Assembly: GCA_964036045.1 (NCBI GenBank)
Contig: OZ038402.1
Location: forward strand, 11,985,739-12,049,738
Source: Eutreptiella sp. 'Long Island Sound 2002'
Taxonomy: Eukaryota; Euglenozoa; Euglenophyceae; Eutreptiales; Eutreptiaceae
DNA: 64,000 bases
Direction: 5' to 3'
The notes under the pieces are model-generated. The model was not told where the DNA came from, ran no database searches, and worked only from the letters and a program-made list of their open reading frames with translations. This document shows positions 1 to 64,000 of this stretch, piece after piece. The position numbers and the translations under genes were made by a program. Every line of letters begins with the position of its first letter. Positions within the stretch are counted from its first letter, which is position 1.

Positions 1-240
1 TAATACCCGCTCCTGTCACACCCAGAGCCTGATAGGAACCAGCCATGCACCGCGTACCACTCAGTAATACCCGCTCCTGTCACACCCAGAGCCTGATAGG
101 AACCAGCCGTGCACCGCTCACCACTCAGCAATACCCCCTCCTGTCACACCCAGAGCCTGATAGGAACCAGCCATGCACCGCTCACCACTCAGTAATACCC
201 GCTCCTGTCACACCCAGAGCCTGATAGGAACCAGCCGTGC

Positions 241-2060
241 ACCGCTCACCACTCAGTAATACCCGCTCCTGTCATACTCAGAGCCTGATAGGAACCAGCC
301 GTGCACCGCTCACCACTCAGTAATACCCGCTCCTGTCATACTCAGAGCCTGATAGGAACCAGCCGTGCACCGCGTACCACTCAGTAATACCCGCTCCTGT
401 CATACCCAGAGCCTGATAGGAACCAGCCGTGCACCGCGTACCACTCAGTAATACACGCTCCTGTCACACCCAGAGCCTGATAGGAACCAGCCATGCACCG
501 CTCACCACTCAGTAATACCCGCTCCTGTCACACCCAGAGCCTGATAGGAACCAGCCATGCACCGCTCACCACTCAGTAATACCCGCTCCTGTCACACCCA
601 GAGCCTGATAGGAACCAGCCGTGCACCGCTCACCACTCAGTAATACCCGCTCCTGTCATACCCAGGGCCTGATAGGAACCAGCCATGCACCGCGTACCAC
701 TCAGTAATACCCGCTCCTGTCATACCCAGAGCCTGATAGGAACCAGCCGTGCACCGCTCACCACTCAGTAATACCCGCTCCTGTCACACCCAGATCCTGA
801 TAGGAACCAGCCGTGCACCGCTCACCACTCAGTAATACCCGCTCCTGTCATACCCAGAGCCTAATAGGAACCAGCCGTGCACCGCTCTTCACTCAGCAAT
901 ACCCGCTCCTGTCACACCCAGAGCCTGATAGGAACCAGCCGTGCACCGCTCACCACTCAGTAATACCCGCTCCTGTCATACCCAGAGCCTGATAGGAACC
1001 AGCCGTGCACCGCGTACCACTCAGTAATACCCGCTCCTGTCATACCCAGAGCCTGATAGGAACCAGCCGTGCACCGCTCACCACTCAGTAATACCCGCTC
1101 CTGTCACACCCAGAGCCTGATAGGAACCAGCCATGCACCGCTCACCACTCAGTAATACCCGCTCCTGTCACACCCAGAGCCTGATAGGAACCAGCCGTGC
1201 ACCGCTCACCACTCAGTAATACCCGCTCCTGTCATACTCAGAGCCTGATAGGAACCAGCCGTGCACCGCTCACCACTCAGTAATACCCGCTCCTGTCATA
1301 CTCAGAGCCTGATAGGAACCAGCCGTGCACCGCTCACCACTCAGTAATACCCGCTCCTGTCATACCCAGGGCCTGATAGGAACCAGCCGTGCACCGCTCA
1401 CCACTCAGTAATACCCGCTCCTGTCACACCCAGAGCCTGATAGGAACCAGCCGTGCACCGCTCACCACTCAGTAATACCCGCTCCTGTCACACCCAGAGC
1501 CTGATAGGAACCAGCCGTGCACCGCTCACCACTCAGTAATACCCGCTCCTGTCATACTCAGAGCCTGATAGGAACCAGCCGTGCACCGCTCACCACTCAG
1601 TAATACCCGCTCCTGTCATACTCAGAGCCTGATAGGAACCAGCCGTGCACCGCGTACCACTCAGTAATACCCGCTCCTGTCATACCCAGAGCCTGATAGG
1701 AACCAGCCGTGCACCGCGTACCACTCAGTAATACACGCTCCTGTCACACCCAGAGCCTGATAGGAACCAGCCATGCACCGCTCACCACTCAGTAATACCC
1801 GCTCCTGTCACACCCAGAGCCTGATAGGAACCAGCCATGCACCGCTCACCACTCAGTAATACCCGCTCCTGTCACACCCAGAGCCTGATAGGAACCAGCC
1901 GTGCACCGCTCACCACTCAGTAATACCCGCTCCTGTCATACCCAGGGCCTGATAGGAACCAGCCATGCACCGCGTACCACTCAGTAATACCCGCTCCTGT
2001 CATACCCAGAGCCTGATAGGAACCAGCCGTGCATCGCTCACCACTCAGTAATACCCGCTC
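241..2060. repeat. 1280-bp (20 x 64 bp) higher-order duplication, left copy pair
   Basis: Diagnostic variants return exactly 1280 bp later: the CATACTC unit at about 261 and 1541, the ACACGC unit at about 451 and 1731, and the CCCAGGGCC unit at about 661 and 1941. This shows duplication of a block of about 20 units rather than unit-by-unit spread. The outer limits are approximate. Confidence 0.75.
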
Positions 2061-3780
2061 CTGTCACACCCAGAGCCTGATAGGAACCAGCCATGCACCG
2101 CTCACCACTCAGTAATACCCACTCCTGTCACACCCAGAGCCTGATAGGAACCAGCCGTGCACCGCTCACCACTCAGTAATACCCGCTCCTGTCATACTCA
2201 GAGCCTGATAGGAACCAGCCGTGCACCGCGTACCACTCAGTAATACCCGCTCCTGTCATACCCAGAGCCTGATAGGAACCAGCCGTGCACCGCGTACCAC
2301 TCAGTAATACACGCTCCTGTCACACCCAGAGCCTGATAGGAACCAGCCATGCACCGCTCACCACTCAGTAATACCCGCTCCTGTCACACCCAGAGCCTGA
2401 TAGGAACCAGCCATGCACCGCGTAGCACTCCGTAATACCTGCTCCTGTCACACCCAGAGCCTGATAGGAACCAGCCGTGCACCGCGTACCACTCAGTAAT
2501 ACCCGCTCCTGTCACACCCAGAGCCGGATAGGAACCAGCCATGCACCGCGTACCACTCAGTAATACACGCTCCTGTCACACCCAGAGCCTGATAGGAACC
2601 AGCCATGCACCGCGTACCACTCAGTAATACCCGCTCCTGTCACACCCAGAGCCTGATAGGAACCAGCCGTGCACCGCTCACCACTCAGTAATACCCGCTC
2701 CTGTCACACCCAGAGCCTGATAGGAACCAGCCGTGCACCGCTCACCACTCAGCAATACCCGCTCCTGTCACACCCAGAGCCTGATAGGAACCAGCCGTGC
2801 ACCGCTCACCACTCAGTAATACCCGCTCCTGTCACACCCAGAGCCTGATAGGAACCAGCCATGCACCGCGTACCACTCAGTAATACCCGCTCCTGTCACA
2901 CCCAGAGCCTGATGGGAACCAGCCGTGCACCGCTCACCACTCAGTAATACCCGCTCCTGTCATACCCAGAGCCTAATAGGAACCAGCCGTGCACCGCTCA
3001 CCACTCAGCAATACCCGCTCCTGTCACACCCAGAGCCTGATAGGAACCAGCCGTGCACCGCTCACCACTCAGTAATACCCGCTCCTGTCACACCCAGAGC
3101 CTGATAGGAACCAGCCATGCACCGCGTAGCACTCCGTAATACCCGCTCCTGTCACACCCAGAGCCTGATAGGAACCAGCCGTGCACCGCGTACCACTCAG
3201 TAATACCCGCTCCTGTCACACCCAGAGCCTGATAGGAACCAGCCATGCACCGCGTACCACTCAGTAATACCCGCTCCTGTCATACCCAGAGCCTGATAGG
3301 AACCAGCCGTGCATCGCTCACCACTCAGTAATACCCGCTCCTGTCACACCCAGAGCCTGATAGGAACCAGCCATGCACCGCTCACCACTCAGTAATACCC
3401 ACTCCTGTCACACCCAGAGCCTGATAGGAACCAGCCGTGCACCGCTCACCACTCAGTAATACCCGCTCCTGTCATACCCAGAGCCTGATAGGAACCAGCC
3501 GTGCACCGCGTACCACTCAGTAATACCCGCTCCTGTCATACCCAGAGCCTGATAGGAACCAGCCGTGCACCACGTACCACTCAGTAATACACGCTCCTGT
3601 CACACCCAGAGCCTGATAGGAACCAGCCATGCACCGCGTACCACTCAGTAATACCCGCTCCTGTCACACCCAGAGCCTGATAGGAACCAGCCGTGCACCG
3701 CGTACCACTCAGTAATACCCGCTCCTGTCACACCCAGAGCCTGATAGGAACCAGCCGTGCACCGCTCACCACTCAGTAAT

Positions 3781-5900
3781 ACCCGCTCCTGTCACACCCA
3801 GAGCCTGATAGGAACCAGCCATGCACCGCTCACCACTCAGTAATACACGCTCCTGTCACACCCAGAGCCTGATAGGAACCAGCCATGCACCGCGTACCAC
3901 TCAGTAATACCCGCTCCTGTCACACCCAGAGCCTGATAGGAACCAGCCGTGCACCGCGTACCACTCAGTAATACCCGCTCCTGTCACACCCAGAGCCTGA
4001 TAGGAACCAGCCGTGCACCGCTCACCACTCAGTAATACCCGCTCCTGTCACACCCAGAGCCTGATAGGAACCAGCCATGCACCGCGTACCACTCAGTAAT
4101 ACACGCTCCTGTCACACCCAGAGCCTGATAGGAACCAGCCGTGCACCGCGTACCACTCAGTAATACACGCTCCTGTCACACCCAGAGCCTGATAGGAACC
4201 AGCCATGCACCGCTCACCACTCAGTAATACCCGCTCCTGTCACACCCAGAGCCTGATAGGAACCAGCCATGCACCGCGTAGCACTCCGTAATACCTGCTC
4301 CTGTCACACCCAGAGCCTGATAGGAACCAGCCGTGCACCGCGTACCACTCAGTAATACCCGCTCCTGTCACACCCAGAGCCTGATAGGAACCAGCCATGC
4401 ACCGCGTACCACTCAGTAATACACGCTCCTGTCACACCCAGAGCCTGATAGGAACCAGCCATGCACCGCGTACCACTCAGTAATACCCGCTCCTGTCACA
4501 CCCAGAGCCTGATAGGAACCAGCTGTGCACCGCGTACCACTCAGTAATACCCGCTCCTGTCACACCCAGAGCCTGATAGGAACCAGCCGTGCACCGCGTA
4601 CCACTCAGCAATACCCGCTCCTGTCACACCCAGAGCCTGATAGGAACCAGCCATGCACCGCTCACCACTCAGTAATACACGCTCCTGTCACACCCAGAGC
4701 CTGATAGGAACCAGCCATGCACCGCGTACCACTCAGTAATACCCGCTCCTGTCACACCCAGAGCCTGATAGGAACCAGCCGTGCACCGCGTACCACTCAG
4801 TAATACCCGCTCCTGTCACACCCAGAGCCTGATAGGAACCAGCCGTGCACCGCTCACCACTCAGTAATACCCGCTCCTGTCACACCCAGAGCCTGATAGG
4901 AACCAGCCGTGCACCGCGTACCACTCAGTAATACCCGCTCCTGTCATACCCAGAGCCTGATAGGAACCAGCCGTGCACCGCGTACCACTCAGTAATACCC
5001 GCTCCTGTCACACCCAGAGCCTGATAGGAACCAGCCGTGCACCGCTCACCACTCAGTAATACCCGCTCCTGTCACACCCAGAGCCTGATAGGAACCAGCC
5101 ATGCACCGCTCACCACTCAGTAATACACGCTCCTGTCACACCCAGAGCCTGATAGGAACCAGCCATGCACCGCGTACCACTCAGTAATACCCGCTCCTGT
5201 CACACCCAGAGCCTGATAGGAACCAGCCGTGCACCGCGTACCACTCAGTAATACCCGCTCCTGTCACACCCAGAGCCTGATAGGAACCAGCCGTGCACCG
5301 CTCACCACTCAGTAATACCCGCTCCTGTCACACCCAGAGCCTGATAGGAACCAGCCATGCACCGCGTACCACTCAGTAATACACGCTCCTGTCACACCCA
5401 GAGCCTGATAGGAACCAGCCGTGCACCGCGTACCACTCAGTAATACACGCTCCTGTCACACCCAGAGCCTGATAGGAACCAGCCATGCACCGCTCACCAC
5501 TCAGTAATACCCGCTCCTGTCACACCCAGAGCCTGATAGGAACCAGCCATGCACCGCGTAGCACTCCGTAATACCTGCTCCTGTCACACCCAGAGCCTGA
5601 TAGGAACCAGCCATGCACCGCGTACCACTCAGTAATACCCGCTCCTGTCACACCCAGAGCCTGATAGGAACCAGCCATGCACCGCGTACCACTCAGTAAT
5701 ACACGCTCCTGTCACACCCAGAGCCTGATAGGAACCAGCCATGCACCGCGTACCACTCAGTAATACCCGCTCCTGTCACACCCAGAGCCTGATAGGAACC
5801 AGCTGTGCACCGCGTACCACTCAGTAATACCCGCTCCTGTCACACCCAGAGCCTGATAGGAACCAGCCGTGCACCGCGTACCACTCAGCAATACCCGCTC
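3781..5900. repeat. 1280-bp (20 x 64 bp) higher-order duplication, right copy pair
   Basis: Rare variants recur at a 1280-bp offset: GCACTCCGTAATACCTGC at about 4281 and 5561, and AGCTGTGCACC at about 4521 and 5801. The intervening order of CGCGTACC and CGCTCACC units also largely matches. The block has the same size as the left pair, so 20 units looks like a preferred amplification size in this array. Limits are approximate. Confidence 0.75.
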
Positions 5901-6545
5901 CTGTCACACCCAGAGCCTGATAGGAACCAGCTGTGCACCGCGTACCACTCAGTAATACCCGCTCCTGTCATACCCAGAGCCTGATAGGAACCAGCCATGC
6001 ACCGCGTACCACTCAGTAATACACGCTCCTGTCACACCCAGAGCCTGATAGGAACCAGCCGTGCACCGCGTACCACTCAGCAATACCCGCTCCTGTCACA
6101 CCCAGAGCCTGATAGGAACCAGCCGTGCACCGCGTACCACTCAGTAATACCCGCTCCTGTCATACCCAGAGCCTGATAGGAACCAGCCGTGCACCGCTCA
6201 CCACTCAGTAATACCCGCTCCTGTCACACCCAGAGCCTGATAGGAACCAGCCGTGCACCGCTCACCACTCAGTAATACCCGCTCCTGTCATACCCAGAGC
6301 CTGATAGGAACCATCCGTGCACCGCGTACCACTCAGTAATACCCGCTCCTGTCACACCCAGAGCCTGATAGGAACCAGCCGTGCACCGCGTACCACTCAG
6401 TAATACCCGCTCCTGTCATACCCAGAGCCTGATAGGAACCAGCCGTGCACCGCTCACCACTCAGTAATACCCGCTCCTGTCACACCCAGAGCCTGATAGG
6501 AACCAGCCATGCACCGCTCACCACTCAGTAATACCCGCTCCTGTC

Positions 6546-9500
6546 CGCTGGAGTTTCAATTCAACTATTCCGCTGGAGTTTCAATTCAACTATTCCGCTG
6601 GAGTTTCAATTCAACTATTCCGCTGGAGTTTCAATTCAACTATTCCGCTGGAGTTTCAATTCAACTATTCCGCTGGAGTTTCAATTCAACTATTCCGCTG
6701 GAGTTTCAATTCAACTATTCCGCTGGAGTTTCAATTCAACTATTCCGCTGGAGTTTCAATTCAACTATTCCGCTGGAGTTTCAATTCAACTATTCCGCTG
6801 GAGTTTCAATTCAACTATTCCGCTGGAGTTTCAATTCAACTATTCCGCTGGAGTTTCAATTCAACTATTCCGCTGGAGTTTCAATTCAACTATTCCGCTG
6901 GAGTTTCAATTCAACTATTCCGCTGGAGTTTCAATTCAACTATTCCGCTGGAGTTTCAATTCAACTATTCCGCTGGAGTTTCAATTCAACTATTCCGCTG
7001 GAGTTTCAATTCAACTATTCCGCTGGAGTTTCAATTCAACTATTCCGCTGGAGTTTCAATTCAACTATTCCGCTGGAGTTTCAATTCAACTATTCCGCTG
7101 GAGTTTCAATTCAACTATTCCGCTGGAGTTTCAATTCAACTATTCCGCTGGAGTTTCAATTCAACTATTCCGCTGGAGTTTCAATTCAACTATTCCGCTG
7201 GAGTTTCAATTCAACTATTCCGCTGGAGTTTCAATTCAACTATTCCGCTGGAGTTTCAATTCAACTATTCCGCTGGAGTTTCAATTCAACTATTCCGCTG
7301 GAGTTTCAATTCAACTATTCCGCTGGAGTTTCAATTCAACTATTCCGCTGGAGTTTCAATTCAACTATTCCGCTGGAGTTTCAATTCAACTATTCCGCTG
7401 GAGTTTCAATTCAACTATTCCGCTGGAGTTTCAATTCAACTATTCCGCTGGAGTTTCAATTCAACTATTCCGCTGGAGTTTCAATTCAACTATTCCGCTG
7501 GAGTTTCAATTCAACTATTCCGCTGGAGTTTCAATTCAACTATTCCGCTGGAGTTTCAATTCAACTATTCCGCTGGAGTTTCAATTCAACTATTCCGCTG
7601 GAGTTTCAATTCAACTATTCCGCTGGAGTTTCAATTCAACTATTCCGCTGGAGTTTCAATTCAACTATTCCGCTGGAGTTTCAATTCAACTATTCCGCTG
7701 GAGTTTCAATTCAACTATTCCGCTGGAGTTTCAATTCAACTATTCCGCTGGAGTTTCAATTCAACTATTCCGCTGGAGTTTCAATTCAACTATTCCGCTG
7801 GAGTTTCAATTCAACTATTCCGCTGGAGTTTCAATTCAACTATTCCGCTGGAGTTTCAATTCAACTATTCCGCTGGAGTTTCAATTCAACTATTCCGCTG
7901 GAGTTTCAATTCAACTATTCCGCTGGAGTTTCAATTCAACTATTCCGCTGGAGTTTCAATTCAACTATTCCGCTGGAGTTTCAATTCAACTATTCCGCTG
8001 GAGTTTCAATTCAACTATTCCGCTGGAGTTTCAATTCAACTATTCCGCTGGAGTTTCAATTCAACTATTCCGCTGGAGTTTCAATTCAACTATTCCGCTG
8101 GAGTTTCAATTCAACTATTCCGCTGGAGTTTCAATTCAACTATTCCGCTGGAGTTTCAATTCAACTATTCCGCTGGAGTTTCAATTCAACTATTCCGCTG
8201 GAGTTTCAATTCAACTATTCCTCTGGAGTTTCAATTCAACTATTCCGCTGGAGTTTCAATTCAACTATTCCGCTGGAGTTTCAATTCAACTATTCCGCTG
8301 GAGTTTCAATTCAACTATTCCGCTGGAGTTTCAATTCAACTATTCCGCTGGAGTTTCAATTCAACTATTCCGCTGGAGTTTCAATTCAACTATTCCGCTG
8401 GAGTTTCAATTCAACTATTCCGCTGGAGTTTCAATTCAACTATTCCGCTGGAGTTTCAATTCAACTATTCCGCTGGAGTTTCAATTCAACTATTCCGCTG
8501 GAGTTTCAATTCAACTATTCCGCTGGAGTTTCAATTCAACTATTCCGCTGGAGTTTCAATTCAACTATTCCGCTGGAGTTTCAATTCAACTATTCCGCTG
8601 GAGTTTCAATTCAACTATTCCGCTGGAGTTTCAATTCAACTATTCCGCTGGAGTTTCAATTCAACTATTCCGCTGGAGTTTCAATTCAACTATTCCGCTG
8701 GAGTTTCAATTCAACTATTCCGCTGGAGTTTCAATTCAACTATTCCGCTGGAGTTTCAATTCAACTATTCCGCTGGAGTTTCAATTCAACTATTCCGCTG
8801 GAGTTTCAATTCAACTATTCCGCTGGAGTTTCAATTCAACTATTCCGCTGGAGTTTCAATTCAACTATTCCGCTGGAGTTTCAATTCAACTATTCCGCTG
8901 GAGTTTCAATTCAACTATTCCGCTGGAGTTTCAATTCAACTATTCCGCTGGAGTTTCAATTCAACTATTCCGCTGGAGTTTCAATTCAACTATTCCGCTG
9001 GAGTTTCAATTCAACTATTCCGCTGGAGTTTCAATTCAACTATTCCGCTGGAGTTTCAATTCAACTATTCCGCTGGAGTTTCAATTCAACTATTCCGCTG
9101 GAGTTTCAATTCAACTATTCCGCTGGAGTTTCAATTCAACTATTCCGCTGGAGTTTCAATTCAACTATTCCGCTGGAGTTTCAATTCAACTATTCCGCTG
9201 GAGTTTCAATTCAACTATTCCGCTGGAGTTTCAATTCAACTATTCCGCTGGAGTTTCAATTCAACTATTCCGCTGGAGTTTCAATTCAACTATTCCGCTG
9301 GAGTTTCAATTCAACTATTCCGCTGGAGTTTCAATTCAACTATTCCGCTGGAGTTTCAATTCAACTATTCCGCTGGAGTTTCAATTCAACTATTCCGCTG
9401 GAGTTTCAATTCAACTATTCCGCTGGAGTTTCAATTCAACTATTCCGCTGGAGTTTCAATTCAACTATTCCGCTGGAGTTTCAATTCAACTATTCCGCTG

Positions 9501-11330
9501 GAGTTTCAATTCAACTATTCCGCTGGAGTTTCAATTCAACTATTCCGCTGGAGTTTCAATTCAACTATTCCGCTGGAGTTTCAATTCAACTATTCCGCTG
9601 GAGTTTCAATTCAACTATTCCGCTGGAGTTTCAATTCAACTATTCCGCTGGAGTTTCAATTCAACTATTCCGCTGGAGTTTCAATTCAACTATTCCGCTG
9701 GAGTTTCAATTCAACTATTCCGCTGGAGTTTCAATTCAACTATTCCGCTGGAGTTTCAATTCAACTATTCCGCTGGAGTTTCAATTCAACTATTCCGCTG
9801 GAGTTTCAATTCAACTATTCCGCTGGAGTTTCAATTCAACTATTCCGCTGGAGTTTCAATTCAACTATTCCGCTGGAGTTTCAATTCAACTATTCCGCTG
9901 GAGTTTCAATTCAACTATTCCGCTGGAGTTTCAATTCAACTATTCCGCTGGAGTTTCAATTCAACTATTCCGCTGGAGTTTCAATTCAACTATTCCGCTG
10001 GAGTTTCAATTCAACTATTCCGCTGGAGTTTCAATTCAACTATTCCGCTGGAGTTTCAATTCAACTATTCCGCTGGAGTTTCAATTCAACTATTCCGCTG
10101 GAGTTTCAATTCAACTATTCCGCTGGAGTTTCAATTCAACTATTCCGCTGGAGTTTCAATTCAACTATTCCGCTGGAGTTTCAATTCAACTATTCCGCTG
10201 GAGTTTCAATTCAACTATTCCGCTGGAGTTTCAATTCAACTATTCCGCTGGAGTTTCAATTCAACTATTCCGCTGGAGTTTCAATTCAACTATTCCGCTG
10301 GAGTTTCAATTCAACTATTCCGCTGGAGTTTCAATTCAACTATTCCGCTGGAGTTTCAATTCAACTATTCCGCTGGAGTTTCAATTCAACTATTCCGCTG
10401 GAGTTTCAATTCAACTATTCCGCTGGAGTTTCAATTCAACTATTCCGCTGGAGTTTCAATTCAACTATTCCGCTGGAGTTTCAATTCAACTATTCCGCTG
10501 GAGTTTCAATTCAACTATTCCGCTGGAGTTTCAATTCAACTATTCCGCTGGAGTTTCAATTCAACTATTCCGCTGGAGTTTCAATTCAACTATTCCGCTG
10601 GAGTTTCAATTCAACTATTCCGCTGGAGTTTCAATTCAACTATTCCGCTGGAGTTTCAATTCAACTATTCCGCTGGAGTTTCAATTCAACTATTCCGCTG
10701 GAGTTTCAATTCAACTATTCCGCTGGAGTTTCAATTCAACTATTCCGCTGGAGTTTCAATTCAACTATTCCGCTGGAGTTTCAATTCAACTATTCCGCTG
10801 GAGTTTCAATTCAACTATTCCGCTGGAGTTTCAATTCAACTATTCCGCTGGAGTTTCAATTCAACTATTCCGCTGGAGTTTCAATTCAACTATTCCGCTG
10901 GAGTTTCAATTCAACTATTCCGCTGGAGTTTCAATTCAACTATTCCGCTGGAGTTTCAATTCAACTATTCCGCTGGAGTTTCAATTCAACTATTCCGCTG
11001 GAGTTTCAATTCAACTATTCCGCTGGAGTTTCAATTCAACTATTCCGCTGGAGTTTCAATTCAACTATTCCGCTGGAGTTTCAATTCAACTATTCCGCTG
11101 GAGTTTCAATTCAACTATTCCGCTGGAGTTTCAATTCAACTATTCCGCTGGAGTTTCAATTCAACTATTCCGCTGGAGTTTCAATTCAACTATTCCGCTG
11201 GAGTTTCAATTCAACTATTCCGCTGGAGTTTCAATTCAACTATTCCGCTGGAGTTTCAATTCAACTATTCCGCTGGAGTTTCAATTCAACTATTCCGCTG
11301 GAGTTTCAATTCAACTATTCCGCTGGAGTT
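6546..11330. repeat. 25-bp tandem satellite array (191 full units plus 10 bp)
   Basis: A 25-bp unit beginning CGCTGGAGTTTCAATTC and ending TATTC repeats in strict register from 6546 to the N gap. The only difference seen is one base, G to T at 8222 (unit 68). It abuts the 64-bp array at 6545/6546 with no transition zone, and the two units share no evident similarity. Because 25 is not a multiple of 3 and no frame of the unit has a stop, it creates a long open frame on the + strand with a 25-residue period. That frame is incidental. The right edge is hidden by the gap. Confidence 0.98.
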
Positions 11331-11530
11331 NNNNNNNNNNNNNNNNNNNNNNNNNNNNNNNNNNNNNNNNNNNNNNNNNNNNNNNNNNNNNNNNNNNNNN
11401 NNNNNNNNNNNNNNNNNNNNNNNNNNNNNNNNNNNNNNNNNNNNNNNNNNNNNNNNNNNNNNNNNNNNNNNNNNNNNNNNNNNNNNNNNNNNNNNNNNNN
11501 NNNNNNNNNNNNNNNNNNNNNNNNNNNNNN
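11331..11530. other. Assembly gap (200 N)
   Basis: Exactly 200 N separate the 25-bp array from the 11-bp array. A round number like this is normally a scaffolding placeholder and not a measured length, so the real distance, and any sequence at this junction, are unknown. Confidence 0.99.
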
Positions 11531-12882
11531 TCGGAAAATTCTCGGGAAAATCTCGGAAAATTCTCGGAAAATTCTCGGAAAATTCTCAGAAAATTCTCGG
11601 AAAATTCTCGGGAAAATCTCGGAAAATTCTCGGAAAATTCTCGGAAAATTCTCAGAAAATTCTCGGAAAATTCTCGGAAAATTCTCGGAAAATTCTCGGA
11701 AAATTCTCGGAAAATTCTCGGAAAATTCTCGGAAAATTCTCCGAAAATTCTCAGAAAATTCTCGGAAAATGCTCGGAAAATTCTCGAAAAATTCTCAGAA
11801 AATTCTCGGAAAATTCTCGGAAAATTCTCAGAAAATTCTCAGAAAATTCTCGGAAAATTCTCGGAAAATTCTCGGAAAATTCTCGGAAAATTCTCGGAAA
11901 ATTCTCGGAAAATTCTCGGAAAATTCTCGGAAAATTCCCGGAAAATTGACGGAAAATTCTTGGAAAATTCTCGGAAAATTCTCGGAAAATTGACGGAAAA
12001 TTCTCGGAAAATTCTCGGAAAATTCTCGGAAAATTCTCGGAAAATTCTCGGAAAATTCTCGGAAAATTCTCGGAAAATTCTCGGAAAATTCTCGGGAAAA
12101 TCTCGGAAAATTCTCGGAAAATTCTCTGAAAATTCTCAAAAAATTCTCGGAAAATTCTCGGAAAATTCTCGGAAAATTCTCGGAAAATTCTCAGAAATTC
12201 TCGGAAAATTCTCGGAAAATTCTCGGAAAATTCTCGGAAAATTCTCGGAAAATTCTCGGAAAATTCTCGGAAAATTCTCGGAAAATTCTCGGAAAATTCT
12301 CGGAAAATTCTCGGAAAATTCTCGGAAAATTCTCGGAAAATTGACGGAAAATTCTCGGAAAATTCTCGGAAAATTCTCGGAAACTTCTCAATAAATTCTC
12401 GGAAAATTTTCGGAAAATGCTCGGAAAATTCTCGAAAAATTCTCGGAAAATTGTCGGAAAATTCTCGGAAAATTCTCGGAAAATTCTCGGAAAATTCTCG
12501 GAAAATTCTCGGAAAATTCTCGGAAAATTCTCGGAAAATTCTCGGAAAATTCTCGGAAAATTCTCGGAAAATTCTCGGAAAATTCTCGGGAAAATCTCGG
12601 AAAATTCTCGGAAAATTCTCGGAAAATTCTCGGAAAATTCTCGGGAAAATCTCGGGAAAATCTCGGAAAATTCTCGGAAAATTCTCGGAAAATTCTCAGA
12701 AAATTCTCGGAAAATTCTCGGAAAATTCTCGGAAAATTCTCGGAAAATTCTCGGAAAATTCTCGGAAAATTCTCCGAAAATTCTCAGAAAATTCTCGGAA
12801 AATGCTCGGAAAATTCTCGAAAAATTCTCGGAAAATTCTCAGAAAATTCTCGGAAAATTCTCGGAAAATTCTCAGAAAATTC

Positions 12883-13630
12883 TCAGAAAATTCTCGGAAA
12901 ATTCTCGGAAAATTCTCGGAAAATTCTCGGAAAATTCTCGGAAAATTCTCGGAAAATTCTCGGAAAATTCTCGGAAAATTCTCGGAAAATTCCCGGAAAA
13001 TTGACGGAAAATTCTTGGAAAATTCTCGGAAAATTCTCGGAAAATTGACGGAAAATTCTCGGAAAATTCTCGGAAAATTCTCGGAAAATTCTCGGAAAAT
13101 TCTCGGAAAATTCTCGGAAAATTCTCGGAAAATTCTCGGAAAATTCTCGGGAAAATCTCGGAAAATTCTCGGAAAATTCTCTGAAAATTCTCAAAAAATT
13201 CTCGGAAAATTCTCGGAAAATTCTCGGAAAATTCTCGGAAAATTCTCAGAAAATTCTCAAAAAATTTTCGGAAAATTCTCGGAAAATTCTCGGAAAATTC
13301 TCGGAAAATTCTCGGAAAATTCTCGGAAAATTCTCGGAAAATTCTCGGAAAATTCTCGGAAAATTCCCGGAAAATTGACGGAAAATTCTTGGAAAATTCT
13401 CGGAAAATTCTCGGAAAATTGACGGAAAATTCTCGGAAAATTCTCGGAAAATTCTCGGAAAATTCTCGGAAAATTCTCGGAAAATTCTCGGAAAATTCTC
13501 GGAAAATTCTCGGAAAATTCTCGGGAAAATCTCGGAAAATTCTCGGAAAATTCTCTGAAAATTCTCAAAAAATTCTCGGAAAATTCTCGGAAAATTCTCG
13601 GAAAATTCTCGGAAAATTCTCAGAAATTCT
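12883..13630. repeat. 374-bp (34-monomer) tandem duplication in the 11-bp array
   Basis: The CCCGG-GACGG-CTTGG landmark and the CTCTGAAAATTCTCAAAAAA landmark each occur twice, 374 bp apart (for example CCCGG at about 12992 and 13366). 374 is 34 x 11. A second pair with the same spacing lies near 16.0-16.75 kb. Confidence 0.75.
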
Positions 13631-16015
13631 CGGAAAATTCTCGGAAAATTCTCGGAAAATTCTCGGAAAATTCTCGGAAAATTCTCGGAAAATTCTCGGA
13701 AAATTCTCGGAAAATTCTCGGAAAATTCTCGGAAAATTCTCGGAAAATTCTCGGAAAATTCTCGGAAAATTGACGGAAAATTCTCGGAAAATTCTCGGAA
13801 AATTCTCGGAAACTTCTCAATAAATTCTCGGAAAATTTTCGGAAAATGCTCGGAAAATTCTCGAAAAATTCTCGGAAAATTGTCGGAAAATTCTCGGAAA
13901 ATTCTCGGAAAATTCTCGGAAAATTCTCGGAAAATTCTCGGAAAATTCTCGGAAAATTCTCGGAAAATTCTCGGAAAATTCTCGGAAAATTCTCGGAAAA
14001 TTCTCGATAAAATTTCGGAAAATTCTCGGAAAATTCTCGGAAAATTCTCGGAAAATTCTCGGGAAAATCTCGGGAAAATCTCGGAAAATTCTCGGAAAAT
14101 TCTCGGAAAATTCTCAGAAAATTCTCGGAAAATTCTCGGAAAATTCTCGGAAAATTCTCGGAAAATTCTCGGAAAATTCTCCGAAAATTCTCAGAAAATT
14201 CTCGGAAAATGCTCGGAAAATTCTCGAAAAATTCTCGGAAAATTCTCAGAAAATTCTCGGAAAATTCTCGGAAAATTCTCAGAAAATTCTCAGAAAATTC
14301 TCGGAAAATTCTCGGAAAATTCTCGGAAAATTCTCGGAAAATTCTGGGAAAATTCTCGGAAAATTGACGGAAAATTCTCGGAAAATTCTCAGAAAATTCT
14401 CGGAAAATTCTCGGAAAATTCTCGGAAAATTCTCGGAAAACTCTCGGAAAATTCTCGGAAAATTCTCGGAAAATTCTCGGAAAATTCTCGGAAAATTCTC
14501 GGAAAATTCTCGGAAAATTCTCGGAAAATTCTCGGGAAATTCTCAGAAAATTCTCAGAAAATTCTCGGAAAATTCTCGGAAAATTCTCGGAAAATTCTCG
14601 GAAAATTCTCGGAAAATTCTCGGAAAATTCTCGGAAAATTCTCGGAAAATTCTCGGAAAATTCTCGGAAAATTCTCGGAAAATTCTCGGAAAATTCTCGG
14701 AAAATTCTCGGGAAAATCTCGGAAAATTCTCCGAAAATTCTCGGAAAATTCTCAGAAAATTCTCGGAAAATTCTCGGGAAAATCTCGGAAAATTCTCGGA
14801 AAATTCTCGGAAAATTCTCAGAAAATTCTCGGAAAATTCTCGGAAAATTCTCGGAAAATTCTCGGAAAATTCTCGGAAAATTCTCGGAAAATTCTCGGAA
14901 AATTCTCCGAAAATTCTCAGAAAATTCTCGGAAAATGCTCGGAAAATTCTCGAAAAATTCTCGGAAAATTCTCAGAAAATTCTCGGAAAATTCTCGGAAA
15001 ATTCTCAGAAAATTCTCACAAAATTCTCGGAAAATTCTCGGAAAATTCTCGGAAAATTCTCGGAAAATTCTCGGAAAATTCTCGGAAAATTCTCGGAAAA
15101 TTCCCGGAAAATTGACGGAAAATTCTTGGAAAATTCTCGGAAAATTCTCGGAAAATTGACGGAAAATTCTCGGAAAATTCTCGGAAAATTCTCGGAAAAT
15201 TCTCGGAAAATTCTCGGAAAATTCTCGGAAAATTCTCGGAAAATTCTCGGAAAATTCTCGGGAAAATCTCGGAAAATTCTCGGAAAATTCTCTGAAAATT
15301 CTCAAAAAATTCTCGGAAAATTCTCGGAAAATTCTCGGAAAATTCTCGGAAAATTCTCAGAAATTCTCGGAAAATTCTCGGAAAATTCTCGGAAAATTCT
15401 CGGAAAATTCTCGGAAAATTCTCGGAAAATTCTCGGAAAATTCTCGGAAAATTCTCGGAAAATTCTCGGAAAATTCTCGGAAAATTCTCGGAAAATTCTC
15501 GGAAAATTCTCGGAAAATTGACGGAAAATTCTCGGAAAATTCTCGGAAAATTCTCGGAAACTTCTCAATAAATTCTCGGAAAATTTTCGGAAAATGCTCG
15601 GAAAATTCTCGAAAAATTCTCGGAAAATTGTCGGAAAATTCTCGGAAAATTCTCGGAAAATTCTCGGAAAATTCCCGGAAAATTCTCGGAAAATTCTCGG
15701 AAAATTCTCGGAAAATTCTCGGAAAATTCTCGGAAAATTCTCGGAAAATTCTCGGGAAAATCTCGGAAAATTCTCGGAAAATTCTCGGAAAATTCTCGGA
15801 AAATTCTCGGGAAAATCTCGGGAAAATCTCGGAAAATTCTCGGAAAATTGTCGGAAAATTCTCAGAAAATTCTCGGAAAATTCTCGGAAAATTCTCGGAA
15901 AATTCTCCGAAAATTCTCAGAAAATTCTCGGAAAATGCTCGGAAAATTCTCGAAAAATTCTCGGAAAATTCTCAGAAAATTCTCGGAAAATTCTCGGAAA
16001 ATTCTCAGAAAATTC

Positions 16016-16763
16016 TCAGAAAATTCTCGGAAAATTCTCGGAAAATTCTCGGAAAATTCTCGGAAAATTCTCGGAAAATTCTCGGAAAATTCTCGGAAAA
16101 TTCTCGGAAAATTCTCGGAAAATTCCCGGAAAATTGACGGAAAATTCTTGGAAAATTCTCGGAAAATTCTCGGAAAATTGACGGAAAATTCTCGGAAAAT
16201 TCTCGGAAAATTCTCGGAAAATTCTCGGAAAATTCTCGGAAAATTCTCGGAAAATTCTCGGAAAATTCTCGGAAAATTCTCGGGAAAATCTCGGAAAATT
16301 CTCGGAAAATTCTCTGAAAATTCTCAAAAAATTCTCGGAAAATTCTCGGAAAATTCTCGGAAAATTCTCGGAAAATTCTCAGAAAATTCTCAGAAAATTC
16401 TCGGAAAATTCTCGGAAAATTCTCGGAAAATTCTCGGAAAATTCTCGGAAAATTCTCGGAAAATTCTCGGAAAATTCTCGGAAAATTCTCGGAAAATTCC
16501 CGGAAAATTGACGGAAAATTCTTGGAAAATTCTCGGAAAATTCTCGGAAAATTGACGGAAAATTCTCGGAAAATTCTCGGAAAATTCTCGGAAAATTCTC
16601 GGAAAATTCTCGGAAAATTCTCGGAAAATTCTCGGAAAATTCTCGGAAAATTCTCGGGAAAATCTCGGAAAATTCTCGGAAAATTCTCTGAAAATTCTCA
16701 AAAAATTCTCGGAAAATTCTCGGAAAATTCTCGGAAAATTCTCGGAAAATTCTCAGAAATTCT
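16016..16763. repeat. 374-bp (34-monomer) tandem duplication, second occurrence
   Basis: CCCGG landmarks at about 16125 and 16499, and CTCTGAAAATT landmarks at about 16311 and 16685, are both 374 bp apart. This is the same spacing and order as the pair near 12.9-13.6 kb, so the 34-monomer dimer itself has been copied within the array. Confidence 0.75.
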
Positions 16764-19700
16764 CGGAAAATTCTCGGAAAATTCTCGGAAAATTCTCGGA
16801 AAATTCTCGGAAAATTCTCGGAAAATTCTCGGAAAATTCTCGGAAAATTCTCGGAAAATTCTCGGAAAATTCTCGGAAAATTCTCGGAAAATTCTCGGAA
16901 AATTCTCGGAAAATTGACGGAAAATTCTCGGAAAATTCTCGGAAAATTCTCGGAAACTTCTCAATAAATTCTCGGAAAATTTTCGGAAAATGCTCGGAAA
17001 ATTCTCGAAAAATTCTCGGAAAATTGTCGGAAAATTCTCGGAAAATTCTCGGAAAATTCTCGGAAAATTCTCGGAAAATTCTCGGAAAATTCTCGGAAAA
17101 TTCTCGGAAAATTCTCGGAAAATTCTCGGAAAATTCTCGGAAAATTCTCGATAAAATTTCGGAAAATTCTCGGAAAATTCTCGGAAAATTCTCGGAAAAT
17201 TCTCGGGAAAATCTCGGGAAAATCTCGGAAAATTCTCGGAAAATTCTCGGAAAATTCTCAGAAAATTCTCGGAAAATTCTCGGAAAATTCTCGGAAAATT
17301 CTCGGAAAATTCTCGGAAAATTCTCCGAAAATTCTCAGAAAATTCTCGGAAAATGCTCGGAAAATTCTCGAAAAATTCTCGGAAAATTCTCAGAAAATTC
17401 TCGGAAAATTCTCGGAAAATTCTCAGAAAATTCTCAGAAAATTCTCGGAAAATTCTCGGAAAATTCTCGGAAAATTCTCGGAAAATTCTCGGAAAATTCT
17501 CGGAAAATTCTCGGAAAATTCTCGGAAAATTCTCGGAAAATTCTCGGAAAATTCTCGGAAAATTCCCGGAAAATTGACGGAAAATTCTTGGAAAATTCTC
17601 GGAAAATTCTCGGAAAATTGACGGAAAATTCTCGGAAAATTCTCGGAAAATTCTCGGAAAATTCTCGGAAAATTCTCGGAAAATTCTCGGAAAATTCTCG
17701 GAAAATTCTCGGGAAAATTCTCGGAAAATTCTCGGAAAATTCTCAAAAAATTCTCGGAAAATTCTCGGAAAATTCTCGGAAAATTCTCGGAAAATTCTCG
17801 GAAAATTCTCAGAAATTCTCGGAAATCTCTCGGAAAATTCTCGGAAAATTCTCGGAAAATTCTCGGAAAATTCTCGGAAAATTCTCGGAAAATTCTCGGA
17901 AAATTCTCAGAAAATTCTCGGAAAATTCTCGGAAAATTCTCGGAAAATTGACGGAAAATTCTCGGAAAATTCTCGGAAAATTCTCGGAAAATTCTCGGAA
18001 ACTTCTCAATAAATTCTCGGAAAATTTTCGGAAAATGCTCGGAAAATTCTCGAAAAATTCTCGGAAAATTCTCGGAAAATTCTCGGAAAATTCTCAGAAA
18101 ATTCTCGGAAAATTCTCGGAAAATTCTCGGAAAATTCTCGGAAAATTCTCAGAAAATTCTCTGAAAATTCTCAAAAAATTCTCGGAAAATTCTCGGAAAA
18201 TTCTCGGAAAATTCTCGGAAAATTCTCGGAAAATTCTCGGAAAATTCTCGGAAAATTCTCAGAAAATTCTCTGAAAATTCTCAAAAAATTCTCGGAAAAT
18301 TCTCGGAAAATTCTCGGAAAATTCTCGGAAAATTCTCGGAAAATTCTCGGAAAATTCTCGGGAAAATTCTCGGAAAATTCTCTGAAAATTCTCAAAAAAT
18401 TCTCGGAAAATTCTCGGAAAATTCTCGGAAAATTCTCGGAAAATTCTCGGAAAATTCTCAGAAAATTCTCGGAAAATTCTGAGAAAATTCTCGGAAAATT
18501 CTCGGAAAATTCTCAGAAAATTCTCGGAAAATTCTCGGAAAATTCTCGGAAAATTCTCGGAAAATTCTCGGAAAATTCTCGGAAAATTCTCGGAAAATTC
18601 TCGGAAAATTGACGGAAAATTCTTGGAAAATTCTCGGAAAATTCTCGGAAAATTCTCGGAAAATTCTCGGAAAATTCTCGGAAAATTCTCGGAAAATTCT
18701 CGGAAAATTCTCGGAAAATTCTCGGAAAATTCTCGGAAAATTCTCGGAAAATTCTCAGAAAATTCTCGGAAATCTCTCGGAAAATTCTCGGAAAATTCTC
18801 GGAAAATTCTCGGAAAATTGACGGAAAATTCTCGGAAAATTCTCGGAAAATTCTCGGAAAATTCTCGGGAAAATTCTCGGAAAATTCTCTGAAAATTCTC
18901 AAAAAATTCTCGGAAAATTCTCGGAAAATTCTCGGAAAATTCTCGGAAAATTCTCAGAAATTCTCGGAAATCTCTCGGAAAATTCTCGGAAAATTCTCGG
19001 AAAATTCTCGGAAAATTCTCGGAAAATTCTCGGAAAATTCTCGGAAAATTCTCGGAAAATTCTCGGAAAATTCTCGGAAAATTGACGGAAAATTCTCGGA
19101 AAATTCTCGGAAAATTCTCGGAAAATTCTCGGAAACTTCTCAATAAATTCTCGGAAAATTTTCGGAAAATGCTCGGAAAATTCTCGAAAAATTCTCGGAA
19201 AATTCTCGGAAAATTCTCGGAAAATTCTCAGAAAATTCTCGGAAAATTCTCGGAAAATTGACGGAAAATTCTCGGAAAATTCTCGGAAAATTCTCGGAAA
19301 ATTCTCAGAAAATTCTCGGAAAATTCTGAGAAAATTCTCGGAAAATTCTCGGAAAATTCTCAGAAAATTCTCAGAAAATTCTCGGAAAATTCTCGGAAAA
19401 TTCTCGGAAAATTCTCGGAAAATTCTCGGAAAATTCTCGGAAAATTCTCGGAAAATTGACGGAAAATTCTTGGAAAATTCTCGGAAAATTCTCGGAAAAT
19501 TCTCGGAAAATTCTCGGAAAATTCTCGCAAAATTCTCGGAAAATTCTCGGAAAATTCTCGGAAAATTCTCGGAAAATTCTCGGAAAATTCTCGGAAAATT
19601 CTCAGAAAATTCTCGGAAAATTGACGGAAAATTCTCGGAAAATTCTCGGAAAATTCTCGGAAAATTCTCGGAAACTTCTCAATAAATTCTCGGAAAATTT

Positions 19701-21016
19701 TCGGAAAATGCTCGGAAAATTCTCGAAAAATTCTCGGAAAATTCTCGGAAAATTCTCGGAAAATTCTCGGAAAATTCTCGGAAAATTCTCAGAAAATTCT
19801 CGGAAAATTGACGGAAAATTCTCGGAAAATTCTCGGAAAATTCTCGGAAAATTCTCGGAAACTTCTCAATAAATTCTCGGAAAATTTTCGGAAAATGCTC
19901 GGAAAATTCTCGGAAAATTCTCGGAAAATTCTCGGAAAATTGACGGAAAATTCTCGGAAAATTCTCGGAAAATTCTCGGAAACTTCTCAATAAATTCTCG
20001 GAAAATTTTCGGAAAATGCTCGGAAAATTCTCGAAAAATTCTCGGAAAATTGTCGGAAAATTCTCGGAAAATTCTCGGAAAATTCTCGGAAAATTCTCGG
20101 AAAATTCTCGGAAAATTCTCGGAAAATTCTCGGAAAATTCTCGGAAAATTCTCGGAAAATTCTCGGAAAATTCTCGATAAAATTTCGGAAAATTCTCGGA
20201 AAATTCTCGGAAAATTCTCGGAAAATTCTCGGGAAAATCTCGGGAAAATCTCGGAAAATTCTCGGAAAATTCTCGGAAAATTCTCAGAAAATTCTCGGAA
20301 AATTCTCGGAAAATTCTCGGAAAATTCTCGGAAAATTCTCGGAAAATTCTCCGAAAATTCTCAGAAAATTCTCGGAAAATGCTCGGAAAATTCTCGAAAA
20401 ATTCTCGGAAAATTCTCAGAAAATTCTCGGAAAATTCTCGGAAAATTCTCAGAAAATTCTCAGAAAATTCTCGGAAAATTCTCGGAAAATTCTCGGAAAA
20501 TTCTCGGAAAATTCTCGGAAAATTCTCGGAAAATTCTCGGAAAATTCTCGGAAAATTCTCGGAAAATTCTCGGAAAATTCTCGGAAAATTCCCGGAAAAT
20601 TGACGGAAAATTCTTGGAAAATTCTCGGAAAATTCTCGGAAAATTGACGGAAAATTCTCGGAAAATTCTCGGAAAATTCTCGGAAAATTCTCGGAAAATT
20701 CTCGGAAAATTCTCGGAAAATTCTCGGAAAATTCTCGGGAAAATTCTCGGAAAATTCTCTGAAAATTCTCAAAAAATTCTCGGAAAATTCTCGGAAAATT
20801 CTCGGAAAATTCTCGGAAAATTCTCGGAAAATTCTCAGAAATTCTCGGAAATCTCTCGGAAAATTCTCGGAAAATTCTCGGAAAATTCTCGGAAAATTCT
20901 CGGAAAATTCTCGGAAAATTCTCGGAAAATTCTCGGAAAATTCTCGGAAAATTCTCGGAAAATTGACGGAAAATTCTCGGAAAATTCTCGGAAAATTCTC
21001 GGAAAATTCTCGGAAA

Positions 21017-21590
21017 CTTCTCAATAAATTCTCGGAAAATTTTCGGAAAATGCTCGGAAAATTCTCGAAAAATTCTCGGAAAATTCTCGGAAAATTCTCG
21101 GAAAATTCTCAGAAAATTCTCGGAAAATTCTCGGAAAATTGACGGAAAATTCTCGGAAAATTCTCGGAAAATTCTCGGAAAATTCTCAGAAAATTCTCGG
21201 AAAATTCTGAGAAAATTCTCGGAAAATTCTCGGAAAATTCTCAGAAAATTCTCCGAAAATTCTCGGAAAATTCTCGGAAAATTCTCGGAAAATTCTCGGA
21301 AAATTCTCGGAAAATTCTCGGAAAATTCTCGGAAAATTCTCGGAAAATTCTCGGAAAATTGACGGAAAATTCTTGGAAAATTCTCGGAAAATTCTCGGAA
21401 AATTCTCGGAAAATTCTCGGAAAATTCTCGGAAAATTCTCGGAAAATTCTCGGAAAATTCTCGGAAAATTCTCGGAAAATTCTCGGAAAATTCTCGGAAA
21501 ATTCTCAGAAAATTCTCGGAAAATTGACGGAAAATTCTCGGAAAATTCTCGGAAAATTCTCGGAAAATTCTCGGAAACTTCTCAATAAAT
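21017..21590. repeat. Example higher-order repeat unit of 561 bp (51 monomers)
   Basis: The landmark containing AATAAATT begins near 21024 and again near 21585, 561 bp apart. Comparable landmark spacings are 539 bp (19143 to 19682), 583 bp (43241 to 43824) and 550 bp (43824 to 44374). All are whole numbers of 11-bp monomers (49-53), so this higher-order unit varies by whole-monomer gain or loss. Other landmark intervals are shorter or longer (for example 407 bp at 46924-47331). Confidence 0.7.
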
Positions 21591-24500
21591 TCTCGGAAAA
21601 TTTTCGGAAAATGCTCGGAAAATTCTCGAAAAATTCTCGGAAAATTCTCGGAAAATTCTCGGAAAATTCTCGGAAAATTCTCGGAAAATTCTCGGAAAAT
21701 TCTCGGAAAATTCTCGAAAAATTCTCGGAAAATTCTCGGAAAATTCTCGGAAAATTCTCGGGAAAATCTTGGAAAATTCTCGGAAAATTCTCGGAAAATT
21801 CTCAGAAAATTCTCGGAAAATTCTCAGAACATTCTCGGAAAATTCTCGGAAAATTCTCGGAAAATTCTCGGAAAATTCTCGGAAAATTCTCGGAAAATTC
21901 TCGGAAAATTCTGGGAAAATTCTCGGAAAATTCCCGGAAAATTGACGGAAAATTCTTGGAAAATTCTCGGAAAATTCTCGGAAAATTGACGGAAAATTCT
22001 CGGAAAATTCTCGGAAAATTCTCCGAAAATTCTCGGAAAATTCTCGGAAAATTCTCGGAAAATTCTCGGAAAATTCTCGGGAAAATCTCGGAAAATTCTC
22101 GGAAAATTCTCTGAAAATTCTCAAAAAATTCTCGGAAAATTCTCGGAAAATTCTCGGAAAATTCTCGGAAAATTCTCAGAAATTCTCGGAAAATTCTCGG
22201 AAAATTCTCGGAAAATTCTCGGAAAATTCTCGGAAAATTCTCGGAAAATTCTCGGAAAATTCTCGGAAAATTCTCGGAAAATTCTCGGAAAATTCTCGGA
22301 AAATTGACGGAAAATTCTCGGAAAATTCTCGGAAAATTCTCGGAAAATTCTCGGAAACTTCTCAATAAATTCTCGGAAAATTTTCGGAAAATGCTCGGAA
22401 AATTCTCGAAAAATTCTCGGAAAATTCTCGGAAAATTCTCGGAAAATTCTCGGAAAATTCTCAGAAAATTCTCGGAAAATTCTCGGAAAATTGACGGAAA
22501 ATTCTCGGAAAATTCTCGAAAAATCCTCGGAAAATTCTCAGAAAATGCTCGGAAAATTCTGAGAAAATTCTCGGAAAATTCTCGGAAAATTCTCAGAAAA
22601 TTCTCAGAAAATTCTCGGAAAATTCTCGGAAAATTCTCGGAAAATTCTCGAAAAATCCTCGGAAAATTCTCGGAAAATTCTCGGAAAATTCTCGGAAAAT
22701 TCTCGGAAAATTCTCGGAAAATTGACGGAAAATTCTTGGAAAATTCTCGGAAAATTCTCGGAAAATTGACGGAAAATTCTCGGAAAATTCTCGGAAAATT
22801 CTCGGAAAATTCTCGGAAAATTCTCGGAAAATTCTCGGAAAATTCTCGGGAAAATCTCGGAAAATTCTCGGAAAATTCTCTGAAAATTCTCAAAAAATTC
22901 TCGGAAAATTCTCGGAAAATTCTCGGAAAATTCTCGGAAAATTCTCAGAAATTCTCGGAAAATTCTCGGAAAATTCTCGGAAAATTCTCGGAAAATTCTC
23001 GGAAAATTCTCGGAAAATTCTCGGAAAATTCTCGGAAAATTCTCGGAAAATTCTCGGAAAATTCTCGGAAAATTCTCGGAAAATTGACGGAAAATTCTCG
23101 GAAAATTCTCGGAAAATTCTCGGAAAGTTGCCGGAAACTTCTCAATAAATTCTCGGAAAATTTTCGGAAAATGCTCGGAAAATTCTCGAAAAATTCTCGG
23201 AAAATTCTCGGAAAATTCTCGGAAAATTCTCGGAAAATTCTCAGAAAATTCTCGGAAAATTCTCGGAAAATTGACGGAAAATTCTCGGAAAATTCTCGGA
23301 AAATTCTCGGAAAATTCTCAGAAAATTCTCGGAAAATTCTGAGAAAATTCTCGGAAAATTCTCGGAAAATTCTCAGAAAATTCTCAGAAAATTCTCGGAA
23401 AATTCTCGGAAAATTCTCGGAAAATTCTCGGAAAATTCTCGGAAAATTCTCGGAAAATTCTCGGAAAATTCTCGGAAAATTCTCGGAAAATTGACGGAAA
23501 ATTCTTGGAAAATTCTCGGAAAATTCTCGGAAAATTGACGGAAAATTCTCGGAAAATTCTCGGAAAATTCTCGGAAAATTCTCGGAAAATTCTCGGAAAA
23601 TTCTCGGAAAATTCTCGGAAAATTCTCGGAAAATTCTCAGAAAATTCTCGGAAAATTGACGGAAAATTCTCGGAAAATTCTCGGAAAATTCTCGGAAAAT
23701 TCTCGGAAAATTCTCGGAAAATTCTCGGAAAATTCTCGGAAAATTCTCGGGAAAATCTCGGAAAATTCTCGGAAAATTGTCGGAAAATTCTCAGAAAATT
23801 CTCGGAAAATTCTCGGGAAAATCTCGGAAAATTCTCGGAAAATTCTCGGAAAATTGACGGAAAATTCTTGGAAAATTCTCAGAAAATTCTCGGAAAATTG
23901 ACGGAAAATTCTCGGAAAATTCTCGGAAAATTCTCGGAAAATTCTCGGAAAATTCTCGGAAAATTCTCGGAAAATTCTCGGAAAATTCTCGGGAAAATCT
24001 CGGAAAATTCTCGGAAAATTCTCGGAAAATTCTCGGAAAATTCTCCGAAAATTCTCAGAAAATTCTCGGAAAATGCTCGGAAAATTCTCGAAAAATTCTC
24101 GGAAAATTCTCAGAAAATTCTCGGAAAATTCTCGGAAAATTCTCAGAAAATGCTCAGAAAATTCTCAATAAATTCTCGGAAAATTCTCGGAAAATTCCCG
24201 GAAAATTGACGGAAAATTCTTGGAAAATTCTCAGAAAATTCTCGGAAAATTGACGGAAAATTCTCGGAAAATTCTCGGAAAATTCTCGGAAAATTCTCGG
24301 AAAATTCTCGGAAAATTCTCGGAAAATTCTCGGAAAATTCTCGGGAAAATCTCGGAAAATTCTCGGAAAATTGTCGGAAAATTCTCAGAAAATTCTCGGA
24401 AAATTCTCGGGAAAATCTCGGAAAATTCTCGGAAAATTCTCGGAAAATTCTCAGAAAATTCTCGGAAAATTCTCGGAAAATTCTCGGAAAATTCTCGGAA

Positions 24501-27500
24501 AATTCTCGGAAAATTCTCGGAAAATTCTCGGAAAATTCTCCGAAAATTCTCAGAAAATTCTCGGAAAATGCTCGGAAAATTCTCGAAAAATTCTCGGAAA
24601 ATTCTCAGAAAATTCTCGGAAAATTCTCGGAAAATTCTCAGAAAATGCTCAGAAAATTCTCGGAAAATTCTCGGAAAATTCTCGGAAAATTCTCGGAAAA
24701 TTCTCGGAAAATTCTCGGAAAATTCTCGGAAAATTCTCGGAAAATTCTCAGAAAATTCTCGGAAAATTCTCGGAAAATTGACGGAAAATTCTCGGAAAAT
24801 TCTCGAAAAATCCTCGGAAAATTCTCGGAAAATTCTCGGAAAATTCTGAGAAAATTCTCGGAAAATTCTCGGAAAATTCTCAGAAAATTCTCAGAAAATT
24901 CTCGGAAAATTCTCGGAAAATTCTCGGAAAATTCTCGAAAAATCGTCGGAAAATTCTCGGAAAATTCTCGGAAAATTCTCGGAAAATTCTCGGAAAATTC
25001 TCGGAAAATTCTCGGAAAATTGACGGAAAATTCTTGGAAAATTCTCGGAAAATTCTCGGAAAATTGACGGAAAATTCTCGGAAAATTCTCGGAAAATTCT
25101 CGGAAAATTCTCGGAAAATTCTCGGAAAATTCTCGGAAAATTCTCGGAAATTTCTCGGAAAATTCTCGGAAAATTCTCGGAAAATTCTCAGAAATTCTCG
25201 GAAATCTCTCGGAAAATTCTCGGAAAATTCTCGGAAAATTCTCGGAAAATTCTCGGAAAATTCTCGGAAAATTCTCGGAAAATTCTCGGAAAATTCTCGG
25301 AAAATTCTCGGAAAATTCTCGGAAAATTGACGGAAAATTCTCGGAAAATTCTCGGAAAATTCTCGGAAAATTCTCGGAAACTTCTCAATAAATTCTCGGA
25401 AAATTTTCGGAAAATGCTCGGAAAATTCTCGAAAAATTCTCGGAAAATTCTCGGAAAATTCTCGGAAAATTCTCAGAAAATTCTCGGAAAATTCTCGGAA
25501 AATTGACGGAAAATTCTCGGAAAATTCTCGGAAAATTCTCGGAAAATTCTCAGAAAATTCTCGGAAAATTCTGAGAAAATTCTCGGAAAATTCTCGGAAA
25601 ATTCTCAGAAAATTCTCAGAAAATTCTCGGAAAATTCTCGGAAAATTCTCGGAAAATTCTCGGAAAATTCTCGGAAAATTCTCGGAAAATTCTCGGAAAA
25701 TTCTCGGAAAATTCTCGGAAAATTGACGGAAAATTCTTGGAAAATTCTCGGAAAATTCTCGGAAAATTCTCGGAAAATTCTCGGAAAATTCTCGGAAAAT
25801 TCTCGGAAAATTCTCGGAAAATTCTCGGAAAATTCTCGGAAAATTCTCGGAAAATTCTCGGAAAATTCTCGGAAAATTGACGGAAAATTCTCGGAAAATT
25901 CTCGGAAAATTCTCGGAAAATTCTCGGAAACTTCTCAATAAATTCTCGGAAAATTTTCGGAAAATGCTCGGAAAATTCTCGAAAAATTCTCGGAAAATTC
26001 TCGGAAAATTCTCGGAAAATTCTCGGAAAATTCTCGGAAAATTCTCGGAAAATTCTCGGAAAATTCTCGAAAAATTCTCGGAAAATTCTCGGAAAATTCT
26101 CGGAAAATTCTCGGGAAAATCTCGGAAAATTCTCGGAAAATTCTCGGAAAATTCTCAGAAAATTCTCGGAAAATTCTCAGAACATTCTCGGAAAATTCTC
26201 GGAAAATTCTCGGAAAATTCTCGGAAAATTCTCGGAAAATTCTCGGAAAATTCTCGGAAAATTCTGGGAAAATTCTCGGAAAATTCCCGGAAAATTGACG
26301 GAAAATTCTTGGAAAATTCTCGGAAAATTCTCGGAAAATTGACGGAAAATTCTCGGAAAATTCTCGGAAAATTCTCCGAAAATTCTCGGAAAATTCTCGG
26401 AAAATTCTCGGAAAATTCTCGGAAAATTCTCGGGAAAATCTCGGAAAATTCTCGGAAAATTCTCGGAAAATTCTCGGAAAATTCTCGGAAAATTCTCGGA
26501 AAATTCTCGGAAAATTCTCGAAAAATTCTCGGAAAATTCTCGGAAAATTCTCGGAAAATTCTCGGGAAAATCTCGGAAAATTCTCGGAAAATTCTCGGAA
26601 AATTCTCAGAAAATTCTCGGAAAATTCTCAGAACATTCTCGGAAAATTCTCGGAAAATTCTCGGAAAATTCTCGGAAAATTCTCGGAAAATTCTCGGAAA
26701 ATTCTCGGAAAATTCTGGGAAAATTCTCGGAAAATTCCCGGAAAATTGACGGAAAATTCTTGGAAAATTCTCGGAAAATTCTCGGAAAATTGACGGAAAA
26801 TTCTCGGAAAATTCTCGGAAAATTCTCCGAAAATTCTCGGAAAATTCTCGGAAAATTCTCGGAAAATTCTCGGAAAATTCTCGGGAAAATCTCGGAAAAT
26901 TCTCGGAAAATTCTCTGAAAATTCTCAAAAAATTCTCGGAAAATTCTCGGAAAATTCTCGGAAAATTCTCGGAAAATTCTCAGAAATTCTCGGAAAATTC
27001 TCGGAAAATTCTCGGAAAATTCTCGGAAAATTCTCGGAAAATTCTCGGAAAATTCTCGGAAAATTCTCGGAAAATTCTCGGAAAATTCTCGGAAAATTCT
27101 CGGAAAATTGACGGAAAATTCTCGGAAAATTCTCGGAAAATTCTCGGAAAATTCTCGGAAACTTCTCAATAAATTCTCGGAAAATTTTCGGAAAATGCTC
27201 GGAAAATTCTCGAAAAATTCTCGGAAAATTCTCGGAAAATTCTCGGAAAATTCTCGGAAAATTCTCAGAAAATTCTCGGAAAATTCTCGGAAAATTGACG
27301 GAAAATTCTCGGAAAATTCTCGAAAAATCCTCGGAAAATTCTCAGAAAATGCTCGGAAAATTCTGAGAAAATTCTCGGAAAATTCTCGGAAAATTCTCAG
27401 AAAATTCTCAGAAAATTCTCGGAAAATTCTCGGAAAATTCTCGGAAAATTCTCGGAAAATTCTCGGGAAAATCTCGGAAAATTCTCGGAAAATTCTCTGA

Positions 27501-30500
27501 AAATTCTCAAAAAATTCTCGGAAAATTCTCGGAAAATTCTCGGAAAATTCTCGGAAAATTCTCAGAAATTCTCGGAAAATTCTCGGAAAATTCTCGGAAA
27601 ATTCTCGGAAAATTCTCGGAAAATTCTCGGAAAATTCTCGGAAAATTCTCGGAAAATTCTCGGAAAATTCACGGAAAATTCTCGGAAAATTCTCGGAAAA
27701 TTCTCGGAAAATTCTCGGAAACTTCTCAATAAATTCTCGGAAAATTTTCGGAAAATGCTCGGAAAATTCTCGAAAAATTCTCGGAAAATTCTCGGAAAAT
27801 TCTCGGAAAATTCTCGGAAAATTCTCAGAAAATTCTCGGAAAATTCTCGGAAAATTGACGGAAAATTCTCGGAAAATTCTCGGAAAATTCTCGGAAAATT
27901 CTCAGAAAATTCTCGGAAAATTCTGAGAAAATTCTCGGAAAATTCTCGGAAAATTCTCAGAAAATTCTCAGAAAATTCTCGGAAAATTCTCGGAAAATTC
28001 TCGGAAAATTCTCGGAAAATTCTCGGAAAATTCTCGGAAAATTCTCGGAAAATTCTCGGAAAATTCTCGGAAAATTCTCGGAAAATTGACGGAAAATTCT
28101 TGGAAAATTCTCGGAAAATTCTCGGAAAATTGACGGAAAATTCTCGGAAAATTCTCGAAAAATCCTCGGAAAATTCTCGGAAAATTCTCGGAAAATTCTC
28201 GGAAAATTCTCGGAAAATTCTCGGAAAATTCTCGGGAAAATCTCGGAAAATTCTCGGAAAATTCTCTGAAAATTCTCAAAAAATTCTCGGAAAATTCTCG
28301 GAAAATTCTCGGAAAATTCTCGGAAAATTCTCAGAAAATTCTCGGAAAATTCTCGGAAAATTCTCGGAAAATTCTCGGAAAATTCTCAGAAAATTCTCGG
28401 AAAATTCTCGGAAAATTGACGGAAAATTCTCGGAAAATTCTCGAAAAATCCTCGGAAAATTCTCAGAAAATGCTCGGAAAATTCTGAGAAAATTCTCGGA
28501 AAATTCTCGGAAAATTCTCAGAAAATTCTCAGAAAATTCTCGGAAAATTCTCGGAAAATTCTCGGAAAATTCTCGAAAAATCCTCGGAAAATTCTCGGAA
28601 AATTCTCGGAAAATTCTCGGAAAATTCTCGGAAAATTCTCGGAAAATTCTCGGAAAATTGACGGAAAATTCTTGGAAAATTCTCGGAAAATTCTCGGAAA
28701 ATTGACGGAAAATTCTCGGAAAATTCTCGGAAAATTCTCGGAAAATTCTCGGAAAATTCTCGGAAAATTCTCGGAAAATTCTCGGAAAATTCTCGGGAAA
28801 ATCTCGGAAAATTCTCGGAAAATTCTCTGAAAATTCTCAAAAAATTCTCGGAAAATTCTCGGAAAATTCTCGGAAAATTCTCGGAAAATTCTCAGAAATT
28901 CTCGGAAAATTCTCGGAAAATTCTCGGAAAATTCTCGGAAAATTCTCGGAAAATTCTCGGAAAATTCTCGGAAAATTCTCGGAAAATTCTCGGAAAATTC
29001 TCGGAAAATTCTCGGAAAATTCTCGGAAAATTATCGGAAAATTGACGGAAAATTCTCGGAAAATTCTCGGAAAATTCTCGGAAAATTCTCGGAAACTTCT
29101 CAATAAATTCTCGGAAAATTTTCGGAAAATGCTCGGAAAATTCTCGAAAAATTCTCGGAAAATTCTCGGAAAATTCTCGGAAAATTCTCGGAAAATTCTC
29201 AGAAAATTCTCGGAAAATTCTCGGAAAATTGACGGAAAATTCTCGGAAAATTCTCAGAAAATTCTCGGAAAATTCTCAGAAAATTCTCGGAAAATTCTGA
29301 GAAAATTCTCGGAAAATTCTCGGAAAATTCTCAGAAAATTCTCAGAAAATTCTCGGAAAATTCTCGGAAAATTCTCGGAAAATTCTCGGAAAATTCTCGG
29401 AAAATTCTCGGAAAATTCTCGGAAAATTCTCGGAAAATTCTCGGAAAATTCTCGGAAAATTGACGGAAAATTCTTGGAAAATTCTCGGAAAATTCTCGGA
29501 AAATTGACGGAAAATTCTCGGAAAATTCTCGGAAAATTCTCGGAAAATTCTCGGAAAATTCTCGGAAAATTCTCGGAAAATTCTCGGAAAATTCTCGGAA
29601 AATTCTCAGAAAATTCTCGGAAAATTGACGGAAAATTCTCGGAAAATTCTCGGAAAATTCTCGGAAAATTCTCGGAAACTTCTCAATAAATTCTCGGAAA
29701 ATTCTCGGAAAATTCCCGGAAAATTGACGGAAAATTCTTGGAAAATTCTCGGAAAATTCTCGGAAAATTGACGGAAAATTCTCGGAAAATTCTCGGAAAA
29801 TTCTCGGAAAATTCTCGGAAAATTCTCGGAAAATTCTCGGAAAATTCTCGGAAAATTCTCGGGAAAATCTCGGAAAATTCTCGGAAAATTGTCGGAAAAT
29901 TCTCAGAAAATTCTCGGAAAATTCTCGGGAAAATCTCGGAAAATTCTCGGAAAATTCTCGGAAAATTCTCAGAAAATTCTCGGAAAATTCTCCGAAAATT
30001 CTCGGAAAATTCTCGGAAAATTCTCGGAAAATTCTCGGAAAATTCTCGGAAAATTCTCCGAAAATTCTCAGAAAATTCTCGGAAAATGCTCGGAAAATTC
30101 TCGAAAAATTCTCGGAAAATTCTCAGAAAATTCTCGGAAAATTCTCGGAAAATTCTCAGAAAATGCTCAGAAAATTCTCGGAAAATTCTCGGAAAATTCT
30201 CGGAAAATTCTCGGAAAATTCTCGGAAAATTCTCGGAAAATTCTCGGAAAATTCTCGGAAAATTCTCGGAAAATTCTCAGAAAATTCTCGGAAAATTCTC
30301 GGAAAATTGACGGAAAATTCTCGGAAAATTCTCGAAAAATCCTCGGAAAATTCTCAGAAAATTCTCGGAAAATTCTGAGAAAATTCTCGGAAAATTCTCG
30401 GAAAATTCTCAGAAAATTCTCAGAAAATTCTCGGAAAATTCTCGGAAAATTCTCGGAAAATTCTCGAAAAATCGTCGGAAAATTCTCGGAAAATTCTCGG

Positions 30501-33500
30501 AAAATTCTCGGAAAATTCTCGGAAAATTCTCGGAAAATTCTCGGAAAATTGACGGAAAATTCTTGGAAAATTCTCGGAAAATTCTCGGAAAATTGACGGA
30601 AAATTCTCGGAAAATTCTCGGAAAATTCTCGGAAAATTCTCGGAAAATTCTCGGAAAATTCTCGGAAAATTCTCGGAAAATTCTCGGAAAATTCTCGGAA
30701 AATTCTCGGAAAATTCTCGGAAAATTCTCGGAAAATTCTCGGAAAATTGACGGAAAATTCTCGGAAAATTCTCGGAAAATTCTCGGAAAATTCTCGGAAA
30801 CTTCTCAATAAATTCTCGGAAAATTTTCGGAAAATGCTCGGAAAATGCTCGGAAAATTCTCGAAAAATTCTCGGAAAATTCTCGGAAAATTCTCGGAAAA
30901 TTCTCAGAAAATTCTCGGAAAATTCTCGGAAAATTGACGGAAAATTCTCGGAAAATTCTCGGAAAATTCTCGGAAAATTCTCAGAAAATTCTCGGAAAAT
31001 TCTGAGAAAATTCTCGGAAAATTCTCGGAAAATTCTCAGAAATTTCTCAGAAAATTCTCGGAAAATTCTCGGAAAATTCTCGGAAAATTCTCGGAAAATT
31101 CTCGGAAAATTCTCGGAAAATTCTCGGAAAATTCTCGGAAAATTCTCGGAAAATTGACGGAAAATTCTTGGAAAATTCTCGGAAAATTCTGAGAAAATTC
31201 TCGGAAAATTCTCGGAAAATTCTCAGAAATTTCTCAGAAAATTCTCGGAAAATTCTCGGAAAATTCTCGGAAAATTCTCGGAAAATTCTCGGAAAATTCT
31301 CGGAAAATTCTCGGAAAATTCTCGGAAAATTCTCGGAAAATTCTCGGAAAATTCTCAGAAAATTCTCGGAAAATTGACGGAAAATTCTCGGAAAATTCTC
31401 GGAAAATTCTCGGAAAATTCTCGGAAACTTCTCAATAAATTCTCGGAAAATTTTCGGAAAATGCTCGGAAAATTCTCGAAAAATTCTCGGAAAATTCTCG
31501 GAAAATTCTCGGAAAATTCTCGGAAAATTCTCGGAAAATTCTCGGAAAATTCTCGGAAAATTCTCGGAAAATTCTCGGAAAATTCTCGGAAAATTCTCGG
31601 AAAATTCTCGGGAAAATCTCGGAAAATTCTCGGAAAATTCTCGGAAAATTCTCGGAAAATTCTCGGAAAATTCTCGGAAAATTCTCGGAAAATTCTCGGA
31701 AAATTCTCGGAAAATTCTCGGAAAATTCTCGGAAAATTCTCCGAAAATTCCCAGAAAATTCTCGGAAAATTCTCGGAAAATTCTCAGAAAATTCTCAGAA
31801 AATTCTCGGAAAATTCTAGGAAAATTCTCGGAAAATTCTCGGAAAATTCTGGGAAAATTCTCGGAAAATTGACGGAAAATTCTCGGAAAATTCTCAGAAA
31901 ATTCTCGGAAAATTCTCGGAAAATTCTCGGAAAATTCTCGGAAAACTCTCGGAAAATTCTCGGAAAATTCTCGGAAAATTCTCGGAAAATTCTCGGAAAA
32001 TTCTCGGAAAATTCTCGGAAAATTCTCGGAAAATTCTCGGGAAATTCTCAGAAAATTCTCAGAAAATTCTCGGAAAATTCTCGGAAAATTCTCGGAAAAT
32101 TCTCGGAAAATTCTCGGAAAATTCTCTGAAAATTCTCGGAAAATTCTCGGAAAATTCTCGGAAAATTCTCGGAAAATTCTCGGAAAATTCTCGGAAAATT
32201 CTCGGAAAATTCTCGGAAAATTCTCGGAAAATTCTCGGGAAAATCTCGGAAAATTCTCGGAAAATTCTCGGAAAATTCTCAGAAAATTCTCGGAAAATTC
32301 TCGGGAAAATCTCGGAAAATTCTCGGAAAATTCTCGGAAAATTCTCAGAAAATTCTCGGAAAATTCTCGGAAAATTCTCGGAAAATTCTCGGAAAATTCT
32401 CGGAAAATTCTCGGAAAATTCTCGGAAAATTCTCCGAAAATTCTCAGAAAATTCTCGGAAAATGCTCGGAAAATTCTCGAAAAATTCTCGGAAAATTCTC
32501 AGAAAATTCTCGGAAAATTCTCGGAAAATTCTCAGAAAATTCTCAGAAAATTCTCGGAAAATTCTCGGAAAATTCTCGGAAAATTCTCGGAAAATTCTCG
32601 GAAAATTCTCGGAAAATTCTCGGAAAATTCTCGGAAAATTCTCGGAAAATTCCCGGAAAATTGACGGAAAATTCTTGGAAAATTCTCGGAAAATTCTCGG
32701 AAAATTGACGGAAAATTCTCGGAAAATTCTCGGAAAATTCTCGGAAAATTCTCGGAAAATTCTCGGAAAATTCTCGGAAAATTCTCGGAAAATTCTCGGA
32801 AAATTCTCGGGAAAATCTCGGAAAATTCTCGGAAAATTCTCTGAAAATTCTCAAAAAATTCTCGGAAAATTCTCGGAAAATTCTCGGAAAATTCTCGGAA
32901 AATTCTCAGAAATTCTCGGAAAATTCTCGGAAAATTCTCGGAAAATTCTCGGAAAATTCTCGGAAAATTCTCGGAAAATTCTCGGAAAATTCTCGGAAAA
33001 TTCTCGGAAAATTCTCGGAAAATTCTCGGAAAATTCTCGGAAAATTCTCGGAAAATTGACGGAAAATTCTCGGAAAATTCTCGGAAAAATCTCGGAAACT
33101 TCTCAATAAATTGTCGGAAAATTTTGGGAAAATGCTCGGAAAATTCTCGAAAAATTCTCGGAAAATTGTCGGAAAATTGTCGGAAAATTCTCGGAAAATT
33201 CTCGGAAAATTCTCGGAAAATTCTCGGAAAATTCTCGGAAAATTCTCGGAAAATTCTCGGAAAATTCTCGGAAAATTCTCGGAAAATTCTCGGAAAATTC
33301 TCGGGAAAACCTCGGAAAATTCTCGGAAAATTCTCGGAAAATTCTCAGAAAATTCTCGGAAAATTCTCGGGAAAATCTCGGAAAATTCTCGGAAAATTCT
33401 CGGAAAATTCTCAGAAAATTCTCGGAAAATTCTCGGAAAATTCTCGAAAAATTCTCGGAAAATTCTCAGAAAATTCTCGGAAAATTCTCGGAAAATTCTC

Positions 33501-36500
33501 AGAAAATTCTCGGAAAATTCTCGGAAAATTCTCGGAAAATTCTCGGAAAATTCTCGGAAAATTCTCGGAAAATTCTCGGAAAATTCTCGGAAAATTCTCG
33601 GAAAATTCTCGGAAAATTCCCGGAAAATTGACGGAAAATTCTTGGAAAATTCTCGGAAAATTCTCGGAAAATTGACGGAAAATTCTCGGAAAATTCTCGG
33701 AAAATTCTCGGAAAATTCTCGGAAAATTCTCGGAAAATTCTCGGAAAATTCTCGGAAAATTCTCGGAAAATTCTCGGGAATATCTCGGAAAATTCTCGGA
33801 AAATTCTCTGAAAATTCTCAAAAAATTCTCGGAAAATTCTCGGAAAATTCTCGGAAAATTCTCGGAAAATTCTCAGAAATTCTCGGAAATCTCTCGGAAA
33901 ATTCTCGGAAAATTCTCGGAAAATTCTCGGAAAATTCTCGGAAAATTCTCGGAAAATTCTCGGAAAATTCTCGGAAAATTCTCGCAAAATTCTCGGAAAA
34001 TTCTCGGAAAATTCTCGGAAAATTGACGGAAAATTCTCGGAAAATTCTCGGAAAATTCTCGGAAAATTCTCGGAAACTTCTCAATAAATTCTCGGAAAAT
34101 TTTCGGAAAATGCTCGGAAAATTCTCGAAAAATTCTCGGAAAATTCTCGGAAAATTCTCGGAAAATTCTCAGAAAATTCTCGGAAAATTCTCGGAAAATT
34201 GACGGAAAATTCTCGGAAAATTCTCGGAAAATTCTCGGAAAATTCTCAGAAAATTCTCGGAAAATTCTGAGAAAATTCTCGGAAAATTCTCGGAAAATTC
34301 TCAGAAAATTCTCAGAAAATTCTCGGAAAATTCTCGGAAAATTCTCGGAAAATTCTCGGAAAATTCTCGGAAAATTCTCGGAAAATTCTCGGAAAATTCT
34401 CGGAAAATTCTCGGAAAATTGACGGAAAATTCTTGGAAAATTCTCGGAAAATTCTCGGAAAATTGACGGAAAATTCTCGGAAAATTCTCGGAAAATTCTC
34501 GGAAAATTCTCGGAAAATTCTCGGAAAATTCTCGGAAAATTCTCAGAAAATTCTCGGAACATTGACGGAAAATTCTCGGAAAATTCTCGGAAAATTCTCG
34601 GAAAATTCTCGGAAACTTCTCAATAAATTCTCCGAAAATTTTCGGAAAATGCTCGGAAAATTCTCGAAAAATTCTCGGAAAATTCTCGGAAAATTCTCGG
34701 AAAATTCTCGGAAAATTCTCGGAAAATTCTCGGAAAATTCTCGGAAAATTCTCGGAAAATTCTCGGAAAATTCTCGGAAAATTCTCGGAAAATTCTCGGG
34801 AAAATCTCGGAAAATTCTCGGAAAATTCTCGGAAAATTCTCAGAAAATTCTCGGAAAATTCTCGGGAAAATCTCGGAAAATTCTCGGAAAATTCTCGGAA
34901 AATTCTCAGAAAATTCTCGGAAAATTCTCGGAAAATTCTCGGAAAATTCTCGGAAAATTCTCGGAAAATTCTCGGAAAATTCTCCGAAAATTCTCAGAAA
35001 ATTCTCGGAAAATGCTCGGAAAATTCTCGAAAAATTCTCGGAAAATTCTCAGAAAATTCTCGGAAAATTCTCGGAAAATTCTCAGAAAATTCTCAGAACA
35101 TTCTCGGAAAATTCTCGGAAAATTCTCGGAAAATTCTCGGAAAATTCTCGGAAAATTCTCGGAAAATTCTCGGAAAATTCTCGGAAAATTCCCGGAAAAT
35201 TGACGGAAAATTCTTGGAAAATTCTCGGAAAATTCTCGGAAAATTGACGGAAAATTCTCGGAAAATTCTCGGAAAATTCTCGGAAAATTCTCGGAAAATT
35301 CTCGGAAAATTCTCGGAAAATTCTCGGAAAATTCTCGGGAAAATCTCGGAAAATTCTCGGAAAATTCTCTGAAAATTCTCAAAAAATTCTCGGAAAATTC
35401 TCGGAAAATTCTCGGAAAATTCTCGGAAAATTCTCAGAAATTCTCGGAAAATTCTCGGAAAATTCTCGGAAAATTCTCGGAAAATTCTCGGAAAATTCTC
35501 GGAAAATTCTCGGAAAATTCTCGGAAAATTCTCGGAAAATTCTCGGAAAATTCTCGGAAAATTCTCGGAAACTTCTCAATAAATTCTCGGAAAATTTTCG
35601 GAAAATGCTCGGAAAATTCTCGAAAAATTCTTGGAAAATTCTCGGAAAATTCTCGGAAAATTCTCGGAAAATTGACGGAAAATTCTCGGAAAATTCTCGG
35701 AAAATTCTCGGAAAATTCTCGGAAACTTCTCAATAAATTCTCGGAAAATTTTCGGAAAATGCTCGGAAAATTCTCGAAAAATTCTTGGAAAATTCTCGGA
35801 AAATTCTCGGAAAATTCTCGGAAAATTCTCAGAAAATTCTCGGAAAATTCTCGGAAAATTGACGGAAAATTCTCGGAAAATTCTCCAAAAATCCTCGGAA
35901 AATTCTCAGAAAATGCTCGGAAAATTCTGAGAAAATTCTCGGAAAATTCTCGGAAAATTCTCAGAAAATTCTCAGAAAATTCTCGGAAAATTCTCGGAAA
36001 ATTCTCGGAAAATTCTCGAAAAATCCTCGGAAAATTCTCGGAAAATTCTCGGAAAATTCTCGGAAAATTCTCGGAAAATTCTCGGAAAATTGACGGAAAA
36101 TTCTTGGAAAATTCTCGGAAAATTCTCGGAAAATTGACGGAAAATTCTCGGAAAATTCTCGGAAAATTCTCGGAAAATTCTCGGAAAATTCTCGGAAAAT
36201 TCTCGGAAAATTCTCGGAAAATTCTCGGAAAATTCTCGGGAAAATCTCGGAAAATTCTCGGAAAATTCTCTGAAAATTCTCAAAAAATTCTCGGAAAATT
36301 CTCGGAAAATTCTCGGAAAATTCTCGGAAAATTCTCAGAAATTCTCGGAAAATTCTCGGAAAATTCTCGGAAAATTCTCGGAAAATTCTCGGAAAATTCT
36401 CGGAAAATTCTCGGAAAATTCTCGGAAAATTCTCGGAAAATTCTCGGAAAATTCTCGGAAACTTCTCAATAAATTCTCGGAAAATTTTCGGAAAATGCTC

Positions 36501-36789
36501 GGAAAATTCTCGAAAAATTCTCGGAAAATTCTCGGAAAATTCTCGGAAAATTCTCGGAAAATTCTCAGAAAATTCTCGGAAAATTCTCGGAAAATTGACG
36601 GAAAATTCTCGGAAAATTCTCGGAAAATTCTGAGAAAATTCTCGGAAAATTCTCGGAAAATTCTCAGAAAATTCTCAGAAAATTCTCGGAAAATTCTCGG
36701 AAAATTCTCGGAAAATTCTCGGAAAATTCTCGGAAAATTCTCGGAAAATTCTCGGAAAATTCTCGGAAAATTCTCGGAAAATTCTCGGA

Positions 36790-39470
36790 AAATTGACGGA
36801 AAATTCTTGGAAAATTCTCGGAAAATTCTCGGAAAATGGACGGAAAATTCTCGGAAAATTCTCGGAAAATTCTCGGAAAATTCTCGGAAAATTCTCGGAA
36901 AATTCTCGGAAAATTCTCGGAAAATTCTCAGAAAATTCTCGGAAAATTGACGGAAAATTCTCCGAAAATTCTCGGAAAATTCTCGGAAAATTCTCGGAAA
37001 CTTCTCAATAAATTCTCGGAAAATTCTCGGAAAATTCCCGGAAAATTGACGGAAAATTCTTGGAAAATTCTCGGAAAATTCTCGGAAAATTGACGGAAAA
37101 TTCTCGGAAAATTCTCGGAAAATTCTCGGAAAATTCTCGGAAAATTCTCGGAAAATTCTCGGAAAATTCTCGGGAAAATCTCGGAAAATTCTCGGAAAAT
37201 TCTCGGAAAATTCTCAGAAAATTCTCGGAAAATTCTCGGGAAAATCTCGGAAAATTCTCGGAAAATTCTCGGAAAATTCTCAGAAAATTCTCGGAAAATT
37301 CTCGGAAAATTCTCGGAAAATTCTCGGAAAATTCTCGGAAAATTCTCGGAAAATTCTCGGAAAATTCTCCGAAAATTCTCAGAAAATTCTCGGAAAATGC
37401 TCGGAAAATTCTCGAAAAATTCTCGGAAAATTCTCAGAAAATTCTCGGAAAATTCTCGGAAAATTCTCAGAAAATTCTCAGAAAATTCTCGGAAAATTCT
37501 CGGAAAATTCTCGGAAAATTCTGGGAAAATTCTCGGAAAATTCTCGGAAAATTCTCGGAAAATTCTCGGAAAATTCTCGGAAAATTGACGGAAAATTCTC
37601 GGAAAATTCTCGAAAAATCCTCGGAAAATTCTCAGAAAATTCTCGGAAAATTCTGAGAAAATTCTCGGAAAATTCTCGGAAAATTCTCAGAAAATTCTCA
37701 GAAAATTCTCGGAAAATTCTCGGAAAATTCTCGGAAAATTCTCGAAAAATCCTCGGAAAATTCTCGGAAAATTCTCGGAAAATTCTCGGAAAATTCTCGG
37801 AAAATTCTCGGAAAATTCTCGGAAAATTGACGGAAAATTCTTGGAAAATTCTCGGAAAATTCTCGGAAAATTGACGGAAAATTCTCGGAAAATTCTCGGA
37901 AAATTCTCGGAAAATTCTCGGAAAATTCTCGGAAAATTCTCGGAAAATTCTCGGAAAATTCTCGGAAAATTCTCGGGAAAATCTCGGAAAATTCTCGGAA
38001 AATTCTCTGAAAATTCTCAAAAAATTCTCGGAAAATTCTCGGAAAATTCTCGGAAAATTCTCGGAAAATTCTCAGAAATTCTCGGAAAATTCTCGGAAAA
38101 TTCTCGGAAAATTCTCGGAAAATTCTCGGAAAATTCTCGGAAAATTCTCGGAAAATTCTCGGAAAATTCTCGGAAAATTCTCGGAAAATTCTCGGAAAAT
38201 TCTCGGAAAATTGACGGAAAATTCTCGGAAAATTCTCGGAAAATTCTCGGAAACTTCTCAATAAATTCTCGGAAAATTTTCGGAAAATGCTCGGAAAATT
38301 CTCGAAAAATTCTCGGAAAATTCTCGGAAAATTCTCGGAAAATTCTCGGAAAATTATCAGAAAATTCTCGGAAAATTCTCGGAAAATTGACGGAAAATTC
38401 TCGGAAAATTCTCGGAAAATTCTCGGAAAATTCTCGGAAAATTGACGGAAAATTCTTGGAAAATTCTCGGAAAATTCTCGGAAAATGGACGGAAAATTCT
38501 CGGAAAATTCTCGGAAAATTCTCGGAAAATTCTCGGAAAATTCTCGGAAAATTCTCGGAAAATTCTCGGAAAATTCTCGGAAAATTCTCGGAAAATTCTC
38601 GGAAAATTGACGGAAAATTCTTGGAAAATTCTCGGAAAATTCTCGGAAAATGGACGGAAAATTCTCGGAAAATTCTCGGAAAATTCTCGGAAAATTCTCG
38701 GAAAATTCTCGGAAAATTCTCGGAAAATTCTCGGAAAATTCTCAGAAAATTCTCGGAAAATTGACGGAAAATTCTCCGAAAATTCTCGGAAAATTCTCCG
38801 AAAATTCTCGGAAACTTCTCAATAAATTCTCGGAAAATTCTCGGAAAATTCCCGGAAAATTGACGGAAAATTCTTGGAAAATTCTCGGAAAATTCTCGGA
38901 AAATTGACGGAAAATTCTCGGAAAATTCTCGGAAAATTCTCGGAAAATTCTCGGAAAATTCTCGGAAAATTCTCGGAAAATTCTCGGGAAAATCTCGGAA
39001 AATTCTCGGAAAATTCTCGGAAAATTCTCAGAAAATTCTCGGAAAATTCTCGGGAAAATCTCGGAAAATTCTCGGAAAATTCTCGGAAAATTCTCAGAAA
39101 ATTCTCGGAAAATTCTCGGAAAATTCTCGGAAAATTCTCGGAAAATTCTCGGAAAATTCTCGGAAAATTCTCGGAAAATTCTCCGAAAATTCTCAGAAAA
39201 TTCTCGGAAAATGCTCGGAAAATTCTCGAAAAATTCTCGGAAAATTCTCAGAAAATTCTCGGAAAATTCTCGGAAAATTCTCAGAAAATTCTCAGAAAAT
39301 TCTCGGAAAATTCTCGGAAAATTCTCGGAAAATTCTCGGAAAATTCTCGGAAAATTCTCGGAAAATTCTCAGAAAATTCTCGGAAAATTCTCGGAAAATT
39401 GACGGAAAATTCTCGGAAAATTCTCGAAAAATCCTCGGAAAATTCTCAGAAAATTCTCGGAAAATTCTGA
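36790..39470. repeat. 1814-bp tandem duplication in the 11-bp array
   Basis: Rare variants recur with one offset of 1814 bp. The GGACGG variant near 36837 returns near 38651, and the CCCGG-GACGG-CTTGG landmark near 37036 returns near 38850. 1814 is 165 x 11 minus 1, which fits a block containing one 10-bp monomer. Limits are approximate. Confidence 0.7.
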
Positions 39471-39999
39471 GAAAATTCTCGGAAAATTCTCGGAAAATTC
39501 TCAGAAAATTCTCAGAAAATTCTCGGAAAATTCTCGGAAAATTCTCGGAAAATTCTCGAAAAATCCTCGGAAAATTCTCGGAAAATTCTCGGAAAATTCT
39601 CGGAAAATTCTCGGAAAATTCTCGGAAAATTGACGGAAAATTCTTGGAAAATTCTCGGAAAATTCTCGGAAAATTGACGGAAAATTCTCGGAAAATTCTC
39701 GGAAAATTCTCGGAAAATTCTCGGAAAATTCTCGGAAAATTCTCGGAAAATTCTCGGAAAATTCTCGGGAAAATCTCGGAAAATTCTCGGAAAATTCTCT
39801 GAAAATTCTCAAAAAATTCTCGGAAAATTCTCGGAAAATTCTCGGAAAATTCTCGGAAAATTCTCAGAAATTCTCGGAAAATTCTCGGAAAATTCTCGGA
39901 AAATTCTCGGAAAATTCTCGGAAAATTCTCGGAAAATTCTCGGAAAATTCTCGGAAAATTCTCGGAAAATTCTCGGAAAATTCTCGGAAAATTGACGGA

Positions 40000-42900
40000 A
40001 AATTCTCGGAAAATTCTTGGAAAATTCTCGGAAAATTCTCGGAAACTTCTCAATAAATTCTCGGAAAATTTTCGGAAAATGCTCGGAAAATTCTCGAAAA
40101 ATTCTCGGAAAATTCTCGGAAAATTCTCGGAAAATTCTCGGAAAATTCTCAGAAAATTCTCGGAAAATTCTCGGAAAATTGACGGAAAATTCTCGGAAAA
40201 TCCTCGGAAAATTCTCGGAAAATTCTCAGAAAATTCTCGGAAAATTCTGAGAAAATTCTCGGAAAATTCTCGGAAAATTCTCAGAAATTTCTCAGAAAAT
40301 TCTCGGAAAATTCTCGGAAAATTCTCGGAAAATTCTCGGAAAATTCTCGGAAAATTCTCGGAAAATTCTCGGAAAATTCCCGGAAAATTCTCGGAAAATT
40401 CTCGGAAAATTCTCGGAAAATTGACGGAAAATTCTTGGAAAATTCTCGGAAAATTCTCGGAAAATTGACGGAAAATTCTCGGAAAATTCTCGGAAAATTC
40501 TCGGAAAACCCTCGGAAAATTCTCGGAAAATTCTCGGAAAATTCTCGGAAAATTCTCGGAAAATTCTCGGAAAATTCTCAGAAAATTCTCGGAAAATTGA
40601 CGGAAAATTCTCGGAAAATTCTCGGAAAATTCTCGGAAAATTCTCGGAAACTTCTCAATAAATCCTCGGAAAATTTTCGGAAAATGCTCGGAAAATTCTC
40701 GAAAAATTCTCGGAAAATTCTCGGAAAATTCTCGGAAAATTCTCGGAAAATTCTCGGAAAATTCTCGGAAAATTCTCGGAAAATTCTCGGAAAATTCTCG
40801 GAAAATTCTCGGAAAATTCTCGGAAAATTCTCGGGAAAATCTCGGAAAATTCTCGGAAAATTCTCGGAAAATTCTCAGAAAATTCTCGGAAAATTCTCGG
40901 GAAAATCTCGGAAAATTCTCGGAAAATTCTCGGAAAATTCTCGGAAAATTCTCGGAAAATTCTCGGAAAATTCTCGGAAAATTCTCGGAAAATTCTCCGA
41001 AAATTCTCAGAAAATTCTCGGAAAATGCTCGGAAAATTCTCGAAAAATTCTCGGAAAATTCTCAGAAAATTCTCGGAAAATTCTCGGAAAATTCTCAGAA
41101 AATTCTCAGAAAATTCTCGGAAAATTCTCGGAAAATTCTCGGAAAATTCTCGGAAAATTCTCGGAAAATTCTCGGAAAATTCTCGGAAAATTCTCGGAAA
41201 ATTCTCGGAAAATTCCCGGAAAATTGACGGAAAATTCTTGGAAAATTCTCGGAAAATTCTCGGAAAATTGACGGAAAATTCTCGGAAAATTCTCGGAAAA
41301 TTCTCGGAAAATTCTCGGAAAATTCTCGGAAAATTCTCGGAAAATTCTCGGAAAATTCTCGGAAAATTCTCGGGAAAATCTCGGAAAATTCTCGGAAAAT
41401 TCTCTGAAAATTCTCAAAAAATTCTCGGAAAATTCTCGGAAAATTCTCGGAAAATTCTCGGAAAATTCTCAGAAATTCTCGGAAAATTCTCGGAAAATTC
41501 TCGGAAAATTCTCGGAAAATTCTCGGAAAATTCTCGGAAAATTCTCGGAAAATTCTCGGAAAATTCTCGGAAAATTCTCGGAAAATTCTCGGAAAATTCT
41601 CGGAAAATTGATGGAAAATTCTCGGAAAATTCTCGGAAAATTCTCGGAAACTTCTCAATAAATTCTCGGAAAATTTTCGGAAAATGCTCGGAAAATTCTC
41701 GAAAAATTCTCGGAAAATTCTCGGAAAATTCTCGGAAAATTCTCGGAAAATTCTCAGAAAATTCTCGGAAAATTCTCGGAAAATTGACGGAAAATTCTCG
41801 GAAAATCCTCGGAAAATTCTCGGAAAATTCTCAGAAAATTCTCGGAAAATTCTGAGAAAATTCTCGGAAAATTCTCGGAAAATTCTCAGAAATTTCTCAG
41901 AAAATTCTCGGAAAATTCTCGGAAAATTCTCGGAAAATTCTCGGAAAATTCTCGGAAAATTCTCGGAAAATTCTCGGAAAATTCCCGGAAAATTCTCGGA
42001 AAATTCTCGGAAAATTCTCGGAAAATTGACGGAAAATTCTTGGAAAATTCTCGGAAAATTCTCGGAAAATTGACGGAAAATTCTCGGAAAATTCTCGGAA
42101 AATTCTCGGAAAACCCTCGGAAAATTCTCGGAAAATTCTCGGAAAATTCTCGGAAAATTCTCGGAAAATTCTCAGAAAATTCTCGGAAAATTGACGGAAA
42201 ATTCTCGGAAAATTCTCGGAAAATTCTCGGAAAATTCTCGGAAACTTCTCAATAAATTCTCGGAAAATTTTCGGAAAATGCTCGGAAAATTCTCGAAAAA
42301 TTCTCGGAAAATTCTCGGAAAATTCTCGGAAAATTCTCGGAAAATTCTCGGAAAATTCACGGAAAATTCTCGGAAAATTCTCGGAAAATTCTCGGAAAAT
42401 TCTCGGAAAATTCTCGGAAAATTCTCGGGAAAATCTCGGAAAATTCTCGGAAAATTCTCGGAAAATTCTCAGAAAATTCTCGGAAAATTCTCGGGAAAAT
42501 CTCGGAAAATTCTCGGAAAATTCTCGGAAAATTCTCGGAAAATTCTCGGAAAATTCTCGGAAAATTCTCGGAAAATTCTCGGAAAATTCTCCGAAAATTC
42601 TCAGAAAATTCTCGGAAAATGCTCGGAAAATTCTCGAAAAATTCTCGGAAAATTCTCAGAAAATTCTCGGAAAATTCTCGGAAAATTCTCAGAAAATTCT
42701 CAGAAAATTCTCGGAAAATTCTCGGAAAATTCTCGGAAAATTCTCGGAAAATTCTCGGAAAATTCTCGGAAAATTCTCGGAAAATTCTCGGAAAATTCTC
42801 GGAAAATTCCCGGAAAATTGACGGAAAATTCTTGGAAAATTCTCGGAAAATTCTCGGAAAATTGACGGAAAATTCTCGGAAAATTCTCGGAAAATTCTCG

Positions 42901-43200
42901 GAAAATTCTCGGAAAATTCTCGGAAAATTCTCGGAAAATTCTCGGAAAATTCTCGGAAAATTCTCGGGAAAATCTCGGAAAATTCTCGGAAAATTCTCTG
43001 AAAATTCTCAAAAAATTCTCGGAAAATTCTCGGAAAATTCTCGGAAAATTCTCGGAAAATTCTCAGAAATTCTCGGAAAATTCTCGGAAAATTCTCGGAA
43101 AATTCTCGGAAAATTCTCGGAAAATTCTCGGAAAATTCTCGGAAAATTCTCGGAAAATTCTCGGAAAATTCTCGGAAAATTCTCGGAAAATTGATGGAAA
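40000..43200. repeat. About 1.6-kb tandem duplication in the 11-bp array
   Basis: The rare AAAACCCTCGG variant lies near 40507 and again near 42112, 1605 bp apart. The CTCCG-CTCAG-GCTCGG landmark and what follows it recur at 1594 bp (for example 41025 and 42619). The difference of exactly 11 bp between the two offsets shows that one copy gained or lost a single monomer after duplication. Confidence 0.7.
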
Positions 43201-46200
43201 ATTCTCGGAAAATTCTCGGAAAATTCTCGGAAACTTCTCAATAAATTCTCGGAAAATTTTCGGAAAATGCTCGGAAAATTCTCGAAAAATTCTCGGAAAA
43301 TTCTCGGAAAATTCTCGGAAAATTCTCGGAAAATTCTCAGAAAATTCTCGGAAAATTCTCGGAAAATTGACGGAAAATTCTCGGAAAATTCTCGGAAAAT
43401 TCTCGGAAAATTCTCAGAAAATTCTCGGAAAATTCTGAGAAAATTCTCGGAAAATTCTCGGAAAATTCTCAGAAAATTCTCAGAAAATTCTCGGAAAATT
43501 CTCGGAAAATTCTCGGAAAATTCTCGGAAAATTCTCGGAAAATTCTCGGAAAATTCTCGGAAAATTCTCGGAAAATTCTCGGAAAATTCTCGGAAAATTG
43601 ACGGAAAATTCTTGGAAAATTCTCGGAAAATTCTCGGAAAATTGACGGAAAATTCTCGGAAAATTCTCGGAAAATTCTCGGAAAATTCTCGGAAAATTCT
43701 CGGAAAATTCTCGGAAAATTCTCGGAAAATTCTCGGAAAATTCTCAGAAAATTCTCGGAAAATTGACGGAAAATTCTCGGAAAATTCTCGGAAAATTCTC
43801 GGAAAATTCTCGGAAACTTCTCAATAAATTCTCGGAAAATTTTCGGAAAATGCTCGGAAAATTCTCGAAAAATTCTCGGAAAATTCTCGGAAAATTCTCG
43901 GAAAATTCTCGGAAAATTCTCAGAAAATTCTCGGAAAATTCTCGGAAAATTGACGGAAAATTCTCGGAAAATTCTCGGAAAATTCTCAGAAAATTCTCGG
44001 AAAATTCTGAGAAAATTCTCGGAAAATTCTCGGAAAATTCTCAGAAAATTCTCAGAAAATTCTCGGAAAATTCTCGGAAAATTCTCGGAAAATTCTCGGA
44101 AAATTCTCGGAAAATTCTCGGAAAATTCTCGGAAAATTCTCGGAAAATTGACGGAAAATTCTTGGAAAATTCTCGGAAAATTCTCGGAAAATTGACGGAA
44201 AATTCTCGGAAAATTCTCGGAAAATTCTCGGAAAATTCTCGGAAAATTCTCGGAAAATTCTCGGAAAATTCTCGGAAAATTCTCGGAAAATTCTCAGAAA
44301 ATTCTCGGAAAATTGACGGAAAATTCTCGGAAAATTCTCGGGAAATTCTCGGAAAATTCTCGGAAACTTCTCAATAAATTCTCGGAAAATTTTCGGAAAA
44401 TGCTCGGAAAATTCTCGAAAAATTCTCGGAAAATTCTCGGAAAATTCTCGGAAAATTCTCGGAAAATTCTCAGAAAATTCTCGGAAAATTCTCGGAAAAT
44501 TGACGGAAAATTCTCGGAAAATTCTCGGAAAATTCTCGGAAAATTCTCAGAAAATTCTCGGAAAATTCTGAGAAAATTCTCGGAAAATTCTCGGAAAATT
44601 CTCAAAAAATTCTCGGAAAATTCTCGGAAAATTCTCGGAAAATTCTCGGAAAATTCTCAGAAATTCTCGGAAAATTCTCGGAAAATTCTCGGAAAATTCT
44701 CGGAAAATTCTCGGGAAAATCTCGGAAAATTCTCGGAAAATTCTCAGAAAATTCTCGGAAAATTCTCGGAAAATTGACGGAAAATTCTCGGAAAATTCTC
44801 GGAAAATTCTCGGAAAATTCTCGGAAAATTCTCAGAAAATTCTCAGAAAATTCTCGGAAAATTCTCGGAAAATTCTCGGAAAATTCTCGGAAAATTCTGG
44901 GAAAATTCTCGGAAAATTGACGGAAAATTCTCGGAAAATTCTCAGAAAATTCTCGGAAAATTCTCGGAAAATTCTCGGAAAATTCTCGGAAAACTCTCGG
45001 AAAATTCTCGGAAAATTCTCGGAAAATTCTCGGAAAATTCTCGGAAAATTCTCGGAAAATTCTCGGAAAATTCTCGGAAAATTCTCGGGAAATTCTCAGA
45101 AAATTCTCGGAAAATTCTCGGAAAATTCTCGGAAAATTCTCGGAAAATTCTCGGAAAATTCTCGGAAAATTCTCGGAAAATTCTCGGAAAATTCTCGGAA
45201 AATTCTCGGAAAATTCTCGGAAAATTCTCGGAAAATTCTCGGAAAATTCTCGGAAAATTCTCGGGAAAATCTCGGAAAATTCTCGGAAAATTCTCGGAAA
45301 ATTCTCAGAAAATTCTCGGAAAATTCTCGGGAAATTCTCGGAAAATTCTCGGAAAATTCTCGGAAAATTCTCAGAAAATTCTCGGAAAATTCTCGGAAAA
45401 TTCTCGGAAAATTCTCGGAAAATTCTCGGAAAATTCTCGGAAAATTCTCCGAAAATTCTCAGAAAATTCTCGGAAAATTCTCGGAAAATTCTGAGAAAAT
45501 TCTCGGAAAATTCTCGGAAAATTCTCAAAAAATTCTCGGAAAATTCTCGGAAAATTCTCGGAAAATTCTCGGAAAATTCTCGGAAAATTCTCGGAAAATT
45601 CTCGGAAAATTCTCGGAAAATTCTCGGAAAATTCTCGGAAAATTCTCGGAAAATTCTCGGAAAATTCTCAGAAAATTCTCGGAAAATTCTCGGAAAATTG
45701 ACGGAAAATTCTCGGAAAATTCTCGGAAAATTCTCGGAAAATTCTCAGAAAATTCTCGGAAAATTCCCAGAAAATTCTCGGAAAATTCTCGGAAAATTCT
45801 CAGAAAATTCTCAGAAAATTCTCGGAAAATTCTCGGAAAATTCTCGGAAAATTCTCGGAAAATTCTGGGAAAATTCTCGGAAAATTGACGGAAAATTCTC
45901 GGAAAATTCTCAGAAAATTCTCGGAAAATTCTCGGAAAATTCTCGGAAAATTCTCGGAAAACTCTCGGAAAATTCTCGGAAAATTCTCGGAAAATTCTCG
46001 GAAAATTCTCGGAAAATTCTCGGAAAATTCTCGGAAAATTCTCGGAAAATTCTCGGGAAATTCTCAGAAAATTCTCAGAAAATTCTCGGAAAATTCTCGG
46101 AAAATTCTCGGAAAATTCTCGGAAAATTCTCGGAAAATTCTCGGAAAATTCTCGGAAAATTCTCGGAAAATTCTCGGAAAATTCTCGGAAAATTCTCGGA

Positions 46201-48825
46201 AAATTCTCGGAAAATTCTCGGGAAAATCTCGGAAAATTCTCGGAAAATTCTCGGAAAATTCTCAGAAAATTCTCCGAAAATTCTCGGGAAAATCTCGGAA
46301 AATTCTCGGAAAATTCTCGGAAAATTCTCAGAAAATTCTCGGAAAATTCTCGGAAAATTCTCGGAAAATTCTCGGAAAATTCTCGGAAAATTCTCGGAAA
46401 ATTCTCCGAAAATTCTCAGAAAATTCTCGGAAAATGCTCGGAAAATTCTCGAAAAATTCTCGGAAAATTCTCAGAAAATTCTCGGAAAATTCTCGGAAAA
46501 TTCTCAGAAAATTCTCAGAAAATTCTCGGAAAATTCTCGGAAAATTCTCGGAAAATTCTCGGAAAATTCTCGGAAAATTCTCGGAAAATTCTCGGAAAAT
46601 TCTCGGAAAATTCTCGGAAAATTCCCGGAAAATTGACGGAAAATTCTTGGAAAATTCTCGGAAAATTCTCGGAAAATTGACGGAAAATTCTCGGAAAATT
46701 CTCGGAAAATTCTCGGAAAATTCTCAGAAATTCTCGGAAAATTCTCGGAAAATTCTCGGAAAATTCTCGGAAAATTCTCGGAAAATTCTCGGAAAATTCT
46801 CGGAAAATTCTCGGAAAATTCTCGGAAAATTCTCGGAAAATTCTCGGAAAATTCTCGGAAAATTCTCGGAAATTGGACGGAAAATTCTCGGAAAATTCTC
46901 GGAAAATTCTCGGAAACTTCTCAATAAATTCTCGGAAAATTTTCGGAAAATGCTCGGAAAATTCTCGAAAAATTCTCGGAAAATTCTCGGAAAATTCTCG
47001 GAAAATTCTCGGAAAATTCTCAGAAAATTCTCGGAAAATTCTCGGAAAATTGACGGAAAATTCTCGGAAAATTCTCGGAAAATTCTCGGAAAATTCTCAG
47101 AAAATTCTCGGAAAATTCTGAGAAAATTCTCGGAAAATTCTCGGAAAATTCTCAGAAAATTCTCAGAAAATTCTCGGAAAATTCTCGGAAAATTCTCGGA
47201 AAATTCTCGGAAAATTCTCGGAAAATTCTCGGAAAATTCTCGGAAAATTCTCAGAAAATTCTCGGAAAATTGACGGAAAATTCTCGGAAAATTCTCGGAA
47301 AATTCTCGGAAAATTCTCGGAAACTTCTCAATAAATTCTCGGAAAATTTTCGGAAAATGCTCGGAAAATTCTCGAAAAATTCTCGGAAAATTCTCGGAAA
47401 ATTCTCGGAAAATTCTCGGAAAATTCTCAGAAAATTCTCGGAAAATTCTCGGAAAATTGACGGAAAATTCTCGGAAAATTCTCGGAAAATTCTCGGAAAA
47501 TTCTCAGAAAATTCTCGGAAAATTCTGAGAAAATTCTCGGAAAATTCTCGGAAAATTCTCAGAAAATTCTCAGAAAATTCTCGGAAAATTCTCGGAAAAT
47601 TCTCGGAAAATTCTCGGAAAATTCTGGGAAAATTCTCGGAAAATTGACGGAAAATTCTCGGAAAATTCTCAGAAAATTCTCGGAAAATTCTCGGAAAATT
47701 CTCGGAAAATTCTCGGAAAACTCTCGGAAAATTCTCGGAAAATTCTCGGAAAATTCTCGGAAAATTCTCGGGAAATTCTCAGAAAATTCTCAGAAAATTC
47801 TCGGAAAATTCTCGGAAAATTCTCGGAAAATTCTCGGAAAATTCTCGGAAAATTCTCGGAAAATTCTCGGAAAATTCTCGGAAAATTCTCGGAAAATTCT
47901 CGGAAAATTCTCGGAAAATTCTCGGAAAATTCTCGGAAAATTCTCGGAAAATTCTCGGAAAATTCTCGGGAAAATCTCGGAAAATTCTCGGAAAATTCTC
48001 GGAAAATTCTCAGAAAATTCTCGGAAAATTCTCGGGAAAATCTCGGAAAATTCTCGGAAAATTCTCGGAAAATTCTCAGAAAATTCTCGGAAAATTCTCG
48101 GAAAATTCTCGGAAAATTCTCGGAAAATTCTCGGAAAATTCTCCGAAAATTCTCAGAAAATTCTCGGAAAATGCTCGGAAAATTCTCGAAAAATTCTCGG
48201 AAAATTCTCAGAAAATTCTCGGAAAATTCTCGGAAAATTCTCAGAAAATTCTCAGAAAATTCTCGGAAAATTCTCGGAAAATTCTCGGAAAATTCTCGGA
48301 AAATTCTCGGAAAATTCTCGGAAAATTCTCGGAAAATTCTCGGAAAATTCTCGGAAAATTCCCGGAAAATTGACGGAAAATTCTTGGAAAATTCTCGGAA
48401 AATTCTCGGAAAATTGACGGAAAATTCTCGGAAAATTCTCGGAAAATTCTCGGAAAATTCTCGGAAAATTCTCGGAAAATTCTCGGAAAATTCTCGGAAA
48501 ATTCTCGGGAAAATCTCGGAAAATTCTCGGAAAATTCTCTGAAAATTCTCAAAAAATTCTCGGAAAATTCTCGGAAAATTCTCGGAAAATTCTCGGAAAA
48601 TTCTCAGAAATTCTCGGAAAATTCTCGGAAAATTCTCGGAAAATTCTCGGAAAATTCTCGGAAAATTCTCGGAAAATTCTCGGAAAATTCTCGGAAAATT
48701 CTCGGAAAATTCTCGGAAAATTCTCGGAAAATTGACGGAAAATTCTCGGAAAATTCTCGGAAAATTCTCGGAAACTTCTCAATAAATTCTCGGAAAATTT
48801 TCGGAAAATGCTCGGAAAATTCTCG

Positions 48826-48859
48826 AATCTTAGCTCAGCCGTGCCTGAGCTTTGGTTTT
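48826..48859 (+). repeat. Left 34-bp terminal direct repeat with 7-6-7 dyad
   Basis: This sequence is identical over 34 bp to 53714-53747, with 4888 bp between the two starts. It contains the dyad AGCTCAG-CCGTGC-CTGAGCT at 48832-48851. Two inverted 7-bp arms around a 6-bp spacer is the general layout of core sites used by tyrosine recombinases. It joins the satellite directly on its left, just after TTCTCG. The two A bases at the edge could belong to either side. Confidence 0.9.
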
Positions 48860-49004
48860 GCTCGTCGGGTGGTGTGTGTGTGCGCATGCGTGTGTGCAGT
48901 GAGCCTCTGTACTTGTAGAGCATTTTTGCTTGTTGCCAGCAGACCATAGGTGGTCACACGTAGAGCCTGCTCCGTGACACTTTGGAACGACCCGGTCTGT
49001 GAAT
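48860..49004 (+). promoter_or_regulatory. 5' leader of the retrotransposon
   Basis: This is 145 bp of non-coding sequence between the terminal repeat and the gag ATG. It contains a 27-bp strictly alternating purine-pyrimidine tract (48872-48898) with the palindrome CGCATGCG inside, and a small inverted repeat GACCA-TAGG-TGGTC at 48942-48955. A promoter would be expected in or just upstream of this leader because the element starts here. No TATA box or known promoter motif can be pointed to, so the regulatory role is inferred from position only. Confidence 0.5.
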
Positions 49005-50054
49005 ATGTCAGTTGACGATTTTGCCGTCTTCGCGAAGGGAACAATTTGTTCCCAGTTCATTGATAGCGTTCCCATGCTGGAGATAGCCAGGGCTGCCTCG
49101 CAGGTGGAGATGAAGCTGTCGGTGCTGCTGGAACGCAGGGCAGAGTGGGAGGCTAGTTTCGTCGCCAAGTACGGAATCGAGTTGGGGGAGGTGGGGCTGG
49201 TGAAGATGATCGCCTCGTATTGCGTCATGGCCCAGTGCGACCTGGATGTGGCGTCGCTGGGCTTTGTCAAGGTGGAGGTACCACCCCAACAGCCGCAGAC
49301 GGTGTCGCCAGAGCTTCTGGAGCTCAAGCAGTTGGTTCAGGGACAGGCCCTTGTGATGGAGGGCCTGCGCAAGCAGTTGGAGGCGGTCAGTGCCAAGGCC
49401 GAGGCGGAGTCCAAGAGGAAAATGGCGAAGGTCCCGCCGCTGTGTAAAGCGGAAATCGTGAAGGTGAGGGAGTTGGATTCTAAGCCCCAGTGGGTCTTCG
49501 CCAGCCTTCTCGCGCTGTCCACCTTGTTGTGGCGCAGGGAGGTGCCCCAACACGAATACGTCTCCAAGTACAAGGACAAGGAAAAGTTCACGGACGCCAT
49601 CCTGGACGAGCTGGCGCCGGTGGTGGACGCGGACTCCGCGGACACGGAAGTGTGGCAACTGGAGTCCATGGATGATGACGAACTTACGCGCCTTCGGAGT
49701 TTTGTCCAGGCGGTCTGGACGTTCACGGTGACTAGCCTGTCGGCATACAGGGGCAAGAAGGGCTTGGACCCCGGACCGGTCGGTGAGGGGTCGGACGCGG
49801 CCGAGGATGCGTCCGATGTGCCTGTGCTGTCCGCTGGTTGTACGGGAGCGGCGGAGGAGGAGGTGGTGGGGCGGCGGCTGCAAGCCATGAAGGGTAAGTT
49901 CCGCGTTGAGGGGGGCCGCCGCCTGTACACCGCCAAGCCGGGTGCCGAGCCGATGGACGTCACCAATGCCCCGGTGACAGCGTGTCGGGCATGCAAGAAC
50001 GCTGGGAGGGGAGTGAAACGGCATTGGTTTCACGAGTGCCCCGGCTTTGGCTGA
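49005..50054 (+). CDS. Gag-like protein (ORF1), 349 aa
   Basis: This is the first ORF of the element and the probable nucleocapsid protein that would package element RNA. The ATG at 49005 is preferred over an in-frame GTG two codons upstream because this is a eukaryotic gene. Residues about 101-140 are rich in L, E, K, Q and A in a heptad-like pattern, suggesting a coiled coil for self-assembly. Residues about 205-228 and 261-286 are acidic. The C-terminus has a zinc-knuckle-like cluster, C327-x2-C330-x9-H340-x4-C345, ending in PGFG. The spacing is longer than the retroviral CCHC box (C-x2-C-x4-H-x4-C). The frame ends in a single TGA at 50052-50054, after which the same frame stays open through the recombinase. 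Identification as Gag rests on position, coiled coil and knuckle, not on strong sequence identity. Confidence 0.75.
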   Translation: MSVDDFAVFAKGTICSQFIDSVPMLEIARAASQVEMKLSVLLERRAEWEASFVAKYGIELGEVGLVKMIASYCVMAQCDLDVASLGFVKVEVPPQQPQTVSPELLELKQLVQGQALVMEGLRKQLEAVSAKAEAESKRKMAKVPPLCKAEIVKVRELDSKPQWVFASLLALSTLLWRREVPQHEYVSKYKDKEKFTDAILDELAPVVDADSADTEVWQLESMDDDELTRLRSFVQAVWTFTVTSLSAYRGKKGLDPGPVGEGSDAAEDASDVPVLSAGCTGAAEEEVVGRRLQAMKGKFRVEGGRRLYTAKPGAEPMDVTNAPVTACRACKNAGRGVKRHWFHECPGFG

Positions 50055-50066
50055 TGGGGAAGCTGC
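50046..50066 (+). promoter_or_regulatory. In-frame TGA between gag and YR: candidate readthrough site
   Basis: The gag frame stops at TGA (50052-50054) in the context GGC TGA TGG GGA. The next 494 codons of the same frame are open and encode the recombinase. An ATG overlapping the stop (TGATG, 50054-50056) could allow reinitiation, but that frame ends at 50197 without any domain. Termination suppression would make a Gag-YR fusion. A nonsense mutation in this copy is the competing explanation. Confidence 0.45.
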
Positions 50067-51539
50067 CCCATCCGGCCCATCCCTCCCGAGCCCCGGGGGG
50101 CCTTGGTGGTTCTCGGACCGTCGGACTTCCGGGATGGCGAGGACGTGGTCTGGCGCCTGGTGTGGGCAGCGTGGAGACGGATATGGAAGGAGGATGAGAT
50201 CACCTCCGTGGACGCCCTGCAGGCATCCTCCTGGGCAAAAAGCACCATGGGTACGTATTGTACCCACTTCCGCAAGATGGCCCTCTGGGTGGGCTACACG
50301 CCCACATCCGAGCTTGAACAAGCGGCGTGCCGCTACATTTTCCAGCTATGGGGACTGGGGTACTCGGGAAGCTCCCTCAAGGTCGCAGTATCGGCGTTCC
50401 GGGCGCTGGAGGACATGGGATGGCTGCCCGCGTTCGTCAGTCGCCGGGTCTGGCGCTGTGCCAAGTGGGCGCCCACGGAGCCGGCCCTACGGCCCTACGC
50501 AGGTTTGGACGACCTCCGCAACTTCGCGCTGGCTTGCACGGAGCGACCGCAGTGGACCGTCTATGGGATGGCAGTCCTGGCATTCACCTGCCTTCTGCGG
50601 GTGGGTGAGGCCGCGCCCCTCCGTCGGGGGGGATCCCGGTGTCGGGGATTGGCGTTCCGCACGGTCAAGGTGGCGCCGCGCATCGTGCGCAGGCGACTCG
50701 GGAAGTATGCCCAAGAGTGGCTGGGCTGGCTCGATGCCACGGGGGCCACGTCTGCTGTCGTCGGAGCGCAATTCTGTCCGCAGGGACCAGCTTTCATGCA
50801 GTCGGTCATGGCTGCCGCGTTGGGGGGCAGCGACAACCCCCACGCCAGGTGGCACGCATGGAGGCGAGGGGGCTCCGCGGCCCTGCGATGGTTGGGGCTG
50901 CCCATCAAGTGGCTGGCTTGGTGGGGGCGGTGGCTTTCGGAGACGGTGGCAGTCCACTACGCCGACGCGCCCGACGACTTCGTCGTCACGACCGAGGCTG
51001 TCCTCCCCTGGCCCCCTGACAACCATGCAGGAGAGTTCGTTTGGCGCGCCGTGTCCCTCCGGGACGTTTTCCCGAAGGAGCTCCTGGAGCTCTGTGCCCC
51101 TGATGCCGATGAGCCCCCACAATGGGGAGGTGACGGGGATGGGTCGGCAGGAGGTCGGGGTGGATCGTGCCCTGGGGAGTCCGCGAGTCCTGCCGCTGCG
51201 GGAGCTGCTGGGAGGGAGGACCGGGCTGGCGCACGTGACCCGGGGGCCCCTCCGGCCCTTACGGCTGTTGAGGGGTCCTCAGGACGCGGGCGCCGGCCGC
51301 GGGGAGACGGGGGGGGGGAAGTCATTGATGTGGATGCAGACCCCCCACCTGCCTCCGCAGCAGGCTCCTCCATCAGGCGGCTGCGCATCGCGGCCCGCAG
51401 GACGGGTGAGGTCGCGTCCGTCTTGGGCAAGCGGAAGGCCGCGGGCCCGGCCAGGATTGTGGGTGCGGCTGCCCGAACGGCAATTTCCCGTCGCGTCGGA
51501 GCTGGGTCAGTGGGTGCGGGAGCGCCTTCGGACCGGTGA
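50055..51539 (+). CDS. Tyrosine recombinase (integrase) of the retrotransposon, open for 494 codons after the gag TGA
   Basis: This enzyme would insert circular cDNA by breaking and rejoining DNA through a covalent tyrosine link. Numbering from the TTG codon at 50103 (478 aa to the stop), the N-terminal core-binding region lies at about 35-130. Catalytic residues are R166 (in LLRVGEA), H251 and R254 (HAWR), W277 and nucleophile Y286 (codon 50958-50960). The R254-W277 and W277-Y286 spacings of 23 and 9 match the family, so the active site looks intact. The first in-frame ATG is at 50247, inside the core-binding region, so a start there would remove its first helix. This favours expression by readthrough from gag. 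The tail after about residue 335 is G/A/P-rich, with EVIDVDAD at 406-413 and a basic GKRK at 442-445. That tail overlaps the RT frame. Frame and TGA stop (51537) are clear. Confidence 0.9.
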   Translation, partial: WGSCPIRPIPPEPRGALVVLGPSDFRDGEDVVWRLVWAAWRRIWKEDEITSVDALQASSWAKSTMGTYCTHFRKMALWVGYTPTSELEQAACRYIFQLWGLGYSGSSLKVAVSAFRALEDMGWLPAFVSRRVWRCAKWAPTEPALRPYAGLDDLRNFALACTERPQWTVYGMAVLAFTCLLRVGEAAPLRRGGSRCRGLAFRTVKVAPRIVRRRLGKYAQEWLGWLDATGATSAVVGAQFCPQGPAFMQSVMAAALGGSDNPHARWHAWRRGGSAALRWLGLPIKWLAWWGRWLSETVAVHYADAPDDFVVTTEAVLPWPPDNHAGEFVWRAVSLRDVFPKELLELCAPDADEPPQWGGDGDGSAGGRGGSCPGESASPAAAGAAGREDRAGARDPGAPPALTAVEGSSGRGRRPRGDGGGEVIDVDADPPPASAAGSSIRRLRIAARRTGEVASVLGKRKAAGPARIVGAAARTAISRRVGAGSVGAGAPSDR

Positions 51540-52254
51540 GTGGGACGCCTGGTTGTGCTCCCTGCGGGCTTGTCTGCCCCGCGCACCGCCTGGTTTACTG
51601 GAGCGTCGCCTGTTGCAGTTTCTGGAGTGGGGCAGTGAAGCTGCCCGTGATCTCAGACAGCCGGAGTTTCTGCGAGCCTTGGCTGTGGCTTTGTCCTCAT
51701 TTAGCCCTGAGGTTTGGGAGTCACTCTTGCATGATTCGACGTCGCCCAAATTGCTTATGCAGCGTATCAGGGAGGAGGTATTGGCGCGGGGTTTGGGGCC
51801 GGTGGGGCGTGTGGATATCCCCCGCGAGGTCTGGGATAGTTGTGTGCCGGACGGCTTCGCAGAATTGGTAGGCAGGCAGTTTTCTGGGATAATTCCCCCG
51901 TCGGATGAGGCGGTGGTCATGATGAGGGCATTGCGGGACCAGGGTTTGCTTTTCCCCCTGCCGCCGGGGTCACCTGGGCCCAATGGGGGTGTTTTTGCGA
52001 TACCCAAGACGGAGGAGAAGTGCAGTTTGATTGTCAATCTGGTGCCCCTTAATGCGGAGATGCGGTCTCGGCCGGAGAAGTTCTCCCTCCCCTCTGTGGA
52101 GGTGTTGGCCCTTTTGGCGCAGGTGGCACAGCAAGGGTCCTCCTTTTTCCTCCCCTCTTTTTATGCCCGAGCGCGTTGCATGAGGCCGGTGTGGGATATT
52201 CTGTCCCTGCCGGGGGGGGGGGGGAAGAGCTGTGCATGTGCCACATCGACCTGA
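51103..52254 (+). CDS. Reverse transcriptase, N-terminal part (fingers), frame-disrupted
   Basis: The frame (position modulo 3 = 1) is open across the whole YR region, but only its later part looks like real protein. The start at ATG 51103 (alternative ATG 51109) is a proposal. It would overlap the end of YR by 437 nt; a +1 shift near the YR stop is the alternative. From the proposed start, residues 297-302 read VFAIPK and 309-317 read LIVNLVPLN. These correspond to the RT fingers motifs written V.PK and LD.R.LN in DIRS-type enzymes. The frame then runs into G13 (52212-52224) and a TGA at 52252, just after catalytic motif A would begin. Motif A and the rest continue in the next frame. The product would copy element RNA into DNA only if the two parts are joined by frameshifting. 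Otherwise this copy is broken. Confidence 0.7.
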   Translation: MPMSPHNGEVTGMGRQEVGVDRALGSPRVLPLRELLGGRTGLAHVTRGPLRPLRLLRGPQDAGAGRGETGGGKSLMWMQTPHLPPQQAPPSGGCASRPAGRVRSRPSWASGRPRARPGLWVRLPERQFPVASELGQWVRERLRTGEWDAWLCSLRACLPRAPPGLLERRLLQFLEWGSEAARDLRQPEFLRALAVALSSFSPEVWESLLHDSTSPKLLMQRIREEVLARGLGPVGRVDIPREVWDSCVPDGFAELVGRQFSGIIPPSDEAVVMMRALRDQGLLFPLPPGSPGPNGGVFAIPKTEEKCSLIVNLVPLNAEMRSRPEKFSLPSVEVLALLAQVAQQGSSFFLPSFYARARCMRPVWDILSLPGGGGKSCACATST

Positions 52255-53525
52255 GTAATTGCTTTTGGTCACTTCAGCTGCCGCGCGAGTTCTGGGGGGC
52301 CTTTCGCGTCTCGGATGGAGAGGGGGGGGTGTTGGCTTTCCGGTGCTTGCCCTTTGGGTGGAAGTACAGCCCCCTCCTGTGCCAGCGGGTGTTAGAGGGT
52401 CTGGTGGCCGGCGCGGGGCTGTTGGGGGTGCTGGTTTTAATTTACTTGGATGATGTCCTGGTTGTGGGGCGCGGCCGCGCGCGTGTGCGAGAGCAGACGG
52501 CAAGGGCGGCGGAGGCGTTGCGCCGTGCAGGTGCTGTAGTCAGCCCAAAGAGTACGTTAGAGCCTGTGCAGCGGCTGGTGTGGCTGGGGAAGGATATTGA
52601 TTTGCAGGGGGGGGAGGTGCGGACTGCTGGCAACGCGTGGGAAGCTCTGTTTGCGCATTGGTTGAGGTTGTCTGTGGGACCCTGTAGGGTAAAACGGCTG
52701 CAGCAGTTCTTGGGGCGGGCACAGTGGATATGTCGCCCGGGTTCTGGGCACAGTCCGCACCTGTCTGGTGTGTGGGCTCATGTGCTCTGGGCGCCCCCCC
52801 GGCTGCCGTTTACCCCAGTGCGTTTGCTTAAGTCTATGTGCGTGGCGTGCGTGCTTGCCAGGAGGCAATGGTCAGTGGTGTCCCTCCCCAGGGTGGTGAA
52901 GCGATCGCCGTTGGTTGTTTACGTCGACGCGGCGCTGGACGCGGGTGAATACCGGCTGGGCCTGTTTTCGATGGATGTGGGTTCTCGATCGGTTGTGCCC
53001 GCGGAGCAACCGCCCAACCAGCAGTGTGCGGAGGCTGCCGCGCTGCTCTGGGGCTTGAAGCTCATCCTCAATGTAGGCGTTCGGGAGGCCCATTTGTTTG
53101 GGGATAATGCGGCGGCGCTAGTGCAGTTCCTTCGGTGTAAAGCCAAGGTGGGGCGTAAATTCCAGCAGTCCATTCTGAAGCGTTTCCGCTACCTGTGGGC
53201 GTCGTGCCCAGGCTTCACGGTATATATGCACTGGGTGCGTGGTTCACATAATCCCGCTGATCCTATCAGTAGGTTGAGTGACAACTTCAATGGAGATCTG
53301 GGTTTGGCGCGCGAGGTGGCGGCGCGCAGGGTTGGGGATCTCTGGGCCTTTCCCGATAGGCGCACGGTTTTTTTGTGGACCCTGGGGGTGCCTATGGGGC
53401 CCTTTGTTCTGCCGCATTCGTGGAGAGCGGGCCTGTGGTCCCCGGGGGGTGGTGAAGGGGGGGCGGAGTTCCACGAGGTTTTTTTGCAGTACCGCTTGGA
53501 GGAGTCGGTGGGTGCAATGACTTGA
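52176..53525 (+). CDS. Reverse transcriptase palm plus RNase H (C-terminal part of pol)
   Basis: This frame has no ATG of its own at the start; numbering is from the TTG at 52176 (449 aa), and real coding probably begins after the G13 run. RT motif A is HIDLSNCFW with catalytic D25 (codon 52248-52250). Motif B-like LPFGWKYSP is at 58-66. The YLDD box is at 90-93 (52443-52454), and the thumb follows. RNase H follows with D251 (VVYVDAAL), E286 (CAEAAAL), D310 (FGDNAAAL), H358 and D362 (GSHNPADPISR), giving the full D-E-D-D set in DIRS-like arrangement. About 87 residues follow with no recognisable methyltransferase domain. The stop is TGA at 53523. The enzyme would make cDNA and remove the RNA template. 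It depends on joining to the upstream fingers segment. Confidence 0.9.
   Translation: MHEAGVGYSVPAGGGGEELCMCHIDLSNCFWSLQLPREFWGAFRVSDGEGGVLAFRCLPFGWKYSPLLCQRVLEGLVAGAGLLGVLVLIYLDDVLVVGRGRARVREQTARAAEALRRAGAVVSPKSTLEPVQRLVWLGKDIDLQGGEVRTAGNAWEALFAHWLRLSVGPCRVKRLQQFLGRAQWICRPGSGHSPHLSGVWAHVLWAPPRLPFTPVRLLKSMCVACVLARRQWSVVSLPRVVKRSPLVVYVDAALDAGEYRLGLFSMDVGSRSVVPAEQPPNQQCAEAAALLWGLKLILNVGVREAHLFGDNAAALVQFLRCKAKVGRKFQQSILKRFRYLWASCPGFTVYMHWVRGSHNPADPISRLSDNFNGDLGLAREVAARRVGDLWAFPDRRTVFLWTLGVPMGPFVLPHSWRAGLWSPGGGEGGAEFHEVFLQYRLEESVGAMT
52212..52224 (+). other. G13 run at the RT frame change
   Basis: Thirteen consecutive G lie between the RT fingers (frame 1) and motif A (frame 0). A -1 shift here joins the two halves. 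The junction could lie anywhere from about 52130 to 52224, because both frames are open there. Candidate causes are a homopolymer length error in the assembly, a disabling indel, or programmed slippage on the G run. Confidence 0.65.
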
Positions 53526-53713
53526 GGGTGTGGCGTGCGTTGCGCATGGGAGCCGCTGGGTCTCAGACCTGCGCCGGGGGGGGGGGGGGGGGGGGGTTAT
53601 GCGGCAGTTTGGCATGAACGAGACCCACGAGGAGGCGGCACACTGACGAGATGTGCCACAGGAGACGTGCGTGTTTTGCCTCGTGTTTGCGTGTTTGCTT
53701 GTGGTTTTAGCAA
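53526..53713 (+). other. 3' untranslated region of the retrotransposon
   Basis: This is 188 bp of non-coding sequence between the RNase H stop and the right terminal repeat. It contains a run of 21 G (53576-53596). An 8-bp inverted repeat, TGGGTCTC at 53557-53564 and GAGACCCA at 53620-53627, encloses the run. The last 50 bp are GT-rich. No AATAAA signal is present. No second copy of this region is found beyond the right repeat, so a complete split-direct-repeat structure (A1 ... B1-A2-B2) is not seen. The G-run length may be unreliable in the assembly. Confidence 0.6.
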
Positions 53714-53747
53714 AATCTTAGCTCAGCCGTGCCTGAGCTTTGGTTTT
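53714..53747 (+). repeat. Right 34-bp terminal direct repeat with 7-6-7 dyad
   Basis: This is identical to 48826-48859, including the dyad (arms 53720-53726 and 53733-53739, spacer CCGTGC 53727-53732). It passes directly into the 11-bp satellite at CTCGG. One site on a 4888-bp circle recombining with an identical target site would produce exactly this pair. Confidence 0.9.
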
Positions 53748-56700
53748 CTCGGAAAATTCTCAGAAAATTCTCGGAAAATTCTCGGAAAATTGACGGAAAA
53801 TTCTCGGAAAATTCTCGGAAAATTCTCGGAAAATTCTCAGAAAATTCTCGGAAAATTCTGAGAAAATTCTCGGAAAATTCTCGGAAAATTCTCAGAAAAT
53901 TCTCAGAAAATTCTCGGAAAATTCTCGGAAAATTCTCGGAAAATTCTCGGAAAATTCTCGGAAAATTCTCGGAAAATTCTCGGAAAATTCTCGGAAAATT
54001 CTCGGAAAATTGACGGAAAATTCTTGGAAAATTCTCGGAAAATTCTCGGAAAATTGACGGAAAATTCTCGGAAAATTCTCGGAAAATTCTCGGAAAATTC
54101 TCGGAAAATTCTCGGAAAATTCTCGGAAAATTCTCGGAAAATTCTCAGAAAATTCTCGGAAAATTGACGGAAAATTCTCGGAAAATTCTCGGAAAATTCT
54201 CTGAAAATTCTCGGAAACCTCTCAATAAATTCTCGGAAAATTTTCGGAAAATGCTCGGAAAATTCTCGAAAAATTCTCGGAAAATTCTCGGAAAATTCTC
54301 GGAAAATTCTCGGAAAATTCTCAGAAAATTCTCGGAAAATTCTCGGAAAATTGACGGAAAATTCTCGGAAAATTCTCGGAAAATTCTCGGAAAATTCTCA
54401 GAAAATTCTCGGAAAATTCTGAGAAAATTCTCGGAAAATTCTCGGAAAATTCTCAAAAAATTCTCGGAAAATTCTCGGAAAATTCTCGGAAAATTCTCGG
54501 AAAATTCTCAGAAATTCTCGGAAAATTCTCGGAAAATTCTCGGAAAATTCTCGGAAAATTCTCGGAAAATTCTCGGAAAATTCTCGGAAAATTCTCGGAA
54601 AATTCTCGGAAAATTCTCAGAAAATTCTCGGAAAATTCTCGGAAAATTGACGGAAAATTCTCGGAAAATTCTCGGAAAATTCTCGGAAAATTCTCAGAAA
54701 ATTCTCGGAAAATTCCCAGAAAATTCTCGGAAAATTCTCGGAAAATTCTCAGAAAATTCTCAGAAAATTCTCGGAAAATTCTCGGAAAATTCTCGGAAAA
54801 TTCTCGGAAAATTCTGGGAAAATTCTCGGAAAATTGACGGAAAATTCTCGGAAAATTCTCAGAAAATTCTCGGAAAACTCTCGGAAAATTCTCGGAAAAT
54901 TCTCGGAAAATTCTCGGAAAATTCTCGGAAAATTCTCGGAAAATTCTCGGAAAATTCTCGGGAAATTCTCAGAAAATTCTCAGAAAATTCTCGGAAAATT
55001 CTCGGAAAATTCTCGGAAAATTCTCGGAAAATTCTCGGAAAATTCTCGGAAAATTCTCGGAAAATTCTCGGAAAATTCTCGGAAAATTCTCGGAAAATTC
55101 TCGGAAAATTCTCGGAAAATTCTCGGAAAATTCTCGGAAAATTCTCGGAAAATTCTCGGGAAAATCTCGGAAAATTCTCGGAAAATTCTCGGAAAATTCT
55201 CAGAAAATTCTCGGAAAATTCTCGGAAAATTCTCGGAAAATTCTCGGAAAATTCTCGGAAAATTCTCGGAAAATTCTCGGAAAATTCTCGGAAAATTCTC
55301 GGAAAATTCTCGGAAAATCCTCGGAAAATTCTCGGAAAATTCTCGGGAAAATCTCGGAAAATTCTCGGAAAATTCTCGGAAAATTCTCGGAAAATTCTCG
55401 GAAAATTCTCGGAAAATTCTCGGAAAATTCTCGGAAAATTCTCGCAAAATTCTCGGAAAATTCTCGGAAAATTCTCGGAAAATTCTCGGAAAATTCTCGG
55501 AAAATTCTCGGAAAATTCTCGGAAAATTCTCGGAAAATTCTCGGAAAATTCTCGGAAAATTCTCGGAAAATTCTCGGAAAATTCTCGGAAAATTCTCGGA
55601 AAATTCTCGGAAAATTCTCGGAAAATTCTCAGAAAATTCTCAGAAAATTCTCGGAAAATTCTCGGAAAATTCTCGGAAAATTCTCGGAAAATTGACGGAA
55701 AATTCTCGGAAAATTCTCGGAAAATTCTCGGAAAATTCTCGGAAAATTCTCGGAAAATTCTCGGAAAATTCTCGGAAAATTCTCGGAAAATTCTCGGAAA
55801 ATTCTCGGAAAATTCTCGGAAAATTCTCGGAAAATTCTCAGAAAATTCTCAGAAAATTCTCGGAAAATTCTCGGAAAATTCTCGGAAAATTCTCGGAAAA
55901 TTCTCAGAAAATTCTCGGAAAATTCTCGGAAAATTCTCGGAAAATTCTCGGAAAATTCTCGGAAAATTCTCGGAAAATTCTCGGAAAATTCTCGGAAAAT
56001 TCTCGGAAAATTGACGGAAAATTCTCGGAAAATTCTCAGAAAATTCTCGGAAAATTCTCGGAAAATTCTCGGAAAATTCTCGGAAAACTCTCAGAAAATT
56101 CTCGGAAAATTCTCGGAAAATTCTCGGAAAATTCTCGGAAAATTCTCGGAAAATTCTCGGAAAATTCTCGGAAAATTCTCGGAAAATTCTCGGAAAATTC
56201 TCGGAAAATTCTCGGAAAATTCTCGGAAAATTCTCGGAAAATTCTCGGAAAATTCTCGGAAAATTCTCAGAAAATTCTCAGAAAATTCTCGGAAAATTCT
56301 CGGAAAATTCTCGGAAAATTCTCGGAAAATTCTCAGAAAATTCTCGGAAAATTCTCGGAAAATTCTCGGAAAATTCTCGGAAAATTCTCGGAAAATTCTC
56401 GGAAAATTCTCGGAAAATTCTCGGAAAATTCTCGGAAAATTGACGGAAAATTCTCGGAAAATTCTCAGAAAATTCTCGGAAAATTCTCGGAAAATTCTCG
56501 GAAAATTCTCGGAAAACTCTCAGAAAATTCTCGGAAAATTCTCGGAAAATTCTCGGAAAATTCTCGGAAAATTCTCGGAAAATTCTCGGAAAATTCTCGG
56601 AAAATTCTCGGAAAATTCTCGGAAAATTCTCGGAAAATTCTCGGAAAATTCTCGGAAAATTCTCGGAAAATTCTCGGAAAATTCTCGGAAAATTCTCGGG

Positions 56701-57242
56701 AAAATCTCGGAAAATTCTCGGAAAATTCTCGGAAAATTCTCAGAAAATTCTCGGAAAATTCTCGGGAAAATCTCGGAAAATTCTTGGAAAATTCTCGGAA
56801 AATTCTCAGAAAATTCTCGGAAAATTCTCGGAAAATTCTCGGAAAATTCTCGGAAAATTCTCGGAAAATTCTCGGAAAATTGACGGAAAATTCTCGGAAA
56901 ATTCTCAGAAAATTCTCGGAAAATTCTCGGAAAATTCTCGGAAAATTCTCGGAAAATTCTCGGAAAATTCTCGGAAAATTCTCGGAAAATTCTCGGAAAA
57001 TTCTCGGAAAATTCTCGGAAAATTCTCGGAAAATTCTCAGAAAATTCTCAGAAAATTCTCGGAAAATTCTCGGAAAATTCTCGGAAAATTCTCGGAAAAT
57101 TCTCGGAAAATTCTCGGAAAATTCTCGGAAAATTCTCGGAAAATTCTCGGAAAATTCTCGGAAAATTCTCGGAAAATTCTCGGAAAATTCTCAGAAAAAT
57201 CTCGGAAAATTCTCGGAAAATTCTCGGAAAATTCTCGGAAAA

Positions 57243-59531
57243 TTGACGGAAAATTCTCGGAAAATTCTCAGAAAATTCTCGGAAAATTCTCGGAAAATTC
57301 TCGGAAAATTCTCGGAAAACTCTCGGAAAATTCTCGGAAAATTCTCGGAAAATTCTCGGAAAATTCTCGGAAAATTCTCGGAAAATTCTCGGAAAATTCT
57401 CGGAAAATTCTCGGAAAATTCTCGGAAAATTCTCGGAAAATTCTCGGAAAATTCTCGGAAAATTCTCGGAAAATTCTTGGAAAATTCTCGGAAAATTCTC
57501 GGAAAATTCTCGGAAAATTCTCGGAAAATTCTCGGAAAATTCTCGGAAAATTCTCGGAAAATTCTCGGAAAATTCTCGGAAAATTCTCGGAAAATTCTCG
57601 GAAAATTCTCGGAAAATTCTCGGGAAAATCTCGGAAAATTCTCGGAAAATTCTCGGAAAATTCTCAGAAAATTCTCGGAAAATTCTCGGGAAAATCTCGG
57701 AAAATTCTCGGAAAATTCTCGGAAAATTCTCAGAAAATTCTCGGAAAATTCTCGGAAAATTCTCGGAAAATTCTCGGAAAATTCTCGGAAAATTCTCGGA
57801 AAATTGACGGAAAATTCTCGGAAAATTCTCAGAAAATTCTCGGAAAATTCTCGGAAAATTCTCGGAAAATTCTCGGAAAATTCTCGGAAAATTCTCGGAA
57901 AATTCTCAGAAAATTCTCAGAAAATTCTCGGAAAATTCTCGGAAAATTCTCGGAAAATTCTCGGAAAATTCTCAGAAAATTCTCGGAAAATTCTCGGAAA
58001 ATTCTCGGAAAATTCTCGGAAAATTCTCGGAAAATTCTCGGAAAATTCTCGGAAAATTCTCAGAAAAATCTCGGAAAATTCTCGGAAAATTCTCGGAAAA
58101 TTCTCGGAAAATTGACGGAAAATTCTCGGAAAATTCTCAGAAAATTCTCGGAAAATTCTCGGAAAATTCTCGGAAAATTCTCGGAAAACTCTCGGAAAAT
58201 TCTCGGAAAATTCTCGGAAAATTCTCGGAAAATTCTCGGAAAATTCTCGGAAAATTCTCGGAAAATTCTCGGAAAATTCTCGGAAAATTCTCAGAAAATT
58301 CTCAGAAAATTCTCGGAAAATTCTCGGAAAATTGTCGGAAAATTCTCGGAAAATTCTCGGAAAATTCTCGGAAAATTCTCGGAAAATTGACGGAAAATTC
58401 TCGGAAAATTCTCAGAAAATTCTCGGAAAATTCTCGGAAAATTCTCGGAAAATTCTCGGAAAACTCTCGGAAAATTCTCGGAAAATTCTCGGAAAATTCT
58501 CGGAAAATTCTCGGAAAATTCTCGGAAAATTCTCGGAAAATTCTCGGAAAATTCTCGGAAAATTCTCGGAAAATTCTCGGAAAATTCTCGGAAAATTCTC
58601 GGAAAATTCTCGGAAAATTCTTGGAAAATTCTCGGAAAATTCTCGGAAAATTCTCGGAAAATTCTCGGAAAATTCTCGGAAAATTCTCGGAAAATTCTCG
58701 GAAAATTCTCGGAAAATTCTCGGAAAATTCTCGGAAAATTCTCGGAAAATTCTCGGAAAATTCTCGGGAAAATCTCGGAAAATTCTCGGAAAATTCTCGG
58801 AAAATTCTCAGAAAATTCTCGGAAAATTCTCGGGAAAATCTCGGAAAATTCTCGGAAAATTCTCGGAAAATTCTCAGAAAATTCTCGGAAAATTCTCGGA
58901 AAATTCTCGGAAAATTCTCGGAAAATTCTCGGAAAATTCTCGGAAAATTGACGGAAAATTCTCGGAAAATTCTCAGAAAATTCTCGGAAAATTCTCGGAA
59001 AATTCTCGGAAAATTCTCGGAAAATTCTCGGAAAATTCTCGGAAAATTCTCAGAAAATTCTCAGAAAATTCTCGGAAAATTCTCGGAAAATTCTCGGAAA
59101 ATTCTCGGAAAATTCTCAGAAAATTCTCGGAAAATTCTCGGAAAATTCTCGGAAAATTCTCGGAAAATTCTCGGAAAATTCTCGGAAAATTCTCGGAAAA
59201 TTCTCAGAAAAATCTCGGAAAATTCTCGGAAAATTCTCGGAAAATTCTCGGAAAATTGACGGAAAATTCTCGGAAAATTCTCAGAAAATTCTCGGAAAAT
59301 TCTCGGAAAATTCTCGGAAAATTCTCGGAAAACTCTCGGAAAATTCTCGGAAAATTCTCGGAAAATTCTCGGAAAATTCTCGGAAAATTCTCGGAAAATT
59401 CTCGGAAAATTCTCGGAAAATTCTCGGAAAATTCTCAGAAAATTCTCAGAAAATTCTCGGAAAATTCTCGGAAAATTGTCGGAAAATTCTCGGAAAATTC
59501 TCGGAAAATTCTCGGAAAATTCTCGGAAAAT
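57243..59531. repeat. 1144-bp (104-monomer) tandem duplication in the right arm
   Basis: GACGG landmarks at about 57243 and 58387, the rare CTTGG variant at 57477 and 58621, and the GTCGG variant at 58332 and 59476 are each 1144 bp apart. 1144 is exactly 104 x 11. This defines a second, larger higher-order arrangement distinct from the roughly 50-monomer units of the left arm. Confidence 0.75.
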
Positions 59532-61379
59532 CCTCGGAAAATTCTCGGAAAATTCTCGGAAAATTCTCGGAAAATTCTCGGAAAATTCTCGGAAAATTCT
59601 CGGAAAATTCTCGGGAAAATCTCGGAAAATTCTCGGAAAATTCTCGGAAAATTCTCAGAAAATTCTCGGAAAATTCTCGGGAAAATCTCGGAAAATTCTC
59701 GGAAAATTCTCGGAAAATTCTCAGAAAATTCTCGGAAAATTCTCGGAAAATTCTCGGAAATTTCTCGGAAAATTCTCGGAAAATTCTCGGAAAATTCTCC
59801 GAAAATTCTCAGAAAATTCTCGGAAAATGCTCGGAAAATTCTCGAAAAATTGTCGGAAAATTCTCAGAAAATTCTCGGAAAATTCTCGGAAAATTCTCAG
59901 AAAATTCTCAGAAAATTCTCGGAAAATTCTCGGAAAATTCTCGGAAAATTCTCGGAAAATTCTCGGAAAATTCTCGGAAAATTCTCGGAAAATTCTCGGA
60001 AAATTCCCGGAAAATTGACGGAAAATTCTTGGAAAATTCTCGGAAAATTCTCGGAAAATTGACGGAAAATTCTCGGAAAATTCTCGGAAAATTCTCGGAA
60101 AATTCTCAGAAAATTCTCGGAAAATTCTCGGAAAATTCTCGGAAATTTCTCGGAAAATTCTCGGAAAATTCTCGGAAAATTCTCCGAAAATTCTCAGAAA
60201 ATTCTCGGAAAATGCTCGGAAAATTCTCGAAAAATTGTCGGAAAATTCTCAGAAAATTCTCGGAAAATTCTCGGAAAATTCTCAGAAAATTCTCAGAAAA
60301 TTCTCGGAAAATTCTCGGAAAATTCTCAGAAAATTCTCAGAAAATTCTCGGAAAATTCTCGGAAAATTCTCGGAAAATTCTCGGAAAATTCTCAGAAAAT
60401 TCTCGGAAAATTCTCGGAAAATTCTCGGAAAATTCTCGGAAAATTCTCGGAAAATTCTCGGAAAATTCTCGGAAAATTCTCAGAAAAATCTCGGAAAATT
60501 CTCGGAAAATTCTCGGAAAATTCTCGGAAAATTGACGGAAAATTCTCGGAAAATTCTCAGAAAATTCTCGGAAAATTCTCGGAAAATTCTCGGAAAATTC
60601 TCGGAAAACTCTCGGAAAATTCTCGGAAAATTCTCGGAAAATTCTCGGAAAATTCTCGGAAAATTCTCGGAAAATTCTCGGAAAATTCTCGGAAAATTCT
60701 CGGAAAATTCTCGGAAAATTCTCAGAAAATTCTCAGAAAATTCTCGGAAAATTCTCGGAAAATTGTCGGAAAATTGTCGGAAAATTCTCGGAAAATTCTC
60801 GGAAAATTCTCGGAAAATCCTCGGAAAATTCTCGGAAAATTCTCGGAAAATTCTCGGAAAATTCTCGGAAAATTCTCGGAAAATTCTCGGAAAATTCTCG
60901 GGAAAATCTCGGAAAATTCTCGGAAAATTCTCGGAAAATTCTCAGAAAATTCTCGGAAAATTCTCGGGAAAATCTCGGAAAATTCTCGGAAAATTCTCGG
61001 AAAATTCTCAGAAAATTCTCGGAAAATTCTCGGAAAATTCTCGGAAATTTCTCGGAAAATTCTCGGAAAATTCTCGGAAAATTCTCCGAAAATTCTCAGA
61101 AAATTCTCGGAAAATGCTCGGAAAATTCTCGAAAAATTGTCGGAAAATTCTCAGAAAATTCTCGGAAAATTCTCGGAAAATTCTCAGAAAATTCTCAGAA
61201 AATTCTCGGAAAATTCTCGGAAAATTCTCGGAAAATTCTCGGAAAATTCTCGGAAAATTCTCGGAAAATTCTCGGAAAATTCTCTGAAAATTCCCGGAAA
61301 ATTGACGGAAAATTCTTGGAAAATTCTCGGAAAATTCTCGGAAAATTGACGGAAAATTCTCGGAAAATTCTCGGAAAAT

Positions 61380-61760
61380 TCTCGGAAAATTCTCGGAAAA
61401 TTCTCGGAAAATTCTCGGAAAATTCTCGGAAAATTCTCGGGAATATCTCGGAAAATTCTCGGAAAATTCTCTGAAAATTCTCAAAAAATTCTCGGAAAAT
61501 TCTCGGAAAATTCTCGGAAAATTCTCGGAAAATTCTCGGAAAATTCTCGGAAAATTCTCGGAAAATTCTCGGAAAATTCTCGGAAAATTCTCGGAAAATT
61601 GACGGAAAATTCTCGGAAAATTCTCGGAAAATTCTCGGAAAATTCTCGGAAAATTCTCGGAAAATTCTCGGAAAATTCTCGGAAAATTCTCGGGAATATC
61701 TCGGAAAATTCTCGGAAAATTCTCTGAAAATTCTCAAAAAATTCTCGGAAAATTCTCGGA
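61380..61760. repeat. 253-bp (23-monomer) local duplication
   Basis: The rare variant GGGAATATCTCGG occurs near 61439 and 61692, each followed by the CTCTGAAAATTCTCAAAAAA landmark, at a spacing of 253 bp (23 x 11). The only other occurrence noticed is near 33779, which marks relatedness between that left-arm block and this one. Confidence 0.65.
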
Positions 61761-64000
61761 AAATTCTCGGAAAATTCTCGGAAAATTCTCGGAAAATTCT
61801 CGGAAAATTCTCGGAAAATTCTCGGAAAATTCTCGGAAAATTCTCGGAAAATTCTCGGAAAATTGACGGAAAATTCTCGGAAAATTCTCGGAAAATTCTC
61901 GGAAAATTCTCGGAAACTTCTCAATAAATTCTCGGAAAATTTTCGGAAAATGCTCGGAAAATTCTCGAAAAATTCTCTGAAAATTCTCGGAAAATTCTCG
62001 GAAAATTCTCGGAAAATTCTCAGAAAATTCTCGGAAAATTCTCGGAAAATTGACGGAAAATTCTCGGAAAATTCTCGGAAAATTCTCGGAAAATTCTCGG
62101 AAAATTCTCAGAAAATTCTCGGAAAATTGACGGAAAATTCTCGGAAAATTCTCGGAAAATTCTCGGAAAATTCTCGGAAACTTCTCAATAAATTCTCGGA
62201 AAATTTTCGGAAAATGCTCGGAAAATTCTCGAAAAATTCTCGGAAAATTCTCGGAAAATTCTCGGAAAATTCTCGGAAAATTCTCAGAAAATTCTCGGAA
62301 AATTCTCGGAAAATTGACGGAAAATTCTCGGAAAATTCTCGGTAAATTCTCGGAAAATTCTCAGAAAATTCTCGGAAAATTCTGAGAAAATTCTCGGAAA
62401 ATTCTCGGAAAATTCTCAAAAAATTCTCGGAAAATTCTCGGAAAATTCTCGGAAAATTCTCGGAAAATTCTCAGAAATTCTCGGAAAATTCTCGGAAAAT
62501 TCTCGGAAAATTCTCGGAAAATTCTCGGAAAATTCTCGGAAAATTCTCGGAAAATTCTCAGAAAATTCTCGGAAAATTCTCGGAAAATTGACGGAAAATT
62601 CTCGGAAAATTCTCGGAAAATTCTCGGAAAATTCTCAGAAAATTCTCGGAAAATTCCCAGAAAATTCTCGGAAAATTCTCGGAAAATTCTCAGAAAATTC
62701 TCAGAAAATTCTCGGAAAATTCTCGGAAAATTCTCGGAAAATTCTCGGAAAATTCTGGGAAAATTCTCGGAAAATTGACGGAAAATTCTCGGAAAATTCT
62801 CACAAAATTCTCGGAAAATTCTCGGAAAATTCTCGGAAAATTCTCGGAAAACTCTCGGAAAATTCTCGGAAAATTCTCGGAAAATTCTCGGAAAATTCTC
62901 GGAAAATTCTCGGAAAATTCTCGGAAAATTCTCGGAAAATTCTCGGGAAATTCTCAGAAAATTCTCAGAAAATTCTCGGAAAATTCTCGGAAAATTCTCG
63001 GAAAATTCTCGGAAAATTCTCGGAAAATTCTCGGAAAATTCTCGGAAAATTCTCGGAAAATTCTCGGAAAATTCTCGGAAAATTCTCGGAAAATTCTCGG
63101 AAAATTCTCGGAAAATTCTCGGAAAATTGACGGAAAATTCTCGGAAAATTCTCAGAAAATTCTCGGAAAATTCTCGGAAAATTCTCGGAAAATTCTCGGA
63201 AAATTCTCGGAAAATTCTCGGAAAATTCTCGGAAAATTCTCGGAAAATTCTCGGAAAATTCTCGGAAAATTCTCGGAAAATCCTCGGAAAATTCTCGGAA
63301 AATTCTCGGAAAATTCTCGGAAAATTCTCGGAAAAATCTCGGAAAATTCTCGGAAAATTCTCGGAAAATTCTCGGAAAATTCTCGGAAAATTCTCAGAAA
63401 ATTCTCGGAAAATTCTCGGAAAATTCTCGGAAAATTCTCGGAAAATTCTCGGAAAATTCTCGGAAAATTCTCAGAAAATTCTCAGAAAATTCTCGGAAAA
63501 TTCTCGGAAAATTCTCGGAAAATTCTCGGAAAATTGACGGAAAATTCTCGGAAAATTCTCGGAAAATTCTCGGAAAATTCTCGGAAAATTCTCGGAAAAT
63601 TCTCGGAAAATTCTCGGAAAATTCTCGGAAAATTCTCGGAAAATTCTCGGAAAATTCTCGGAAAATTCTCGGAAAATTCTCGGAAAATTCTCAGAAAATT
63701 CTCAGAAAATTCTCGGAAAATTCTCGGAAAATTCTCGGAAAATTCTCGGAAAATTCTCAGAAAATTCTCGGAAAATTCTCGGAAAATTCTCGGAAAATTC
63801 TCGGAAAATTCTCGGAAAATTCTCGGAAAATTCTCGGAAAATTCTCGGAAAATTCTCGGAAAATTGACGGAAAATTCTCGGAAAATTCTCAGAAAATTCT
63901 CGGAAAATTCTCGGAAAATTCTCGGAAAATTCTCGGAAAACTCTCAGAAAATTCTCGGAAAATTCTCGGAAAATTCTCGGAAAATTCTCGGAAAATTCTC

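Follow-up and report, generated by a model that had tools for sequence, protein, structure and literature searches.

The element at 48826-53747 of the window, the whole 64,000-nucleotide stretch of Eutreptiella sp. 'Long Island Sound 2002' DNA that was analysed, is best read as a 3'-truncated copy of a tyrosine recombinase (YR) retroelement with split direct repeats and the order gag - YR - RT/RNase H, which would have been joined to an AA(A) target through a B-A circle junction and later deleted at its 3' end (probability about 0.9). The B/A border of such copies can be folded as a nested hairpin in four families with unrelated letters. This nested dyad at the element edge is a concrete candidate for an attachment structure, and it raises a possible parallel between split-repeat YR retroelements and integrons. 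A sequence-only reading had described the element ends as 34-bp att-like repeats, not split, and as stated implied a lox-like system, which the data do not support.

Split repeats and the truncated right end

An exact 34-mer, AATCTTAGCTCAGCCGTGCCTGAGCTTTGGTTTT, occurs at 48826-48859 and at 53714-53747, and the match ends there on both sides; the direct repeats reported earlier are thus real. The left copy forms the first 34 bp of a ~121-bp repeat, A1 (48826-48946; forward strand, as for all repeats, dyads and reading frames given here), which is a genuine 5' end with the same start in 16 other left ends. A different repeat of about 94 bp, B1 (53622-53715), ends in AGC-AAAA, and intact copies have it again, as B2, at their 3' end. 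The right 34-mer is a remnant of a second A repeat, A2 (53714-53747), of whose roughly 121 bp only letters 1-34 are present; intact copies continue past letter 34 with GCTCGTCGGG and then with the rest of A, a spacer, and B2, the distance from A2 start to B2 end being 273-274 bp. Intact relatives are therefore built of split direct repeats, A1 (121 bp)...B1 (~94 bp)-A2-B2, which refutes the view of the ends as complete 34-bp repeats. Both A1 and A2 are present in 7 of the 20 stretches examined (L009-L015), six of which have a complete B2 and one of which (L010) breaks off within it; the other 13 hold one end only, by the bounds of extraction, or are without A2 (L027, L028). A1 and A2 differ by at most one mismatch across 121 bp in all six copies measured. 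Across the 2.28-Gb genome there are 221 exact 25-bp B1-A2 borders, with positions for 100 of the 221 among the matches listed, as compared to 0 in a reversed-sequence control.

In the window copy, the end of A2 and all of B2 are missing. Both of its flanks consist of an 11-bp satellite, TCGGAAAATTC, which Tandem Repeats Finder placed, with higher-order repeats, at 11531-48825 to the left of the element, and which includes paralogues of the insertion point. The paralogue at 43285 matches the left 300 bp of flank at 99.7% and the right 200 bp at 100%, with an offset of 40, and it supplies about 38 bp that are absent from the right flank. A2 ends at letter 34 because the last 240 bp of the element and these ~38 bp of satellite are missing, and the joint at 53747/53748 reads TTTT|CTCGG, with a 2-bp TT microhomology. 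The copy would have inserted into one 11-bp satellite unit, and a later loss, probably a post-insertion deletion, would have taken the ~38 bp of satellite and everything from letter 35 of A2 to the end of B2, so that the two ends share 34 bp of A. The paralogues vary in their offset to the right flank, and the exact ancestral target is uncertain because their 5 A would point to CTCGAAAAA|TCTT, whereas CTCGAA|TCTT is observed. Assembly is difficult in long satellite arrays, and the right joint might in principle be an assembly artefact within the satellite, the true copy ending normally in B2; we consider this improbable, as the flanking satellite is collinear with the best paralogue except for the ~38 bp.

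Junctions and targets

In family 1, the left flank ends in at least two A in all 16 copies examined, a count that leaves out L016-L026, and also in the window copy; the frequency of AA in flanks is 0.075. The right end was readable in 23 of 27 copies, L010, L016, and L017 being dropped for want of a complete B2 and L039 for N-masking, and it reads AAAA in 20, AAAAA in 2, and AAA in 1. Left junctions have the form target-AA|TCTT and right junctions the form AGC-AAAA|target, and the targets read have AA(A) in common and are otherwise different. Two empty sites of family 1, both in tandem arrays and read by eye as CAC-AAA-CTG for L028 and GTC-AAA-TAT for L034/L035, show no target duplication. The apparent crossover is located in the A-run just outside the dyad described below. 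A joined B-A circle junction (...AGC-AAAA-TCTTAGC...) would thus recombine with AA(A) in the target, without target duplication and presumably by action of the YR. One exception is a family 4 copy without B2 (L065), one of two left flanks in that family, which ends in AC and has about 75 bp of duplicated target. The evidence for an AA rule is confined to family 1: in family 2, the sister family, none of six left flanks (0/6) ends in AA.

From the exact 34-bp repeat at each end, and the 7-6-7 dyad inside it, it had been proposed that a circle carrying one 34-bp site enters a pre-existing 34-bp site in the array, with crossover in the 6-bp core, and that excision leaves a solo scar. The satellite paralogues of the insertion point in the window are without the 34-mer, however, which refutes a pre-existing site, and the targets share AA(A) only. 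A genome search for the exact 34-mer, an exact-pattern search blind to diverged 34-mers and to N stretches, found no solo scar, since the single case genome-wide that is not followed by G is the right end of the window copy itself. The dyad does not act as a lox-type core either, in that all ends read, 16 on the left and 23 on the right, lie outside it and the crossover is not in CCGTGC. With no solo exact site, and with full split repeats in other copies, the sequence-only reading is contradicted on both of these counts. The genome search and the junction reads led us to reject site-specific insertion into a 34-mer, together with solo scars and the idea of a lox-like core, and we give that scheme next to no weight.

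Coding order and known relatives

ORF1 (48999-50054), taken from the ORF list, is gag-like, with a C-terminal C-x2-C...H...C motif at 49983-50039 that was read by eye; it had no Pfam match. ORF2 (50103-51539) is a probable tyrosine recombinase, as judged from its R...HxxR...Y pattern and from gene order. In an alignment of 14 homologue rows, several of them truncated, the R box was counted by eye in 12, HxxR in 10, and the Tyr in 9. Pfam and PDB searches returned no match for ORF2, and its AlphaFold model (mean pLDDT 34.8) was too poor for use. ORF3 (51472-53525), downstream of the putative YR, encodes a reverse transcriptase-RNase H (RVT_1, E=3.4e-11; RVT_3, E=2.4e-5; both above Pfam cut-offs). 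In the window copy it is split over two frames, with a switch near the G-run at 52212-52224, and a 670-aa relative (P0033) covers both parts in one protein. Longer copies carry a fourth ORF.

There is a close likeness to the VIPER/TATE elements of kinetoplastids, which have gag-like, YR, and RT/RH proteins as ORFs 1-3 with A1...B1-A2-B2 split repeats (PMC6681497), and no methyltransferase domain (PMC3266345). The element appears to answer to a VIPER-like description in its gag-YR-RT/RH order, its split repeats, and its lack of a methyltransferase match, the YR being identified from motifs and the likeness being one of description. Both have a short A-B derivative, SIRE there and L028 here. They differ in the fourth ORF of the longer copies here and in the host, which here has tandem light-harvesting polyproteins. 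The words 'hairpin' and 'palindrom' are absent from the available text of the VIPER/TATE paper (PMC6681497). Ngaro elements share a split-repeat arrangement, A1-[ORFs]-B1A2B2, a YR, and the absence of a methyltransferase domain, and isolated AB repeats are reported for them (PMC8547959, PMC9210276). Assignment to Ngaro was rejected, as the Ngaro gene order is gag, RT/RH, YR, whereas here the putative YR ORF lies upstream of RT.

Split repeats are also common to PAT, and the gag-YR-pol order to DIRS1, for which it is modelled that a 3-bp motif of the circular junction recombines with its exact counterpart in the genome and that no target is duplicated (PMC4157794, PMC3266345). The repeats of DIRS1 are inverted, whereas those of the Eutreptiella element are direct. 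PAT, Kangaroo, and DIRS1-like elements differ further in their methyltransferase, and assignment to PAT or DIRS1 was rejected because no Pfam match to such a domain passed the cut-off in pol or in the fourth ORF, a search that a diverged domain could escape. A TP_methylase line in the methyltransferase search was far under the cut-off. A profile search for relatives returned no named relative, and no relative was found by a scan of viral and prokaryote contigs for the exact 20-bp dyad or by an RT search of viral contigs.

A nested dyad at the B/A border

The inner dyad, AGCTCAG-CCGTGC-CTGAGCT, lies at 48832-48851 in A1. As claimed, a 7-6-7 dyad is real and sits inside the repeats: with up to three mismatches allowed, it occurs at only two places in the window (mean 0 in 100 dinucleotide shuffles), and 300 of 200,000 letter shuffles of the surrounding 28-mer gave a perfect 7-bp stem closing a loop of 3-8 nt. 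At the B1/A2, or circle-type, border (53709-53747) it becomes nested within an outer arm, whose right half, TTTTGCT, is cut after TTTT in the window copy. The outer arm arises solely where B meets A, and in the junctions read for families 1, 2, and 4 and at one right end of family 3 the element stops at the edge of this arm. In all four families, the nested stem has an unpaired central spacer at the crossover, with DNA fold z of -3.0 to -5.8.

Conservation of the dyad is uneven. A dyad with other letters stands at the A1 place in 7 of 10 stretches of family 2 and was not seen in the remaining three (L048-L050); no A repeat was found in L055. When perfect 6+6 arms are demanded, families 1 and 3 yield the nested dyad but neither of the two copies from family 2 does; relaxing the arms to 5+5 recovers it in one of the pair, the arms of family 2 being imperfect or short. 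The covariation count for the inner dyad is weak, with one pair changed on both sides and 111 of 500 shuffles doing as well. A forecast for family 4, set beforehand, held for the nested dyad, the short spacers, and AA at the border; it failed for the inner arm (10, expected ~7), for the loop (10, expected 5-6), and for the interval from A2 to B2, which is about 1.7 kb long and contains an ORF. B2 itself was seen in one of the two copies. The earlier idea of a recombinase-style dyad combined with integration of a circle therefore survives in part: the dyad is not due to chance, it adjoins the apparent crossover, it has counterparts in three further families, and joining through a circle junction without target duplication is consistent with it, but it is not lox-like.

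YRs usually use inverted half-sites around the crossover, and the dyad could form part of such an ordinary double-stranded site. The best inverted 8-bp arm match, however, reaches 5, 5, 5, and 3 positions of 8 across the four families, and shuffles do as well in 422, 536, 935, and 1972 of 2000, the family 2 string in this test having been pieced together from more than one copy. These arm matches, no better than many shuffles, led us to reject half-site symmetry at the crossover, and a double-stranded site is unlikely. An alternative with somewhat more in its favour, though still doubtful, is that the nested dyad works as RNA and not as DNA, as a hairpin of the genomic RNA with a part in packaging, in priming of reverse transcription, or in control of translation. 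The ends that hold the dyad are probably transcribed, pairing kept despite changed letters suits RNA equally with DNA, and loop length differs between families. Function as RNA does not explain an outer arm that exists only at the B-A join with its edge at the element ends, and the RNA of A1 by itself shows no folding advantage over shuffles (z -0.28).

To our knowledge, the step from cDNA to integrated copy in split-repeat YR retroelements has been modelled but little tested. In integrons, the partner of attC needs only a very short shared motif. The layout of the hairpin is suggestive of, though no proof for, recognition of a folded single strand by the YR, and we tentatively propose that split-repeat YR retroelements may use an integron-like folded strand as attachment site, the YR exchanging one strand at the A-rich edge with a very short genomic match, any AA in family 1. 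Integron attC sites also consist of outer arms, an unpaired central spacer, inner arms, and a terminal loop, with structure conserved and sequence poorly so, and strand exchange takes place next to the spacer, within the outer (R) box (PMC2727003). The systems differ in that attC is the site of gene cassettes, whereas the structure here belongs to a eukaryotic retroelement and its binding by a recombinase is only predicted. The extra-helical bases of attC are hinted at here in family 4 only, as one bulge, none being seen in families 1-3. Since the outer stem is possible only at the B-A join, the hairpin would mark a completed cDNA circle, or an internal B1-A2 copy, and recognition of the folded strand would, if true, explain the presence of a B-A junction inside the element.

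Split repeats and the truncated right end

The element at 48826..53747, which lies within an 11-bp satellite, carries identical 34-mers at 48826-48859 and 53714-53747, with no longer match possible on either side; the direct repeats noted in the sequence-only reading are thus exact and maximal. The lox-like dyad inside them is likewise real, and the window holds just these two copies of its 20 bp, with no third when 3 mismatches are allowed. Between the 34-mers the ORFs run from gag-like through tyrosine recombinase (YR)-like to RT/RNase H, and the RT frame switches near a G-run. The window falls on contig C25 of the 2.28-Gb assembly, where satellites of 64-bp and 25-bp units border the 11-bp array (window 1-11330).

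The proposal that the 34-mers are att-like element ends was overturned by the other copies in the genome. A 74-bp left-end probe was run genome-wide, and the best 40 of 647 candidates were all exact. Twenty stretches were fetched, of which L009-L015 contain both A1 and A2 and share one layout: A1 (the 5' repeat, about 121 bp) is followed by the ORFs, B1 (about 94 bp) and A2, and 6 of the 7 continue into B2. Such A1...B1-A2(-B2) split repeats are what the earlier proposal had itself named as evidence against it. The A2-to-B2 tail measures 273-274 bp, the 6 copies with B2 are 5.1-6.5 kb long, and L010 breaks off inside B2. The B1-A2 border GGTTTTAGCAAAATCTTAGCTCAGC has 221 exact occurrences in the genome (114 + 107; reversed control, 0) and is present in the window itself, where the copy retains B1 and just the first 34 bp of A2. 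The solo 34-bp scars predicted for excision of a circle were sought as exact 34-mers whose next letter is not G, and a single place genome-wide fits, the window right end; a lack of solo sites was likewise named by the earlier proposal as refuting it.

Paralogues of the left-flank higher-order satellite run on into the sequence right of the element. The best, at 43285, is 99.7% identical to the left 300 bp and 100% identical to the right 200 bp, and its offset is 40; this implies that about 38 bp of satellite is missing after the two A remaining on the left. This value is the best and not the sole estimate, because the offset, taken over 120 bp, is 40 in 17 of the 35 paralogues, 7 in 10, 29 in 6 and another value in 2. 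The missing element tail is 240 bp (274 minus 34), and most simply a single deletion, at a 2-bp TT microhomology, removed this tail together with about 38 bp of satellite.

Other variants were also seen. Longer copies (L009, L010, L013, L014, L015 and L027) have a fourth ORF, which encodes about 170 aa and is Arg-rich at its N-terminus, in a 0.7-1.3 kb segment between RNase H and B1 that is absent from the window copy and L011/L012; one such protein, scanned against Pfam, gave no match. L027 terminates directly at B, without A2 and B2. A gene-less A-B element of about 198 bp (L028:6504-6701, minus strand) sits within a 156-bp tandem array and is comparable to SIRE of Trypanosoma cruzi. On contig C7, two exact B-A borders (13971675 and 13971972) are separated by 297 bp, as expected if one element entered another at its B2 end.

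Crossover site and element edges

At all 16 left ends fetched for this family (family 1), and in the window, the target before TCTTAGC ends in at least AA (2 to 5 A). Right sides, of which 27 were fetched and 23 were readable, end before the target in AGC-AAAA (20/23), AGC-AAAAA (2/23) or AGC-AAA (1/23). Neighbouring tandem-array units supply empty sites, CAC-AAA-CTG (L028) and GTC-AAA-TAT (L034/L035), and in both the left and right parts rejoin with neither loss nor duplication. The end reads and empty sites therefore place the exchange in the A-run of the B/A border, where B1 meets A2, rather than in the dyad core proposed earlier. This agrees with the published DIRS1 model, in which a short circular-junction motif recombines with an identical genomic motif (PMC3266345). 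The left flanks of L014, L015, L028 and L034 are mostly tandem repeat (4/16), as is that of the window.

Three further YR retroelement families of the same genome gave edge reads. Left ends of family 2 begin T(C/T)TTAG in 6/6, the left target ends in AA in 0/6, and B2 terminates in AAA in 2/2 (L054, L047). The one right end read for family 3 is CCAAA/CAG (L058); family 4 has left ends GGAAA and CCAC (n=2) and right end GTGTGAA/CTCC (n=1). In these reads the outer arm again marks the element edge, but a requirement for AA is demonstrated in family 1 alone. One family 4 copy, seen in L063 and L065, has no B2 and lies between the two halves of a duplication of about 75 bp, which suggests that it was inserted by a route different from the usual one.

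A nested dyad at the B/A border

At the joined border the B end pairs with A outside the dyad as well, giving AGCAAAA-TCTT-AGCTCAG-CCGTGC-CTGAGCT-TTGG-TTTTGCT in family 1. The sister family 2 (64-70% 5'-end DNA identity in the 6/10 stretches matchable by blastn) has the dyad type TAGATCA-CGTTC-TGATCTA in the same place in 7/10 stretches, and compared with family 1 both members of one pair differ (weak statistics). Its border, as type, is GCTAAA-TCT-TAGATCA-CGTTC-TGATCTA-TGG-TTTAGC; of two real borders, the inner arm is imperfect in L054 and the outer arm is shorter in L047, and family 2 copies do not pass a strict test for perfect 6+6 arms. The family 3 border (RT 41% identical) is AGACCAAA-ATGA-GGTTTGC-CATGA-GCAAACC-CAAG-TTTGGTCT. 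For family 4 (RT 34%) the expectation was recorded before its sequence was fetched. Its B1/A2 border, GTGTGAA-CTC-CTGTCTGCCC-CTGTTTTTCT-GGGCGGACAG-TAG-TTCACCAC, folds with a single bulge and a single G-T pair. As expected, it has a nested dyad, its spacers are short and AA stands at the border; the inner arm and loop exceed the predicted length. B2 follows about 1.7 kb further, beyond another ORF, in 1/2 copies.

Single-strand DNA folding gave z of -3.85 (family 1), -3.00 and -3.63 (family 2), -5.51 and -4.08 (family 3) and -5.84 (family 4), the segments of families 1-3 having been picked after pairing was seen. Perfect nested 6+6 arms occurred in 6 of 2651 70-nt tiles from 15 fetched loci, all the family 1 border itself, in a scan that skipped some known borders and whose allowed loop length family 4 exceeds.

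Inverted half-site symmetry around the crossover was no better than in shuffles, which leaves no evident double-stranded YR site of the ordinary kind. The border hairpin shares its layout with integron attC sites (PMC2727003): an outer arm leads through an unpaired spacer to an inner arm and a loop, the return side mirrors this order, and exchange takes place in the outer arm, next to the spacer. We infer that the YR recognises the folded B-A single strand, whose outer stem, forming only where B meets A, could mark the joined circle. Possibly the nested dyad acts instead as RNA. No link of split-repeat YR retroelements to attC-like or hairpin attachment sites was found among the listed open-licence PMC papers, judged by titles, abstract starts and term counts, and absence is not proven.

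Relatives and host genome

The ORF order and repeats match those published for VIPER/TATE (PMC6681497), a group described as confined to Kinetoplastida (PMC9210276); the gag-YR-pol order also occurs in DIRS1 (PMC3266345). Among the best candidates scored, the lineages of families 3 and 4 have many copies 97-100% alike, and that of family 2 is older, with stops in most copies. A euglenid host is likely from the light-harvesting domain matches in the genome (best 150 of 2608 candidates scored), many of which lie in long tandem frames. Light-harvesting polyproteins occur in euglenids, dinoflagellates and chlorarachniophytes.
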